DNA from: Dehalococcoidia bacterium
GTDB taxonomy: Bacteria > Chloroflexota > Dehalococcoidia > SZUA-161 > SpSt-899
Assembly: GCA_028711995.1 (NCBI GenBank)
Contig: JAQTRE010000007.1
Span: 1 to 53,816 of the forward strand
Direction of reading: 5' to 3'
Length of the DNA stretch: 53,816 nucleotides
Part shown: positions 1 through 53,816 of the stretch, one piece after another
Numbering within the stretch: position 1 is the first letter of the stretch
How the letters are laid out: every line of letters begins with the position of its first letter
Notes under the pieces: model-generated
Database searches by the model: none
Seen by the model: only the letters and a program-made list of their open reading frames with translations
What the model was told of the DNA's origin: nothing
Made by a program: the position numbers and the translations under genes

Positions 1-169
1 GTCTGCTTATGCCTGTGGTTCTCTCTGAACATCCCTTCACCTCAAGTCGAATAGCCTCAACTTGAGTCTATCGCATCCCAATATCAGCTTCAATACCAAG
101 GCGCTACCTTTTTGCAGGAACGCCAAGGATCATCAAATATGTTCGTTGGCAGGAAAGCCAGGATTCAGG

Positions 170-1135
170 TCAAGCGAAGCTTGAACTGTAAAAGTGCCAC
201 GGGCTTGCCCGTGGGTATCTACTCACCTCCTCGGCAACTGTGACGGCCACAGCCGCTACAGACGAAGGTGTACCTCCATCCGAGTACGGCCCATACATTT
301 CGGCCTCTTTCACCATTCCAGCATCGAGATCAACCTTGGCCGTCACCCGAGAAGGATCTCCCTCAAGATCGAACCTGACGATGGCCATCTTGGGTCCTGG
401 AATCAGGGTAATCTCCCCGATTTCGGTGGCCACTGTCCCGGAAATGAAGATCGGGTAGACCTCAACACTCAGTATGGCGGCTTCGTCAATAGGAGGCTGA
501 ATCATGATTGAGGATTTGGCCAAATCGATGGCCCTCTCTTTTTCCGCATCCGTCAGTTCCGGCAGCTTGACCTCGCTGATGGCAACAACCGTTTTCGACT
601 TCAGATCCACTTTGACAGCTATGGGTGGCCGCATCTCCGATGAGCAGACGACAATATTATTCTCCTCCACCACCTGAAGAACGGTTACTTCATCGCCCCC
701 AAAAGCCGCTTGAACATCCGGGCTGTTCCGGGCGATCTCCGATGCCAGGGCCGTATTGTATCCCCCGGAGGAAGGCAGGATAAGGATCAGCGCAATTACC
801 ACTGCTACCAGCGCACTCCCGACGGCGATTCTCCACTTGGATTGGAAGATAAATTCTTGCGCCATTTTTACTCCTTTTGCTAATTTTGAATCTGCCTTGA
901 AAACGCGACTATGATCTGATTCCTTTAGCCGTGACATCGTAGTTTTTCTGAGGTCCGAGAATTTCGGGATTTCCTTCAGGATAGCTAGCTGTTGCTTAAC
1001 CTCGGTCCAAGCCGCAAGCGCTTGCCGACATCCGGCACAATTCGTCAGATGTCTATCCGCCAACCCTTGAATTTCCGGTGTCAACTCTCGATTGGCGTAG
1101 GCGGAGAGGAGTTCCTTCATCTCAGCGCATCTCAT
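170..1135 (-). CDS. Anti-sigma factor, zinc-finger ZAS type, with extracytoplasmic repeat domains
   Basis: Predicted membrane anti-sigma factor that would hold the adjacent ECF sigma factor. The cytoplasmic N-terminus has the H-x3-C-x2-C zinc-finger signature (HLTNCAGC, about residues 29-36). One membrane helix follows at about 101-121 (WRIAVGSALVAVVIALILIL). The outer part carries two copies of a module of the type DPxVQ...V.VDL...V. The same module recurs in the 782-residue lipoprotein at 5585-7933. Its start overlaps the sigma stop as ATGA, which indicates translational coupling. The last 15 or so residues are read through a palindromic repeat, so the original stop may have been lost. Family assignment is firm; the inducing signal is unknown. 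Confidence 0.85.
   Translation of the reverse strand: MRCAEMKELLSAYANRELTPEIQGLADRHLTNCAGCRQALAAWTEVKQQLAILKEIPKFSDLRKTTMSRLKESDHSRVFKADSKLAKGVKMAQEFIFQSKWRIAVGSALVAVVIALILILPSSGGYNTALASEIARNSPDVQAAFGGDEVTVLQVVEENNIVVCSSEMRPPIAVKVDLKSKTVVAISEVKLPELTDAEKERAIDLAKSSIMIQPPIDEAAILSVEVYPIFISGTVATEIGEITLIPGPKMAIVRFDLEGDPSRVTAKVDLDAGMVKEAEMYGPYSDGGTPSSVAAVAVTVAEEVSRYPRASPWHFYSSSFA
184..222. repeat. REP-like palindrome at the 3' end of the anti-sigma gene
   Basis: CCACGGGC at 197-204 and GCCCGTGG at 207-214 form a perfect 8-bp stem with a two-base loop, flanked by a GATAC side sequence. A second short palindrome (TCAAGC-GAA-GCTTGA) lies at about 171-185. The stem falls inside the last codons of the anti-sigma reading frame, so that protein's tail may be read from repeat DNA. 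Confidence 0.5.
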
Positions 1136-1678
1136 TCTCCGTTACCCCCCGAATTTGCTCCATAAGCCGCTCGAAATCTCTGGCTTCCCCTGGCCACTCG
1201 CTTGCGAACCGCTTCCTCGGAGATGCCCATAATCCGGGCGATTTCTGCGTACTTGAATCCTTCAACAAAGTGAAGCACCATGCAATTCCGCTGATCGTAA
1301 GGAACCTGTAACAAAGACTCTTCGATGGCCATTTGCTGTTCGACCCTCTCTGGAGCGGAATCCTTCGCCGGAATATCCTGTCTCCCATAATCGCTGAATG
1401 GGATAAATGAAATACGGCGCTTTCGGCGATAATACTGGCGCGGCATTATTGGTAGCAATCCGGTACAGCCATGCCTTGAACGAAATGGGTGAATTGAAAC
1501 TGTCGATGCCGCGATATGCCTGGAAAAAGGTGTCCTGAGCGAGGTCCTGTGCCACACCGAAATCACCGCTCAACCGATATAGATAACGCACGATCGGCAT
1601 TTGATAATGCTCCACGATTTCCTCAAACGCGTCGGTATTGCCCTGGCGTATCGATTCTATGATCCGGGCTTCATCCAC
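1132..1678 (-). pseudogene. ECF RNA polymerase sigma factor, interrupted by a single extra base
   Basis: ECF sigma-70 factor. Region 2 is intact in one frame (DAFEEIVEHYQMPIVRYLYR, then AQDLAQDTFFQAYRGID and FKAWLYRIATNNA). The linker and region 4 (QQMAIEESLLQVPYDQR, EGFKYAEIARIMGISEEAVR) continue in another frame. The switch is near 1435-1445, just after IATNNA. The span of 547 nt is 3n+1, so removing one base restores a 181-residue protein of normal ECF length. The GTG start at 1678 is chosen because AAGGAG lies 9 nt upstream. The stop overlaps the anti-sigma start. This is either a recent inactivation or a base-calling error; the intact partner gene favours an error or a very young lesion. 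Confidence 0.8.
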
Positions 1679-1899
1679 GAACAGCGTCTCCTTTTCCCCA
1701 CACTTACTATAATGCTTGGGGCCATCAAAACCGGACAAAACCGGCAATATTGCCTTGTGGGGTATCGGGTAAACGTAGGCAATCAGGCACCAAAGCGCCT
1801 CGCTATGATGTCAAGGGTCCCGCTCTCTCCAGCATCGAGAACTCAGCAGATGGTAGATCGCATAGCCTTCTAAAAGGACGAAGCGTATGGGCCTCAAAC

Positions 1900-3285
1900 T
1901 TATGCTGCACAGAGAGGCAGCTTTACGATGAAAGTAGTCCCAACACCAACAGTGCTTTTTACCTCGATTTGGCCTTTGTGCAACCCTACGGCATAAGCGG
2001 CAATCGATAAGCCCAACCCGGCTCCGCCACTGTTCCTGGCCCGCGAACCATCCGCGCGGTAGAACCGCTCAAATATATGAGGCAAGTGTTCCGGTGCAAT
2101 GCCTATGCCGCTGTCTTCTATGACGATCATTGCCCACTCTCCCTCCTCAGAAACATTTACTGCAACTTCTCCACCTGATCTGTTATAGCGGATTCCGTTC
2201 TCGAGGAGATTCTGGAAGACTCGTCTCAGCAGTCCCGAATCTCCTCGCGTCATCAGGCCATCACCGCTTGTGTTGCTGGTAAGTTTCAGGTTCACCGAAT
2301 GCTGGTCTGCCAGCGGTTTAAGATCGAGCAGAGCTTCCTCAAGGAGCGGTTCAAGAACAATTGGGGTATCAGGAAGAAAGCGTTCCTCCGTTGCCAGCAG
2401 AAGAAGATCATCCACCAATCGCTGTAATCGAGTGAGTGCTCGTTCCAGCGTCAAACTCATCTCACGGTAATGCTCAGTTGTGGCATTGGGATCGGCGCCG
2501 ACAACATTCAGGCTCGCGCGCAATGTGGCCAGGGGTGTCCGCAATTCGTGGGCTGCATCGGCAACGAACCGGCCCTGCTGTTCGAATGCAGACTCCAAGC
2601 GATTCAACATGGAGTCGAAGGAACCAGCCAATTGCTTGAGTTCATCCTCCGGGCCTTTCAGATTGAGGCGTGTATCGAGCGTTTGGGCGTTAATGCCTTG
2701 AGCCGCTTGAGCGAGTTTCTGTACCGGGCGGAGAGCCCGTCCGGCCAGCCAATAAGCGCCAAGCCCGCCGAGCAGCACAATTACTCCCAGCCCGATGAGT
2801 GAGATAACACGCATTTCATGAAAGACATCCTCTCGAACGGCTGAGGTTGAAACCCCAGTTATCCTTTCCACGGCAGAGGGCTGGAAGGTGATGGTATAGG
2901 ATTGCGATTCTCCCACCTCATCGGGAGAAGAAGGAGAGGTCTGGTAAACCGCCTCTGAAGGGAAGGTAGTCCCCGAAGGGAAAGTGACAGTCACAGACTC
3001 TGGCGGAAGGGCAACGTCCTCTCCCTCTACTACCATGCTTGGTACAATTGATGAAGTTCCAAAAAGAATACCCATCCCCTCCGGGGCTTGAGCTGTCACC
3101 ACTGTGACGGGTATCTGCCCTGTCATCACATGAGTTTTGGTCGTCGTGAACGGAGTCGCCACATTGACCAGAACCAATAATCCGATACTGATTGCCAGCA
3201 ACAGCCCCGTCACCCAGAGCGCCAGCCGCACCCTCAAGGTAAGCCTTCTCTTTACTGATTTCAGGACGGAAGTACCTCGATTCAT
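1900..3285 (-). CDS. Sensor histidine kinase (HAMP, HisKA, HATPase)
   Basis: Membrane sensor kinase of a two-component system. Residues about 20-42 form the first membrane helix. An outer sensing loop of about 115 residues follows, and a second helix lies at about 159-182. Then come a HAMP domain, HisKA with the phospho-acceptor His246 (HELRTPLA), and HATPase_c with the N box (NLLENGIRY) and the glycine motifs DSGIGIAPE and GAGLGLSIA. The sensor loop resembles no ligand domain I can name. The start overlaps the stop of the response regulator gene by four bases, so the two are co-translated. Likely partner: the regulator at 3282-3995. Confidence 0.92.
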   Translation of the reverse strand: MNRGTSVLKSVKRRLTLRVRLALWVTGLLLAISIGLLVLVNVATPFTTTKTHVMTGQIPVTVVTAQAPEGMGILFGTSSIVPSMVVEGEDVALPPESVTVTFPSGTTFPSEAVYQTSPSSPDEVGESQSYTITFQPSAVERITGVSTSAVREDVFHEMRVISLIGLGVIVLLGGLGAYWLAGRALRPVQKLAQAAQGINAQTLDTRLNLKGPEDELKQLAGSFDSMLNRLESAFEQQGRFVADAAHELRTPLATLRASLNVVGADPNATTEHYREMSLTLERALTRLQRLVDDLLLLATEERFLPDTPIVLEPLLEEALLDLKPLADQHSVNLKLTSNTSGDGLMTRGDSGLLRRVFQNLLENGIRYNRSGGEVAVNVSEEGEWAMIVIEDSGIGIAPEHLPHIFERFYRADGSRARNSGGAGLGLSIAAYAVGLHKGQIEVKSTVGVGTTFIVKLPLCAA

Positions 3286-3995
3286 AATGTATCCTCCGTG
3301 AAAGAAGATGAGACAAGCCTGTATCCCTGCCCCACGATGGTTTCGATATATTCCGATGATGTTCCATTGCCGCTGAGCTTCCGCCGCAAAGAGTGAATGT
3401 GGACGCGTACCGAACCGGAGAAGGGATCGGCTTCAGCATCCCAGACATGCTCCAGTAATTTCTCCTGCGAAATGATTTCTCCGGGATGACGCATGAGGTA
3501 TTCCATGATGCCGAATTCTTTACGGGTAAGCTCAAGCCGGCATTTATCATGCCAGACGATTTTGGACGCCGGATCAAGTTTAAGTTTTCCCAATTGAATA
3601 ACGGTATCCCGCACTCGCAGGTCTCGCCGCAACAGCGCACGCACACGAGCAACAAGCTCGCCGAAATCAAAAGGCTTGGCCAGATAATCATCTGCCCCGA
3701 TATCGAGTCCGGTAATCCTGTCAGCGGGATGACTGCGGGCGGTCACCATCAGAATCAGCAGATTGGGTCGGCTGATCCGCAATCGGCGGCAGATTTCCAA
3801 GCCATCCATTCCCGGCAAATTCAGATCCAGGATCAACAAATCATAGTCGTTGATGGCTGCATGTTCGTAGCCATGGTTGCCGTCAAAAACAGCGTCCACA
3901 GCATATCCTTGTTTCCGAAGTCCTTCGGCAAGGATATTGGCAAGATCGATCTCGTCCTCAATTATGAGTATTCGCAATCTGTCGCTCCGTTTCAA
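3282..3995 (-). CDS. OmpR/PhoB-family response regulator
   Basis: Two-domain DNA-binding response regulator of 237 residues. The receiver domain has the acidic pair ED at about 13-14, the phospho-acceptor Asp57 (LLILDLNLPGMDG), the conserved Thr in MVTARS and Lys in YLAKPF. The C-terminal half is a winged helix of the OmpR type (LTRKEFGIMEYLMRHPGE; VRVHIHSLRRKL). It is encoded just upstream of its kinase with an ATGA overlap. The direct repeats CTTAAC-N5-CTTAAC in front of the exported-protein gene at 4656 have the 11-nt period these proteins bind, so that promoter is a candidate autoregulatory target. Confidence 0.93.
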   Translation of the reverse strand: MKRSDRLRILIIEDEIDLANILAEGLRKQGYAVDAVFDGNHGYEHAAINDYDLLILDLNLPGMDGLEICRRLRISRPNLLILMVTARSHPADRITGLDIGADDYLAKPFDFGELVARVRALLRRDLRVRDTVIQLGKLKLDPASKIVWHDKCRLELTRKEFGIMEYLMRHPGEIISQEKLLEHVWDAEADPFSGSVRVHIHSLRRKLSGNGTSSEYIETIVGQGYRLVSSSFTEDTL

Positions 3996-4083
3996 CTCAG
4001 CAGAGGGTCTGAATCAGGGCCAACCTCTTAACCTCAAATCTCCCCGGTCTCCTGGCAAGAGAGACCAGGGAGAGACATGTCTG

Positions 4084-4656
4084 TCAATCGGCCCCAGCCC
4101 TGCTGGGTGTAGCTTCCGGATAGGGAGTGGCGGTGGGGCATGGTTCAGGGGTTGCTTCAAGGATTGAGAATGCTCGCTGGCCATCGCTTAACCCACAGGA
4201 ATAGATACGGTCACCATAGGGGGTGACTGTGGGTTCCGGTGACATGCAAGGACAGATGCAATTATCAGGAAACTGAACCCTGATTTGACCCGTTTTTACA
4301 TCTCCTGCTGCAGAACTCACGACAGTGACAGTAACGGCTTCATCTTCAGATGAGAGCGCCGAAACTTCTCCATCGACTACGCTGAAAGTGCAGATGCACC
4401 CGGAAGTAGCTGGCGATTCCAAGGGCTCTGACTCAGCATTCACCTGAGAATCCCATACGATCGAATCAGCCGGTAGCTGAGTGACACCAACTTCCTGGAT
4501 ATCGTCCGCCCCTGACTCTTCAATGGTAACCCCGTTTATTTCTACGGGACCCAGGTGATTCTTCTGCGAACCGTCAGCAAGAGCGACCGCCCCTGTGGCC
4601 GCTCCAACTACCATGACCAGACCGAGGCCAATGCCAAACACCTTCTTTTTGATCAT
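4084..4656 (-). CDS. Small exported Cys-rich protein of unknown function
   Basis: A 190-residue protein that I do not recognise. It has an N-terminal signal peptide (MIKKKVFGIGLGLVMVVGAA, cleavage probably after ALA at about 27). The mature part is acidic and contains clustered cysteines (CICTF, CICPCM and a single later Cys), followed by a Thr/Pro-rich tail. It precedes the response regulator and kinase on the same strand, separated by 88 nt, so it may be co-transcribed with them. It could serve as an envelope accessory to the sensor or as a target of the system. The start has a strong GGAGG site. Confidence 0.7.
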   Translation of the reverse strand: MIKKKVFGIGLGLVMVVGAATGAVALADGSQKNHLGPVEINGVTIEESGADDIQEVGVTQLPADSIVWDSQVNAESEPLESPATSGCICTFSVVDGEVSALSSEDEAVTVTVVSSAAGDVKTGQIRVQFPDNCICPCMSPEPTVTPYGDRIYSCGLSDGQRAFSILEATPEPCPTATPYPEATPSRAGAD

Positions 4657-4696
4657 CTTTTTCCTCCGTTTTTGTTACTTGACTGTACAGCCAAAT

Positions 4697-4732
4697 ATAT
4701 TAAAACACAGAGGGAGTTAAGTCTCTGTTAAG
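4697..4732 (-). promoter_or_regulatory. Promoter with OmpR-type direct repeats
   Basis: Reading the minus strand, CTTAAC (4732-4727) and CTTAAC (4721-4716) are spaced by 11 nt. They are followed 13 nt later by a good -10 element TAATAT (4702-4697). This is the usual arrangement of an OmpR/PhoB-family activator site standing in for a -35 box. The nearest such regulator is the gene at 3282-3995, which lies downstream in the same direction. Confidence 0.5.
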
Positions 4733-4743
4733 ATTTGAGCGGT

Positions 4744-5571
4744 TTACGGTGTTGTTTTTTCAGGGACCGGCGTGGGCACCATCAAATCATCCCAGGGCTT
4801 GGCGTCAGCCGGGGCCTCTATCGAGATTGGCGCATTGAAGTCATAATAGCGGATGAGCATGGTCGCATCGAACCATCGCTCTTCTTCATCTGCACGCCAT
4901 GGGTCCAGTGATCTGGAGACGCTCCTCTCCTGGCGAACAATGTAATCGTCTGTCCCGATCCAGAGTTCTATGGTCTGTTCACTCCGGCGCATCTGGTCCA
5001 TGTAGCGAAGCTGTTCCGCATTAAGTTCGCCTTGCTCTTTTTCGATATCGATTATCTGATCATCAACCACCAGATTCATATCGACTTCACCGGAGAAGTG
5101 AAGGCACTCGGTGCCGTCGATGGTTTCGTGTGTAAGTTCTCCCCAGTTGACCTTATCAACATAATCTGAGAACTCGCTTCTAACGAAAAGTCCTGGACCC
5201 GGTGGAGGGAACTCTATTGGGGATTCCTCTTCGCGGAATCCCCAATAGGCGTCGTCGCTGTCCCGGCTATAGACTATATTTCCGATTCTGATGTTTTCGC
5301 TTGTGCCGTCCTTATCGGTCGAGGTCTGGCGGTATTGATCCGGGGCCACAAACTCGATTTGAGATACATTGTTCTCCGCTTCACCATCAAAGGTCGACGA
5401 GGTGTCAAAAACAGCCCTATAGGATTGCACTGAGCTGCCAGATACCACCGCTTTTTCAATTATTGCTCCAGGGTCTGTCGTCTGTTCTTGTGACTCGCTT
5501 TCGCCGCAGCCAACAAGGGGTAGAATAGAGATTGTCATCAGAATCAGCAGAACGCAGATGTGAATTTTCAT
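4744..5571 (-). CDS. Lipoprotein, LolA-like fold suspected
   Basis: Exported lipoprotein of 275 residues with a clear lipobox (LPLVGC, Cys at about 22). The body alternates short beta-like strands. It shares a pattern with the N-terminal third of the next gene: IEFV-x-PD, IGN-x-IY, Y-W, ETIDG-x-x-C-x-x-F. The two genes are therefore paralogues. The pattern resembles LolA/LppX-type lipid-binding lipoproteins, but this is inferred from fold-like features, not from a certain match. It lies 13 nt downstream of the 782-residue gene with its own AAGGAG site and is very likely in an operon with it. Substrate unknown. Confidence 0.75.
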   Translation of the reverse strand: MKIHICVLLILMTISILPLVGCGESESQEQTTDPGAIIEKAVVSGSSVQSYRAVFDTSSTFDGEAENNVSQIEFVAPDQYRQTSTDKDGTSENIRIGNIVYSRDSDDAYWGFREEESPIEFPPPGPGLFVRSEFSDYVDKVNWGELTHETIDGTECLHFSGEVDMNLVVDDQIIDIEKEQGELNAEQLRYMDQMRRSEQTIELWIGTDDYIVRQERSVSRSLDPWRADEEERWFDATMLIRYYDFNAPISIEAPADAKPWDDLMVPTPVPEKTTP

Positions 5572-5584
5572 GAGATGCTCCTTT

Positions 5585-7933
5585 CTAGAACGGCATGGGA
5601 CTTATTTCAATGACTCTCTTTTCGGCAAAATGCACGAAGATGTGAAGCGATTTCACTCGTGTTGCCGAATGATAAGTCTTTTCGGCGATCGTCCCGTCGT
5701 CGTTGTACCGGACGAACGGCCAGTCGTATTCGATGATGCACTCTTCCTTTAGTCTGATCTCCGGGCCTGCTCCCATGAACACACTGGACTCGCCGGGACC
5801 GGGTGAGTAGTAATACGGAATGACATTCCAGATTTCATATTCCCTGTTCTGCAACAAATCCTGTACGCGCGGATCAACGAGGGCGACCTGAATGGCGAAC
5901 TCCTGTTGCTCTTGGCTCAAAGAGTAATTTCCGGTGGTATCTTCTCCGGTTGTCGGCAATGCCGAAGGCGGTAGAGCCATCGGCGCGAGGGCGACTGAGC
6001 TTTCGTCAAGATTGACATTGACGGATACATCGTTTAGCGGCTGGCTTATCCCTGCAAACTGCTTGGGTGCAAAGAATCGTATCTGGAGAGAGGCCTGTCC
6101 GTTGGAGCTAATAAAAATATCGGTGATGACATATTCCGAACCCTCGACAATGGCCTGGATGGTGGGATCGGCCAGTGCCATCCCCTTTGCTTCACTCTGC
6201 TTTTCCGGGTCTTCCCATGGAAGTTCAGGAAAAGGTCTCCTTTCTTTTTCATAAAGTTTCTCTTTAATCAGCCTGGAGAGGTTTTCGGGCATCGGTGTGA
6301 CCTGCATCACCTTGGCCGATTCAAGGTCCACGGTGACGCTGAGCGCGCCGAAATCGATTTTGTAGGGATGGAGAAAATAAGTGACGATCACCTGTGCCGC
6401 CTTCTGAGCTGTTTCCGAGTAATGGGGATAGACATCCCAGACGGCATGATCGGTATCCTCAAGCAGCGACAAGACCTCCATATCGGTGATGGCAATCTCC
6501 ACAGCCCGGTTCTTTTCCGCCTCCGTCAGCGGCGGCAGCACTTTTGAAGGGACGAGGGCATTGAGCGCATCCGGGATCTCGCGGCCAGCTATTATTGCTT
6601 CTATTGTCCGTATTGGCGGCGTCTCTTCTGTGGCCTCTAGTTCCTCGGCGCGGATGCCGACATGGATCGGATCGGCCCAGTAATCGTAGATAATGAGCTC
6701 ATAGAGGCTGCCATTTTCAGTCGGACGATAAGAATAATCTCCGGGGCTGTTTTCCTTTTGAACCACCGGCTCGCCGGTGAGGGCATTACCAGGCCACTCG
6801 CGGGAGAGGGCTTTCAGGGTATCGCTCATCGATTCGGCATCGAGGCGCTCCGGGAAGACCCCGTGCGCATCCTTGAAAACACGTAGCAGTTGTTGCAATT
6901 CGCCCCCTGTATTCTGGATACTGCTGTATAACCCTTCGGCCTTTCTTTCGTACAGCACTTTTTCCGGTTTCTCGATGCGGATGTTCTCATCGTAGTTGAT
7001 GCCGATGGCACCCGGGTATTTTTCCACTCCCAGAGAGGATTCCAGCCGCTGTTCCGTTTCTATCAGTCGCGGCAAGGCGCTTTCCTCGTCCACATAGATA
7101 CGAAGCCCCATGCTTGAGATGTCTTTTGTTATACCGGAGATATACTCCTCTCCCCCATGGACGCTCACTTCGGCATTATCGAAATCGCACCCTCTCATGC
7201 CGAAGGCTTCTGCGATCTGGATGAACTCCGCTTTCAATTCCGTGGTGAGTTCGGTGGCATTCCTAACCTGAGCCTGGAAGTAGCAGCCTTGGGTGGAGTT
7301 CAGTTCGATATAGGTGTTTTCGCTGAGTATCGGCCCATCGGGTCTATCCAAGAATTCATATCCCAGCGACTCCACCAGCGCCATATCGGATTCTCCGTCG
7401 CCTGGAGGGCAATCAATGAAAACCCACATCGTTGTTGATGGCAGGTTGTCCTTTGCCCAGCCTTCAACATCCAGTTCGGCCTCAAAGACCCGGCACGGTT
7501 TTCCGTCGATCGTCTCGCTTCCCACCTCGACCGGACTCAGCGCGTGTTTCAGATACTTGTACGGATTGCTCAGCGCATAGTTGAAGTCGCCGCCGGTTCC
7601 CCAGACTTCCTCCCAATAGACGCCATCTTCTGAGACATATATATCGTTGCCAATGGCGATATTGTATGAGTAGATATCATAGGCATCTTCTTCATAATAA
7701 GAGAATCTGTCGGGGAGGACGAACTCGATTTGAGGCTCATCGGCAGGCCGGTCAAAAGATACCTCTTCCCCGGAGCCGACCTCGCTCCTGAAGATGCTGA
7801 AGCGGGGATTCTCCTCCATTGCTTTGATAGCGCTTGCCAAGGAAATATCTCTTCCTTCAGAGTCGTCACCGCATCCGGCGATGGGCAAGATCATCATCAA
7901 AAGCAAAGCCGTTAGGATCCATCTCAAATTCAT
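5585..7933 (-). CDS. Large multidomain lipoprotein with repeated PepSY-like modules
   Basis: A 782-residue lipoprotein (lipobox LPIAGC, Cys at about 21). Residues about 25-180 match the smaller lipoprotein encoded downstream. A segment near 335-430 (HGVFPERLDAESMSDTL, then NALTGEP and DYSYRP) resembles the periplasmic part of type II secretion pseudopilins. The C-terminal 330 residues hold three copies of a module with the pattern ADPxVQxLL-x-Y-x-I-x-x-V ending in V-x-V-x-L...V.x-x-x-PMP. The same module occurs twice in the anti-sigma factor at 170-1135. It is probably anchored outside the membrane. No enzymatic motif is visible, so function is unknown. Confidence 0.75.
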   Translation of the reverse strand: MNLRWILTALLLMMILPIAGCGDDSEGRDISLASAIKAMEENPRFSIFRSEVGSGEEVSFDRPADEPQIEFVLPDRFSYYEEDAYDIYSYNIAIGNDIYVSEDGVYWEEVWGTGGDFNYALSNPYKYLKHALSPVEVGSETIDGKPCRVFEAELDVEGWAKDNLPSTTMWVFIDCPPGDGESDMALVESLGYEFLDRPDGPILSENTYIELNSTQGCYFQAQVRNATELTTELKAEFIQIAEAFGMRGCDFDNAEVSVHGGEEYISGITKDISSMGLRIYVDEESALPRLIETEQRLESSLGVEKYPGAIGINYDENIRIEKPEKVLYERKAEGLYSSIQNTGGELQQLLRVFKDAHGVFPERLDAESMSDTLKALSREWPGNALTGEPVVQKENSPGDYSYRPTENGSLYELIIYDYWADPIHVGIRAEELEATEETPPIRTIEAIIAGREIPDALNALVPSKVLPPLTEAEKNRAVEIAITDMEVLSLLEDTDHAVWDVYPHYSETAQKAAQVIVTYFLHPYKIDFGALSVTVDLESAKVMQVTPMPENLSRLIKEKLYEKERRPFPELPWEDPEKQSEAKGMALADPTIQAIVEGSEYVITDIFISSNGQASLQIRFFAPKQFAGISQPLNDVSVNVNLDESSVALAPMALPPSALPTTGEDTTGNYSLSQEQQEFAIQVALVDPRVQDLLQNREYEIWNVIPYYYSPGPGESSVFMGAGPEIRLKEECIIEYDWPFVRYNDDGTIAEKTYHSATRVKSLHIFVHFAEKRVIEISPMPF

Positions 7934-8463
7934 TTTCTGTTCTCCTTCAGATCACATCATTCCCGGCCAAAAGGCCTGGCTAAAGTCGCATCGGCGAGCT
8001 CATGCCAGTGAATCTCCCCCAGCAGGAGCTGGGGGCTTCTTGGGTACACGGCTCTTGACCTTCGTCCAATCGCCGTGCGCCTTCGGCAGCCTATCCATCA
8101 CCAGACCGGAGTCTGGTGTTTTGTCGGCAGAATAAGAACCACGGCTCATCCCAGCTCTTGGGCCTAGACGTCGTACAGAAGAGGTATACCACAAACAGAA
8201 GGTGAAAGCAATGATGCCAGGAGCGGAACACCAAGAGCCATCAAAAGCAGAAGAAGGTCGACAGGAGTAGAGAGGACATACCTGTGGGAAATATCTGCCG
8301 GATATCCAACCAATCCTCGCCGCATTCAGACGCACAATTGGTTGCGCCAGTTCATGTCGCAAATGAAGAACATGAACTTCTCGCCGATGACGTAGCCTGG
8401 CCTCAACATCGGGAAGCCGCTTGGAAACGGCTGTTCAACAACCTCGTCAGGGGGACCTTCATC
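7934..8463. other. Intergenic stretch with a terminal hairpin, possible IS200/IS605-type remnant
   Basis: No convincing gene is present on either strand. CCCCCAGC at 8016-8023 and GCTGGGGG at 8028-8035 form a perfect 8-bp stem with a four-base loop. Subterminal hairpins of this type, next to AAGAAGCC, are common at the ends of IS200/IS605 elements. No recognisable transposase motif remains nearby. The first 60 bases should hold the promoter of the lipoprotein operon. Confidence 0.35.
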
Positions 8464-9816
8464 TCATTTTTCAGGTACGTCGAGTACGTAGATGTATTGA
8501 TTCGGCGCGCTATTATGTTGGACTTGCAAGTGGATGCCGAACATAGAATCAGGGTCGACTATGATTTCGCAAGGAGTCCATTCAAAAGCGATCCTGTCTC
8601 CGCTGGGGCTCCAACTGATATCTCCCAGGAAGCCGTCTTTGAGAGGCATCTGAATCAGATATCTGAACCTATCTACCCCCATTCCTCCGTCAGGTTCATG
8701 TTGAACATGCCCGATTTCCCACAGCTCCTGGGATAACTCGGCTGTGTTTTCAGAACCGGCCCTTAATCCCCAGGAGAAATAGGCTACCGACAAACCATCG
8801 GGATGCCATGCCAAAACGTCTTGGTTTTCATACTGCATCATCCAACCCGGAACACTCCGGTTGGTGATCACGTTTCGGTCAGTTCCATCGGGTCTGATTG
8901 TACAGATGTCTTGACCTCGATCCAGGCCGTTGCCCATAAAACCCCTCTCCATGCTAAAGTCATGTGAGGTAAAAACGATCTTCGAACCGTCGGGGCTCCA
9001 CAACGGGTTGTCTTCGGCAATATCCGGCGTATTCGTCAGCCTGCTGAGGTTGCCCGTTTCGCTATCTATGAGCCAGAGATCAGGCTTTGGATTTTTCCCT
9101 TCCCCGAATTCCTCATAAGGAATCCATGCACATACCAGCTTCTGTTCATCCGGACTCCAGGAGGGCAGCCAGGAAGGCGTATCGGAATAGATGTATTTGA
9201 GCTCACCGCTCCGGATATCCCATATCGCAAGACGCGATATCCAAGGACGTGATGTGGGGTCTTCTAAAATCTGCAGAACAGCCAGTTTCGTTGAGGAGCT
9301 CCAGACAAGGTAATCATTGAGGGGCTTGGAATCGCCATTTCTCACGATTGTGACATCATCCAACCTCGCTACACTCTGAACATTTTCGTCATGAATGCCG
9401 ACTGACAAAACCTCGATGCCATTGGCTCTATAGTCAGGGTTTTTCTTGTCCCGCTCGATCGGCCTTACGAACAGCACTTCATCACCGGCGGGTGAAAAGG
9501 CAGGATCGAAACCTTCCGCCAATTGGCGAACACTCCCCTGGTCCGCATCGGCAATGTAGATCCAGCCATCGCATTCAAAGACGATATTTGCACCGTCGGG
9601 GGACCAGACTGGATTCTCGCACCGCCCGTCTTGGTCAGTAAGCTTCAAGAGATCGCCTGTGTATGACCACGCGTCCGGATCAAGATCGGAACCGCCGATC
9701 ATGTCGGAGAAAACCTCCACCACTGGTTTCGGCTCGCTGTCGATATAGACATGAAATGTCAGCACTGTTATGGCCAGAGATAGTATGGCTATTCCTGTGA
9801 TCCATTTGGGATTCAT
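8464..9816 (-). CDS. TolB-like WD40/PD40 beta-propeller protein, membrane-anchored
   Basis: A 450-residue protein with an N-terminal membrane helix (ITGIAILSLAITVLTFHVYI) and an extracytoplasmic beta-propeller. PD40-type blades are marked by repeated WSPDG signatures: WSPDGANIVF, FSPAGDEVLF, WSPDEQKLVC, WSPDGSKIVF and WSPSGDRIAF. Proteins of this type are usually scaffolds or binding proteins in the envelope. The start at 9816 is preferred because GGGGTG lies 6 nt upstream and the signal-anchor follows at once. A longer reading frame to 9894 adds 26 implausible residues. It stands alone on the minus strand, divergent from the LRR genes. Confidence 0.85.
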   Translation of the reverse strand: MNPKWITGIAILSLAITVLTFHVYIDSEPKPVVEVFSDMIGGSDLDPDAWSYTGDLLKLTDQDGRCENPVWSPDGANIVFECDGWIYIADADQGSVRQLAEGFDPAFSPAGDEVLFVRPIERDKKNPDYRANGIEVLSVGIHDENVQSVARLDDVTIVRNGDSKPLNDYLVWSSSTKLAVLQILEDPTSRPWISRLAIWDIRSGELKYIYSDTPSWLPSWSPDEQKLVCAWIPYEEFGEGKNPKPDLWLIDSETGNLSRLTNTPDIAEDNPLWSPDGSKIVFTSHDFSMERGFMGNGLDRGQDICTIRPDGTDRNVITNRSVPGWMMQYENQDVLAWHPDGLSVAYFSWGLRAGSENTAELSQELWEIGHVQHEPDGGMGVDRFRYLIQMPLKDGFLGDISWSPSGDRIAFEWTPCEIIVDPDSMFGIHLQVQHNSAPNQYIYVLDVPEK

Positions 9817-10106
9817 CGGACACCCCGTTCCCAAAAAAGTTACTACCGAAGGCTTACACCATGCGGTAAACACAGTGTGGCACATCAGGCGCATTCAGTC
9901 ATGGGTGGCAGCGCTCAAACCGTGTGAGGGATTGCATTTAACATATGCCCGTCGCCTGGGGAAACCCCTGAACTGGCGGTAGAACATTCAATCAGCACAG
10001 ATTCCTTAGTCTGCGCTGAAGATAGGGTAAGCTTGCAGGCTTATTCGGTGCTGCCGCCAATGATATAAGGGCCAGGGCGTGATAATTTTGGAGTGGGGGT
10101 GAAATT

Positions 10107-10985
10107 ATGAAGATCAGACGATCCGTTTGGGCAGGCAGCATCGGGATTATACTGGCGGCATTGGCGTTCGCGTCCGTCTCTTTTGCCCTTGAGAAAGATC
10201 AGTCGCTTATTCCCGATCCCAGGCTTCAAAGAGCGATTCTTTACTCATACGGGATGGAGACAGGGGAAAACTTGGGGGATATCTCCAAATCCAATCTGGC
10301 AAAGATCAGATACATTTGGGGCTCCAACGCAGGTATCACCGATCTCAGCGGACTGGAATACTGTGTCAATCTTGAGATGCTCATGCTCTCCAGAAACAAT
10401 ATCACCGATATTTCGCCGGTAGCGAGCCTCTCCAAGCTGACTTACCTCGATATCATCGGAAATGAGGTTACCGATATTTCTCCCATTGCCGATCTGAAGA
10501 ACCTGACTCACTTTCAAGCTTGGGTGAATAATATCAGTGACCTTACCCCACTGGCCAACCTAACAGGTCTGACCGATCTGGCACTTCTGGAAAATAACGT
10601 TAGCGATATTTCGCCGCTGGCCGGGCTCACCAACTTGGAATCATTGTGTCTTCTGGGGAACCAGATCAGTGATATCTCTATCTTGGCAAACCTCACTAAT
10701 TTGAAATATCTGAGTCTTAATGACAATAAGATCGGAGATATCTCAGCTCTGGCAAGCCTCACCAATTTGGAATCCCTGAGTCTTGAGGGTAATGAAATCA
10801 GCGATCTCTCGCCGCTATTATTGAATGACGGATTGGGGATCGAATATGCAAACGTTCCCGGTTCTGGGGATAAGCCAAGCCCTGATCCTGATACCGTGGA
10901 TTTGACGGGCAATCCCTTGAACGGGATTTCGGTTGGTGTCTATATTCCTCAGCTTGAGGAAAGAGGCGTGGAAGTCACACGATAG
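10107..10985 (+). CDS. Internalin-like leucine-rich repeat protein, exported
   Basis: A 292-residue exported protein. It has a signal peptide (about 1-28, ending SFALE), a cap region, and about eight 22-residue leucine-rich repeats of the internalin type (NxISDISPLAxLTNLxxLxL) from about residue 65 to 225. A short C-terminal cap follows. Such repeats form a curved ligand-binding surface and are usually outside the cell. No LPxTG sorting motif or membrane anchor is seen, so it is probably secreted or loosely attached. GGAGTGGGGGTG lies just upstream of the start. A second LRR gene follows after 38 nt. Confidence 0.88.
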   Translation: MKIRRSVWAGSIGIILAALAFASVSFALEKDQSLIPDPRLQRAILYSYGMETGENLGDISKSNLAKIRYIWGSNAGITDLSGLEYCVNLEMLMLSRNNITDISPVASLSKLTYLDIIGNEVTDISPIADLKNLTHFQAWVNNISDLTPLANLTGLTDLALLENNVSDISPLAGLTNLESLCLLGNQISDISILANLTNLKYLSLNDNKIGDISALASLTNLESLSLEGNEISDLSPLLLNDGLGIEYANVPGSGDKPSPDPDTVDLTGNPLNGISVGVYIPQLEERGVEVTR

Positions 10986-11023
10986 CAGGCTGAAAACCTT
11001 TCTACAGATATGTGAGGTGAAGT

Positions 11024-12007
11024 ATGGAAAAACTGGCCATAGTATTTCTGTCTTTAACATTTATCTTTGCCTTTGGTTCCGGTGCAGTTCTCTGGTGGGA
11101 CAATACCAATAGAGTGACGTTGCCTGACTCCCGGATTGAGGACAGTGTCCGCCAGCAAATAGGAAAGTCCAGCGGACCTATCCACAAAAGCGACATCAGG
11201 AACATGACGGCGTTGTCCATTTTAGGAGACAAGGGGCCATCGCAGGAATACGGAGAGGTCTTAGACTTGACAGGGCTCGACCAATCTACCTCATTGAGGA
11301 TACTGATAATCTGCGGCGCAAAAATTGATGACCTCTCCCCAATTTCAAGTCTCTCCCATCTTGAATCAGTAATGCTTCAAGATTGTGATATCACTGACCT
11401 CTCTCCGCTTTCGAATTTACCTGATTTGAATTACCTGTCCATATACGTCAGCCATGTGCACGATTTCTCCCCATTAAGCGCAATGACGGGATTGCAGGGA
11501 CTTCACTTGGGAGAGACTGAAATCAGCGACCTCTCGTTTCTCTCTCACTTAACCCATCTCACCGAACTCAGCCTGTACGACAGTCAGATCAGCGACCTGT
11601 CTTCTTTATCAAACCTGGCCGATCTGGTGAGGATTGACCTTCGCAAGAATCAGATTAGCCATATCTTTCCTTTGGCAAATCTGACCAATCTGACAAGCCT
11701 TACAATAAGCGAAAATCAAATCAGCGACCTCTCTCCGCTTAAGAATCTGACCAGGCTTGAAAATCTTGACCTTTCAGATAATCAGATCAGCGACCTGAGG
11801 CCGCTGGCAGATATCGACAGTCTGGCATATCTCAACCTTATCGACAATGAGGTCAGCGACCTTTCACCGCTGCTGGAAAATGGGGGTCTGAAATACGATT
11901 CGACATCGGGAAACGGACTGCATATCGAGGGAAATCCGCTGAGTGATATTGCTGTTAACGAATTGATACCTCAACTCAGGCAAGCGGGCAAAGCTGTTTT
12001 CTGGTAA
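11024..12007 (+). CDS. Internalin-like leucine-rich repeat protein
   Basis: A 327-residue paralogue of the preceding protein. It has an N-terminal signal or anchor helix (LAIVFLSLTFIFAFGSGAVL), then about ten 22-residue repeats with the NxISDLSPLxxLTxLxxLxL pattern. Most repeats carry ISDLS. The C-terminal cap (NPLSDIAVNELIPQLRQAGK) matches that of the upstream protein (NPLNGISVGVYIPQLEERGV). The two genes are therefore a tandem duplication, probably co-transcribed. A GTGAGGTGAAGT ribosome-binding region precedes the ATG. Ligand unknown. Confidence 0.88.
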   Translation: MEKLAIVFLSLTFIFAFGSGAVLWWDNTNRVTLPDSRIEDSVRQQIGKSSGPIHKSDIRNMTALSILGDKGPSQEYGEVLDLTGLDQSTSLRILIICGAKIDDLSPISSLSHLESVMLQDCDITDLSPLSNLPDLNYLSIYVSHVHDFSPLSAMTGLQGLHLGETEISDLSFLSHLTHLTELSLYDSQISDLSSLSNLADLVRIDLRKNQISHIFPLANLTNLTSLTISENQISDLSPLKNLTRLENLDLSDNQISDLRPLADIDSLAYLNLIDNEVSDLSPLLENGGLKYDSTSGNGLHIEGNPLSDIAVNELIPQLRQAGKAVFW

Positions 12008-12228
12008 TCGACCCGCTCTTTGGGATTCAAATGAGGCTCTAGTATGTTATCAGAATTGAAAAGAGCTTTTACATTCGCTTTTTATTGGCCGACCATCGCT
12101 AGGCCTACGAATCTTTCTAATTTTGGGTGATTTCCTCAGTGAAACTTGGGGCCTATTTACATGACTAAGATGAACTTATGCGGCAGACTACTATTGAGAA
12201 AGTCAATACTATCCAGTCAGGAGGGATC

Positions 12229-12873
12229 ATGAACAATCTACGTAAATCGGTGATGGTTGTGATGGCGCTGCTTCTGTCAGCATTATTTATGGCTTCTTGT
12301 AGTGGTGATTCTACGGATGCGGATAGGTATTCTGGCGACGGATGGTACGACATAGGCTCGGTGTCTTTCAGAATACCTGAGGATCGGTCAGATAACCTAC
12401 CTCCACCTGGTGGCGTCTGGGACAAATTCATGAACAGCCACAATGGACAAGGCTTAGTGAGTGTGACCGACTCCACAAAGTCAGCAGAGCTTACAATAGC
12501 TGTCTTAAGATTGCCAGCAAATGGAGATGTTGATTTCAACGCTCCAAGTCTGGATACTTATGTCGAATCGGCAGCAGAGATTCTGATGTCCATTCATAAC
12601 TACTTGTATTCCGATGCCCGGGTGAAAACAGAGCTTTCAGGCCATTTGGCGTGTGAATACACCTATCACGGATCGAATTCAGGTCTCGACTTTGAGGGGC
12701 GATTTCTGGCAGTAGCAGGTAATGATGATCTGGTGATTCTCACATATGTCGCCCCGACAGAAAGATGGGACTACTTCGGCCCGATCTACGACGCCACAAA
12801 GAGCCACATTTGCTTCTCGACGAAGAAAAACGCCGACGGCACCTGGGAACCGTGTTTCGTCCAATATCTTTGA
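12229..12873 (+). CDS. Lipoprotein of unknown function
   Basis: A 214-residue lipoprotein with lipobox FMASC (Cys at about 24). The ATG at 12229 is chosen because CAGGAGGG stands 6 nt upstream and the signal peptide begins there. Later segments (VSFRIPEDRSDNLPPPGGVW, LACEYTYHGSN, GRFLAVAGNDDLVILTYVAP) look like the mixed alpha/beta fold of PsbP/DUF1795-type exported proteins, which test small-molecule or protein binding, but the match is only by impression. It follows the LRR pair after 221 nt and may have its own promoter. Confidence 0.7.
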   Translation: MNNLRKSVMVVMALLLSALFMASCSGDSTDADRYSGDGWYDIGSVSFRIPEDRSDNLPPPGGVWDKFMNSHNGQGLVSVTDSTKSAELTIAVLRLPANGDVDFNAPSLDTYVESAAEILMSIHNYLYSDARVKTELSGHLACEYTYHGSNSGLDFEGRFLAVAGNDDLVILTYVAPTERWDYFGPIYDATKSHICFSTKKNADGTWEPCFVQYL

Positions 12874-13031
12874 GAGCGTCGCCGAGTATGTTGCAGAAAC
12901 CATCCTGAAGGACTCTGAATGAGATTTTGGCCGATATCTGTGCGTGTCAGCTTGAAGGAAAGGGAGGAAGATTGTTGTGGATCGGACTTACGAGTCTCTG
13001 GCGGGAGAGAGTTGAAGACTTCCGCAGGGTC

Positions 13032-13355
13032 TCATACTTCAATCCCGTGCGCTCGCATAACCATCAGATTGGCGACGACGACCACACTGAGTACAACCGC
13101 TAACGGTAGAAGCAGTCTTTCTCTTCGCTTCCATCTCAACGCCCACAACACGCACATGGCCATTACGATCTTCAAAAATAGGGTCGGCTCGATCCCGATT
13201 TTGTCGATGCTAAAGCAAAGGATGGAGTTAAATTCCACCAGCAGCGCATCCTGAGTCAAGGCCAAATAGGTAAGCACGGCATCCAACAGGTTTGCTGCCA
13301 GGAAGATGTCGGCCTTCAAGTCGCTTAGCATCAGTGGTCCCAGAATGAGATGCAC
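13032..13355 (-). CDS. Small membrane protein, DUF5658-like
   Basis: A 107-residue hydrophobic protein with three membrane helices. The pattern near the N-terminus (LLDAVLTYLAL, then EFNSIL) fits the DUF5658 family, where an acidic residue and Thr in the first helix and an N-P-like motif after it are typical. It starts with GTG at 13355, with GAGGAG 4 nt upstream. It is a single gene between convergent and divergent neighbours. Role unknown. Confidence 0.6.
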   Translation of the reverse strand: MHLILGPLMLSDLKADIFLAANLLDAVLTYLALTQDALLVEFNSILCFSIDKIGIEPTLFLKIVMAMCVLWALRWKRRERLLLPLAVVLSVVVVANLMVMRAHGIEV

Positions 13356-13594
13356 AACACTCCTCTATAAACTTCGTGGTATCAGTCTTCGATCAACCAA
13401 CCGGGCCCTGACTTATTCATAGCACGACAGGCTACGGCTAGCTATAGGCTAAAAGTACCGGCTTGTCTCGTTACTTCCACAGTCAAAAAGGCGGTATTCT
13501 ATAGTGACTTGATATCTCATCGATGTGCTGATATGATACTTAGGCCGAAGGACGCTTGGCGCATTGCTTCAACATGGAGGTTTGAAAGATCAGA

Positions 13595-14494
13595 ATGGCT
13601 AACGTAAAGATTTTGTTCGCAGAAACCAGACCTCAGTTCTTGTTGCTGACCCCAGTTTGCGTTTTCGCCGGGATTGCCGCCAGCCTTTACGATGGAAATG
13701 CCTTCCACGGTATGTCTTTTGTCTTGGCATTCATCGGAGCATTGTTCGCGCATATCACTGTGAATGTACTCAATGACTACTTCGACTATCAGAGTGGCGT
13801 AGACCTCAAAACGGAGCGCACGCCTTTCAGCGGCGGTAGCGGAATGTTGCCAGAGGGCATGCTCAAACCCAGTGATGTGCTTCTTCTGGGATTGGGGAGC
13901 CTTGCTGTTGTCATACTCATTGGGATTTATTTCATCGCCCAATACGGCTGGGCAATGCTGCCAATAGGGCTGGTCGGAGTACTGCTTATTTCCCTCTATA
14001 CACCCATTTTTACCAGAATACCTGCCGCCAGCGAGGTTGCTGCCGGAGGGTTTGGTCTCCTGGTGCTGGGAACCTATTTCACTCAGGAAGGAACCTATAG
14101 CGCAGCCGCAGTGGTGAGCACAGTGGTGACGGGACTTTTGATCGCCAATCTGCTCCTCCTCAATGAGTTTCCAGATGCCGAGGCCGATAAAGTTGGAGGC
14201 CGAAAACACCTGCCGATAACCCTTGGACCGAGCGTAGCGGCCAAAATCTATTGCGGAATTGTTCTTTTGAGTTATGCGGTGATCATCGGTGGAGTGATTG
14301 CTGAAATTTTGCCGACGCCTGCGTTGCTTGGATTGCTGACGTTGCCATTGGGGATGAAGGCGATGAGAGGGGCAATCAAGAACTACAAGAAAATCGGAGA
14401 ACTCGTTCCGTCACTGGGGATGAATGTGCTCGTGGTTCTTTTGACTCCTTTTCTCATGTCCGTTGGCGTGGTCATCGGGGCTGCGATTGATTAG
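13595..14494 (+). CDS. UbiA-family prenyltransferase, MenA-like
   Basis: A 299-residue integral membrane prenyltransferase. The first Asp-rich motif is NDYFDYQSGVD (about residues 64-74), and the second is NEFPDAEADKVGG (about 188-200). These bind the Mg-diphosphate of a polyprenyl donor. Eight to nine membrane helices are visible. Family members attach isoprenoid tails to aromatic acids (menaquinone, ubiquinone) or to other acceptors. The convergent UbiE/MenG-type methyltransferase gene beside it favours a quinone-related role. MenA is the closest guess, but the acceptor cannot be proven from sequence. Confidence 0.82.
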   Translation: MANVKILFAETRPQFLLLTPVCVFAGIAASLYDGNAFHGMSFVLAFIGALFAHITVNVLNDYFDYQSGVDLKTERTPFSGGSGMLPEGMLKPSDVLLLGLGSLAVVILIGIYFIAQYGWAMLPIGLVGVLLISLYTPIFTRIPAASEVAAGGFGLLVLGTYFTQEGTYSAAAVVSTVVTGLLIANLLLLNEFPDAEADKVGGRKHLPITLGPSVAAKIYCGIVLLSYAVIIGGVIAEILPTPALLGLLTLPLGMKAMRGAIKNYKKIGELVPSLGMNVLVVLLTPFLMSVGVVIGAAID

Positions 14495-15270
14495 CTAGAG
14501 GATACTGTTGGAAATCTGAGGGATTATTCCTCTCAGTGATTTGATGATCCACATCTACAGCGGAGCGATCCCCAATTGCTTTGGTTGCTTGGTGTATAGC
14601 AGAAGCACCCAGCATCAAACGCTCAAAAGTGACCTCAGAAAAGCCGGCCACGCGGATATTATCCGCAAGCTCCTCGGCGGTATAGAAAACGGCGCATGCT
14701 GCTTGACAGATAGGTGTAGGCAGCATTAGAGCCCGATATGAGCCATCCCAAAGGTCTTACGGCTAACCTCACGTAGACATGGAATAACCATCGTATGACC
14801 TTCGATGTGGGCTGGCTCGTCTCCAGAATAACCAACCTTCCTCCCGGCCTCAGCACACGGTTGAACTCGGCAAAACACCTCAACAGGTTGTCTCTGCTGC
14901 TGTTCAGGTTCCGAGTAGCAAAAGCTATCGTCACCGCATCAAAGGAGTTATCCTGGAAAGGTAAATGACGGACATCTGCCAAGGTAAAATCGACGCCCTT
15001 CAACTCGGGCTTCTGCATGGCCTTGCTCATCATCGGAAGGGAGAAATCAGCCACTATTATTTTGGTATTCTCCTGGGCAAGATGACAAAGGCAGGCAGCC
15101 ATCTCTCCCGTGCCGCCGCATGCATCAAGCCACATACTTCCACCCCCTGAGGCAGCCGCTTTCGCCGCTTTTTTACGCCAGCAAATGTCCTGCCCGAAGG
15201 TGATAAGGTGATTGATGAGTTCATAGTTCGGCGGGATGTCGACAAAAAGGTTCTGAATGCTTTCGCTCAC
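14472..15270 (-). pseudogene. UbiE/MenG-type methyltransferase, frameshifted near its C-terminus
   Basis: SAM-dependent methyltransferase of the UbiE/MenG family. The N-terminal part is intact: NYELINHLITFGQD, the SAM site DACGGTGEMA, DVRHLPFQDNSFD and AFATRNL, then RVLRPGGRLVILE. Around AYTYLSSSMRRF the frame breaks at an A4 run (plus strand 14686-14689). The expected C-terminus, YTAEELADNIRVAGF then LMLGASAIHQATK, continues in the next frame. The total of 799 nt is 3n+1, so dropping one base gives 265 residues. The tail is about 30 residues longer than usual and overlaps the end of the prenyltransferase gene by 23 bp. GTG start with GGAGGG upstream. Sequencing error or real loss cannot be separated here. 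Confidence 0.8.
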
Positions 15271-15733
15271 TGGCCCTCCATTAGTCTAGTGATACGTGGT
15301 GAATTTCTTGGCCATGCCTCAAACGGGGATCATCTTGGATATATCGTACTCTCCTGAGGACAATTGAATCAATCCATATGTCCGACGCTATGAGATCAGC
15401 CCAAGACAGCGTCTGCTGTTTTAGTGGCCTACAGGGATTTCGCCCCAAGGGCATCACCTGAAACCTTCGGACTCAGTTCCGAACGAGCCTCAGCAGCGCA
15501 CACAGAGAACCAAGCATCCAGCGAGCGACTCAAGAACCATGTCGTATCTTGCGGTAAGTTTTCGGCTTGTCATGAAAGGAAAACCCGAGTATTTAGCCAC
15601 TGACGGTTACAGTCTTAAAATGAAACATAAGTATAGAATGTCTCCTCACAGCAAAAGGAAACATTATCTCACCGTTTCCTGCCGGCCTCTAAACGCTTGA
15701 CAGGTGTTGTGATCAGCCACTGCCCTTGTTGCA
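15271..15733. other. Intergenic stretch at the left edge of the gene block
   Basis: No open frame with protein-like composition was found. The sequence separates the quinone-type genes from the minus-strand block that runs up to the tRNA-Asp gene. A repeated copy of the tRNA 3' end was looked for here and not found. Confidence 0.4.
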
Positions 15734-16657
15734 TCAGTGCTTCGACGAGTCTTGTCCCTCATGATGTCCGTTGAGACGAATGGGTCGCGGTATCTGCCAG
15801 ACGCTGCCTTGACGAAAGGCTCCTACTATCTCCCCGCGACGGCAACACTGTCGCACGGTTACGGGACTCAAATGCAACTCTCGAGCCGCCTCGATCACCG
15901 TGGACAGCCCGGGATCTCTGGGAGGCTTTTCCGGGAAACGGGGAGGCGGCACCGGACGAGGGATAAGCCACCTTCCCCTTTGCTTGAAGGCCCCGGCAAG
16001 GATCCCGCGCTGGCAATAGCCCTGGACCGTTATCGGGGACACGCCCAGTTCTCGGGCAGCCTGGTGAAGATCAGCATAATCGGTTCCGGGGACCGGTCCG
16101 TCCGCTTCCCACAGGGTCTTGGCCTTGGCCCTTACAGCTATGGCGACATTGTTGGCCTGGGAGCCGTTCAGGCGGAGCAGTTCCGCCACCTCCTCAACGC
16201 GAAACCCCTTCAGGCGCAGTTCCAGGAAAGCAGCTTGCCGGGGGTTCAGACGCTCCTGCAACTGGGCGTACATCAGCTCCGTGACCACCATGTCTTCAAC
16301 AGGAGAGCTATGGCCGTCTCCCCAGCGGGGATGGTGGCGGCGTCCGCCGACTCCCTCACTCTCATCCAGGATGGCATCGAGGCTCACCGTCCGCCAGTGC
16401 TTCCGGCGGTCCTTCTGATAGAGCTTGTTCACCGACGATCCTCGAGATCGATAGTCGAGCGGCACCCTTCTGAGAGCGGCAATGAGGTAGTCGCGAGGGG
16501 CATCCGGACGCTGGCGCAGGACAAGGTAGAGCTTCAAAGCCATCTCCTGCAGCATATCCTCTCGATGTGCAGGGCAGTCTTCCGACCAGTGACAGGCGAT
16601 GCGGTTCATCACCGGCTGAAGCTCCTCGAACCAGTAGTGGAAAATAGATTCTGTCAT
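15734..16657 (-). CDS. Sigma-70-like protein fused to two excisionase/MerR-type HTH domains
   Basis: A 307-residue protein with an unusual architecture. Residues about 1-90 look like sigma region 2 (HREDMLQEMALKLYLVL; YLIAALRRVPLDYRSRG). Residues about 125-185 look like region 4 (LNPRQAAFLELRLKGFRVEE then VAELLRLNGSQANNV). Two helix-turn-helix units of the excisionase/MerR type follow: LHQAARELGVSPITVQGYCQ ending GRWLIPRP, and VIEAARELHLSPVTVRQCCR ending VWQIPRP. The start is supported by GAGGGGG 6 nt upstream. It could be a promoter-selecting factor of an integrated element. No partner anti-sigma is nearby. Confidence 0.75.
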   Translation of the reverse strand: MTESIFHYWFEELQPVMNRIACHWSEDCPAHREDMLQEMALKLYLVLRQRPDAPRDYLIAALRRVPLDYRSRGSSVNKLYQKDRRKHWRTVSLDAILDESEGVGGRRHHPRWGDGHSSPVEDMVVTELMYAQLQERLNPRQAAFLELRLKGFRVEEVAELLRLNGSQANNVAIAVRAKAKTLWEADGPVPGTDYADLHQAARELGVSPITVQGYCQRGILAGAFKQRGRWLIPRPVPPPRFPEKPPRDPGLSTVIEAARELHLSPVTVRQCCRRGEIVGAFRQGSVWQIPRPIRLNGHHEGQDSSKH

Positions 16658-16690
16658 GTGTGGCCCCCTCTTGTGGGTGATGAGGGATAA

Positions 16691-16736
16691 ACGAAGGAAG
16701 AGCCCCCACCCTTATGGGTGGGGGCTCTTCCTTCGT
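16691..16736. repeat. Perfect 21-bp inverted repeat with TTAT loop
   Basis: The arm at 16691-16711 (ACGAAGGAAG then AGCCCCCACCC) pairs exactly with 16716-16736 around TTAT. It lies 34 bp upstream of the sigma-like gene start. No T-run follows on either strand, so an ordinary intrinsic terminator is unlikely. Such stems are also seen at the ends of IS200/IS605 elements. Confidence 0.8.
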
Positions 16737-16775
16737 CTTCCTTTGTGTATGGGAAAATCCCGTAGTTATCCGGGT

Positions 16776-17381
16776 TTACTTATGTGTCCAGTAGTCGTCG
16801 ACCGCCGACTGGCAGAGACGGTTGACCATCTCGCCATCGGTCTTGATTTGGGCTCGCCTGAGCTTTTTTCTCTTGTTGCGACTCAGCTTTCGTGAAGGTA
16901 AGTCCACATGCAAGCGAGTGTAAGCGCTGGGAATCCTGATTCGGGCTACTCTCTTGAACGTCAGAGTGCTGATACCGAACCCTTCCGGGTAATAGGGCGA
17001 CCTGTCAACCATGAACTGCTCACGGGTTATGGGGTCGAACCGCCGTTTCCATCCGGTCCGGTCTGGTATCCAGTGAAGCTGCTCTTGCTCAAGTCGAAGC
17101 TGTTCGGCACGCTCAGCTCGATCATCCTCTTGCCATTCGGAGATCAGCTTATTGGTGTTGTTGCGGTAGTGGTGTTCGCAGCAGTAGCACGCTGCCTTGG
17201 TCTTGTCGCCGTCGTCATCGAGGACATCGCTCAACTTGAGCTTGAGAAACCCGTTCAGAAACATGTTCAGGTAAAGGGCTTCCGGCGGTTTGTAACCAAG
17301 GGTTCAAGCCCCTTGTGACCGAATGGCGATATCGACCAGCACCTGTTGTCTTTGAGGGGTAGCCCATAGCGGGAATGCCAT
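16776..17381 (-). pseudogene. Unknown protein with an in-frame TGA after 25 codons
   Basis: An intact reading frame starts at ATG 17264 (162 residues). Upstream, the same frame continues without gap to an ATG at 17381, giving MAFPLWATPQRQQVLVDIAI then RSQGA, a TGA at 17306-17304, and TLGYKPPEALYLNMFLNGF. The upstream segment has protein-like composition and a GAAGG/GGTG ribosome site, while ATG 17264 has none. The probable full protein has 201 codons with one interrupting stop. CGA (Arg) or TGG (Trp) changed by one base would explain it. The body has a C-x-C-C-x2-HH cluster (CYCCEHH) that might bind zinc. Family not recognised. Confidence 0.6.
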
Positions 17382-17396
17382 GAGTCACCATCCTTC

Positions 17397-17425
17397 GATT
17401 CTAGGGCTTGATAGCAGGGGCTTCA
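17397..17425. repeat. Left copy of a 29-bp inverted repeat
   Basis: This copy (starting GATTCTAGGGCTTGATAGCA) matches the reverse complement of 17995-18023 at 28 of 29 positions. It sits between the stop of the 176-residue gene and the ribosome-binding site of the TGA-interrupted gene. Confidence 0.8.
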
Positions 17426-17432
17426 GGGGTTA

Positions 17433-17963
17433 TCAGGCTGTGGTCTTTTCCAGTTCTTGTCCCGTGGCGTCACCTTCAGCGTTCCTAAGGGCATCGCTGG
17501 TTGCCTTTTCCATCGCTTCAGCCAGTTTAGCCTTCTTGGCAGCTTCGATAACAGCCATCTGGATATCGAGATTGTCCCTCTCGATGACAGGTCGACCAGC
17601 TTCTTGGCACGCTTCCACTTCTGCTCTATAGGCGTTCGGTTCGCTTTTCTGAACATCAGATGCGAAGTTCAGCATCTGAAAGACCATGTTCTCACGAGCA
17701 AACCGGATGTGCTGGTTTAGTTCCCCATTGACTCGGATAACCGGCCGGCCATTATTGGAGAACTTAGGCGTGCCATCCATATTGCGCTGGAGTCTCAAAG
17801 GCGCACCAAGGGATTCCTTCGAGATATTGGTATCGCCTTGCACGTTGCTGGCTGTAAAGAACGGCAACCAGACCGTCTCAAGGTCGATACTCCATACCTT
17901 ACGTCCGGCGGACTGTTTGGGCACGGGTTTCAGTATCTGCTTCACATAAGCGGGGGTTTTCAT
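17433..17963 (-). CDS. Unknown 176-residue protein between inverted repeats
   Basis: Hypothetical protein that I cannot place in a family. It is soluble, without signal peptide or membrane helix. The N-terminal half is mixed (VWSIDLETVWLPFFTASNVQ), and the C-terminal third is helical and charged (MAVIEAAKKAKLAEAMEKAT). The ATG at 17963 follows GAGGTG with a 6-nt gap. A longer GTG start lies inside that site and is unlikely. The gene is framed by two inverted copies of a 29-bp sequence, one just after its stop and one just before its ribosome site. This may mean the gene moved, or was flipped, as a unit. Confidence 0.6.
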   Translation of the reverse strand: MKTPAYVKQILKPVPKQSAGRKVWSIDLETVWLPFFTASNVQGDTNISKESLGAPLRLQRNMDGTPKFSNNGRPVIRVNGELNQHIRFARENMVFQMLNFASDVQKSEPNAYRAEVEACQEAGRPVIERDNLDIQMAVIEAAKKAKLAEAMEKATSDALRNAEGDATGQELEKTTA

Positions 17964-18757
17964 GCGTTTCACCTCACAAAATTAGTTTGTTTAGTGAAGC
18001 CCCTGCTATGAAGCCCTAGAATCCGAGCTTTTCAATCGCCTTTAGGGAATCTGTCTTGTCAATCCCGTCTATCCCTACAGGAATAGTCTACTGGGACGAT
18101 TCTTCACCTGCTTGTTGTCAACGGGTTGACTATGAGGGTAGTGTCCTGAATCCGTTCAGCGTCGCGAAGGGGCTACCACTATCGCTTAGTATGACCGTCA
18201 TAACCTAGCCTAGTGACTGTTTCACCAGAGAGGTCAAGCTCCAGCTATTGAGTGTTGGCACGCTTTGCCGTTTTCACGGTGGCGAGCTTGCGCTATCATT
18301 CAGCTTGACGGTTCATTTGAGTCCCTACATTAGTTCGAGACTCGACTAGCCTAGCCTACGGGTGACTAACCCGATTCTAGCCATATAAGGATCAATCCAT
18401 ATAGCGGGCTATCGGCAAGATTCAGTTTTTCAGGTTCAAAAAACAATTTGCTTGACTCAAGTATGAAACAAAAAGGTCTTTCGTTCACTAACAGAAAGAA
18501 CCTATATTTTCATCACACGGGCAGCAGGGATAATCCGAATCACCAAAAACAGTGAAATCCATATGGCGCATGGCGACTGCCGAAAACGGGGGCAAGGAGT
18601 ATGGCAAAAGCTATGGTTTGATGGGCTGACGGGGGGGGATTTCGTAGCCAAGGGAAAAGGGTTTCTTGGTCCTCCGGTAGGTTACTGCTTGCCGGTGGTT
18701 TCCTTTTTGACGGCTGAAGCTAGAACTGGCCTCTTGTTGGCGCAGCGGCCAAGACAG
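17964..18757. other. Long non-coding stretch inside the gene block
   Basis: About 790 bp with stops in all frames. It holds short repeated words (CTAGCCTA twice, with GTGACT after each), several small palindromes and a run of nine G at about 18630. A TTGACA hexamer on the minus strand at 18062-18057 could serve the 176-residue gene, but no good -10 stands at the right distance. A regulatory or replication region is possible; nothing definite can be claimed. Confidence 0.35.
17995..18023. repeat. Right copy of the 29-bp inverted repeat
   Basis: This copy (starting TGAAGCCCCTGCTATGAAGC) is the inverted partner of 17397-17425 with one mismatch. It lies upstream of the ribosome site of the 176-residue gene. 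Confidence 0.8.
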
Positions 18758-19357
18758 CTAGCAGAGTGTGGACAGAGGACCGGCAAAAGGGAGGTTCAGG
18801 CTACCATTGAGCACCTTCCCCTTCAATTGGTCCAATGCACCCAGGAAACTTTCGAGCGTCATCAGCCGGTACCCCTGCTTCTCTATTGAAGCCACGATCT
18901 CCGATTCCGGCCTTTCTTGTTTGCGCGCATATCCTGAAACAGAGATAACACGGACATCATCGGGTATACCGGCAGCCCCCACTGCTACCATCACCTTCCC
19001 AAAGGGCTCTTCCCGGCGAAACTCATCCGTGCATAGTTTTGCTCCTAATGAAAGCGGGTGCTCACGGGTGTGAAATGCGGCCCCTATCAGGCTGCCGATG
19101 GCGAATCCCATCACACCGCTGATGAGCGTTCCCTGGGTGAAACCTGAGGAGGCAGCGGACTCCATCTGCCTGGCATGGGCTATTTCCTGTGTCACCCTGA
19201 CTCGAAGAACCTCCAGGCGTCGAACCTGATCCTGTCGGTGAAGACTCTGCGCTTCATGGGCAAAGGTCTTCTGAAGAACGCCCAGACCTTCGATCTGCTC
19301 CCTCACTTGACAGCACAACGTTTCCAGTTGCTCCCGGCAGGCAGTTATATCTTCCAT
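18758..19357 (-). CDS. Coiled-coil protein with a glycine-rich hydrophobic segment
   Basis: A 199-residue unknown protein. The first 85 residues are helical and charged (REQLETLCCQVREQIEGLGV; QDQVRRLEVLRVRVTQEIAH). A short hydrophobic, glycine-rich stretch follows (LISGVMGFAIGSLIGAAF), which could be a membrane segment. The C-terminal part (VRVISVSGYARKQERPESEI) has a small alpha/beta look. The ATG at 19357 overlaps the 3' end of the HTH/coiled-coil gene by 13 bp and has GAGAGGT upstream, so the two are translationally linked and probably act together. Function unknown. Confidence 0.65.
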   Translation of the reverse strand: MEDITACREQLETLCCQVREQIEGLGVLQKTFAHEAQSLHRQDQVRRLEVLRVRVTQEIAHARQMESAASSGFTQGTLISGVMGFAIGSLIGAAFHTREHPLSLGAKLCTDEFRREEPFGKVMVAVGAAGIPDDVRVISVSGYARKQERPESEIVASIEKQGYRLMTLESFLGALDQLKGKVLNGSLNLPFAGPLSTLC

Positions 19358-20715
19358 TGTTCTACCTCTCTGAGAGCTCCGGTCACCTGAGCTTTCAGTC
19401 CGTATGGCATTGAAACAACTCCCTGATTCTGCGCCACCCAATTGCTAAAACCGCGCAGCACCATGGTTAATAATACCCTCGCATCGCTAGCAACGATGTG
19501 GCCGCCCTCTTTGACCAAGCTGATCAGAGTTCGGACCCACCGATTGGCTTCAACAGCAGCATCTAATTTTCCCATCTCTTTTCCCAACTCAAGCGACTCA
19601 TCTCTCAGTCTTCGGATTTCCAGTAAGGCCTCACCGACTCCCTTGCCCAGGTCTTTCTTCAGCCCGGCGGCAGCATCGGCGGCAATCCTGTTAAACCTCA
19701 GCATCTCTTGCTGAAGGTGTTCCCGCTCGTCTGCCATGGTCGCATGTAAGCTTGCCTGCTGCTTACGTAGTTCCTGCAGCGCGGATTGGAGCGCGGTACG
19801 CTCAATTTGAGCCCTGGCGACATCCCGAGCGATCTCGTCGAGTCTATGTCGCCTTGCCTTCACCAGAGATTCCAATCCCAGCCCCGCATCCAGATTCTCA
19901 AGCTCGTGAAGGAGCCGATCCCGCAGGGCTCCGGGGGTGATACCATGTCGATGGGAAACCGCCGCAAGCCTTTGCACCCACCCTGAGAGGTCATCCACTG
20001 ATAACCCCAACCCTGCCAGTAGCTTGATCTCTTTACGGGCCACCCCCAGACGCTCATCAGCGGCTTGAGCCTTTTGTTCCAGATCTGTAGTCCGCCCAGA
20101 CAGCTCTGCCTCGCGTTTTTCCTTCCGGATAACCTCCTTGCGTAAGGGATCGCGGCATTTTTCCAGCCCTGATACTTCCTTGACCAAAGATTGCCGCCGC
20201 CTTTCAAGGTCATTAAGCTGCCTCTGACATCCATCAAGCTCTTGAGCGAGTGTTTGCAGGCGTTCAACCTCTTTTTCCAGAGAGCGTACTTTCTCCGCCA
20301 ATGCCTCGGCAGTCAGGCCGGTTCTTCCACGGAGTTCGTCCAAGTAAAGCGCCGCTTTCACGAAGGCCTGTGTGGAGGTCTCATCCGGGGTCAACTGCCG
20401 GCATACCGCTGCCCAATGATCGATGTCGCCCGGCTCTATGCCCAGCTCCTGAAGATGAGAGAGAACGGTTATACCCACTACAGCCTGTACGGGGCTTATC
20501 TTCGATCGCTGCAAATTTGATGCCAGTTCCCGTAGCTGTTCGATCTGTTCAGACGGTTCATGCACCCCCGGTATTTGCCCCGCTTTCAAGGCGCTCACCA
20601 CGCCGGCAACGCTGCCCTTGGCCACACCAGCACGTTTAGCGATCTCGTCGTAGGGAAGGCCGAGGAGATAAAGCCGGACGATGTTCACGTGTTTCTTTTC
20701 GGATAGCTTTTGCAC
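19345..20715 (-). CDS. HTH plus long coiled-coil protein
   Basis: A 456-residue protein. The N-terminal helix-turn-helix resembles resolvase/homeodomain-like modules (VRLYLLGLPYDEIAKRAGVA then KGSVAGVVSALKAG, about residues 13-47). Two long coiled coils follow (about 140-240 and 290-380), with a hinge-like non-coil insert at about 240-290. A globular C-terminus ends the chain. The layout is reminiscent of small SMC-like or partition-type proteins that bridge DNA, but no ATPase motif is present. The overlapping downstream gene suggests a two-protein unit. In the block context it may organise or segregate DNA of a mobile element. Confidence 0.65.
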   Translation of the reverse strand: MQKLSEKKHVNIVRLYLLGLPYDEIAKRAGVAKGSVAGVVSALKAGQIPGVHEPSEQIEQLRELASNLQRSKISPVQAVVGITVLSHLQELGIEPGDIDHWAAVCRQLTPDETSTQAFVKAALYLDELRGRTGLTAEALAEKVRSLEKEVERLQTLAQELDGCQRQLNDLERRRQSLVKEVSGLEKCRDPLRKEVIRKEKREAELSGRTTDLEQKAQAADERLGVARKEIKLLAGLGLSVDDLSGWVQRLAAVSHRHGITPGALRDRLLHELENLDAGLGLESLVKARRHRLDEIARDVARAQIERTALQSALQELRKQQASLHATMADEREHLQQEMLRFNRIAADAAAGLKKDLGKGVGEALLEIRRLRDESLELGKEMGKLDAAVEANRWVRTLISLVKEGGHIVASDARVLLTMVLRGFSNWVAQNQGVVSMPYGLKAQVTGALREVEQWKI

Positions 20716-20924
20716 TTACTTGTACCTCCCCGTTTTAAACTTTGTTTGGAGTATATCCCCCGACCTCATATGAACATCAAGAACGACCATTTGACCGCTG
20801 ACTTGAACCCATTTGAACGGAGATATGAACACCCGGTGACCTATTTCAACACACTTAGTCCACGGCATTTTGCGACGTGTTGCCAGCGCTGAATTACACG
20901 CTCAAAAAGATGAAGGCTTGAGAT

Positions 20925-21452
20925 TCACTTCCTCAAGCTGTGGTTGTTCCCATAGAGGGTCAATTGGGGGTTTGCCCAGTCACGGTCTCCGGCTGTTTGC
21001 CCGGCGCTCGTCAGCCGGAAGTATCTCCGGGGAGGGCCCGGAGGATAGTTCTCTTGGAACACTGATGTTTCTTCTTCCCCTGTTGGTTTCACCCATCCCA
21101 ATCTTTGGAGTGTTGAGAAGTAAACTATAAATGAATGAAAACGGCAGCCTTGGGCTTTATAAGGCATGCGCGCCAAATATCGCTCAGAGAGTGCTTCGAT
21201 ATGGTCGGGGTTGATAGGACGCTGCTCTTGCCGAGCCTTCTTCTCTTCAGTGCTGGTGGCTCTGTCGATAGCAGTCGCTTGGCGAAGGGCCATTTTGTAG
21301 TGGTAGAAGATATCGGCTTGAGGAGCGCCCACCTCCGGGTCTATCACCGGTGAGCCATTCGGGCCGCGACCGAGGAGGAACTCACGGATAAACCAGCCAC
21401 AGCCGAAGGGACGGAGAAAACCTCCCCGGGTTGGTTTCAGTTGCTCGGCCAT
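20925..21452 (-). CDS. Unknown 175-residue protein next to the recombinase
   Basis: No family recognised. The protein is soluble. Its middle section is helical (EALSERYLARMPYKAQ), then FHSFIVYFSTLQRLGWVKPT with RRYFRLTSAGQ resembles a winged-helix DNA-binding fold of the kind that ends in a beta wing. AAGGAAAAG precedes the ATG. It starts 28 nt after the stop of the tyrosine recombinase gene on the same strand, so the two are probably co-transcribed and it may assist recombination or control it. Confidence 0.55.
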   Translation of the reverse strand: MAEQLKPTRGGFLRPFGCGWFIREFLLGRGPNGSPVIDPEVGAPQADIFYHYKMALRQATAIDRATSTEEKKARQEQRPINPDHIEALSERYLARMPYKAQGCRFHSFIVYFSTLQRLGWVKPTGEEETSVFQENYPPGPPRRYFRLTSAGQTAGDRDWANPQLTLYGNNHSLRK

Positions 21453-21479
21453 GAGGCTTTTCCTTGAAGCGAGATGAGG

Positions 21480-22181
21480 TCATTCATGACTATTCTTCTG
21501 CCACAGCGTGTCATACCAGTTACGATGCTCCCTGCCGGAAATCTTTCTGTACTTGGCCGTGGTGTTGAAGCTGGCATGGCCCAGATGTTCCTGCAAAAGT
21601 CGAAGCCCATCTCCGGAGTCATTTTGCTTCACTGCGTGAACAGCAAAGGCATCCCGCAGCCGGTGAGGGCTTACCCCGCGCAACCTTCCGGTCTCCGGAT
21701 TGATCAGTTTCCCAAGACCAGCCTTCTCGGCGCACCCTGTGACTACTCTCCATCCCTGACCCCGGCCGATGCCGAAAACCAGTAGTCTACCATCCCGCAA
21801 AACGGGGCCCCCGCGTTGGATATACTCTTTGAGCATCTTGAGCGTGTCGGCATCGACGGGCAAGGTTCTCACCCGCCGATTTTCTTTTGCCTTGGTCAGC
21901 GCCTCTTCCACCTTAAACCCGCATCTTGGGCAGAAAATGTGGCTCTTTCCCAGCCCGGCATTGCAGCGGGGACAGGCGAGTTTCATCCTGGTTTTCAAGT
22001 GTTGGATGGTGATGGTACCCTGCTTCATGTCAACATCTTCCACCGTAATACCCAGAGCTTCCGATATGCGGCATCCAAGGTGGAAAAGCAGCCTGATCAA
22101 CAGGCGGTCCCTGAGGTTGGTGGCCGCTTCTTCAAGACGCTGAAGTTCTTCGGTTTCTAAGTAAGTCCTATGATTCTGCAT
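21480..22181 (-). CDS. Tyrosine recombinase (XerC/D-like) with an inserted zinc ribbon
   Basis: Site-specific recombinase of 233 residues. It consists of little more than the catalytic domain: first Arg in LGCRISEAL, H-x-x-R as HRLRDAFA, the His in LGHASFNTT and the nucleophile Tyr in AKYRKIS. The usual N-terminal core-binding domain is missing. A zinc ribbon (CPRCNAG...FCPRCG, about residues 70-90) interrupts the beta-hairpin region that normally holds the catalytic Lys. ATG 22181 is preferred, with GAGG upstream; it overlaps the preceding small gene by 14 bp. It may be the integrase of the surrounding block. Confidence 0.85.
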   Translation of the reverse strand: MQNHRTYLETEELQRLEEAATNLRDRLLIRLLFHLGCRISEALGITVEDVDMKQGTITIQHLKTRMKLACPRCNAGLGKSHIFCPRCGFKVEEALTKAKENRRVRTLPVDADTLKMLKEYIQRGGPVLRDGRLLVFGIGRGQGWRVVTGCAEKAGLGKLINPETGRLRGVSPHRLRDAFAVHAVKQNDSGDGLRLLQEHLGHASFNTTAKYRKISGREHRNWYDTLWQKNSHE

Positions 22182-22428
22182 CGGGATAACCTCGTTGACT
22201 GCTACCGACCGGTGTATCTTTTGGAGGAGCCTGACGAGGCAGCTCCTGTTTTCTGACAGGCGATGCCATGTCGTCTGCAATCTCTCGGAGAATCAGAGAA
22301 AGGCGCCAAAGCATCCTGTCCTCAAAGCCGTTTCTGCCCAAGATTGGCTCCACGGCTTGCTTGGGCAAGTTCTTTCCAGCAGAAGGCTGCTTGTTGGATC
22401 GATAGGGGCATTTACCTATTCCATCCAT
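22168..22428 (-). CDS. Small protein upstream of the recombinase
   Basis: An 86-residue (or 93, from GTG 22449) basic protein of unknown family. It contains a helical stretch RMLWRLSLILREIADDMASP and a Pro/Arg-rich tail. Its end overlaps the recombinase start by 14 bp, which suggests coupled translation. The missing DNA-binding domain of the recombinase might be supplied by a separate chain such as this one, but that is only a guess. Confidence 0.45.
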   Translation of the reverse strand: MDGIGKCPYRSNKQPSAGKNLPKQAVEPILGRNGFEDRMLWRLSLILREIADDMASPVRKQELPRQAPPKDTPVGSSQRGYPDAES

Positions 22429-22459
22429 GTTGACCTGTCCGTAACTCACACGAAATAAA

Positions 22460-22487
22460 AAACCCAGACCAAAGACGGTCTGGGTTT
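22460..22487 (-). terminator. Intrinsic terminator after the 467-residue gene
   Basis: AAACCCAGACC (22460-22470) pairs perfectly with GGTCTGGGTTT (22477-22487) around a 6-base loop. On the minus strand the stem is followed by TTTTTTATTTC, the expected U-tract. It would end transcripts of the gene at 22545-23948. Confidence 0.85.
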
Positions 22488-22544
22488 ACTTTAGCAAATC
22501 TGCCGTTGTGAGCTTTCTGTTACATTTCTGTTACATCGTTTGTC

Positions 22545-23948
22545 CTACGCCAATTTGCTCCTATGTCGTCGGATTCGTTCTTTTCCTCGTGCCGGGTCAC
22601 AATCCACACAGTACTCTCTTCTCCTGCCCTGTTTGCCTTCCGGAGAAAGAGCCATGACTTTGCCGCATCCCTTGCATAGCGGGGGTATAAGCCCCCCTGT
22701 GATGTCTTCCATCACTTCAGCCCACATATAGTCTAACCACGAATAAAAGCGGCGAACAGGAAGAAATTTGGGTTCTTGCTCCCCGGCCTTGCGGGCTCTC
22801 CGATACTCGGAGAGATAGTCAGCGTAATCAGGTGTCGAAAACAAAGCCTCCATAAAATCCTGCTCCACCAGTGCATCCTCGTGAGGTGGCGATCTGCGCT
22901 CTATATCCTCAGAGCGCAGATTCCTACCACGAGCCTCTACTAGAAGTTGCCTCATCTTCTGCTGCTCAGCCAGAAAATCCTTTTGGGGATCACCGGTGGA
23001 ACTTATTCTGAAGTAAAGGGAAATATCATAAGTTGTCAGGAAATTGACTATCTCGTGCATTGAACCGCCAGTGTCCAGGAAGGCCGGATAGAGACGGGAG
23101 GGTAATAATGGCACATTGCGGGATCGAGGAATTCTCTCTCTTCTCGGAGCGACGTAAGTTGACTCAATCATCGTAGCAGGAACACCCTTAAGGGTCATTA
23201 TCGGCACAAATATGGGGAAGGTAAAAAGCGACCTGGCAAACCGCTTCCGGGACTTGCTGCCGGTTGATGCTAAAGATTCACTCTTTCCCAGCGGATAGGG
23301 AAACTGGATTATCCTTTCGGTTTTTGGGGGGATTTCTTGCTCGATTTCCGAAAGCAGCTCCGGCTTTCTCGCGGAGTCTACCTTCCAGAGTTCTCTCAGT
23401 ACCGTATCATCGGTTGTAAACTCTCTCTGACCCAGAGGCGTCATGAGCGGACCTATTTCCAGGTCACCCTGATCCTCGAATTCAACGAGCAAGAGATCTC
23501 CTTCCATTGCTTGAGCCCCACCATCAGGGATATCAACAGGCTTTCTTGAAAAAGGTGAGAAGTTTACAGCTACCTGCCCTGCCGAGGCAATAAGGTCTGT
23601 TTCCTTTAGCCCTCGAATGATTAACTGCTCTTCGATAAGACTGGACCCCACACAGCAAATCACCTGGCTGAAACTTCTTTGAGAAGCGCCTTTTGGTGAT
23701 CCGGTCACAGGAACCTGGATCGGCTGTGCAAGTTGTGATCTGATCTGGCGCCTCAAGCAAGCCTCATTTCTGAGCAGGGCCAACACCGTATGAAAATCGG
23801 TCCGATAGTATTTCGGATGTTCGACAAAAAAACCGATTTTATGCCAGAGGTGCAGGTCTTCGATTGTTATGTGGCGCAACCCACTCTCAGGGGAGATGCT
23901 TCGGTTTACGTAATCTACAAACTCTTCCGGCTTCAAAGCTCGCCTCAC
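22545..23948 (-). CDS. Unknown 467-residue protein with a C-terminal zinc finger
   Basis: Large soluble protein not recognised as any known family. The N-terminus (EEFVDYVNRS, then ITIEDLHLWHKIGFFVEHPK) has the look of a helical DNA- or protein-binding region. The middle is mostly beta. The C-terminus carries C-x2-C...C-x2-C (CKGCGK and CVDCD) followed by a basic tail ending RRHRSKLA, a zinc finger that probably binds nucleic acid. It starts with GTG and has its own strong terminator, so it is a single transcription unit. As the gene nearest the tRNA-Asp end it may belong to the putative integrated element. Confidence 0.6.
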   Translation of the reverse strand: MRRALKPEEFVDYVNRSISPESGLRHITIEDLHLWHKIGFFVEHPKYYRTDFHTVLALLRNEACLRRQIRSQLAQPIQVPVTGSPKGASQRSFSQVICCVGSSLIEEQLIIRGLKETDLIASAGQVAVNFSPFSRKPVDIPDGGAQAMEGDLLLVEFEDQGDLEIGPLMTPLGQREFTTDDTVLRELWKVDSARKPELLSEIEQEIPPKTERIIQFPYPLGKSESLASTGSKSRKRFARSLFTFPIFVPIMTLKGVPATMIESTYVAPRRERIPRSRNVPLLPSRLYPAFLDTGGSMHEIVNFLTTYDISLYFRISSTGDPQKDFLAEQQKMRQLLVEARGRNLRSEDIERRSPPHEDALVEQDFMEALFSTPDYADYLSEYRRARKAGEQEPKFLPVRRFYSWLDYMWAEVMEDITGGLIPPLCKGCGKVMALSPEGKQGRRREYCVDCDPARGKERIRRHRSKLA

Positions 23949-24505
23949 CCTTAAAACACCACGTTACTGACCTTCCCGTCCCTATTATACTACCCGAATC
24001 AAGCGACGCTGAAGTTATTTGGGATTGTACTACAGCTAGGATGGATCACTTCATGCGAGACGCCATAATCGTCGGTAAGCTGGAGCAGGAGTTTTGTGAT
24101 ACGCCACTCAGAGCAAGCTCGCGCCAAAAGCATGTTGCGAGTCTGTGGCGTGAGTCAACCCGAGATGCCACGCAAACAAGATATAGACCGGAGAAGATAT
24201 TTTCGGGAAGTGGGAGTCCCAATCCTCCCACACACCAGAACGCGATAAATGCTCACATGATTTCCTCGAACAGATATTGCATGCAAGGCCTAGACTATGC
24301 GGAAGAACGCTAAGTGGCTTTCCGTAACCTTCTCACTGCCTCCTGAGATGTGCCATATTTTTCTGCTGTAGCGTGGAGGCTCTCGGTCATAGCCTCAGTA
24401 GATAACATATCTCATACAGAGGAGGGCAACTTGCGATTAGGCCTTCGGGTGATTGTGAGATGGAGTGGTGCCTCCAAAGGGAAGATGTCAACAGAAAAGT
24501 ACCAC
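23949..24505. other. Intergenic stretch between the gene block and tRNA-Asp
   Basis: About 550 bp with no substantial gene. It contains a 32-codon minus-strand frame (described separately) and otherwise nothing recognisable. If the neighbouring block is an integrated element, one attachment site should lie at the right-hand edge of this stretch, in or next to the tRNA 3' end. Confidence 0.35.
24310..24408 (-). CDS. Possible 32-residue HTH-like peptide or gene remnant
   Basis: A short frame from ATG 24408 to TAG. It contains HATAEKYGTSQEAVRRLRKA, which reads like the recognition helix pair of a homeodomain-type HTH. No good ribosome site is present, and an in-frame stop lies just before the ATG. 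It is either a tiny regulator or the tail of a lost recombinase or transposase. Confidence 0.25.
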   Translation of the reverse strand: MLSTEAMTESLHATAEKYGTSQEAVRRLRKAT

Positions 24506-24582
24506 TGGCGACCCCGATGGGATTCGAACCCACGATCTCCAGCGTGACAGGCTGGCGTGTTAAACCGCTACACTACGGGGCC
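24506..24582 (-). tRNA. tRNA-Asp (GTC), CCA encoded
   Basis: The minus strand folds as a standard cloverleaf: acceptor GGCCCCG with CGGGGTC, anticodon stem CCAGC/GCTGG around loop CTGTCAC with anticodon GTC, and T-arm GTGGG-TTCGAAT-CCCAT. The discriminator is G and the CCA is encoded (24508-24506). Its 5' end overlaps the last 15 bp of comEC. The block of unknown genes starts on its 3' side, the side where tyrosine recombinases usually integrate. Confidence 0.95.
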
Positions 24583-27057
24583 ATTCAAGAACACAAGGAA
24601 TTGTAACAGGCTTTTACTCATGCCGTCAAGCAGGATTTGTGCCTTTTTCGCATCACTTCCTATCCATAGCCTCTTTCCGTCGGTGACGAGTTCGATTGTA
24701 CCATTCTTGGAAGTGAGGTGAAGTCGTTCCCCTCCCACCGACTCCTGCAGCATGGAGATGACCTCTTGAGTGGGATGCCCGAATTTGTTGTCCAATCCAA
24801 CAGAGATGACTGCAACCATGGGGTTCACTTCGGCCAGGAACTCCGGAGTGGTGCTGGTATTGGAACCATGATGGCCCACTTTTAGAACCGTACTCTTGAG
24901 TTTGACGTTCTGACCGAGCAGGAATTCTTCCGCTTCTGCTTCGGTGTCTCCGGTCAGGAGCATGCTGAAGTTCTGGTCGTCAAGCCGCAACACCACCGAG
25001 TTATTCTGCCCGGTGATAATTCCCTCGGCCACACCGTGAGGGTTGAGCACTGCCAGATTGATGCCCTTCCCCATGGCAATCTGTTGACCGGCCTGCGCTA
25101 CAAGGCACTCGATGTGCTTTTCCGCGATCAGCTTATCCCATTCTCTGCAGACATCCGAATTGCATTCTTGCCCGTTGACAAGAACCCTCTTCACTTCATA
25201 GCGTTGCAGGACTTCTATTAATCCGGTGATATGGTCGCCATCGGGATGCGTCAAAACCACTAGTTCGATTGTCCGATCCCAGAACGGCAGCTTTTTCCCC
25301 AGTTGATCGCAGAGTTTGGCGGAACTGGGTCCTCCGTCGATCAGAATCTGCTGGTGCCCCTTTTGAATCAGAATGGCGTCTCCTTGTCCGACATCGAGGA
25401 TGAAGATGTGGAGTCGGTTATCCGGCGCCGTCAGAACTGCCACCCAAATGAGGACGGCTGTTCCCAGAAGGAGAAGGGATATCCATTTTGCAGGGATTTT
25501 GGAAACCAACGGTGGAAATCCTCGTAACCATTTTCTTGCTTTGCGAATCCCGATGCTCACCTGTCTTCTGTTTCCTGTCACCCCGAGGGTAATCCCCAGC
25601 ACTCCGTAGTAACCCCAGACTGTTGCTGCGCTGATTCTGATCTCAGCAGCGGCAAAAGGAATTGCCGCGAATCCCTCTACCGCTTTGAGCATGTAGGTTA
25701 CACAAAGCCATGCTGCCCAACCGATGATGCCTGCTATGGGAGGGGCGACCATTCCTATCAGTCCAACAAGTGCAGAAGTAATCATAATGCCAGGCATCGC
25801 GGGCAGTGCGAACATCGTAGCCGGTAAGCTCATCAGCGAGATCATGTGGAAATGGTAGGCGATGAGCGGCATTGTGGCCAGAACCGCTCCCAGCGTCATC
25901 GCTGAGCTTGTGATCAGAAAGTGCACGGGAGGGGATATCTCTTTCTCGGAGTTTCCCAGGACCTTCCGTTCCCGTTCTTGAAACCAGGGGGTCAGAAGAA
26001 TAACCCCTCCCATGGCGGCAAAACTGAGCTGAAATCCTGCGTCTCCCAGGAGCCAGGGGTCTATTGCCAGCATTATCGCTGCTGAAAAGACCAGCGCCAC
26101 GAAAGCGCCGTTGGGTCGTCCCAGCCAATCGGCCCAGAGCCAGAGGCTTCCCATGATCACCGCCCGAATAACCGGGGGGCTCATTCCGGTAAGGAGCGCA
26201 TAAAACCAGATTACTGCCAGGGCCAGCAGGAAGTAGGTGGGGCGTCTCCGGCCGAATATCCAGATGCCTGCTGCCATGACCATCCCGGCGACGATGCTCA
26301 CGTGAGCCCCGGAAATCGCCAGCAGATGAGTCGTTCCCGTTCGTGAGAAGTCATCTTTGACCTCTGCGGAAAGGGAACCGCGCTCTCCCAGCAAGATCGC
26401 CTTGACCAGTGAGCTCTGTGGTTCAGGCAGGGCTCTGTCCAGGGATTGCGACATCCTATTCCGCAGTCGATAGATTAGCTCCATTGGTTTAGGCTTCTCT
26501 CCGGCGTCGATGAGCGTAATTCCACTGGGGCGGGAAACGATGGAATAAACCCGCTGCCGGGCGAGATATTCCGGAAAATCGAATTCGCCGAGCATCTGTG
26601 GTGATTCCAGAAATCCTCTCATTTCCAGCAGGTCGCCATACCGGTAATAAGGGAAATCTCGCGCTGTCCCCAGATCTGGAAACTTGGGGGCGTTGACCAG
26701 CGCTGTCCCCGAAACGTCTTCCCACTTGTCATTTATCAAGATTGACTTGACTTCGATGCGCAGTGTGGTGGAGTAATCGCGCACGTCAGGGTCGATAGCA
26801 ACAACTCCTCTCAGCTCAAAAAATCCCCGATATTGTTGAAGCTCGTCGCCATCGGGTACCGATTGAACGCGAAGGATGCCGCCGGCCAACAGAAGGAGGC
26901 AGATTCCGCCCCACATCAGGGGTTTGCGACGCCAGCAGAGGATAGCGAAGATACCCGAGCTGCCTAGAAGGATGAGGAAGATAGCGGAATGAGGGTCCGA
27001 CTTCGAGCCGAGACATATCCCGAAAATCCAGGCTAAGCTCAGGAAAACCAATCGCAT
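24568..27057 (-). CDS. comEC: DNA internalization protein ComEC/Rec2
   Basis: Membrane channel protein for uptake of single-stranded DNA, 829 residues. It has an N-terminal membrane pair with an OB-like DUF4131 domain (about 1-190), the ComEC competence domain with many helices (about 215-490; LLAISGAHVSIVAGM, LLTGMSPPVIRAVIMG), and a C-terminal metallo-beta-lactamase-like domain (LDVGQGDAILIQ, LTHPDGDHITGL, VGHHGSNTS). All three parts are present at normal length. The ATG shares one base with the comEA stop (TGATG), so translation is coupled. The last codons run into the tRNA-Asp 5' end. Confidence 0.95.
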   Translation of the reverse strand: MRLVFLSLAWIFGICLGSKSDPHSAIFLILLGSSGIFAILCWRRKPLMWGGICLLLLAGGILRVQSVPDGDELQQYRGFFELRGVVAIDPDVRDYSTTLRIEVKSILINDKWEDVSGTALVNAPKFPDLGTARDFPYYRYGDLLEMRGFLESPQMLGEFDFPEYLARQRVYSIVSRPSGITLIDAGEKPKPMELIYRLRNRMSQSLDRALPEPQSSLVKAILLGERGSLSAEVKDDFSRTGTTHLLAISGAHVSIVAGMVMAAGIWIFGRRRPTYFLLALAVIWFYALLTGMSPPVIRAVIMGSLWLWADWLGRPNGAFVALVFSAAIMLAIDPWLLGDAGFQLSFAAMGGVILLTPWFQERERKVLGNSEKEISPPVHFLITSSAMTLGAVLATMPLIAYHFHMISLMSLPATMFALPAMPGIMITSALVGLIGMVAPPIAGIIGWAAWLCVTYMLKAVEGFAAIPFAAAEIRISAATVWGYYGVLGITLGVTGNRRQVSIGIRKARKWLRGFPPLVSKIPAKWISLLLLGTAVLIWVAVLTAPDNRLHIFILDVGQGDAILIQKGHQQILIDGGPSSAKLCDQLGKKLPFWDRTIELVVLTHPDGDHITGLIEVLQRYEVKRVLVNGQECNSDVCREWDKLIAEKHIECLVAQAGQQIAMGKGINLAVLNPHGVAEGIITGQNNSVVLRLDDQNFSMLLTGDTEAEAEEFLLGQNVKLKSTVLKVGHHGSNTSTTPEFLAEVNPMVAVISVGLDNKFGHPTQEVISMLQESVGGERLHLTSKNGTIELVTDGKRLWIGSDAKKAQILLDGMSKSLLQFLVFLNGPVV

Positions 27058-27572
27058 CAGTGCACCATGATCTTATCTTTGATCTTCCCGAACAGGGAGT
27101 CACCGATGCCCTTCACATTCTTCAATTCCTCAACATACTTGAAGGGGCCATTCTGAACTCGATACTCGATAATCCTTTGAGCTAACGTGGGCCCGATTCC
27201 ATCGAGCGTATCGAGAATGGCGGCGTCAGCGGTGTTGATGTTGATAAGAGGGGGCCGTTCGCCGGTTCTGGGGACATAAACCTGAGCTCCATTGCGCAAG
27301 AGGCGGGCGAGGTCTATGGCTGATGGATCGGCATTTGGCGTAAAACCTCCCGCGGCTTCAACGGCATCTACGGCTTGTGATCCCTCATTCAGATCATATT
27401 CACCCGGATTTTGCACTTCGCCGCTGATGGATATCGTGATTCCCAGTGATGGTGTTGGAAGGGTGATTTCGATCGGATAGCTCGCGGTGTTCAGTTTGAA
27501 AATGAGAGCCACTCCGCCAATCATGATGATGATCAGTAAACCGAGGATGACTCCCGTTCGAATCTTATTCAT
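27057..27572 (-). CDS. comEA: Competence protein ComEA, helix-hairpin-helix
   Basis: Membrane-anchored DNA receptor of 171 residues. It has an N-terminal membrane helix (GVILGLLIIIMIGGVALIF), an SLBB domain (ISGEVQNPGEYDLNEGSQAV) and C-terminal tandem helix-hairpin-helix motifs (ININTADAAILDTLDGIGPT; LAQRIIEYR; VKGIGDSLFGKIKDKI). It binds double-stranded DNA outside the membrane and hands it to ComEC, encoded directly downstream. The operon suggests the organism could be transformable, but pilus genes are not in this window. Confidence 0.93.
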   Translation of the reverse strand: MNKIRTGVILGLLIIIMIGGVALIFKLNTASYPIEITLPTPSLGITISISGEVQNPGEYDLNEGSQAVDAVEAAGGFTPNADPSAIDLARLLRNGAQVYVPRTGERPPLININTADAAILDTLDGIGPTLAQRIIEYRVQNGPFKYVEELKNVKGIGDSLFGKIKDKIMVH

Positions 27573-27769
27573 CGTTTTGCATGGTATGCCTGGTTAGTGT
27601 CTCTGGCGCAGGGGAACTTAACCCTTGTATACCACAGCAGGTACTGTTTTGTCCTGAGTAAAAAGACCTAATGGACCTCTTCTTGAGAAGTGCGGGGGCC
27701 TGGGATCAGCAGTCAGGGGTCAGCGTTTGAAAGGGCTCGACATACCACGTTTTTTCAAAAAGCGCTCTC

Positions 27770-27908
27770 CAGTGGGGGTTGGGGAGGCCGTCTCAAGAGA
27801 GGTGAAGGATTCTTCCTTCCGGGGGTTTGGGGGTGTCCCCCAGATGCAAAAACTCCCCCAACGAGTGGGGGCTAGGGGGTTGAGTCAGACTTTTTCAGCA
27901 CCCTGCTA
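27770..27908. repeat. Dispersed repeat family 1, copy A
   Basis: A GC-rich repeat of about 140 bp with blocks CTTCCGGGGGTTTGGGGGTG, ACTCCCCCAACGAGTGGGGG and GAGTCAGACTTTTTCAGCA. Copies lie at 31187, 42611 and in more diverged form at 46623, 48322 and 53620. The right end (CTGCTAG) contains the stop codon of the minus-strand gene at 27906-28505. Confidence 0.8.
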
Positions 27909-28505
27909 GAGGTAAAACATGGCCCATATGAGGAATACCCCGGCTAGAAGATAGACTGTGAAAGCGGAGCATCTCATGGCCTGATAATAGAACACGGCGG
28001 CTGATTCCTTTTTCAGGTTGATCCAGTGGCTGGGGCGGAAAAAGCGATGCCATGGACCTTGCCAGTCGATCATTGGGGTTGGGTCTTTCTTGACCAAAGC
28101 CCCGCTGATTGTCCGGTGAAGAAGCATGCCGGATGTAATATCTAGCACAGCCGCCAGAAAGAGCAGTGCCATGCCGATGGCAAATCTTGAGACATCGACG
28201 GAAAAAACTTCGGAATCCGAGGCGCTGATGCTCCCGACGATGATGAGGGCAATGGCGGAGAAGCCGAGGGCTATGGAGGACAACATATTGCGGATGCGGA
28301 TGCTCTCCAGGATTTCCGTTCCTTTGGTGACCGTTTGCAAATGGTCCAGCACCAAACCAAGGGCGGCCTCTACCCGTTCTAGCCGCTCCGGGACGTCATG
28401 CGGCCCAGAGACCGCGCTCTGCCCATCATCCGATTTAGTAGCAGACGGCTGGCTTTTGGCCGAGAGGGGATTGCCCTCCTTGTTTTGTACGGGATCGCTT
28501 GCCAT
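27906..28505 (-). CDS. Membrane protein of unknown function
   Basis: A 199-residue protein with a charged, coiled N-terminus (about 1-75; LERVEAALGLVLDHLQTVTK) and three to four membrane helices (IALGFSAIALIIVGSI; FAIGMALLFLAAVLDITSGM; AFTVYLLAGVFLIWAMFYL). No family recognised. The stop codon TAG lies exactly in the end of repeat copy A, so the last residues may have changed when the repeat arrived. It is likely a single-gene unit. Confidence 0.6.
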   Translation of the reverse strand: MASDPVQNKEGNPLSAKSQPSATKSDDGQSAVSGPHDVPERLERVEAALGLVLDHLQTVTKGTEILESIRIRNMLSSIALGFSAIALIIVGSISASDSEVFSVDVSRFAIGMALLFLAAVLDITSGMLLHRTISGALVKKDPTPMIDWQGPWHRFFRPSHWINLKKESAAVFYYQAMRCSAFTVYLLAGVFLIWAMFYL

Positions 28506-28951
28506 TTGCGTGTATTATACCATACCCGTCAAGGGCGGGCTGTGCCCCTTGCCCCGTGGATTTTTCTGTTCCAGCGATGCTTCAAACCGTTGCTATCTTT
28601 CCTCCCTCTGAGTGAGGCTTCACGATTCAGAAGAATGTAGCCCCATAAGGCCTAATGGTCTATCATCAAAATGATGTGGGGGTAACCCTTCAGCAAAACG
28701 GAGGGTAGAACACACTCATAATGAGGGCGTACATACTGTTCCCATGCATCATGATGGATTAGTATTGTAGTGTGGGCAGAGAACAAACAGAGAAGACGTC
28801 ATTTTTAGGTGGAGCCGATGGATCAAACCGGCTCATCGAGATAAAGTTGGAGCCAGAAAAGCCATAGCGCATGCTGTGTTTGATGATTGCTTTGATACGC
28901 CGTGAAACCGCCCTGCCTGATAGTTGTTGAGAACCGAATGGGAGAATGCTG
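28506..28951. other. Intergenic stretch without recognisable gene
   Basis: About 445 bp between divergent genes. It contains short words and no protein-like frame, tRNA fold or clear terminator. It should hold promoters for both flanking genes; none stands out as consensus. Confidence 0.35.
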
Positions 28952-29182
28952 ATGCCAAGAATGAAGATATGGGGAATGCTCTCACCCGAAGACGAGAAGC
29001 CCGGATTTGATCTTGTTCTGGATGAGGACTGGTATGCGTTATTTCTCTACAAAGGACAGCTCGTCACTCGCTTCGATCCCAGGGATTATACGGCAGCCGA
29101 GTTGCAAGAAGAGATGGGGCACATTATGCAAACACTGCGTGAAGATCAGGGAAAGGAACAGCACATCAGGGTATTCAAGTAG
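28952..29182 (+). CDS. Small acidic conserved-looking protein
   Basis: A 76-residue soluble protein (78 from the ATG at 28946). Sequence signatures are MKIWGMLSPEDEKPGFDLVL and FLYKGQLVTRFDPRDYTAAE. The ATG at 28952 has GGAG at a proper distance; the earlier one is too close. It has a strong terminator of its own at 29200-29216, so it is an independent gene and not a chance frame. Function unknown. Confidence 0.6.
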   Translation: MPRMKIWGMLSPEDEKPGFDLVLDEDWYALFLYKGQLVTRFDPRDYTAAELQEEMGHIMQTLREDQGKEQHIRVFK

Positions 29183-29199
29183 TGTGACACAGTTCCCTA

Positions 29200-29220
29200 C
29201 CCCCAGTCGTTGGGGGCATT
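29200..29220 (+). terminator. Intrinsic terminator of the small acidic gene
   Basis: CCCCCA (29200-29205), a 5-base loop and TGGGGG (29211-29216), followed by CATTTTAT. Confidence 0.75.
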
Positions 29221-29325
29221 TTATAAGGGCAGGATAAATCGAGCCTCACTGGACATCTCCCCAAAAGTGTTGGGCTTGATGACCGCTGCGGATTACGCAG
29301 GAAAAAGTCTTCCCTTAGTTTGATT

Positions 29326-29790
29326 TCAGATGGCCTTGAGCAGGTTTGCCATTTCGATAGCGTTCATACCGGCATTGAAGCCCGCATTTCCCATCTTGGT
29401 CCCGGCTCGCTCGATCGCTTGCTCAAGTGTATCGGCGGTGATGACGCCGAAAGTCAGCGGCACTCCAACGTCCAACCCCACGTTGGCTATTCCCTTGCTT
29501 ACCTCGGCAGCGATATAGTCGAAGTGCGGCGTTCCGCCGCGGATCACAGCACCCAGGCATATAACGGCATTATACCTCCCCGACTGGGCCATTTTTTTGG
29601 CAACCAGGGGGATCTCGAAGGAACCCGGTGTCCAGGCAATTTCAATATCCGCTTCTTTGACGCCATGGCGGGAGAGGGCATCTCTGGCTCCCTCCAGGAG
29701 TTTGGCAGTGATGAATTCATTGAATCGGGAAATGACGAGCCCGAACTTCAGACCTTCTCCGAGCAGCGTGCCTTCGTATTTCTTTACCAA
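29326..29790 (-). CDS. ribH: 6,7-dimethyl-8-ribityllumazine synthase
   Basis: Condenses 5-amino-6-ribitylaminouracil with 3,4-dihydroxy-2-butanone 4-phosphate in riboflavin synthesis. It has 154 residues, the normal length. Motifs are [12 protein letters not shown], the GSFEIP loop, [20 protein letters not shown] with the catalytic His of HFDY, and [12 protein letters not shown]. It is last in the rib cluster, 72 nt after ribBA. Confidence 0.97.
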
Positions 29791-29862
29791 TGCTTCCCTC
29801 CTAAAGGTTTGCTTTGCTGGTCGATTGATCAGCAGGTCGGCCGATAGCCGATGGAGACCTGC

Positions 29863-31068
29863 TTAGGTGATGTCAATCAGGTGCCCCAGCTTTTCCCGTT
29901 TTGTCTTCAGATAGCCGATGTTCTCAGGCGTGGCTGGCGCCAAAATCGGCAGAGTTTCCGTTACTCGCAATCCGTAACCTTCCAGGCCGATAACCTTTTT
30001 GGGATTATTGGTGAGGAGTTTCATGTTGCGGATCCCGAGGTCCACCAGAATCTGTGCTCCGATGCCGTAATCTCGAAGGTCTGGCGCAAAGCCCAGCTTT
30101 TCATTGGCTTCCACTGTGTCCAGCCCTGTGTCTTGCAGAGCATAAGCTTTGATCTTGTTATGTAACCCGATTCCGCGACCTTCCTGCCGCATGTAGAGGA
30201 AAACTCCCTTCCCTTCTTTCTCAATGGCTTCCATGGCCATGGGGACCTGAGCGCCACAGTCGCAACGGAGGCTACCAAACACATCTCCGGTAAGGCACTC
30301 GCTGTGTACCCTGACCAGTATCGGCTCATCACAGGTGATGATGTCACCTTTAACCAGAGCAACGTGCTCATCGGTATCGATAACGCTCTTGTAGGCAATG
30401 GCCATGAACTCGCCGTATTTCGTCGGTAAATGGGCCTCTGCTATCCGGCGGACCAGTTTATCGTGTCGCCGCCGATAAGCAATCAGCTGAGTGACGCTCA
30501 CGATTTTGATGTGATGTTTGGCGGATAGTATTTCCAGGTCCGGCAAGCGGGCCATGGTTCCGTCGTCGTTCATCACTTCACAGATCACCGCCCCGGGATA
30601 GAGCCCTGCCAGCTTGGCCAGATCAATTGATGCCTCTGTATGTCCGGCGCGTACCAGCACGCCGCCGGCTCTGGCTCGCAGCGGGAACATATGCCCGGGG
30701 TATACGATATCCTCGGGCTTTGTAGACGGATCGATCAGCACTTGAACCGTAGTGGCCCGATCTGAAGCCGAGATACCCGTGGTCACCCGATGCCTTGATT
30801 CAACGGAAACCGTGAAAGGGCTATCGAAATGCGAGGTGTTGTGCCGAACCATCATCGGTATGTTGAGTTCGTCAAGGCGCTTTGCTGTTAGCGGCACGCA
30901 GATTAGCCCCCGAGCATGCTTGGCCATAAAGTTAATCGCTTCCGGGGAGATCTTTTCTGCGGCGATGACCAGGTCGCCCTCATTTTCCCGCCCTTCGTCA
31001 TCGACGACGATGACGAATTTACCGTCTCTTATATCTTCAATTGCCTCTTGAATGGTAGCTAATGCCAT
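29863..31068 (-). CDS. ribBA: Bifunctional DHBP synthase / GTP cyclohydrolase II
   Basis: Two riboflavin entry enzymes in one 401-residue chain. Residues about 1-200 are 3,4-dihydroxy-2-butanone 4-phosphate synthase ([34 protein letters not shown]). Residues about 205-400 are GTP cyclohydrolase II, with the zinc ligands in [15 protein letters not shown] and the RQEGRGIGL loop. Both halves look active. It is preceded by a 230-bp gap that holds repeat copy B. Confidence 0.97.
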
Positions 31069-31186
31069 AATGCGTGCGCCTCCTGACTCAGTTTAAAGTT
31101 TATTATGTGGCAGGAGATAAGTCAACGATAGGCAGTGGAACCTTCAATCCCAGATTGAGCGTTCATCAGCTTCCATTCCCCGGGTA

Positions 31187-31303
31187 TCCAGCAGTCTGCT
31201 GAAAAAGTCTGACTCACCCCCCGATCTCGGTCGAGGGCAGGCCCCCCTAACCCCCAGACCCCCGGAAGGAGGAATCCGTCACCTCTTTTTCAGCGGCCTG
31301 CTA
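31187..31303. repeat. Dispersed repeat family 1, copy B, with terminal inverted repeats
   Basis: This copy lies in the opposite orientation to copies A and C. Its two ends are inverted relatives: CAGCAGTCTGCTGAAAAAG at the left and the reverse of TAGCAGGCCGCTGAAAAAG at the right. A size of about 115 bp with terminal inverted repeats and no gene makes it MITE-like. The right end supplies the TAG stop of the riboflavin synthase gene. Confidence 0.8.
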
Positions 31304-31924
31304 GGCAAAACCGTGCTGAGCCAAGAACTCCAAAGTCATCTCCGGCTTGTATTTGCCTGCCAGTTTTTCCACATACTTGGCAATGATGTCGATTTCTAGG
31401 TTAACTAGGCCGCCAGGCCGTTTATCGGCAAACGTGGTATTGTTTTGCGTATAGGTGACCAGTGAGACGCTTACCGAATGGGCATCGCACTCAACGATGG
31501 TGAGGCTGATGCCGTCGATAGCGACAAATCCCTTCTCCACGGCATAGCGAGTGATCTGGGGTGGTGCCGAGACTTTCATGATCACCGCATCCCCTTCCGG
31601 TACAAAGGAAACAATCTTGCCGGTTCCATCGATGTGTCCCTGGACGAAGTGGCCTCCGAAGCGATCTCCCAGAGCCAATGCTCTCTCCAGGTTGATCTTA
31701 TCGCCGGGTTTTAATGTCCCCAGAGTGGTGCGGCGCAACGTCTCCGGCATGACATCGACCGAGAAATCGGCGTTTCCAATAGCCGTGACTGTGAGGCAGG
31801 GTCCGTTCACCGCAATGCTATCGCCCAGCCGGGTGCCTTCCAGCACCTTTCTGGCCGCGATGACCAGCTTTCCTGGCCCGGCAAACTTGAGTTGACCCAC
31901 TTCTTCTACGATTCCGGTAAACAT
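31301..31924 (-). CDS. ribE: Riboflavin synthase alpha chain
   Basis: Dismutates two lumazine molecules to riboflavin. It has 207 residues with the usual two lumazine-binding barrels: MFTGIVEEVGQLKF to about residue 95, and GHFVQGHIDGTGKIVSF onward. The C-terminal helix is present (AKYVEKLAGKY). It starts 4 nt after the ribD stop. Its stop codon coincides with the end of repeat copy B, so the last residues (EFLAQHGFA) deserve comparison with relatives. Confidence 0.96.
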   Translation of the reverse strand: MFTGIVEEVGQLKFAGPGKLVIAARKVLEGTRLGDSIAVNGPCLTVTAIGNADFSVDVMPETLRRTTLGTLKPGDKINLERALALGDRFGGHFVQGHIDGTGKIVSFVPEGDAVIMKVSAPPQITRYAVEKGFVAIDGISLTIVECDAHSVSVSLVTYTQNNTTFADKRPGGLVNLEIDIIAKYVEKLAGKYKPEMTLEFLAQHGFA

Positions 31925-31928
31925 GCTG

Positions 31929-33047
31929 CTATCTCATGTATCCGCTTACCATTATATCATCCCCGAATCGCTCCACCCTAATTCGTTTCAATCGAAGAGC
32001 TTCAGCGACAGAGTTCACACCCTGGCCGGCAACCGGGGGTATGGCTTGGCTGCCTCCGATAATCATGGGGGAGATGAATGCCAGGACCTTGTCAACCCGT
32101 TCAAGATCGAAGAGCGAACCCATCAGCGTGCCTCCACCCTCGACCAGCACACTCGTGATTCCCTGTCGCCCCAGATGGCGGAGCAGACCATCGATATCCA
32201 CCCGATCGTCTTTCGAAGGCAGCGTAAGTACACTCACTCCAAGATCAGAATATTGCTTTAATTGTTCCCGCTCTATCGCAGGCGTAGCCGCGATCAATAC
32301 TTTATCTGGTGATTGAAGCACTTTGGCTGAGAGCGGAGTGCGGCCATGGCTATCGATGATCACCCGAAGAGGCTGACGGACTTTTCCTCCTATCCTGGCG
32401 GTAAGTTGAGGATCATCGCGGAGAACCGTATTGACGCCGACCATAATTGCATCCGTTTTCCAGCGAACCTGGTGAACGTATTCTCTCGACTGTTCATTGC
32501 TGATCCACCGGGAATCAAAGGTTCGGGTGGCGATTTTTCCATCGAGGCTCATAGCGAACTTGGCGGTGACAAAAGGCATTCCGGTGGTGATGTGCCTGGC
32601 ATAGGCTTCGTTAATTTCTTTTGCTTCCTCTTCACGATCGCCGAGGTATGTCTTGATCCCGCTCCCCTCCAGTTGCGCCTTACCCTTGCCCGAAACCAGT
32701 GGGTTGGGGTCTAGCATGGCCATGTGGACTTCCCGGATGCCGCTGGCGACTATGGCCTCAGTGCAAGGTGGGGTGCGCCCGAAGTGGCAGCAGGGTTCGA
32801 GAGTGACGTACAGAGTGGCTCCTCGGGATGCCTCGCCAGCCTGGCTGAGCGCCATGATCTCGGCGTGGGCGGAGCCCGGAGGTTGAGTGTATCCTTCACC
32901 AACAACCTTGCCCTCTTTTACAATTACAGCCCCGACTGCCGGGTTGGGGCTGACGTTCCCCAGAGCCTTCTTGGCTTGCACAAGCGCAAGCTGCATGTGA
33001 TCAGTCGTCATTGCTGCCAAATCAACCTCATCAGGAGTTTGCGACAT
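31929..33047 (-). CDS. ribD: Bifunctional diaminohydroxyphosphoribosylaminopyrimidine deaminase / reductase
   Basis: Second and third steps of riboflavin synthesis. The N-terminal deaminase has the zinc site HAEIMAL and PCCHFGRTPPCTEAI. The C-terminal reductase has KFAMSLDGKIATR, VGVNTVLRDDPQLTAR and VEGGGTLMGSLF. The start is uncertain: ATG 33047, GTG 33065 and ATG 33011 are all in frame without a strong ribosome site, and homologues usually begin near the last. It is first in the rib cluster and divergent from the metal transporter operon. No FMN-riboswitch-like structure is visible in the short upstream region. Confidence 0.95.
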   Translation of the reverse strand: MSQTPDEVDLAAMTTDHMQLALVQAKKALGNVSPNPAVGAVIVKEGKVVGEGYTQPPGSAHAEIMALSQAGEASRGATLYVTLEPCCHFGRTPPCTEAIVASGIREVHMAMLDPNPLVSGKGKAQLEGSGIKTYLGDREEEAKEINEAYARHITTGMPFVTAKFAMSLDGKIATRTFDSRWISNEQSREYVHQVRWKTDAIMVGVNTVLRDDPQLTARIGGKVRQPLRVIIDSHGRTPLSAKVLQSPDKVLIAATPAIEREQLKQYSDLGVSVLTLPSKDDRVDIDGLLRHLGRQGITSVLVEGGGTLMGSLFDLERVDKVLAFISPMIIGGSQAIPPVAGQGVNSVAEALRLKRIRVERFGDDIMVSGYMR

Positions 33048-33095
33048 GTGAGCGCATTCTATCACCCCCGGCAGCAGGGTGCAACTGACGGATAG

Positions 33096-33140
33096 TTGAC
33101 AGCCCCCTTTCGAGTACCTATAATTGCAAGTGGTTGCAAT
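33096..33140 (+). promoter_or_regulatory. Consensus sigma-70 promoter with overlapping palindromic operator
   Basis: TTGACA (33096-33101), a 17-nt spacer and TATAAT (33119-33124) are a perfect consensus promoter. The operator ATTGCAA-GTGG-TTGCAAT (33123-33140) begins inside the -10 box, so a bound repressor would block the start site. The following AACATATGCTTGCAG is also conserved at the promoter near 38.1 kb. The form TTGCAA-N4-TTGCAA resembles Fur-family sites; the Nur (nickel) box of Streptomyces is TTGCaa-N5-ttGCAA. It drives the ABC transporter operon. Confidence 0.8.
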
Positions 33141-33175
33141 AACATATGCTTGCAGTAGCTGGGGGAGCCGTTTAG

Positions 33176-34039
33176 ATGAGAAGGATCGTTTCGTGGGTTA
33201 AGGTTGCTGTTGTCCCGTTGCTCCTGGTGGCGATGCTGGTTTCTCTGGGGTGTTCGGATGATTCCAGTGATGCGTCCCAATCGAACCTGAAGGTGGTCAC
33301 ATCAACCTCCCTGATTTCCGCTATCGTCGAAGCGGTAGGGGGAGATCATGTCGAAGTAGTCAATATCATTCCGCCCTCACAATGTCCGGGGCATTTCGAT
33401 CTCAAACCGGGGGATGTTCGGAAGTTGGCCGATGCCGATCTCTTCCTCATGCACGGCTGGCAGGGAGAGAAGTTTTCGCAGTCGCTGATTGCGTCGGTTA
33501 ATAACGGCGCGCTTATCGTGGAAAAGCTGAATATTCCCGGCAACTGGATGACCCCGCCGGTTCAACTCCAGGCCGTTGATCAGATCACCGCTTTACTGGT
33601 CAGAGAAGATGCAGAGAATACTGCGGATTATCAGAAAGCAGCAACAGATTGCAAAGAAGAGATCGCGGCAAAAGAGGCGGAGATCAAGGCGAAGCTGGCC
33701 CAAGCGAGTCTTGCCGGAATCGATGTGCTGTGCTCGGAGCAGCAGTCGCCTTTCCTCCAATGGACCGGTTTAAATGTTGTTGCTACCTATGGTGAACCGG
33801 ATTCACTCACCCCGCAGGTGGTGAAGGATTTGATAGACAAAGGCAGAGAGGCAAAAGCGACACTTGTCATCGATAACCTGCAGAGTGGAGCAGATGCGGG
33901 GAAGGGGATCGCCGAGGAGCTTGGTGCCAGACGGATAACGCTTTCCAATTTCCCCGGTGGATTTGAGAATGCCGAAACATGGGCCAAGGCGATCGATAAG
34001 AATATCGATTTGCTCATCAAGGCATTGGCAGCCCATTGA
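33176..34039 (+). CDS. Metal ABC transporter substrate-binding lipoprotein (TroA/ZnuA family)
   Basis: Extracytoplasmic metal receptor of 287 residues. It has a lipobox (LVSLGC, Cys at about 26) and the cluster A-I fold pattern (LKVVTSTSLISAIVEAVGGD). Candidate ligands are His in CPGHFDLKPGD, His in FLMHGWQG and Asp in VIDNLQSG. The third canonical His is not seen where expected: the segment reads CSEQQSPFLQWTGL. The ligand set is therefore unusual for a zinc protein. It is first of an operon with ATPase, permease, methyltransferase, His-rich protein, CooT and Fur. Zinc, manganese or nickel are possible; the CooT neighbour points to nickel. Confidence 0.85.
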   Translation: MRRIVSWVKVAVVPLLLVAMLVSLGCSDDSSDASQSNLKVVTSTSLISAIVEAVGGDHVEVVNIIPPSQCPGHFDLKPGDVRKLADADLFLMHGWQGEKFSQSLIASVNNGALIVEKLNIPGNWMTPPVQLQAVDQITALLVREDAENTADYQKAATDCKEEIAAKEAEIKAKLAQASLAGIDVLCSEQQSPFLQWTGLNVVATYGEPDSLTPQVVKDLIDKGREAKATLVIDNLQSGADAGKGIAEELGARRITLSNFPGGFENAETWAKAIDKNIDLLIKALAAH

Positions 34040-34056
34040 CCGGAACGGAGTACAGA

Positions 34057-34845
34057 ATGAGACACGCGGCGGTTAACGAAAGTATCATCAGGATAGAGGG
34101 AGCCACCGTTTCCTATCGGGAGGATGTGGCGTTGCGAGAAGTCTCTCTGGAAATAGAAAGCGGCGAGTTCGTGGGCATCATCGGGCCGAACGGTTCCGGG
34201 AAAACGACTCTCCTTACGGTGGTTAACGGTTTGGGGAATCTATGCCAGGGAGAAGTTTGGGTTTTGGGTCAGCATCTCAATGGAAATGGCAACAGCCTCA
34301 GGAAGCGGATTGGGTATGTGCCCCAGCAGCAGAATATCGATCCGCGTATGCCGATTAATGTGCGTGAAGCGGTGATGATGGGACGCTATGGGAAAATGGG
34401 ATTGTTGAATCGTCCGGGTGCTGCCGATTGGACCATCGTGGATGAGGCGATCAGAATGGTTGGTATGAAGCATCTGGCCAGGCGTCCCATAGGCCATCTC
34501 TCCGGAGGGGAACAGCAGCGAGTGGCCATCGCCAGAGCCCTGGCTCAGGAGCCGGAGATTCTTCTTCTGGACGAACCTACGGCCTCACTGGACTGGCGGG
34601 CGCAGCGGGAACTCCTGGAAATGGTCAGGAGAATCCACGATGCGCAAGGGCTGACCACGCTCTTTGTCACCCATGACCTCAATTCCTTGCCCCAGACTTG
34701 TGATCGGTTGGTCCTGATGAAACAAGGCCGAATCTGGCATCATGGCCATCCCCGGGATGTGCTCAACGGGAATACCCTGAGCCAGCTTTACGGCGCTCCT
34801 ATTTTCATCACCGAGCCGGCAGGAATCCCGGCAGTCTTTTCATGA
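34057..34845 (+). CDS. Metal ABC transporter ATP-binding protein
   Basis: ATPase subunit, 262 residues. Motifs are Walker A GPNGSGKTT, Q-loop YVPQQQNIDPRMP, signature LSGGEQQRVAIARAL, Walker B ILLLDEPTASLD and the switch His in FVTHDLNSL. It belongs to the ZnuC/TroB group. The ATG at 34057 has GGAG 6 nt upstream; an earlier in-frame TTG at 34036 would overlap the receptor gene and is less likely. Confidence 0.93.
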   Translation: MRHAAVNESIIRIEGATVSYREDVALREVSLEIESGEFVGIIGPNGSGKTTLLTVVNGLGNLCQGEVWVLGQHLNGNGNSLRKRIGYVPQQQNIDPRMPINVREAVMMGRYGKMGLLNRPGAADWTIVDEAIRMVGMKHLARRPIGHLSGGEQQRVAIARALAQEPEILLLDEPTASLDWRAQRELLEMVRRIHDAQGLTTLFVTHDLNSLPQTCDRLVLMKQGRIWHHGHPRDVLNGNTLSQLYGAPIFITEPAGIPAVFS

Positions 34846-34939
34846 GCATCTTCAAATGGTCTATAGTAGGCCTTTGGCAGGAGGGATGCTGCGCCTCTTG
34901 ATCAGGGTTTTCTAGCACCCGCTCTAAGGAAGCTGTGAT

Positions 34940-35791
34940 ATGGACCTCTCCATTCTGAGTTATCACTTCATGCAGAACGCCATCCTGGCGGCGTTGTTTG
35001 GCGGCGTGGCTTGTGCCACTGTGGGAGTCTTCGTAGTGATCATGCGTCTTTCCTTCATCGGGGTCTGCCTTTCCCATGCTGCCTTTGCCGGAGCCATGTT
35101 TGCCCTCTGGGCCGGCTTCGATCCGCTGATTGGGGCATTCATCTTCAGCCTGGCCAGCGCTGCCGTGATCGGACCCCTGGCGGATCGGGGGGAACTGAAT
35201 GCGGATACCTCCATCGGCATTGTCTTTTCGCTGATGATCGGCCTTGCCTTTCTCTTCATGGGACTGATTAAAGGCCCTAAAACTGAGGCGCTCAATCTTC
35301 TATGGGGAAGCATTCTCATTGTCACCAATCAGGACTTGATACTCCTCGGGTCAGTGGCGCTGGTGGTGGTAATCCTGGTGACAGCCTTCTACAAAGAGAT
35401 TCAGTCGGTCATTTTCAATCGCGAAATTGCGCTGGGTGTGGGGATTCCGGCCAGCCTCGTATTCTACGGGCTTTTGTTTATGACCGGCGCCACCATCACC
35501 GTCTCACTGCCGACGATCGGCGGGCTGCTTATATTCAGCCTGATCATCAATCCGGCTGCTGCTGCGTACCAGCTAACCTACAGTTTGAAGTGGCTGTTCT
35601 TTCTGGCCGCTGCCCTTGCCGTCCTTTCCGGATGGGTAGGGTTGTGGGCTTCTTATGTCTTCGACGTTCCCAGCGGAGCAACCATTATTGTAGTCTCCTC
35701 GGTTGTGTTTGCCATTGCTACCCTCTTCTCTCCCAAGCGGAAGATCAAACGGTTGAAGGAGGATGATGAACCAGCGCCAGTATTTCAATGA
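34940..35791 (+). CDS. Metal ABC transporter permease (ABC-3 family)
   Basis: Membrane channel subunit of 283 residues with seven to nine helices of the ZnuB/TroC type (YHFMQNAILAALFGGVACAT; MRLSFIGVCLSHAAFAGAMF; EALNLLWGSILIV; GGLLIFSLIINPAAAA). AAGGAAG precedes the ATG. It follows the ATPase gene after 94 nt, and its last 29 bases overlap the methyltransferase start. Confidence 0.92.
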   Translation: MDLSILSYHFMQNAILAALFGGVACATVGVFVVIMRLSFIGVCLSHAAFAGAMFALWAGFDPLIGAFIFSLASAAVIGPLADRGELNADTSIGIVFSLMIGLAFLFMGLIKGPKTEALNLLWGSILIVTNQDLILLGSVALVVVILVTAFYKEIQSVIFNREIALGVGIPASLVFYGLLFMTGATITVSLPTIGGLLIFSLIINPAAAAYQLTYSLKWLFFLAAALAVLSGWVGLWASYVFDVPSGATIIVVSSVVFAIATLFSPKRKIKRLKEDDEPAPVFQ

Positions 35792-36383
35792 AATAGCGCC
35801 CCGGTGGGATTCTCTTGGCTCCGAGGAAGATCGCGTTCGGCTGGCCCGGATGATCAATGAGCTGAAAATCGCCCCCAAGGAGAGCATCCTCGATGTGGGC
35901 AGCGGCACCGGAGCTGTGATTCCATTGTTGAGGGAAACAGTTGGTAATGGGGGACGAATTGTCTCTCTGGATATATCAGAGAAGATGCTGCAGATTGCTC
36001 GAGGCAAAGGCTTTGAGGGGAATATCCATTTCCTTCAGGCTGATGCCGGTGCCGGTCCGCTGGTCGGGGAGGCTTTTGGGCTGGTGATGTGCCATTCCGT
36101 TTTCCCTCATTTTCAGGATAAGCCGGCAATTTTGATCGAACTAAAAAGGATGCTCCGTCCCGGCGGAAGGCTGGTGATCTGCCATACCAAGAGCCGCCCG
36201 CAGATCAATACGATCCATCGGAATATTGGTGGAGTGGTGGGGCATGATCTTCTTCCCGATGAGACGGAGATGCGCATTTTGCTGGCAGAAGCAGATTTTG
36301 AAAAGATCGAAGTCTATGATGAATCGGAGAGATATCTGGCAATTGCCCGGAAGAACTCTGGAACGGGCCTCTGCTGCCGATAG
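35763..36383 (+). CDS. Class I SAM-dependent methyltransferase
   Basis: A 206-residue methyltransferase of the UbiE/Methyltransf_11 type. Its SAM site ILDVGSGTGAVIPLL lies at about residues 40-54, with IVSLDISEKMLQIA and LKRMLRPGGRLVICHTKSR after it. It overlaps the permease gene by 29 bp, so it is translationally linked to the transporter. Genes of this type also occur beside metal transporters in other anaerobes; the substrate, perhaps a metallophore or tetrapyrrole, is not known. Confidence 0.85.
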   Translation: MMNQRQYFNEIAPRWDSLGSEEDRVRLARMINELKIAPKESILDVGSGTGAVIPLLRETVGNGGRIVSLDISEKMLQIARGKGFEGNIHFLQADAGAGPLVGEAFGLVMCHSVFPHFQDKPAILIELKRMLRPGGRLVICHTKSRPQINTIHRNIGGVVGHDLLPDETEMRILLAEADFEKIEVYDESERYLAIARKNSGTGLCCR

Positions 36384-36411
36384 AATGGCGGAAAAGGCCA
36401 TTGCCCTGCTC

Positions 36412-36435
36412 TGCATCTATGCTAAAATAGATGCA
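36412..36435 (+). promoter_or_regulatory. Inverted repeat with possible internal promoter
   Basis: TGCATCTAT and ATAGATGCA are a perfect 9-bp inverted repeat around GCTAAA. TAAAAT inside it could be a -10 with TTGCCC 16 nt upstream as a weak -35. It lies in the only sizeable gap of the operon, before the His-rich protein, and could give CooT and Fur a separate controlled transcript. It is not the same word as the main operator. Confidence 0.35.
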
Positions 36436-36488
36436 ATATGTTTGTGCCGTTTGCCGACAAAACGGGGATGCGATTGGGGGGGAAGTAA

Positions 36489-36689
36489 ATGGACGAAAAA
36501 GAGAAGCTCCGAATATTGCTGGGGCATTGGATGGAACACAACCATGAGCACTGCGAGGAGTTTCGCCAGTGGGCTGAAAAGGCAAAGGCTTTTGGCGAAC
36601 ATTCGGTCAGCGATAACATACTGGGAGCGGTCGCAAAGCTAGAAGAGGCAAACGGATTTCTGAAAAAGGCGCTTCAAAAGTCAGGGTGA
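36489..36689 (+). CDS. Small His-rich helical protein, possible metal-binding
   Basis: A 66-residue protein with two long helices. The first holds LLGHWMEHNHEHCEEFRQWA, with His at four positions and a Cys, a pattern suited to a metal site. The second (ILGAVAKLEEANGFLKKALQ) is amphipathic. Similar HNxEH small proteins occur beside nickel/cobalt genes in anaerobes, so I infer a role in metal storage or delivery, not shown by experiment. It starts 14 nt ahead of the CooT gene's stop-start region and is in the same operon. Confidence 0.65.
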   Translation: MDEKEKLRILLGHWMEHNHEHCEEFRQWAEKAKAFGEHSVSDNILGAVAKLEEANGFLKKALQKSG

Positions 36690-36703
36690 GGAAGGAGGGC
36701 AAA

Positions 36704-36910
36704 ATGTGTTTGGCTAAAGCGTATCTGATTGAAGGCAAGGAAAAACAGATGGTGCTGGAAGATGTGGCGCTTCTCACGGTTGAGGGAAGAAAGATACGAT
36801 TGAAGACCCTTTTTGGCGATCAAAAGGAAATAGCCGCGAGCGTCAAGGCAATTGACTTTCAGAATGCCAGCATCATCCTCCAATCTGAGCCTGAAAGGAT
36901 GGAGAAATGA
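36704..36910 (+). CDS. CooT-family nickel-binding protein
   Basis: A 68-residue protein beginning MCLAKAYLIEGKEKQ, the hallmark N-terminus of CooT, in which Cys2 binds nickel. The rest (VALLTVEGRKIRLKTLFGDQ; ASIILQSE) matches the small beta-barrel of the family. In Rhodospirillum the founding member supports nickel insertion into CO dehydrogenase. GGAAGGAGGG precedes the ATG at 36704, which is chosen over an upstream ATG because Cys must be second. The stop overlaps the fur start as ATGA. Confidence 0.85.
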   Translation: MCLAKAYLIEGKEKQMVLEDVALLTVEGRKIRLKTLFGDQKEIAASVKAIDFQNASIILQSEPERMEK

Positions 36911-37314
36911 GCTGCCAGCAGACATTAAAAGAAAAGGGATACCGGCTCACGCCGCAACGGGCGATGATCCTGGATGTGCTCCATCGTGCTGAGAAGCACA
37001 TCTCGGCCGAAGATATATATCACCAGGTGTCTTCCAATTATCCGGAAGTGAATAAGTCCACCGTTTACCGGACCCTTGATTTGCTCAAAGGACTGGGCCT
37101 GGTGGATGAGGCTGATCTGGGAGGCGACAAGCTCTACTATCATCATGCGGAGAAAGGGCATCACCATCATCTGATCTGCACCCGATGTGGGCGGACATTT
37201 GAAGTCGATGAGGGTATCCTTGATCCGATCAAGGATACCCTCATTAAGACGCACAATTTTGTTCCGGAATTAAGGCACCTGCCCATCTCCGGACACTGTT
37301 TGACCTGCAAATAA
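36907..37314 (+). CDS. Fur-family metalloregulator
   Basis: A 135-residue transcription regulator. The winged helix is typical (YRLTPQRAMILDVLHRAEKH; SAEDIYHQVS; VNKSTVYRTLDLLKGLGLVD). The sensing half has HHHHLICTRC and the structural zinc pairs CTRC and CLTC. Zur, Fur and Nur cannot be told apart by eye, but the CooT and His-rich neighbours and the Nur-like operator support nickel. The gene contains a perfect 18-bp palindrome at 37208-37244. It is last in the operon, a layout that gives feedback repression. Confidence 0.92.
   Translation: MSCQQTLKEKGYRLTPQRAMILDVLHRAEKHISAEDIYHQVSSNYPEVNKSTVYRTLDLLKGLGLVDEADLGGDKLYYHHAEKGHHHHLICTRCGRTFEVDEGILDPIKDTLIKTHNFVPELRHLPISGHCLTCK
37208..37244. repeat. 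Perfect 18-bp inverted repeat inside the fur-like gene
   Basis: ATGAGGGTATCCTTGATC (37208-37225), one base, then the exact reverse complement (37227-37244). The codons still read normally (DEGILDPIKDTLI). A stem of this size in an mRNA is unusual. Confidence 0.9.
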
Positions 37315-37347
37315 ACTTGCAGATTCCCTGGTAGTCTACAGTAGTCT

Positions 37348-37647
37348 TCATCTGTTCGAGACTCTTTTCCAAACTCCTCTGGGGTCACTGACCAGTAGTA
37401 CAATTAACCACACAAGGAGGCCCATAAGGACGACACAGAAGCCGAGCGCCGTTGCATCTGCATCCGTTTCAAAGAAGTCTGCCTTCGTGTCCAGTGTGTA
37501 TGCTTTCACGTGGTCAACGAGCCACATGAGCGTTGCTCCCCAGTATAGCAAACTCAATAAACCAAACTTATACTTGTCTTCTGGAGCATTCACATACCAT
37601 AGGATGCTTGCGATTAGCGCAGCCAGCGCAGTCATCAGGAGCCACAC
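37348..37647 (-). CDS. Small membrane protein, second gene of the operator-controlled pair
   Basis: A 99-residue protein with three membrane helices (LLMTALAALIASILWYV; FGLLSLLYWGATLMWLVDHV; ALGFCVVLMGLLVWLIVLLV). It starts with GTG directly after the stop of the upstream gene, with GGAGGT in place, so the two are one unit. Within the second helix W...DHVKAY and acidic residues (DTKADFFETDADA) follow. It may pair with the other membrane protein. No family recognised. Confidence 0.65.
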   Translation of the reverse strand: MWLLMTALAALIASILWYVNAPEDKYKFGLLSLLYWGATLMWLVDHVKAYTLDTKADFFETDADATALGFCVVLMGLLVWLIVLLVSDPRGVWKRVSNR

Positions 37648-38055
37648 TTATGCACCTCCCTCGATAGCGCGCGCTCTTTCTTCCGGCAAATTCTTGGCAG
37701 CCTTGTCTTTTAGTTCAACAAATGCAACCATTATTGCCCAGACGGCTGTTACAGTTATGGTCATAGGCACGCCAAAGGTGTATATCTCATGAATCATTGG
37801 GCCGAATTCGCCTGGTTTGTCCATTGCTGTCAAGAAAGGCGGCCAGGGTTGGACTTCCCCGTGCCATATATGCTCCAAGCACAACAGCATGACTCCACCC
37901 CATAGCATTTTATTCAGCCAACCCAATCTCTGGCTCCATTTCATCGCTGTGTTTCTAGCCCCTTCCCCACCAGCGCTTTCCCCTTTCTTCTCTGCAATCT
38001 TCTGCACCGCGGTTGTTACAACCGCCTCTGCCGCAGGTACAAGAAAACATGCCAT
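37648..38055 (-). CDS. Small membrane protein, first gene of the operator-controlled pair
   Basis: A 135-residue protein. It begins MACFLVPAAEAVVTTAVQKI, a conserved-looking start seen in membrane proteins of strict anaerobes whose function I do not know. Later come LNKMLWGGVMLLCLEHIWHG and VTAVWAIMVAFVELKD. AGGAGG lies 10 nt before ATG 38055. Its promoter carries the same operator as the metal transporter, so it should respond to the same regulator. The His-containing segment LEHIWHGE inside a membrane helix could be a metal site. It may be a transporter component, but nothing more is certain. Confidence 0.65.
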   Translation of the reverse strand: MACFLVPAAEAVVTTAVQKIAEKKGESAGGEGARNTAMKWSQRLGWLNKMLWGGVMLLCLEHIWHGEVQPWPPFLTAMDKPGEFGPMIHEIYTFGVPMTITVTAVWAIMVAFVELKDKAAKNLPEERARAIEGGA

Positions 38056-38071
38056 ATCCTTTTTTCCTCCT

Positions 38072-38132
38072 ATTGCGACTATATGTTTTTGCAACTAGTC
38101 GCAATTATATCCCAAAAGAATAGTAACTTCAA
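38072..38132 (-). promoter_or_regulatory. Promoter and operator of the membrane-protein pair
   Basis: On the minus strand TTGAAG (38132-38127), 17 nt, then TATAAT (38109-38104), which runs directly into TTGCGACTAGTTGCAA. The next AACATAT-AGTCGCAA is also shared. Over the 37 positions starting at TATAAT it matches the 33.1-kb promoter at 29, with gap-free alignment. A longer inverted repeat (ATTGCGACTA...TAGTCGCAAT, 38072-38105) spans the whole operator. Confidence 0.75.
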
Positions 38133-38257
38133 GAGGGTACGGGTGGCTTTACCGCAGCTATCTGCTATAATTTCGTCGAGGAAGTTGTGCGCAGAGGCTC
38201 GAATAGCTGTCGCCCTTTAGTCGCCTGAATCACTGTTTGGGTGGATTCCTAACCCTG

Positions 38258-39442
38258 TCATTTCTGCAGGGCAGTTGGGGTATCGGCATGGGGCTGGGAA
38301 AGAAGAGGCTCAAAGGCAATATAGCCGGCGCAGGCGCTGTCATCGGCCTTATCGTAGATCATCCCGTTGATGACGTTTTTATCCTCTGTTCCCCAATAGT
38401 TCTCGGTGGCGATCATGGCGGCGCTATCCCCCAGAATCTTCAGCGCGATCCGATCGGCCGGCCGGAATGAGTTATACCTGACCACTGTTTGCGACTGGCC
38501 AAAACTGCCCCAGTTCTGAATCCAGAAGTCGGCATTGGCGGGGAGACCGGAGGACTTTCCTTTGAAGGTGTTGTATTGAATCATAACTTTCACCGTGCCG
38601 GTGTGCCCAATAGAGAACCCGGCAGTGTTCGTAAACGTGTTGTATTCGATGGTGATGTCTCCGGCTGGATAGGCGATGTAGGAGAGGCCCGAGATATCCG
38701 TAAGCCGCGAGTGTCTCAAGCTGAATATTCCCCTCTGCGGCTGATGGGAGTTCGGCCAGAAGCTGAGGCCATTTCGAATCTCGCACTGGTCCAGATCCAG
38801 AAGGGTATTTGCGTCCGAATTCCCGGCGTTGAAGAAGTCGGCAATGCCCCCGCCATCAAAGACGATGGGCTTTTCGGCGGTTCCGTGGGCGGTGAGGGTC
38901 CCCTTCAGGCTGAACATGGTGCCAACTTGCGATGCTGTAATGGTGACGCCCGGTTCGATGGTGAGCGTTATCCCGCTGGGAATACGGACGGTTTCCTGGA
39001 CGCGATAAGGGCTAAACTCCGTTGTCCAGACGGTATCTTCAGCAATGACGCCGCCGACATCAGGGCTGGTGGCAGTAGGGACCGCAGGAGTCGGCGAGGG
39101 AGTTGGTGTGGGTGTGGATTCAGGTGTTGCCTTCGGTTCAGGTGTTGATGTTGGAGTGGGCGTTGTTGCTGTTGCTGGCGTAGCGGTTGCCTTGTTGGTT
39201 ATCGCAGAGGATTGGCTCACCGGCTCTTCGGATTTGGCATCTGCCCCGCCGCTCTTCCCGAACGAGAGCATCAGAGGGATGGCAATCAATACCACTGCCA
39301 GACACCCAACCAATATGAGCAGGGTTCGTTTGGGTATCCTCCCGACGAATGGGAGTTTTCCAGCCACCGCTCCCAGAATCCCCAGTACTTTCGCGATGAT
39401 GGATTTGGGCAGGGCCAGCAGTTTTTCAATGATCGCTTTCAC
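38258..39442 (-). CDS. Membrane-anchored beta-helix protein with Pro/Thr linker
   Basis: A 394-residue surface protein. The N-terminal 45 residues precede one membrane helix (TLLILVGCLAVVLIAIPLML). A Thr/Pro-rich linker of about 50 residues is made of PTPTPS-type repeats. The remaining part is a right-handed parallel beta-helix (GVTITASQVGTMFSLKGTLT; ITIEYNTFTNTAGFS; VMIQYNTFKGKSSG). Such folds bind or cleave polysaccharides. No catalytic site can be named. It is on the minus strand, alone. Confidence 0.75.
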   Translation of the reverse strand: MKAIIEKLLALPKSIIAKVLGILGAVAGKLPFVGRIPKRTLLILVGCLAVVLIAIPLMLSFGKSGGADAKSEEPVSQSSAITNKATATPATATTPTPTSTPEPKATPESTPTPTPSPTPAVPTATSPDVGGVIAEDTVWTTEFSPYRVQETVRIPSGITLTIEPGVTITASQVGTMFSLKGTLTAHGTAEKPIVFDGGGIADFFNAGNSDANTLLDLDQCEIRNGLSFWPNSHQPQRGIFSLRHSRLTDISGLSYIAYPAGDITIEYNTFTNTAGFSIGHTGTVKVMIQYNTFKGKSSGLPANADFWIQNWGSFGQSQTVVRYNSFRPADRIALKILGDSAAMIATENYWGTEDKNVINGMIYDKADDSACAGYIAFEPLLSQPHADTPTALQK

Positions 39443-39901
39443 GTGTTCTATATCCTCTACTGCTTGGAAACAGGTTCAGGCGCTATTACACAGTCACATT
39501 AGCATAAATATGCTGGTGCTGGATACCGGGCCTACCCGTAATCTGAATAGGGGTTTAGGTCTATTTTCCAGAGCTTCCCGGCCACGCCAAGCCTTTTTAC
39601 CAATCCTTTACCAATTGTTCACCAACTATCGGGCCTTGAACCTTGACAATGATATTGCACAGAGCCATACTTTGACCACTGACCCTACTGTTTCTTGCTC
39701 TGGAGTGTCTTTAGGCCCATCTGTTCAGAACTGACGACCACTCCGGCGGCGTTTTTGTGTCTGACATCTCTGACGCGTAGGCAATCAACCTCATGAAGTT
39801 GCGACCAGAACCGTGTAGTGGTGCAATCAACAGGTGTTTAAGACATGGATTCTTTCTGTTAAGACTGATTGGCAGCCCATAAAGCAACGAGGAGGGGAAC
39901 T
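39443..39901. other. Intergenic stretch before the YadA-head-like gene
   Basis: No gene. A candidate promoter lies at 39643-39671. Repeated words ACCAATTGTTCACCAA and CCAATCCTTTACCAA are seen at about 39600-39625. The leader before the gene is long (about 230 nt). Confidence 0.4.
39643..39671 (+). promoter_or_regulatory. Possible sigma-70 promoter of the surface-protein pair
   Basis: TTGACA (39643-39648), a 17-nt spacer and CATACT (39666-39671). The -35 is perfect and the -10 has four of six matches. Confidence 0.35.
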
Positions 39902-41824
39902 ATGAAGAAATGGACGGTAACCGGACTAACACTGGCGCTGGTGATAATCATCGGGATAGCAATCGTTCCGGCGTGGGCCGCGGGTGAGCCGGATGCTGGG
40001 GTACCGACTCTCATCAACTACCAAGGATATCTGACGGATATTGCAAGCAACCCCGTCACCGATACCGTGTCAATGACCTTTTCTCTCTATAGTGTCTCCA
40101 GCGCAGGCAGTGCGCTGTGGACCGAAACGCAGTCTTCGGTAACGGTGGATAAGGGGTTGTTCAATGTGCTGCTGGGGAGCGTCAATCCCATCCCATCGAG
40201 CATTTTGACCGGGGATAGATGGTTGGGGGTGCAGGTAGGAAGTGACCCGGAGATGACGCCGCGGCAGCGGCTCACCAGCGTGGCCTATGCGCTGGTGGCA
40301 GACCAGGCCAACAACGCCAACAAACTGGATGGCAAAGATTCCTCCCAGTTTGGAGACGGCTATTCCCTGGATGCGGCGGACGGTTCTCCAACGGACGTAG
40401 TCTATGTGAACAATGACGGCAACGTGGGCATCGGGACAACCAACCCGGCTGCTGCCCTCACCGTGAACGGGGGAATTCTCCGCTCAGGGAGCAGCATGCT
40501 GGGAACCAATGCCTCTACCCACATCAATCTGGGGACAGCCAGCACCACCGGGGATTCGGCGAGCAATAACGCCTACGCCACAGTCGGCGGAGGACACTCT
40601 AACACCGCCAGTGGCTCTCGCGCCACAATCAGCGGGGGAGAGACCAACACGGCCAGCGGCTATGGTTCCACGGTCAGTGGGGGATATATCAATACTGCCA
40701 GCGGTTCCTACTCCACAGTGAGTGGGGGATATCGAAACACCGCCGCTGGGCTCTACTCCTGGGCGGGCGGCAGGTATATGCAGCTCACCGAAGATGCAGA
40801 CGGCACGTTCGTATGGGGCCAGGCAACCAGTACCCAGAGCATCGATACCCCAAATGCCTTCCTCATCTTTCCCTCCGGCACGTCCGGCAAAGTGGGCATC
40901 GGGACGGCCAGCCCATCCTATAAACTCGATGTCATTGCAGGCTCCGGATCTGCTATCCGGGGTTCCAGTACGGGCGGCACCGGCGTGTTCGGCCATAGTG
41001 ACGGCCTCTATGGTGTGTATGGCTCCAGTTCCAGTGCGAGCGGCTGGGGCGTTTATGGCAACAACACAAGCAACGGGAACCGAGGCATGCTGGGTTCCAC
41101 CAACTCCGGTGTGTATGGCTACAGTCCCAATGACGAAGGCCGTGGAGTGAGTGGTGGTTGTAGCTCCGGGTATGGCGTATATGGTAACACTACCAGCGGC
41201 ATCGGCGTGTTTGGCGAGAGTACCACCGGCACTGGCGTGAGTGCCTCCGGCGGCGACACTGGTGTTTATGCCTGGGGTGGCAACTATGATTTCTATGCGG
41301 GGGGCCCGGGAGGTAACTACCTTCCCTTCACCGGGGCTCATGAAGTGAAACTGACCTATGGTTTGCCCCAGACCATCCGGCCGGGAATGATCGTCTCGGT
41401 TACCGGAGAGACCCAGGTCCGCATGGAGGAAGGGAAAATCACCTTCTCTTCCACCCTGCCCACGGTTCGGCTCGCGGATACACCGAACGATAAGAAGGTA
41501 TTCGGAGTCTTGATTGCCGAGTCTTCTCTTCCGGAAGGCCATTGGTATCAGGCCAAAGAAGGGGACCGGTTCGGGGTCGTTAACGCCCTGGGAGAGGGCC
41601 GGGTATGGGTGACCAACCTCAACGGGGATATCGAGGCGGGGGATTATATCACCACCTCAGCCATCGCCGGATATGGGCAGGAACAGGCGGATGACGTGGT
41701 CCATTCTTATACCCTGGGGAAGGCTACGGAGAGCGTAGACTGGAATCAGGTGACCCAGACCGTAGAGTTCAACGGACAAACCTACAAGGCTTATCCAATT
41801 GCTGTGGTTTATACCAGCGCGTAA
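39902..41824 (+). CDS. Exported YadA-head-like surface protein
   Basis: A 640-residue exported protein with a signal peptide ending PAWAAG. It has an N-terminal beta-rich domain (YQGYLTDIASNPVTDTVSMT; DRWLGVQVGSDPEMTPRQRL). Next come repeats of the trimeric-autotransporter head type (TVSGGYINTASGSYS, TVSGGYRNTAAGLYS) and glycine-rich VYG-x-S repeats. The C-terminal region (GDYITTSAIAGYGQ; SYTLGKATESVDW) resembles chaperone/peptidase S74-associated fiber ends. The ATG at 39902 has GGAGGGG upstream. A YadA membrane anchor is absent, so it is not a true autotransporter. Likely forms fibers or coats. Confidence 0.75.
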   Translation: MKKWTVTGLTLALVIIIGIAIVPAWAAGEPDAGVPTLINYQGYLTDIASNPVTDTVSMTFSLYSVSSAGSALWTETQSSVTVDKGLFNVLLGSVNPIPSSILTGDRWLGVQVGSDPEMTPRQRLTSVAYALVADQANNANKLDGKDSSQFGDGYSLDAADGSPTDVVYVNNDGNVGIGTTNPAAALTVNGGILRSGSSMLGTNASTHINLGTASTTGDSASNNAYATVGGGHSNTASGSRATISGGETNTASGYGSTVSGGYINTASGSYSTVSGGYRNTAAGLYSWAGGRYMQLTEDADGTFVWGQATSTQSIDTPNAFLIFPSGTSGKVGIGTASPSYKLDVIAGSGSAIRGSSTGGTGVFGHSDGLYGVYGSSSSASGWGVYGNNTSNGNRGMLGSTNSGVYGYSPNDEGRGVSGGCSSGYGVYGNTTSGIGVFGESTTGTGVSASGGDTGVYAWGGNYDFYAGGPGGNYLPFTGAHEVKLTYGLPQTIRPGMIVSVTGETQVRMEEGKITFSSTLPTVRLADTPNDKKVFGVLIAESSLPEGHWYQAKEGDRFGVVNALGEGRVWVTNLNGDIEAGDYITTSAIAGYGQEQADDVVHSYTLGKATESVDWNQVTQTVEFNGQTYKAYPIAVVYTSA

Positions 41825-41836
41825 GGGGGGCAAACG

Positions 41837-42571
41837 ATGAAGAGGAAGAAGATAATACTGGCAACGATGCTGACTGTGGCATGCGTGCTGGTGGGGGCTC
41901 TGGCGACGCTCGCGATGTCGTCTCCCAACCATGACCTGTCTTGGGATGCGCTCTCCGGCGGCGGCGCGGAAAGGAGTTCGGCAAGCTATCGTTTGGGGGA
42001 TACGGTCGGCCAATCCTCAGCCATTGGCTCCTCGCAAAGTACCAACTACCGGCTGGGCGCTGGTTTCTGGTATGGGGTGCCGGTGGAAGCTTCGGTGGAG
42101 ATATCGGTTATTTTGCAGGGCTCGTCCCGCCTGGATGCGGGATGGGAGATTCCTCTTACGGTCAAGTTTTTGAATCCGGAAACCTCCTCCCCAGTTTATG
42201 AGTTCTACCCCAAAACCAGCAAGGACGGCAGTGTTGCGGTATGCACTGTGAATGGAGTTGCCCCCGGCACCTATGATATCACGGTTGACAGTGGTAACTC
42301 TCTGACAGGTGACAGCGGTACTACTCTTCAAAACATCAACTATGATGTGGTCATCAGTGCATCCGGTATGAACGTGAACATGGGCACCCTTCTGGAAGGA
42401 GACGCCAACAACGATGGCACTATTGATGGGATCGACTTCGGCATCTTGCAAGCCAAATTTATGACATCCGACCCTGCGGCTGATTTCGACCGCAACGGCA
42501 TCGTTGACATCTCGGACTTGGGATTGCTGGCGGTGAATTTCATGAAGACCAGTCCGGTGGAGGTGCCCTAA
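41837..42571 (+). CDS. Exported protein with a C-terminal dockerin-type domain
   Basis: A 244-residue exported protein with a signal peptide (LTVACVLVGALATLAM). It has a middle beta domain (YRLGDTVGQSSAIGSSQSTN; GSVAVCTVNGVAPGTYDITV). The C-terminus is a dockerin type I, two EF-hand-like calcium loops: GDANNDGTIDGIDFGILQAK and ADFDRNGIVDISDLGLLAVN. It starts 13 nt after the fiber-like gene and is co-transcribed, so it may attach to the other surface protein. No cohesin is encoded in this window. Confidence 0.8.
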   Translation: MKRKKIILATMLTVACVLVGALATLAMSSPNHDLSWDALSGGGAERSSASYRLGDTVGQSSAIGSSQSTNYRLGAGFWYGVPVEASVEISVILQGSSRLDAGWEIPLTVKFLNPETSSPVYEFYPKTSKDGSVAVCTVNGVAPGTYDITVDSGNSLTGDSGTTLQNINYDVVISASGMNVNMGTLLEGDANNDGTIDGIDFGILQAKFMTSDPAADFDRNGIVDISDLGLLAVNFMKTSPVEVP

Positions 42572-42610
42572 CGCAGTTATCAGTGGTCAGTCATCAGTAG
42601 TCAGTAGGGA

Positions 42611-42769
42611 CACAATCCCCTCTGATTCCCCTGCAAGAGAGGGGGAAGGAACATTTCCCTTCCGGGGGTTTGGGGGTGTCCCGTAGGGGGCCACGTTGCA
42701 ACGTGCCCTTACAGTCCCCCAACGAGTGGGGGTTAGGGGGTTGAGTCAGAATATTTCAGTAGCCTGTTA
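42611..42769. repeat. Dispersed repeat family 1, copy C, with nested palindrome
   Basis: Shares CCTTCCGGGGGTTTGGGGGT, CCAACGAGTGGGGGTTAGGG and GAGTCAGAATATTTCAG with copy A. A second palindrome, GGGCCACGTTGCAACGTGCC (within 42683-42712), is inserted inside it. The right end (CTGTTA) contains the TAA stop of aspS. Confidence 0.8.
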
Positions 42770-44575
42770 TGATTCTTGCCGGATTATCAGGTGCAGATCT
42801 CTCAATTGTTGTTCGGAGACTGCGTCCGGGGCATTGCTCATCAGATCGGTGGCCGTCTTGGTCTTGGGGAAGGCGATCACCTCCCGGATGTTCTCCTCAC
42901 CGGCAAGCAGCATCACAAAGCGGTCGATTCCCGGTGCGATGCCGCCATGCGGCGGCGCGCCAAAACTGAGAGCTTCCAGCATGTGCCCGAAGAGTTCCTG
43001 AATCTTCTCATCGGGATAGCCCAGAACCTGGAATATCTTCTTCTGCAACCGGCTATCGTGAATCCTGATCGAGCCGCTGGAGAGTTCGGACCCGTTACAG
43101 ACAAAATCGTAGTGCCTGGCCCGGACTTTGCCCGGATCCGTATCGAGGAAATGAATATCCTCCGCATGAGGCGCAGTGAAGGGGTGATGCACAAAGTCCC
43201 ACTTATTGGTTTCTTTGTTCCACTCCATCAGGGGGAAGTCCAGAATAAAGGCGAAGACCATGGTGTTCGGATCGGCAAGTTTCAGCCTGTTGGCCATTTC
43301 CATGCGAAGCTGACCGAGCGACGTATTGACAACCCCTGCCTTGTCTGCCCCAATGAGCAACAGATCGCCCGGTTTGGCATTGAACCGTTTGGCGATTGCC
43401 CGCACCTGTTCGATGGTGAAGAACTTGGTCACCTGAGAGCGGACGTTCTCTAGGGTGAGATCATCCAGTGAAGCGGAGGGGTCGCCTTCGAGCGCCATTG
43501 TCACCAGCCCTTTGGCTCCCCGGATTCTGACGTACTCCACCAGTTCCCCTTGCTGCTTTCGTGAATAATCGGCGCAGCCTGGGGCAGCGAATCCTTTCAC
43601 GATCCCGCCTTCGGCAATTGCCGAGCGGAACACTCCGAATTCGGAATTGGCCACAATATCGGAGATATCGGCCAGTTCCAGACCGTAGCGGAGATCGGGT
43701 TTGTCGTTGCCGAACCGCGCCATCGAATCGGCGTAAGAAAGGCGCGGGAAAGGCTTGGTGATCTTGACTTCAGGTTTGATCTTCTCCATCAACGAAGTGA
43801 AGAGCGATTCGATCAGCTCCAGGATATCTTCCTCATCGATGAAGCTCATCTCGATATCAAGCTGCGTGAACTCCGGCTGCCGATCGGCTCGCTGATCTTC
43901 ATCACGGAAGCACCGGGCCACCTGATAGTATTTCTCGAACCCGGAAACCATCAGCAGCTGTTTGAGCTGCTGAGGTGATTGAGGCAAAGCGTAGAACTTG
44001 CCGGGATAAAGGCGGCTGGGAACCAGATAGTCCCGCGCTCCTTCCGGCGTGCTTTTGAACAGGATCGGTGTTTCAATTTCAACAAACCCTCGGGCATCGA
44101 GGAAGTCTCGCATGAATTTGATGACGCGGTGGCGCAGCATCATATTGCGCTGCATTCGAGGTCGGCGGAGGTCAAGGTATCGATATTTGAGCCGGGCGCT
44201 CTCATCAATCTCGGCGTCATCACTCAGCGGCAAAGGCATGGGGTTAGACGCATTGAGAATCTCAGCATCGGCGGCAACAAGCTCGATCTGGCCGGTGGGA
44301 ATATTCGAGTTTTCGGTTCCCGCCGGGCGCCTTGTTATTTCTCCAGTGACCTTGAGAACGTATTCCGAGCGTACCTGATCGGCTATCTGATGTGCCTTCC
44401 CGGCTTTTTGAGGATCGAAGACCACCTGCAACAGGCCGTCCCGATCGCGAAGATCGATGAACACCAGCCCGCCGTGATCCCGCCTGCGGTTGACCCAGCC
44501 GGAAACGGTAACTTCCTGCCCGATATGGTTGGTATTGAGTTCGCTGCAACTGTGGGTTCTATATCTGTTTGCCAT
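42767..44575 (-). CDS. aspS: Aspartyl-tRNA synthetase, probably non-discriminating
   Basis: Class IIb aminoacyl-tRNA synthetase of 602 residues, full length. It has an N-terminal anticodon-binding OB fold (VSGWVNRRRDHGGLVFIDLR), a bacterial GAD insert, and catalytic motifs FTQLDIEMSFIDEEDI and PHGGIAPGIDRFVMLLAG. His in RRRDHGG and Gly in RRPAGTEN stand where residues of non-discriminating enzymes lie (His31 and Gly82 of the Pseudomonas enzyme), so it may also charge tRNA-Asn and need GatCAB. The stop codon falls in the end of repeat copy C. Confidence 0.95.
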   Translation of the reverse strand: MANRYRTHSCSELNTNHIGQEVTVSGWVNRRRDHGGLVFIDLRDRDGLLQVVFDPQKAGKAHQIADQVRSEYVLKVTGEITRRPAGTENSNIPTGQIELVAADAEILNASNPMPLPLSDDAEIDESARLKYRYLDLRRPRMQRNMMLRHRVIKFMRDFLDARGFVEIETPILFKSTPEGARDYLVPSRLYPGKFYALPQSPQQLKQLLMVSGFEKYYQVARCFRDEDQRADRQPEFTQLDIEMSFIDEEDILELIESLFTSLMEKIKPEVKITKPFPRLSYADSMARFGNDKPDLRYGLELADISDIVANSEFGVFRSAIAEGGIVKGFAAPGCADYSRKQQGELVEYVRIRGAKGLVTMALEGDPSASLDDLTLENVRSQVTKFFTIEQVRAIAKRFNAKPGDLLLIGADKAGVVNTSLGQLRMEMANRLKLADPNTMVFAFILDFPLMEWNKETNKWDFVHHPFTAPHAEDIHFLDTDPGKVRARHYDFVCNGSELSSGSIRIHDSRLQKKIFQVLGYPDEKIQELFGHMLEALSFGAPPHGGIAPGIDRFVMLLAGEENIREVIAFPKTKTATDLMSNAPDAVSEQQLRDLHLIIRQES

Positions 44576-44697
44576 CGTGGTTGATTATAGCCGAAGACAG
44601 CTTGGCCTGCAATCGGACCATCCATTGCTGAATTGCCTATGACACCATTGATATAGAGGCTATTAGCCCATGACAAAACAGATGATTTGTGTTATAA

Positions 44698-45219
44698 ATG
44701 ATCCAAGGATATATGGGATGGCTTGAACGGCACCTGAACTGGGCAGGGTTTTTCGGGCTTCTGCTGAGCCTCTGCATTGGTTTCACGGTATTCGTCATAA
44801 TCGACAGCCTGTGGCCGGTTACCGAAAACGAGGTGGCAAACTGGTTGGCAAGCGCCGTTCTTTTTGGCTCACCGCTTGTTCCATTTCGATGGGTGATCAA
44901 CAGAAAAGCTCAGAGCGAGACATTTCTCCTGATTGCCTGGATTCCCTTGTTTGGATGGACTGTCCCATTTGTTCTCTCCAACCGGAATCGAGCTTTTGTG
45001 ACGGGAGTTCAGCCGATGCGTGATGATTGTAGTGGCAGATGTCCTGGATGTGGCCGTGCCATTGAGCCGGAATGGGCTGTGTGTCCGCAGTGCCGGGCTT
45101 TCCTGATGCAGAAATGCCGCGCCTGTGGCCGGACTCAACGGGTGCACTGGTCATTTTGTCCTAATTGCGGCGGCTCCAATCTGATGCGATCGCAGGAGAA
45201 AGAAAGCCCGTCTCAGTGA
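44698..45219 (+). CDS. Membrane protein with C-terminal zinc ribbons
   Basis: A 173-residue protein. Two to three membrane helices (GFFGLLLSLCIGFTVFVIID; ETFLLIAWIPLFGWTVPFVL) are followed by double zinc ribbons with CPGCGRAIEPEWAVCPQC and CRACGR...FCPNCGG. A later ATG at 44713 has a better ribosome site (AAGG) and would shorten it by five residues. It is divergent from aspS and followed by another zinc-ribbon membrane protein, so the two may be one unit. Function unknown. Confidence 0.7.
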   Translation: MIQGYMGWLERHLNWAGFFGLLLSLCIGFTVFVIIDSLWPVTENEVANWLASAVLFGSPLVPFRWVINRKAQSETFLLIAWIPLFGWTVPFVLSNRNRAFVTGVQPMRDDCSGRCPGCGRAIEPEWAVCPQCRAFLMQKCRACGRTQRVHWSFCPNCGGSNLMRSQEKESPSQ

Positions 45220-45249
45220 CGGAATTAATAAAAGGAGGCGTTCAGATTG

Positions 45250-45981
45250 ATGCAAACCTGTCCGAACTGCGGAACCTTATTTGAAACGGATGCCAAATTC
45301 TGCGCCAAGTGCGGGCAACCGGCTCCGGCTGCAACTGCCGGAAGGTACGAAGCAACCGGGGGAAAGCTGGCCAATAAGGAAATCATGCTGCAAGCCAAAG
45401 AAGCATTGAGCGGCCATTGGGGCCTGGCCATCGGGACAGTGGTAGTAGCTTTCCTTCTCTATGAGCTACCCCTTATGTTGATCAACCTGTTTATCCCATT
45501 CTCCGGGACCGTGATAGGGTTCATCATTGGAGGACCAGCATGGCTTGGTATATCGATCTTCTTCCTCGCACTGTGTCGGAAGCAAAATGCGCAGCTTGAA
45601 CAAATATTCCAGGGTTTTAAAAGATTCAAGGTTGCGCTCTGTGCATATCTGCTCTTAAGTCTTTTTGTTTTGCTTTGGATGCTGCTCTTGATCATACCGG
45701 GGATCATAGCGGCTCTTTCCTACTCTCAAACGTTCTTTATCCTGGCTGAGGATGAGGCTATTGGTGCGCGGGATGCGCTCAGAAAAAGCAAACAGATGAT
45801 GGAAGGGAACCGGTGGAAGTTTTTCTGCCTGAATTGCCGGTTCATCGGATGGGGAATATTGTGCATTCTGACACTGGGAATTGGCTTCCTGTGGTTGATG
45901 CCCTATATGTCCGTCAGCTTTGCCCGGTTCTATGACGATGTGGCTGTAAAGCAAGCCGTCCCTCCTCCGCAGCCAGTTTGA
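45250..45981 (+). CDS. Zinc-ribbon membrane protein, DUF975-like
   Basis: A 243-residue protein with an N-terminal zinc ribbon (CPNCGTLFETDAKFCAKCGQ) and a C-terminal membrane part with several helices (AIGTVVVAFLLYELPLMLIN; LLSLFVLLWMLLLIIPGIIA; GWGILCILTLGIGFLWLMPY). The NRWKFFCLNCRFIGWG and ARDALRKSKQMM motifs fit the DUF975 family. AAGGAGG lies 11 nt before ATG 45250. Function unknown; probably envelope-related. Confidence 0.75.
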   Translation: MQTCPNCGTLFETDAKFCAKCGQPAPAATAGRYEATGGKLANKEIMLQAKEALSGHWGLAIGTVVVAFLLYELPLMLINLFIPFSGTVIGFIIGGPAWLGISIFFLALCRKQNAQLEQIFQGFKRFKVALCAYLLLSLFVLLWMLLLIIPGIIAALSYSQTFFILAEDEAIGARDALRKSKQMMEGNRWKFFCLNCRFIGWGILCILTLGIGFLWLMPYMSVSFARFYDDVAVKQAVPPPQPV

Positions 45982-45994
45982 GGAGTTCAAATTC

Positions 45995-46024
45995 AGGGGG
46001 CTCCGACAGAGGTCGGGGCCCCCT
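45995..46024. terminator. Bidirectional hairpin between convergent genes
   Basis: AGGGGGC (45995-46001) pairs with GCCCCCT (46018-46024), and CCGAC/GTCGG pair inside. It lies between the zinc-ribbon gene and the isochorismatase-like gene. Confidence 0.65.
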
Positions 46025-46043
46025 ATTGTGTTACGTCCATCGC

Positions 46044-46586
46044 CTATTTGACGATCCGGCTGATCTCCTTGAAGATATCGCCCTTGGCGGCTTTCAGTAT
46101 CTCGAAGAGGGCCATCTCCACGCAGGTGGGGAAGCAGCCGTGAATCTCGATTCGCTCCAGCGCGATCTGTTTTTCTGCCGGTTTCCGGGAGGAAACGGCG
46201 TCGGCTACCACGTGGACTTCATAGCCCAGTCGGGCCAGATCAGCGGCGGTCTGATGGACGCACACATGAGCCTCTATTCCTGTGAGCATCACTTGCCTTC
46301 GTCCTGTGGCCTTCAGCGCTGCCATGAATTCCTCGTTGCCGCAGCAACTGAAGCTGAACTTTGGAATTGGCTTGACCACATCCGCCAGCAGTTCGGCGAT
46401 TTCCGGGACCGTCGGGCCGAGGCCATTGGGGTTTTGCTCCAGTTGAATGATAGGTAACCCGAAGGCTTTTGCTCCCCGGATCAACTTTTTGAGATTCTCG
46501 ATCAGGGCTTCCTTTTCGTGCATTGCGGCCAACAGTTTGGTTTGCACATCGATGATAACCAGAACGGCTTTTTCTTGCTCAAGCAT
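46044..46586 (-). CDS. Isochorismatase-family cysteine hydrolase
   Basis: A 180-residue hydrolase of the isochorismatase superfamily. The catalytic triad is visible: Asp in VLVIIDVQTKLL, Lys near VVKPIPKFSFS, and Cys in MLTGIEAHVCVHQTA. Members cleave amides such as nicotinamide or vinyl ethers. The substrate is unknown. It is a single gene; repeat copy D lies upstream. Confidence 0.88.
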   Translation of the reverse strand: MLEQEKAVLVIIDVQTKLLAAMHEKEALIENLKKLIRGAKAFGLPIIQLEQNPNGLGPTVPEIAELLADVVKPIPKFSFSCCGNEEFMAALKATGRRQVMLTGIEAHVCVHQTAADLARLGYEVHVVADAVSSRKPAEKQIALERIEIHGCFPTCVEMALFEILKAAKGDIFKEISRIVK

Positions 46587-46622
46587 GAATCACTCCTGTT
46601 GATGAACCTCTGATTATGTGAT

Positions 46623-46701
46623 GCAGGATTCTTCCTGCCGTGGGTCTGGGGATGTCCCCCAGATTCTCCTTCCTCCCCCAAGATTGGGGGCAGGGGGTTG
46701 A
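46623..46701. repeat. Dispersed repeat family 1, diverged copy D
   Basis: Shares GGATTCTTCCTGCCGTGGGT, GATGTCCCCCAGATTC, CCTCCCCCAAGATTGGGGGC and GGGGGTTGA with the other copies, but lacks the TTTTTCAGCA end. Confidence 0.55.
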
Positions 46702-46890
46702 TTATCACCTGATCAGAGCTTCTTTAATCACCCGTATCTCTGAACGATTATAGCACAAGCATTTGGCGGAATGCCTTGCAAGGCAGACTATTTGGAAACA
46801 CAGGCATTCATGCGTCACCTTCACCTAGCAGCAAAAGGTACTGGCAACGGTCATCCCCCTCGGTCCCCCGATCTTGGGGGAAGAAGAATT

Positions 46891-46930
46891 GTTTGTGTGG
46901 AGCGGCCTCGCGAGGCCGCTCCACACAAAC
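46891..46930. repeat. 40-bp perfect palindrome
   Basis: GTTTGTGTGGAGCGGCCTCG followed directly by its exact reverse complement, with no spacer. It is of the REP type found in many genomes and is not next to a stop codon, so it is not a simple terminator. Confidence 0.9.
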
Positions 46931-47159
46931 TCCTATCTATGGGGGCGGAGAGGCACAAGAAAGCAAAGTATTCAGAGCATTATCAATCGCTGTGTTTTGG
47001 AGAACTACGTAGGGATCATCTCCAATATAAGGGGTTCTACGGATTCTCTCTCGATGTGATAGGTGATAGGATAGGGCAGAAGCTGGTGATATTGACAGGC
47101 CGGGCGTTATTCACTATCTTGGAATTTACCAGGCCCAATAACTTTGAAAGGAGGGACCC

Positions 47160-47738
47160 ATGGAGCACAAATTGCCGGAGTTGCCTTATGCCAAGGACGC
47201 GCTCACCCCTTATATATCGAGCGAGACCATCGAATACCATTATGGGAAACATCACAAGGCTTATGTGGATAATCTGAACAAACTCATTCCGGGAACTGAA
47301 TTCGGAAAAATGACCCTGGAGGAGATCGTCCGGAAAGCCTCCGGGGGCATTTACAACAATGCTGCCCAGATATGGAACCACTCGTTCTACTGGAACTGTC
47401 TGGCGCCTAAATCCGGCGGCGAGCCTTCCGGAGAGCTGGCCAATGCCATCAACAAGCAATTCGGGTCGTTCGCCAAGTTCAAAGAGCAGTTCTCCAATGC
47501 TGCGGTGACGCAGTTCGGATCGGGATGGGCATGGCTGGTGAGGAATGCCGATGGCAGCCTGGCGATTGAATCCACCGGCAATGCCGGGACGCCTTTCAAG
47601 GAAGGGAAAAAACCGCTGCTCACCTGCGATGTCTGGGAGCACGCTTATTATATCGACTACCGCAATGCCAGGGCCAAGTATGTTGAAGCCTACTGGAATC
47701 TGGTGAACTGGAAATTTGTTGCCGGTTACCTCAAATAG
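47160..47738 (+). CDS. Fe/Mn superoxide dismutase
   Basis: Removes superoxide in the cytoplasm. It has 192 residues of normal length. Metal ligands are His in [12 protein letters not shown], His in [13 protein letters not shown], and Asp/His in [10 protein letters not shown]. The Gln in NAAQIWNH and Ala in FGSGWAWLV are of the iron type. GAAAGGAGG lies just before the ATG. The enzyme gives an anaerobe some oxygen tolerance. Confidence 0.95.
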
Positions 47739-47763
47739 CGATTATTGATGCAGCCTGTTCCGG

Positions 47764-47802
47764 GAACGGATGGGGGCGCGAATATCGTGCTTCCATCCGT
47801 TC
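47764..47802. terminator. Hairpin between convergent genes
   Basis: GAACGGATGG (47764-47773) pairs with CCATCCGTTC (47793-47802). The right arm reaches the stop codon of the gene at 47801-48223, so it probably ends both transcripts. Confidence 0.55.
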
Positions 47803-48223
47803 ACTCTTTGATTCCGGAAGAAGCTAACAGGGCTCGCTTGCAAATGGCTTCAGCCGGCGTGAAGGCCCCTTTGCCGTAACGATCCCATATGCCTGCATCA
47901 AGGTATCCCCGTTCCATCATCAGAGTTACCACAGTCGTGGCAGCTGCGATATCCTCGGAGTAGTGTTGCAGAACGCCCCAGACGCTGTCGCCTTCGTTAT
48001 CTGTAAACCTTTCCATGTCATTGAAGAGTTTGTCTGATATAACCTCGTGGCCCATGACAATCTTTGCCACAACAATGTTCAGCTCTCTGCCGGGGCGCAT
48101 CGCCAGGATTTCTTCCCGGTTCAGCTTCCCCTTGCCTTTGAGCTTGCCCACGATCTCTTTGACTTCCGTTTCCTGCCATTTGTTTTTGGCTATCTCGCTG
48201 AGCATGTCATCGAACTGTTCCAT
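47801..48223 (-). CDS. Small protein with a phage-ABA-sandwich-like domain
   Basis: A 140-residue protein. The N-terminal third is helical (MSEIAKNKWQETEV; LKGKGKLNREEILA). The rest has the pattern GRELNIVVAKIVMGHEV, HYSEDIAAATTVVTLMMERG, GAFTPAEAICKRALLAS, which resembles the phage ABA sandwich domain (AGREMDALVAEKVMGW, YSTDIAAAW, AICRAAL) found in phage and genomic proteins of unknown role. The match is by memory of the pattern. It lies alone on the minus strand. Confidence 0.6.
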   Translation of the reverse strand: MEQFDDMLSEIAKNKWQETEVKEIVGKLKGKGKLNREEILAMRPGRELNIVVAKIVMGHEVISDKLFNDMERFTDNEGDSVWGVLQHYSEDIAAATTVVTLMMERGYLDAGIWDRYGKGAFTPAEAICKRALLASSGIKE

Positions 48224-48321
48224 TTCAATTCCTCCCGGACTAATGCCGCCAGCGCAGCAGCAACACGGCCGATTAGATGTTACCTGTACCGGCGGGGCCG
48301 GTCAAGTTAAAACCTTCTGAG

Positions 48322-48378
48322 GAAGGCCAAGTCAACCCCCATGCCCCCGGCAGGGAAGCATCCCAGCACCACTTTTAA
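48322..48378. repeat. Dispersed repeat family 1, diverged partial copy E
   Basis: Contains AACCCCCATGCCCCCGGCAG and GGAAGCATCCCAGCACC, which match the inverted form of copies A to D in outline. Truncated. Confidence 0.4.
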
Positions 48379-48435
48379 TTATAGTTTCCTTAGAACTTCT
48401 GGGATCGGAATCAGTCGCGTCGATTTGTGCCCTGT

Positions 48436-48502
48436 TTGTCGATGCGCTGTCATCTGCCTGTCACATCAAAGTTGTCAGGGAGGCTGGTCTCTGTGTTAGA
48501 AT
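48436..48502 (+). promoter_or_regulatory. PhoB-type boxes and -10 of the phoB/phoR-like operon
   Basis: CTGTCATCTGCCTGTCAC (48447-48464) is a direct match to the two 7-mers spaced by 4 nt of the Pho box. A third CTGTCA-like unit (TTGTCG, 48436) stands exactly 11 nt earlier. Another TTGTCA at 48472 is 14 nt further on. TAGAAT (48497-48502) is the likely -10. This points to autoregulation of the response regulator downstream. Confidence 0.7.
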
Positions 48503-48530
48503 TGATCCAAACTTCAAAAGGTGTAATCCG

Positions 48531-49226
48531 ATGTCGAATGCCAAGATATTGGTTGTGGATGACGAGCCGCCGATCCTGGATATGTTGACCTACAATCTGA
48601 AGCGGGCCAACTATGAGGTGATCACCTCTTCGGACGGGGAGCAGGCGGTCAATCTGGCTCAGCGGGAGCACCCCGATCTGGTTATCCTCGACCTGATGTT
48701 GCCCCGGCTTGATGGCCTGGAGGTGTGCCGCATCCTGCGTCGGGAACAGGATATCCCGATCATCATGCTCACTGCGCGGGACACCGAGGTAGATCGGGTG
48801 GTGGGGCTGGAACTGGGGGCGGACGATTATGTAGTGAAACCGTTCAGCGTTCGCGAGTTGATGGTCCGTGTCCGCAACGTGTTGAGGCGTGCCACCTATA
48901 TTGCCTCACCGACATCTTCAAGCAAGACTCAGGTCGGCAATTTGACTATCGATCCGGCCCGCCGAGAAGCCTTCCTTGACGCTGTGGCTTTGGATTTGAC
49001 TGCCCTTGAGTTTGAAGTGCTGCACGCTTTCGCCCGACACGCTGGAATGGCTTTGACTCGAGAGCAGCTTCTCCAGGAGGTCTGGGGCTACGATTATCTC
49101 GGCGATACCAGAGTGGTGGATGCCGTTATCAAGCGGCTGCGGAGCAAGTTGAATCAGGCCTCTTCCCAATCGGAAGTCATTATGACCATCCGCGGCGTCG
49201 GCTACAAGATGCTTTCACCGGAGTGA
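48531..49226 (+). CDS. PhoB/PhoP-like response regulator
   Basis: OmpR-family response regulator of 231 residues. The receiver has DDEP at 10-13, phospho-acceptor Asp54 (VILDLMLPRLDG) and Lys in VVKPFSV. The winged helix follows (LTALEFEVLHAFARHAGMAL; DTRVVDAVIKRLRSKL). The Pho boxes in front of the gene support a phosphate-type function. The kinase gene overlaps its end. Confidence 0.93.
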   Translation: MSNAKILVVDDEPPILDMLTYNLKRANYEVITSSDGEQAVNLAQREHPDLVILDLMLPRLDGLEVCRILRREQDIPIIMLTARDTEVDRVVGLELGADDYVVKPFSVRELMVRVRNVLRRATYIASPTSSSKTQVGNLTIDPARREAFLDAVALDLTALEFEVLHAFARHAGMALTREQLLQEVWGYDYLGDTRVVDAVIKRLRSKLNQASSQSEVIMTIRGVGYKMLSPE

Positions 49227-50764
49227 AAAACATGCGCCATCCCTTTTCCGGTATCGGGCTGAGGCTTTCCTTGAGCCATCTGCTGGTCATCCTGCTGGCG
49301 ATGGGGCTTTCCTCATTTCTTTTACTCTCGTTCCTGGGGAATTACTTCACCGATGCGGCCCGGAAAAATCTCCTGGCCCAGGCGCAAATCACGGCCCAGG
49401 CTTTGGTACCCGGCGCAGTAATCAATGCCTCTGATGCCGCCAACGAAACCGGGTCGTCAGCCTACAATGTGATCCAGCAAAACCAGACCTCTAATATCGC
49501 GTTGAATGCAACAAACCTTTCGCTGCCGACTCCGGATTCAAACCGCATTGAAATGGATCTCAACTACCTGAGAGGCGCTTTGCCCCAGCTCAATATCCAG
49601 CTCCAGACTCGCATCCGCATTCTGGACGCCAACGGTCTGGTACTGGTGGATTCCCGGCAAGAGCAGGAGAGTATCGATCTAAGTGACGAATCGCTCGTGG
49701 CTCGAGCGTTGCAGGGGGAAACAGCCAGTCGCACTGACAAATCGGGACCGGACATGATGAATCTGGCGTTGCCGGTGATGATCGATGGCCGACTGGTCGG
49801 AATCGTCTACCTCAGCCAGCCACTGAGTGACGTGAACGCCGTGCTGCATGATCTGCGAACTCGGTTGGCGATTGCTGCCGGAATCGCCTTGGCGCTCTCG
49901 GCGATAGTGGCGCTGCTGCTTTCTCGCGCCATTTCCAGCCCGGTGCGCCGAATGACGCGGGCAGCCAGGGCGGTGGCCGGGGGTGATCTTGACCAGCAGG
50001 TCTCAGTCGGATCGAAGGATGAACTGGGAGAGTTGGGCCAAGCCTTCAACGATATGACCGCCCGACTGAAGGCATCGCGCCAGCAGCAGATCGATTTCGT
50101 GGCCGATGTCTCCCATGAATCGCGGACGCCACTCACCTCAATCAAAGGAATGGTGGAAACCCTGCGAGATGGAGCGGCGGAGGAACCGGAGGTGCGCGAC
50201 CGCTTCCTCAAAACGATTGAGGAGGAGACCGACCGCCTGATTCGCCTGGTCAATGATCTATTGCTTCTTTCCCAAGCCGACTCGACAGCGCTGACCCTTT
50301 GCTGCGAGGCTTCTGATATCCGGGAGCTTGCCGGAAAAGTCATCGACCGGATGACACCGCAGGCCAGGGATAAGAAACTGATATTGAAACTGGAATCCTC
50401 ATCTGATCTGCCGCTTGTACGGATTGATCCCGACCGTATTGAACAAGTGCTGGTGAATCTGATCGATAACGCTATCAAATACTCCATATTCGGTGGGACT
50501 GTGACCATGAAACTGGCTCGTTCTCAAGACGGACGTGTGCTGGTGAGCGTGTGCGATGAAGGTATCGGCATCTCAGCCCAGGATCTGCCTCATATTGGCG
50601 AGCGGTTCTACCGGACCGATAAAGCCCGCTCTCGCGCTATGGGAGGCACCGGGCTGGGACTGGCCATCGCGCGTGCATTGGTCAAGGCCCATGGATCGGA
50701 ACTGGTGATAGAGAGCACACTTGCCCAAGGGACAACAGTGAGCTTCACTCTGTCCGCCGATTAA
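49223..50764 (+). CDS. PhoR-like sensor histidine kinase
   Basis: Sensor kinase of 513 residues (GTG start inside the regulator stop; an ATG at 49232 is also possible). It has a membrane helix at about 14-36, an outer sensing domain to about 210, a second helix at about 213-235, then HAMP, HisKA with His298 (HESRTPLTSI), and HATPase_c (NLIDNAIKY; DEGIGI; GGTGLGLAI). No PAS domain is evident. It forms the system with the preceding regulator. Confidence 0.93.
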   Translation: MKNMRHPFSGIGLRLSLSHLLVILLAMGLSSFLLLSFLGNYFTDAARKNLLAQAQITAQALVPGAVINASDAANETGSSAYNVIQQNQTSNIALNATNLSLPTPDSNRIEMDLNYLRGALPQLNIQLQTRIRILDANGLVLVDSRQEQESIDLSDESLVARALQGETASRTDKSGPDMMNLALPVMIDGRLVGIVYLSQPLSDVNAVLHDLRTRLAIAAGIALALSAIVALLLSRAISSPVRRMTRAARAVAGGDLDQQVSVGSKDELGELGQAFNDMTARLKASRQQQIDFVADVSHESRTPLTSIKGMVETLRDGAAEEPEVRDRFLKTIEEETDRLIRLVNDLLLLSQADSTALTLCCEASDIRELAGKVIDRMTPQARDKKLILKLESSSDLPLVRIDPDRIEQVLVNLIDNAIKYSIFGGTVTMKLARSQDGRVLVSVCDEGIGISAQDLPHIGERFYRTDKARSRAMGGTGLGLAIARALVKAHGSELVIESTLAQGTTVSFTLSAD

Positions 50765-50808
50765 TAATGGCGTGGTTTGTTCAGCATGATGGCTCTCTTT
50801 TCTTGCTC

Positions 50809-50896
50809 CCCTTCGACTGTTCGACAATCTCACAGCTCAGGGCGAACGGGAAAAGTTGTTCCGTTCGTGGTGAGCTTGTCGAACCATGAACGGATG
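50809..50896. repeat. Dispersed palindromic repeat family 2, copy 1
   Basis: CCGTTCGTGGTGAGCTTGTC with GAACCATGAACGG, and the inverse-like TTCGACAATCTCACAGCTCA upstream. A second copy lies at 53551-53600. The word is common as REP-type sequence in many bacteria. Confidence 0.7.
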
Positions 50897-50985
50897 GTGT
50901 AACGCCCCCTTCTCCGTGAACAAGTATTAGCCCTTATCTCCTTGCTTCGATATTGTTTCCCAATTGACTCCTCCTTGCCTCCAGT

Positions 50986-51019
50986 TTGTCACCGACCTGT
51001 CACATCGCCGATCTATACT
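50986..51019 (+). promoter_or_regulatory. PhoB-type box and -10 of the SIMPL gene
   Basis: TTGTCACCGACCTGTCAC (50986-51003) has two 7-mers spaced by 4 nt, followed 10 nt later by TATACT (51014-51019). In PhoB-activated promoters the box stands in for the -35 at this distance. The gene starts at 51060. Confidence 0.7.
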
Positions 51020-51059
51020 GGGGATAAAGGCGATTCCGGTGAAACAAAAAGGAGGAAAA

Positions 51060-51881
51060 ATGAAGAAGATAAACCCGGTTATCCTGCTTGCCCTGGTGCT
51101 CATTCCGATCATCCTGCTGGGCGCATGCGCCGACAGCCGCGTGGTAGTGCAAGAATCGAAGGCCCAAAGTCAGCCGCAATCATGGGACGGGAGCCAACCG
51201 TCAAGGACCTTCACGGTCACCGGCGAGGCGGAAATCCGGGTTGTTCCCGATGAAGTGATTCTCACCCTTGGCGTGGAGACGCTGGACAAGGACCTGAACA
51301 CGGCCAGAAATCAGAACGATGAACGCATCAAACGAGTTCTGGCCGGGGCTGCCGAGTTGGGGATAGCGCCAAAGGATGTTCAGACCGATTATATGAGCAT
51401 CAGTTCACAATATGATACCTTCACCACTGAGCCGGTGCCCGGGTATAAATGCCAGGAGCAAGAGTTTAAGGGCTTCTCCGTTCGCAAGAATGTGGTGATT
51501 ACCCTGAAGGATATCGCCAAGTTCGATGACCTCTACACTTTTGTGATGACGGAGGGCGCCAACTATGTTCAGGGTATTCAGTTTCAGACTACCGAGATGC
51601 AGAAGTACCGGATCGAGGCCCGTGCCCTCGCCGTCAAAGCAGCCCGGGAGAAAGCGGCTGCCTTGGCTGAGGGATTGGATCAGAAATTGGGGAAGGCTCA
51701 GACCATTAGCGAAGGATCATCCGGATGGTGGCCCGGGTCGAGTTACTACGGAGGGCCGGGGATTTCGAATGTGGTTCAAAACGTCGCAGGGGAAGGTTAT
51801 CAATCTCTGGATGGAACCATTGCGCCGGGTCAAATCTCCGTCACCAGCAGAGTCACGGTTGTTTTTGAGCTGGGCACCTAA
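51060..51881 (+). CDS. SIMPL-domain (DUF541) lipoprotein
   Basis: A 273-residue lipoprotein with lipobox LLGAC and a SIMPL domain (FTVTGEAEIRVVPDEVILTL; MSISSQYD; AREKAAALAEGLDQKLGKAQ). Proteins of this type are found in envelopes and their role is poorly defined. AAAAAGGAGG lies just before ATG 51060. It is the first gene after the PhoR-like gene with its own Pho-box promoter, which suggests phosphate-dependent expression. Confidence 0.87.
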   Translation: MKKINPVILLALVLIPIILLGACADSRVVVQESKAQSQPQSWDGSQPSRTFTVTGEAEIRVVPDEVILTLGVETLDKDLNTARNQNDERIKRVLAGAAELGIAPKDVQTDYMSISSQYDTFTTEPVPGYKCQEQEFKGFSVRKNVVITLKDIAKFDDLYTFVMTEGANYVQGIQFQTTEMQKYRIEARALAVKAAREKAAALAEGLDQKLGKAQTISEGSSGWWPGSSYYGGPGISNVVQNVAGEGYQSLDGTIAPGQISVTSRVTVVFELGT

Positions 51882-51944
51882 GCCGATGGAGTCATGAGAC
51901 TTTTGAAAACCGAGGCTGATCAGTCTTATTGGAGGAATACAGTA

Positions 51945-52454
51945 ATGCGTGCACCTATCAAAAAGACGCAATTCATGGTGATTGTTGCCCTACTGATTTG
52001 TGTTTTTACCTTGCTTGCCTGTGATGATGCAGAAAAAGAAGCGGGGCTTGGCATTTTCTTAGTTACCAATGATGAAATGGTGCTATCCGAACAACATGTG
52101 AAAGCCTATCATCCCGAGACACATGAAATTGAATTGAACTCGGAAGGCATTGAGAAATGGAACTCCTACATGACTTACAGTACAATTCCTAAACTAAATC
52201 AGACCCTGTATGGCAAAGACTTCGTGGTCAAAGTTAAGGGAGAAGAAATCTATCGGGGTAAATTCTGGTCTATGCTTTCTTCAGCAAGCTGTCCGGGAAT
52301 AGTGATACTTGATGCCCTTTTCAAACTGGACGATACCCACAACACCATCCAGATTCAATTTGGATATGCAATTCCTCAAAGTGGCAACGATGAAGACCCG
52401 AGAAACAATCCGAAAGTTCTCAATTTTTTTGAAGAGCGAGGTTTACTGAAATAA
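51945..52454 (+). CDS. Lipoprotein of unknown function
   Basis: A 169-residue lipoprotein with lipobox FTLLAC (Cys at about 25). ATG 51945 is chosen for the GGAGGA site 9 nt upstream. The mature part (KAYHPETHEIELNSEGIEKW; TLYGKDFVVKVKGEEIYRGK) has no recognised family. It follows the SIMPL gene after 63 nt, so it may share its transcript and Pho control. Confidence 0.7.
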   Translation: MRAPIKKTQFMVIVALLICVFTLLACDDAEKEAGLGIFLVTNDEMVLSEQHVKAYHPETHEIELNSEGIEKWNSYMTYSTIPKLNQTLYGKDFVVKVKGEEIYRGKFWSMLSSASCPGIVILDALFKLDDTHNTIQIQFGYAIPQSGNDEDPRNNPKVLNFFEERGLLK

Positions 52455-52580
52455 GGGGTGTGAAAGATGCCCAAAAACTTGAGAACCCGGCCGACAGAGG
52501 TCTTTTTGAGTTTCCCGATTCCGCGCGGCGGGATGCACCTGGCAAGAAACTCTGCGTGACAAGTCCATCACGCCCCATTT

Positions 52581-52640
52581 GTCTTTCCGGCGAAGGCCGG
52601 AATCCATTCGCTCTTGGACCCCGGTTTTCACCGGGGAGAC
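52581..52640. repeat. Palindromic intergenic repeat
   Basis: Contains TCCGGCGAAGGCCGGAATCC and CCCCGGTTTTCACCGGGG, two stem-loops typical of widespread intergenic repeats. No gene. Confidence 0.65.
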
Positions 52641-52788
52641 GGATTAAGGCTTTTCCCCTTACAGTCAGGGGGTTTCTGAACAGTGGAGGCAATCTTCCGA
52701 TGATACATTGCCATTAGGGGATTTATGGGAAGTCGACTTTCGGCACAGGCGAAGTTATAATTAACTCCAGTCTGAAGGAGGCAGAGAG

Positions 52789-53547
52789 TTGGCCGAAAAG
52801 TTTTCCCTGGATGTGGATAACCTGAAAATCGTGGGGGAAGTTTATTACCCGACGCAAACAAAAGAGCGTCAGCCAGCCCTTTGCATCTGCCACGGCATAC
52901 CGGGCTCTTCCCCTGTTCTCAATGATCGCGGATACCCTTTGCTGGCTGAAAGATTCGCCAACGAGGGATTTATCACCTGCATTTTCAATTTCCGGGGATG
53001 TGGGGAAAGCGGAGGCAACCTCGACTTGCTGGGCTGGACTCGCGATCTTACGGCAGTGATCGACTATCTGGCTCAGCTCAAGAAAGTGGACCGATCCAGA
53101 ATCGCGCTGATGGGGTTCAGCGGTGGTGCCGCTGCTTCTGTCTATGTGACGGCGCATGATAAGCGCGTCTTCTCGCTGATAGCCTGTGCCTGTCCGGCCG
53201 AGTTTATGCTCACAGAAGAGCGGTTGGAAGCCATGCTCCAGCAGTGCCGTGATTTGAGAACCATCCGCGATGTCGGTTTCCCGCCTTCCCTCAAAGAGTG
53301 GGGCAGCCATTTCCGGGCGGTGAATCCTATCGACTGGATTGAAGAGGTATCGCCGAGGCCATTGCTTATCCTTCATGGCGAAAAGGATGAGTTGATCAAT
53401 CCCGTCCATGCTCAAATGCTTTACGACAAAGCCAAAGCCCCCAAAGAACTGGTCATGGTCCCGGATGGCGTGCATCGGCTGCGCACCAGCGAACCGGCGA
53501 TAACGGCTGCGCTGGGCTGGTTGAAGAAGAAGTGCGGGAGTAATTGA
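52789..53547 (+). CDS. Alpha/beta hydrolase
   Basis: A 252-residue cytoplasmic hydrolase of the dienelactone/prolyl-oligopeptidase-like type. It has the oxyanion region HGIPGSSP, nucleophile elbow GFSGGAA (Ser), Asp in HGEKDELINP, and His in PDGVHRLR. TTG start at 52789 with GAAGGAGG upstream. Ester or peptide substrate unknown. Downstream are repeats only. Confidence 0.88.
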   Translation: MAEKFSLDVDNLKIVGEVYYPTQTKERQPALCICHGIPGSSPVLNDRGYPLLAERFANEGFITCIFNFRGCGESGGNLDLLGWTRDLTAVIDYLAQLKKVDRSRIALMGFSGGAAASVYVTAHDKRVFSLIACACPAEFMLTEERLEAMLQQCRDLRTIRDVGFPPSLKEWGSHFRAVNPIDWIEEVSPRPLLILHGEKDELINPVHAQMLYDKAKAPKELVMVPDGVHRLRTSEPAITAALGWLKKKCGSN

Positions 53548-53550
53548 AAA

Positions 53551-53735
53551 CGTTCGTGGTGAGCCTGTCGAACCATACATAAATGGCCTTCGACAAGCCT
53601 GTGTTGTCAGAAAATGCAAAGATACTTCCCTGCCGGGGTTTTAGAGCCTGCCCTGAGCTTGACGAAGGGGGTGGTCCCTTAATTCTTAATCTCTTCCCCC
53701 AAAGAGTTGGGGGATACAGGATGCAATTGTAGGAA
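53551..53735. repeat. Repeat cluster at the right end
   Basis: 53551-53600 is the second copy of palindromic family 2 (CGTTCGTGGTGAGCCTGTCG). 53620-53735 is a diverged copy of family 1 (CTTCCCTGCCGGGGTTTTAG; CTTCCCCCAAAGAGTTGGGG). The last 80 bases hold no recognisable gene. Confidence 0.6.
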
Positions 53736-53816
53736 ATGCGGCATCCTTCTACCTACCAATAGTTCTGCATGCTGTGTTGACGAAGAAAAGAACCCGGTGA
53801 AGGCTATTTCACAACT

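Follow-up and report, generated by a model that had tools for sequence, protein, structure and literature searches.

A pair of very small membrane proteins as a candidate nickel importer in the place of NikM

The 53,816-nucleotide stretch of Dehalococcoidia bacterium DNA analysed here (the window; contig JAQTRE010000007.1, assembly GCA_028711995.1) carries two adjoining genes, A and B, for small membrane proteins close to a Fur-family regulator, and raises the question of whether such a pair moves a metal and, if so, which metal and in which direction. A preliminary description of the sequence had proposed an operator-controlled pair of unknown membrane proteins at 37348-38055, and both open reading frames were found to lie exactly there, on the minus strand (Table 1). 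The true start of gene A is the ATG at 38055, the mechanical list of open reading frames having instead a TTG at 38094, and the GTG start of gene B immediately abuts the stop codon of gene A, with the smaller protein following the larger directly and containing WLVDHVKAY, as had been said. LEHIWHGE, which had been placed in a membrane segment, is indeed present in A, but it sits at the C-terminal end of predicted helix 2 and not mid-membrane.

The word unknown was well chosen, as neither Pfam, NCBIfam nor the PDB contains the A/B family. The product of gene A gave no Pfam or NCBIfam match, so no NikM/CbiM, NicO, HupE or NikABC profile, and that of gene B likewise gave no match in either collection (best DUF1129, at E 0.26); searches of the PDB by sequence returned no match for A or B. 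Among open-licence papers we found no description of a nickel system of the A/B type, nor of a lar-linked transporter like A/B. The protein family appears new, nickel uptake being a class of function that is already known.

Promoter, operator and neighbouring metal genes

Within the window, box matches with three or fewer mismatches were found three times, against 0.49 expected by chance. With at most two mismatches the box occurs at only four places in the genome as a whole, two of them being the operators of Table 1; the other two (G000 C94:3560 and C59:5900) do not lie beside metal genes and were set aside. In other Dehalococcoidia the box stands directly before A (L005, TTGCATCTATTTGCAA; Dehalococcoides-like genomes, ATGCAACAAGATGCAA) or before a fur gene that immediately precedes A (L047, TTGCAACTTGTTGCAA; L009, TTGCAACAAGGTGCAA; L007, TTGCGACCAGGTGCAA), and is weaker in L006. 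The joined promoter-operator string TATAATTGCRAC was observed at this promoter position in the window, L007, L009 and L090 and was absent from 755 kb of other loci. The preliminary description had the pair under a metal operator, and the operator, promoter and Fur-family regulator kept with the pair in Dehalococcoidia indicate that it probably is.

Table 1. Positions of the gene pair, its control elements and neighbouring metal-related genes in the window
Feature	Position	Strand	Remarks
Promoter of A/B, TTGAAG-17-TATAAT	38104..38132	(-)	-10 runs into operator
Operator TTGCGACTAGTTGCAA	38089..38104	(-)	16-bp 6-4-6 palindrome, consensus TTGCAACnnGTTGCAA; overlaps -10; 33 bp before A
Extra half-site TAGTCGCAA	38073..38081	(-)	between operator and ribosome-binding site; from inverted repeat
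Ribosome-binding site of gene A, AGGAGG	38066..38071	(-)	read from sequence
Gene A	37648..38055	(-)	135 aa membrane protein, reads MACFLVPAAEAVVTT..., with EHIWHGE; conserved core of pair
Gene B	37348..37647	(-)	99 aa, three-helix membrane protein, contains WLVDHVKAY
Fur-family regulator, probably Nur-like	36907..37314	(+)	PF01475, 1.8e-32; convergent with pair
CooT, CO dehydrogenase accessory protein	36686..36910	(+)	PF10133, 1.1e-17
ZnuABC-type metal ABC importer (SBP, ATPase, permease)	33176..35791	(+)	PF01297, PF00005, PF00950; same box upstream
Second operator TTGCAAGTGGTTGCAA	33124..33139	(+)	2 mismatches; 36 bp before ABC importer cluster

The regulator is probably Nur-like, its best match in the PDB being 3EYY, the Nur protein of Streptomyces coelicolor (4.8e-25, the next at 3.5e-22). 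On alignment with Nur, examined for the nickel-binding His of its M- and Ni-sites, several histidines are common to both, but SHAHLG and HHHIH of Nur read DEADLG and GHHHH in the window. The half-sites of the operator agree with the published Nur box, tTGCaa-N5-ttGCAA with half-site TTGCAA (PMC3919588), but the spacing is N4 and not N5 in the window, L005, L047, L090 and L091.

The ABC importer is followed by a methyltransferase gene, then by that for CooT, a nickel protein, and then by the Fur-family gene. Since the importer has the operator in common with the pair and lies upstream of CooT and the Nur-like regulator, it may carry nickel and not zinc. A reading of the locus as an iron or zinc system, made from the Fur gene and the ZnuABC-type neighbour alone, was dropped because in relatives of the pair the linkage is to nickel genes. 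A 66-aa open reading frame rich in His and Glu (MDEKEKLRILLGHWMEHNHEHCEEF...), which lies at 36489-36689 between the methyltransferase and CooT, has no family match and could encode a small metal-binding protein. Upstream of the pair, at 38258-39442 on the minus strand, is a gene for a beta-helix-like protein with a TonB-like proline/threonine-rich stretch, which appears unrelated.

Conservation and predicted structure

A scan of 85,000 genomes, one per species, returned 353 relatives of A, and the 80 kept for closer comparison came from Dehalococcoidia, Lachnospiraceae and other Clostridia, Treponema, Elusimicrobia, Endomicrobia, Synergistaceae, Alistipes (Bacteroidota) and the archaeal Thermoplasmatota. 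In nearly all of 82 loci B was found next to A in the same orientation, a few bases away at most or overlapping it by 4. Because they are conserved in relatives, A and B are genes and not chance open reading frames. Aligned relatives of A have M1, C3, F4, V6, P7, W46, H62, G66, E67, P73, E90 and W106 invariant and E10, E61, W64 and H65 nearly so, and those of B have W17, D45 and W80 invariant.

AlphaFold2 (AF2) models predicted three helices in each protein, at residues 5-27, 31-64 and 81-121 of A (mean pLDDT 82, pTM 0.59) and at 2-20, 28-53 and 63-87 of B (mean pLDDT 93). Foldseek searches with these monomer models, that of A being of moderate quality, gave no significant match. Judged from sequence comparison the two are distant paralogues: the profile of B detects A at 1e-5 to 1e-9, a direct tblastn match between them has an E value of 1.5e-4, and profile-profile alignment joins their helices 2-3 at E 1.3e-4, but with a probability of only 54%. 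A appears to be the core component, as in two Dehalococcoidia lineages (L009:6001-6372 and L047:6001-6387) it stands directly behind fur with no B adjacent or elsewhere in the fetched stretch, and as B is frameshifted by one base (L089:7038-7298) in a closed Dehalococcoides-like genome of 1,469,720 bp, though intact in its relative L090. For the same reasons an obligate A/B heterodimer is not certain.

Nickel genes beside the pair and exclusion of NikM

The loci of relatives were found to be rich in genes for nickel enzymes. A nickel-enzyme maturation gene (larB, larC, larE, urease or hypB) lies within 6 kb of the pair in 53/81 loci, a count that leaves out the L008 gene, which NCBIfam calls HydE. 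Within the same distance LarC was present in 45/81 loci, LarB in 42/81, LarE in 25/81, urease alpha in 3/81, UreG/HypB-type GTPases in 5/81, NikR in 2/81 and Fur in 7/81, with the identities of LarE, LarB, LarC, UreG, HypB, urease alpha and the NikR of L008 all above NCBIfam cut-offs. The lar genes are always on the strand of the pair, and larB usually starts from a few to about a hundred bases past the end of B, often abutting it. Such linkage would hardly be due to chance, since 12 kb makes up far less than 1% of a genome of this kind, and a link of the pair to nickel is near certain. Relatives with neither the operator nor a metal-linked context had been named as the finding that would speak against a role in metal handling; beyond Dehalococcoidia the operator was not seen, yet the metal context there is stronger and specific to nickel.

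A different metal, cobalt, zinc or iron, with the nickel genes incidental, is suggested by the ZnuABC-type importer near the pair, by the cobalt that B12-rich Dehalococcoidia need (PMC2667541) and by a regulator whose response to nickel is itself deduced, but we regard it as very improbable, as lar, urease, hypB, NikR and CooT each have a tie to nickel and were found in different lineages.

Two further neighbours were noted. In 16 loci, mostly lar-linked, a DUF3842 gene (PF12953; for example L027:5394-5807) precedes the pair by about 190 bp in the same orientation; it is a possible further nickel partner, and no mention of it was found in open-licence literature. In the Dehalococcoides-like loci the pair lies beside, and just downstream of, a hyf-like operon, which was rejected as a link to a nickel enzyme because its hydrogenase large-subunit homologue (L090:8684-10264) is without CxxC nickel-ligand motifs.

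That hydrogenase-like operon, together with the HydE-type [FeFe] maturase (by NCBIfam) that adjoins the Elusimicrobia locus L008, could suggest that the pair tethers nickel enzymes to the membrane, in a redox or a structural role. Lar and urease enzymes, being soluble, have no need of such an anchor, and no invariant His pair lies in different helices in a manner suited to heme ligation, which leaves this the least probable of the readings considered.

Co-occurrence was tested across whole genomes, 150 of Lachnospiraceae and 100 of Treponemataceae. Among the Lachnospiraceae, 25 have the pair and 97 have LarC, and LarC was found in 24/25 of the pair genomes (Fisher p 1.5e-4; this and the following Fisher p values ignore the shared ancestry of these phylogenetically related genomes and are hence optimistic). 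Among the Treponemataceae, the pair is present in 19, LarC in 24 and both in 13 (p 4.4e-6); in three of the six pair genomes that lack LarC, urease lies about 10 kb from the pair.

NikM-type importers, defined as PF01891 open frames of at least 335 aa (their separation by length from the cobalt protein CbiM being our own deduction), occur in 31/150 Lachnospiraceae, none of them pair genomes, and within the LarC-bearing Lachnospiraceae in 0/24 with the pair against 29/73 without it (p 5.9e-5). Similarly, 0/13 LarC-bearing Treponemataceae with the pair have a NikM-type protein against 7/11 without (p 9.5e-4), and it was above the cut-off in 0/19 Treponemataceae pair genomes. In some genomes that lack the pair, NikM is found a few kb or less from larC, where other genomes have the pair. 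Over all groups CbiM/NikM of any kind was present in only 3/50 pair genomes, and NicO was found in 0/150 Lachnospiraceae. Other importers must exist, so that the mutual exclusion is not complete proof, because 44/97 LarC-bearing Lachnospiraceae have neither NikM nor the pair. In the window's own genome no CbiM/NikM and no urease alpha were detected, and a full-length [NiFe]-hydrogenase large subunit was found along with further family matches; the other Dehalococcoidia checked also have [NiFe]-hydrogenase family matches, those of G175 only below the cut-off.

This distribution bears upon the main rival to an importer, that A and B form a membrane-docked nickel chaperone which takes over the nickel that another importer has brought in and passes it to LarC, UreG or HypB. 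Their very small size, the invariant Cys/His/Glu cluster at helix ends, the tight linkage to maturation genes and the occurrence of A without B would all suit a chaperone. The pair is, however, common to systems with unrelated nickel-insertion proteins (lar, urease and hydrogenase), and it excludes NikM instead of accompanying it, as expected of a substitute importer and not of a helper; we consider the chaperone unlikely.

Export of nickel, averting toxicity while nickel enzymes are loaded, would fit the CsoR/RcnR-type gene that precedes A by about 80-95 bp, in the same orientation, in three Clostridia (L032:5610-5921, L055:5622-5921 and L069:23-592) and is divergent from the pair in L076, regulators of this type being usually tied to efflux. 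Efflux is nevertheless distinctly improbable in view of the operator, which in the window the pair shares with the cluster of ABC uptake genes and a Fur-family regulator, the mutual exclusion with an importer, and the frequency of the pair in genomes that need nickel.

A proposed importer and its relation to known systems

Linkage to and co-occurrence with nickel enzymes, and substitution for a known importer, were thus both found for the pair. We consider it likely that A and B together are a nickel importer of an undescribed family, taking the place of the NikM-type importer. Slightly less firmly, though still with reasonable confidence, we propose that they found a family of very small, ATPase-independent nickel importers made of two paralogous three-helix proteins, a family that is widespread among the anaerobes of gut and rumen and in Treponema, Dehalococcoidia and Thermoplasmatota, and that replaces NikM in lar operons. 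The suggestion in the preliminary description of an undescribed metal importer or exporter component is in keeping with this, the evidence now pointing to nickel and to import, neither of which it had named or favoured.

In the proposed mechanism, a hetero-oligomer of A and B, of whatever stoichiometry, probably carries Ni2+ along a path lined by conserved Glu, His and Cys, for which E61, H62, H65, E67 and E90 of A, C3 and E10 near its N terminus and D45 of B are candidates that may contact the metal. As no ATPase gene regularly accompanies the pair, we infer a secondary carrier or channel in which uptake would not be ATPase-driven. In Dehalococcoidia a metal-loaded Nur-like Fur protein, sensing what is presumably nickel, would bind the TTGCAACnnGTTGCAA box over the -10 and shut the promoter at nickel sufficiency. 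The nickel enzyme of Clostridia and Treponema would be fed by the pair, which there shares an apparent operon with larB/C/E or clusters with urease genes.

In a survey of 2009, 62 bacteria were found to have nickel enzymes but no nickel transporter that could be recognised, and its authors suggested that there are others (PMC2667541). A and B are a concrete and widespread candidate for these missing transporters which, if the proposal is true, would explain the nickel supply of lar- and urease-bearing gut anaerobes and of Dehalococcoidia with [NiFe] hydrogenases, and an unannotated family gains a directly testable function. The box and its Nur-like regulator would, moreover, extend nickel-sensing Fur proteins beyond Actinobacteria. 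Of the solved structures Nur (3EYY) is the one nearest to the window Fur, and the TTGCAA half-site is common to both, but the target genes of Nur in S. coelicolor differ from those in the window, as does the spacing of its box.

Among transporters, the NikM/NikMN importers of the ECF type (PF01891) occupy the same niche as the pair, lar-linked in nickel-using Clostridia and Treponema, and the two are mutually exclusive, but the pair, two three-helix proteins of 99 and 135 aa, has no PF01891 match, and an ATPase gene was not recorded among its regular immediate neighbours. NiCoT/NicO (PF03824) and HupE/UreJ are ATPase-independent nickel carriers with His, Asp and Glu in their helices; they are single larger polypeptides, whereas A and B have no Pfam match to either. 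Paired SMR proteins offer an analogy only, being, like A and B, adjacent paralogous small membrane proteins that likely form hetero-oligomers; they have four helices against the three of A and B, which have no SMR match and stand in a metal-linked context.
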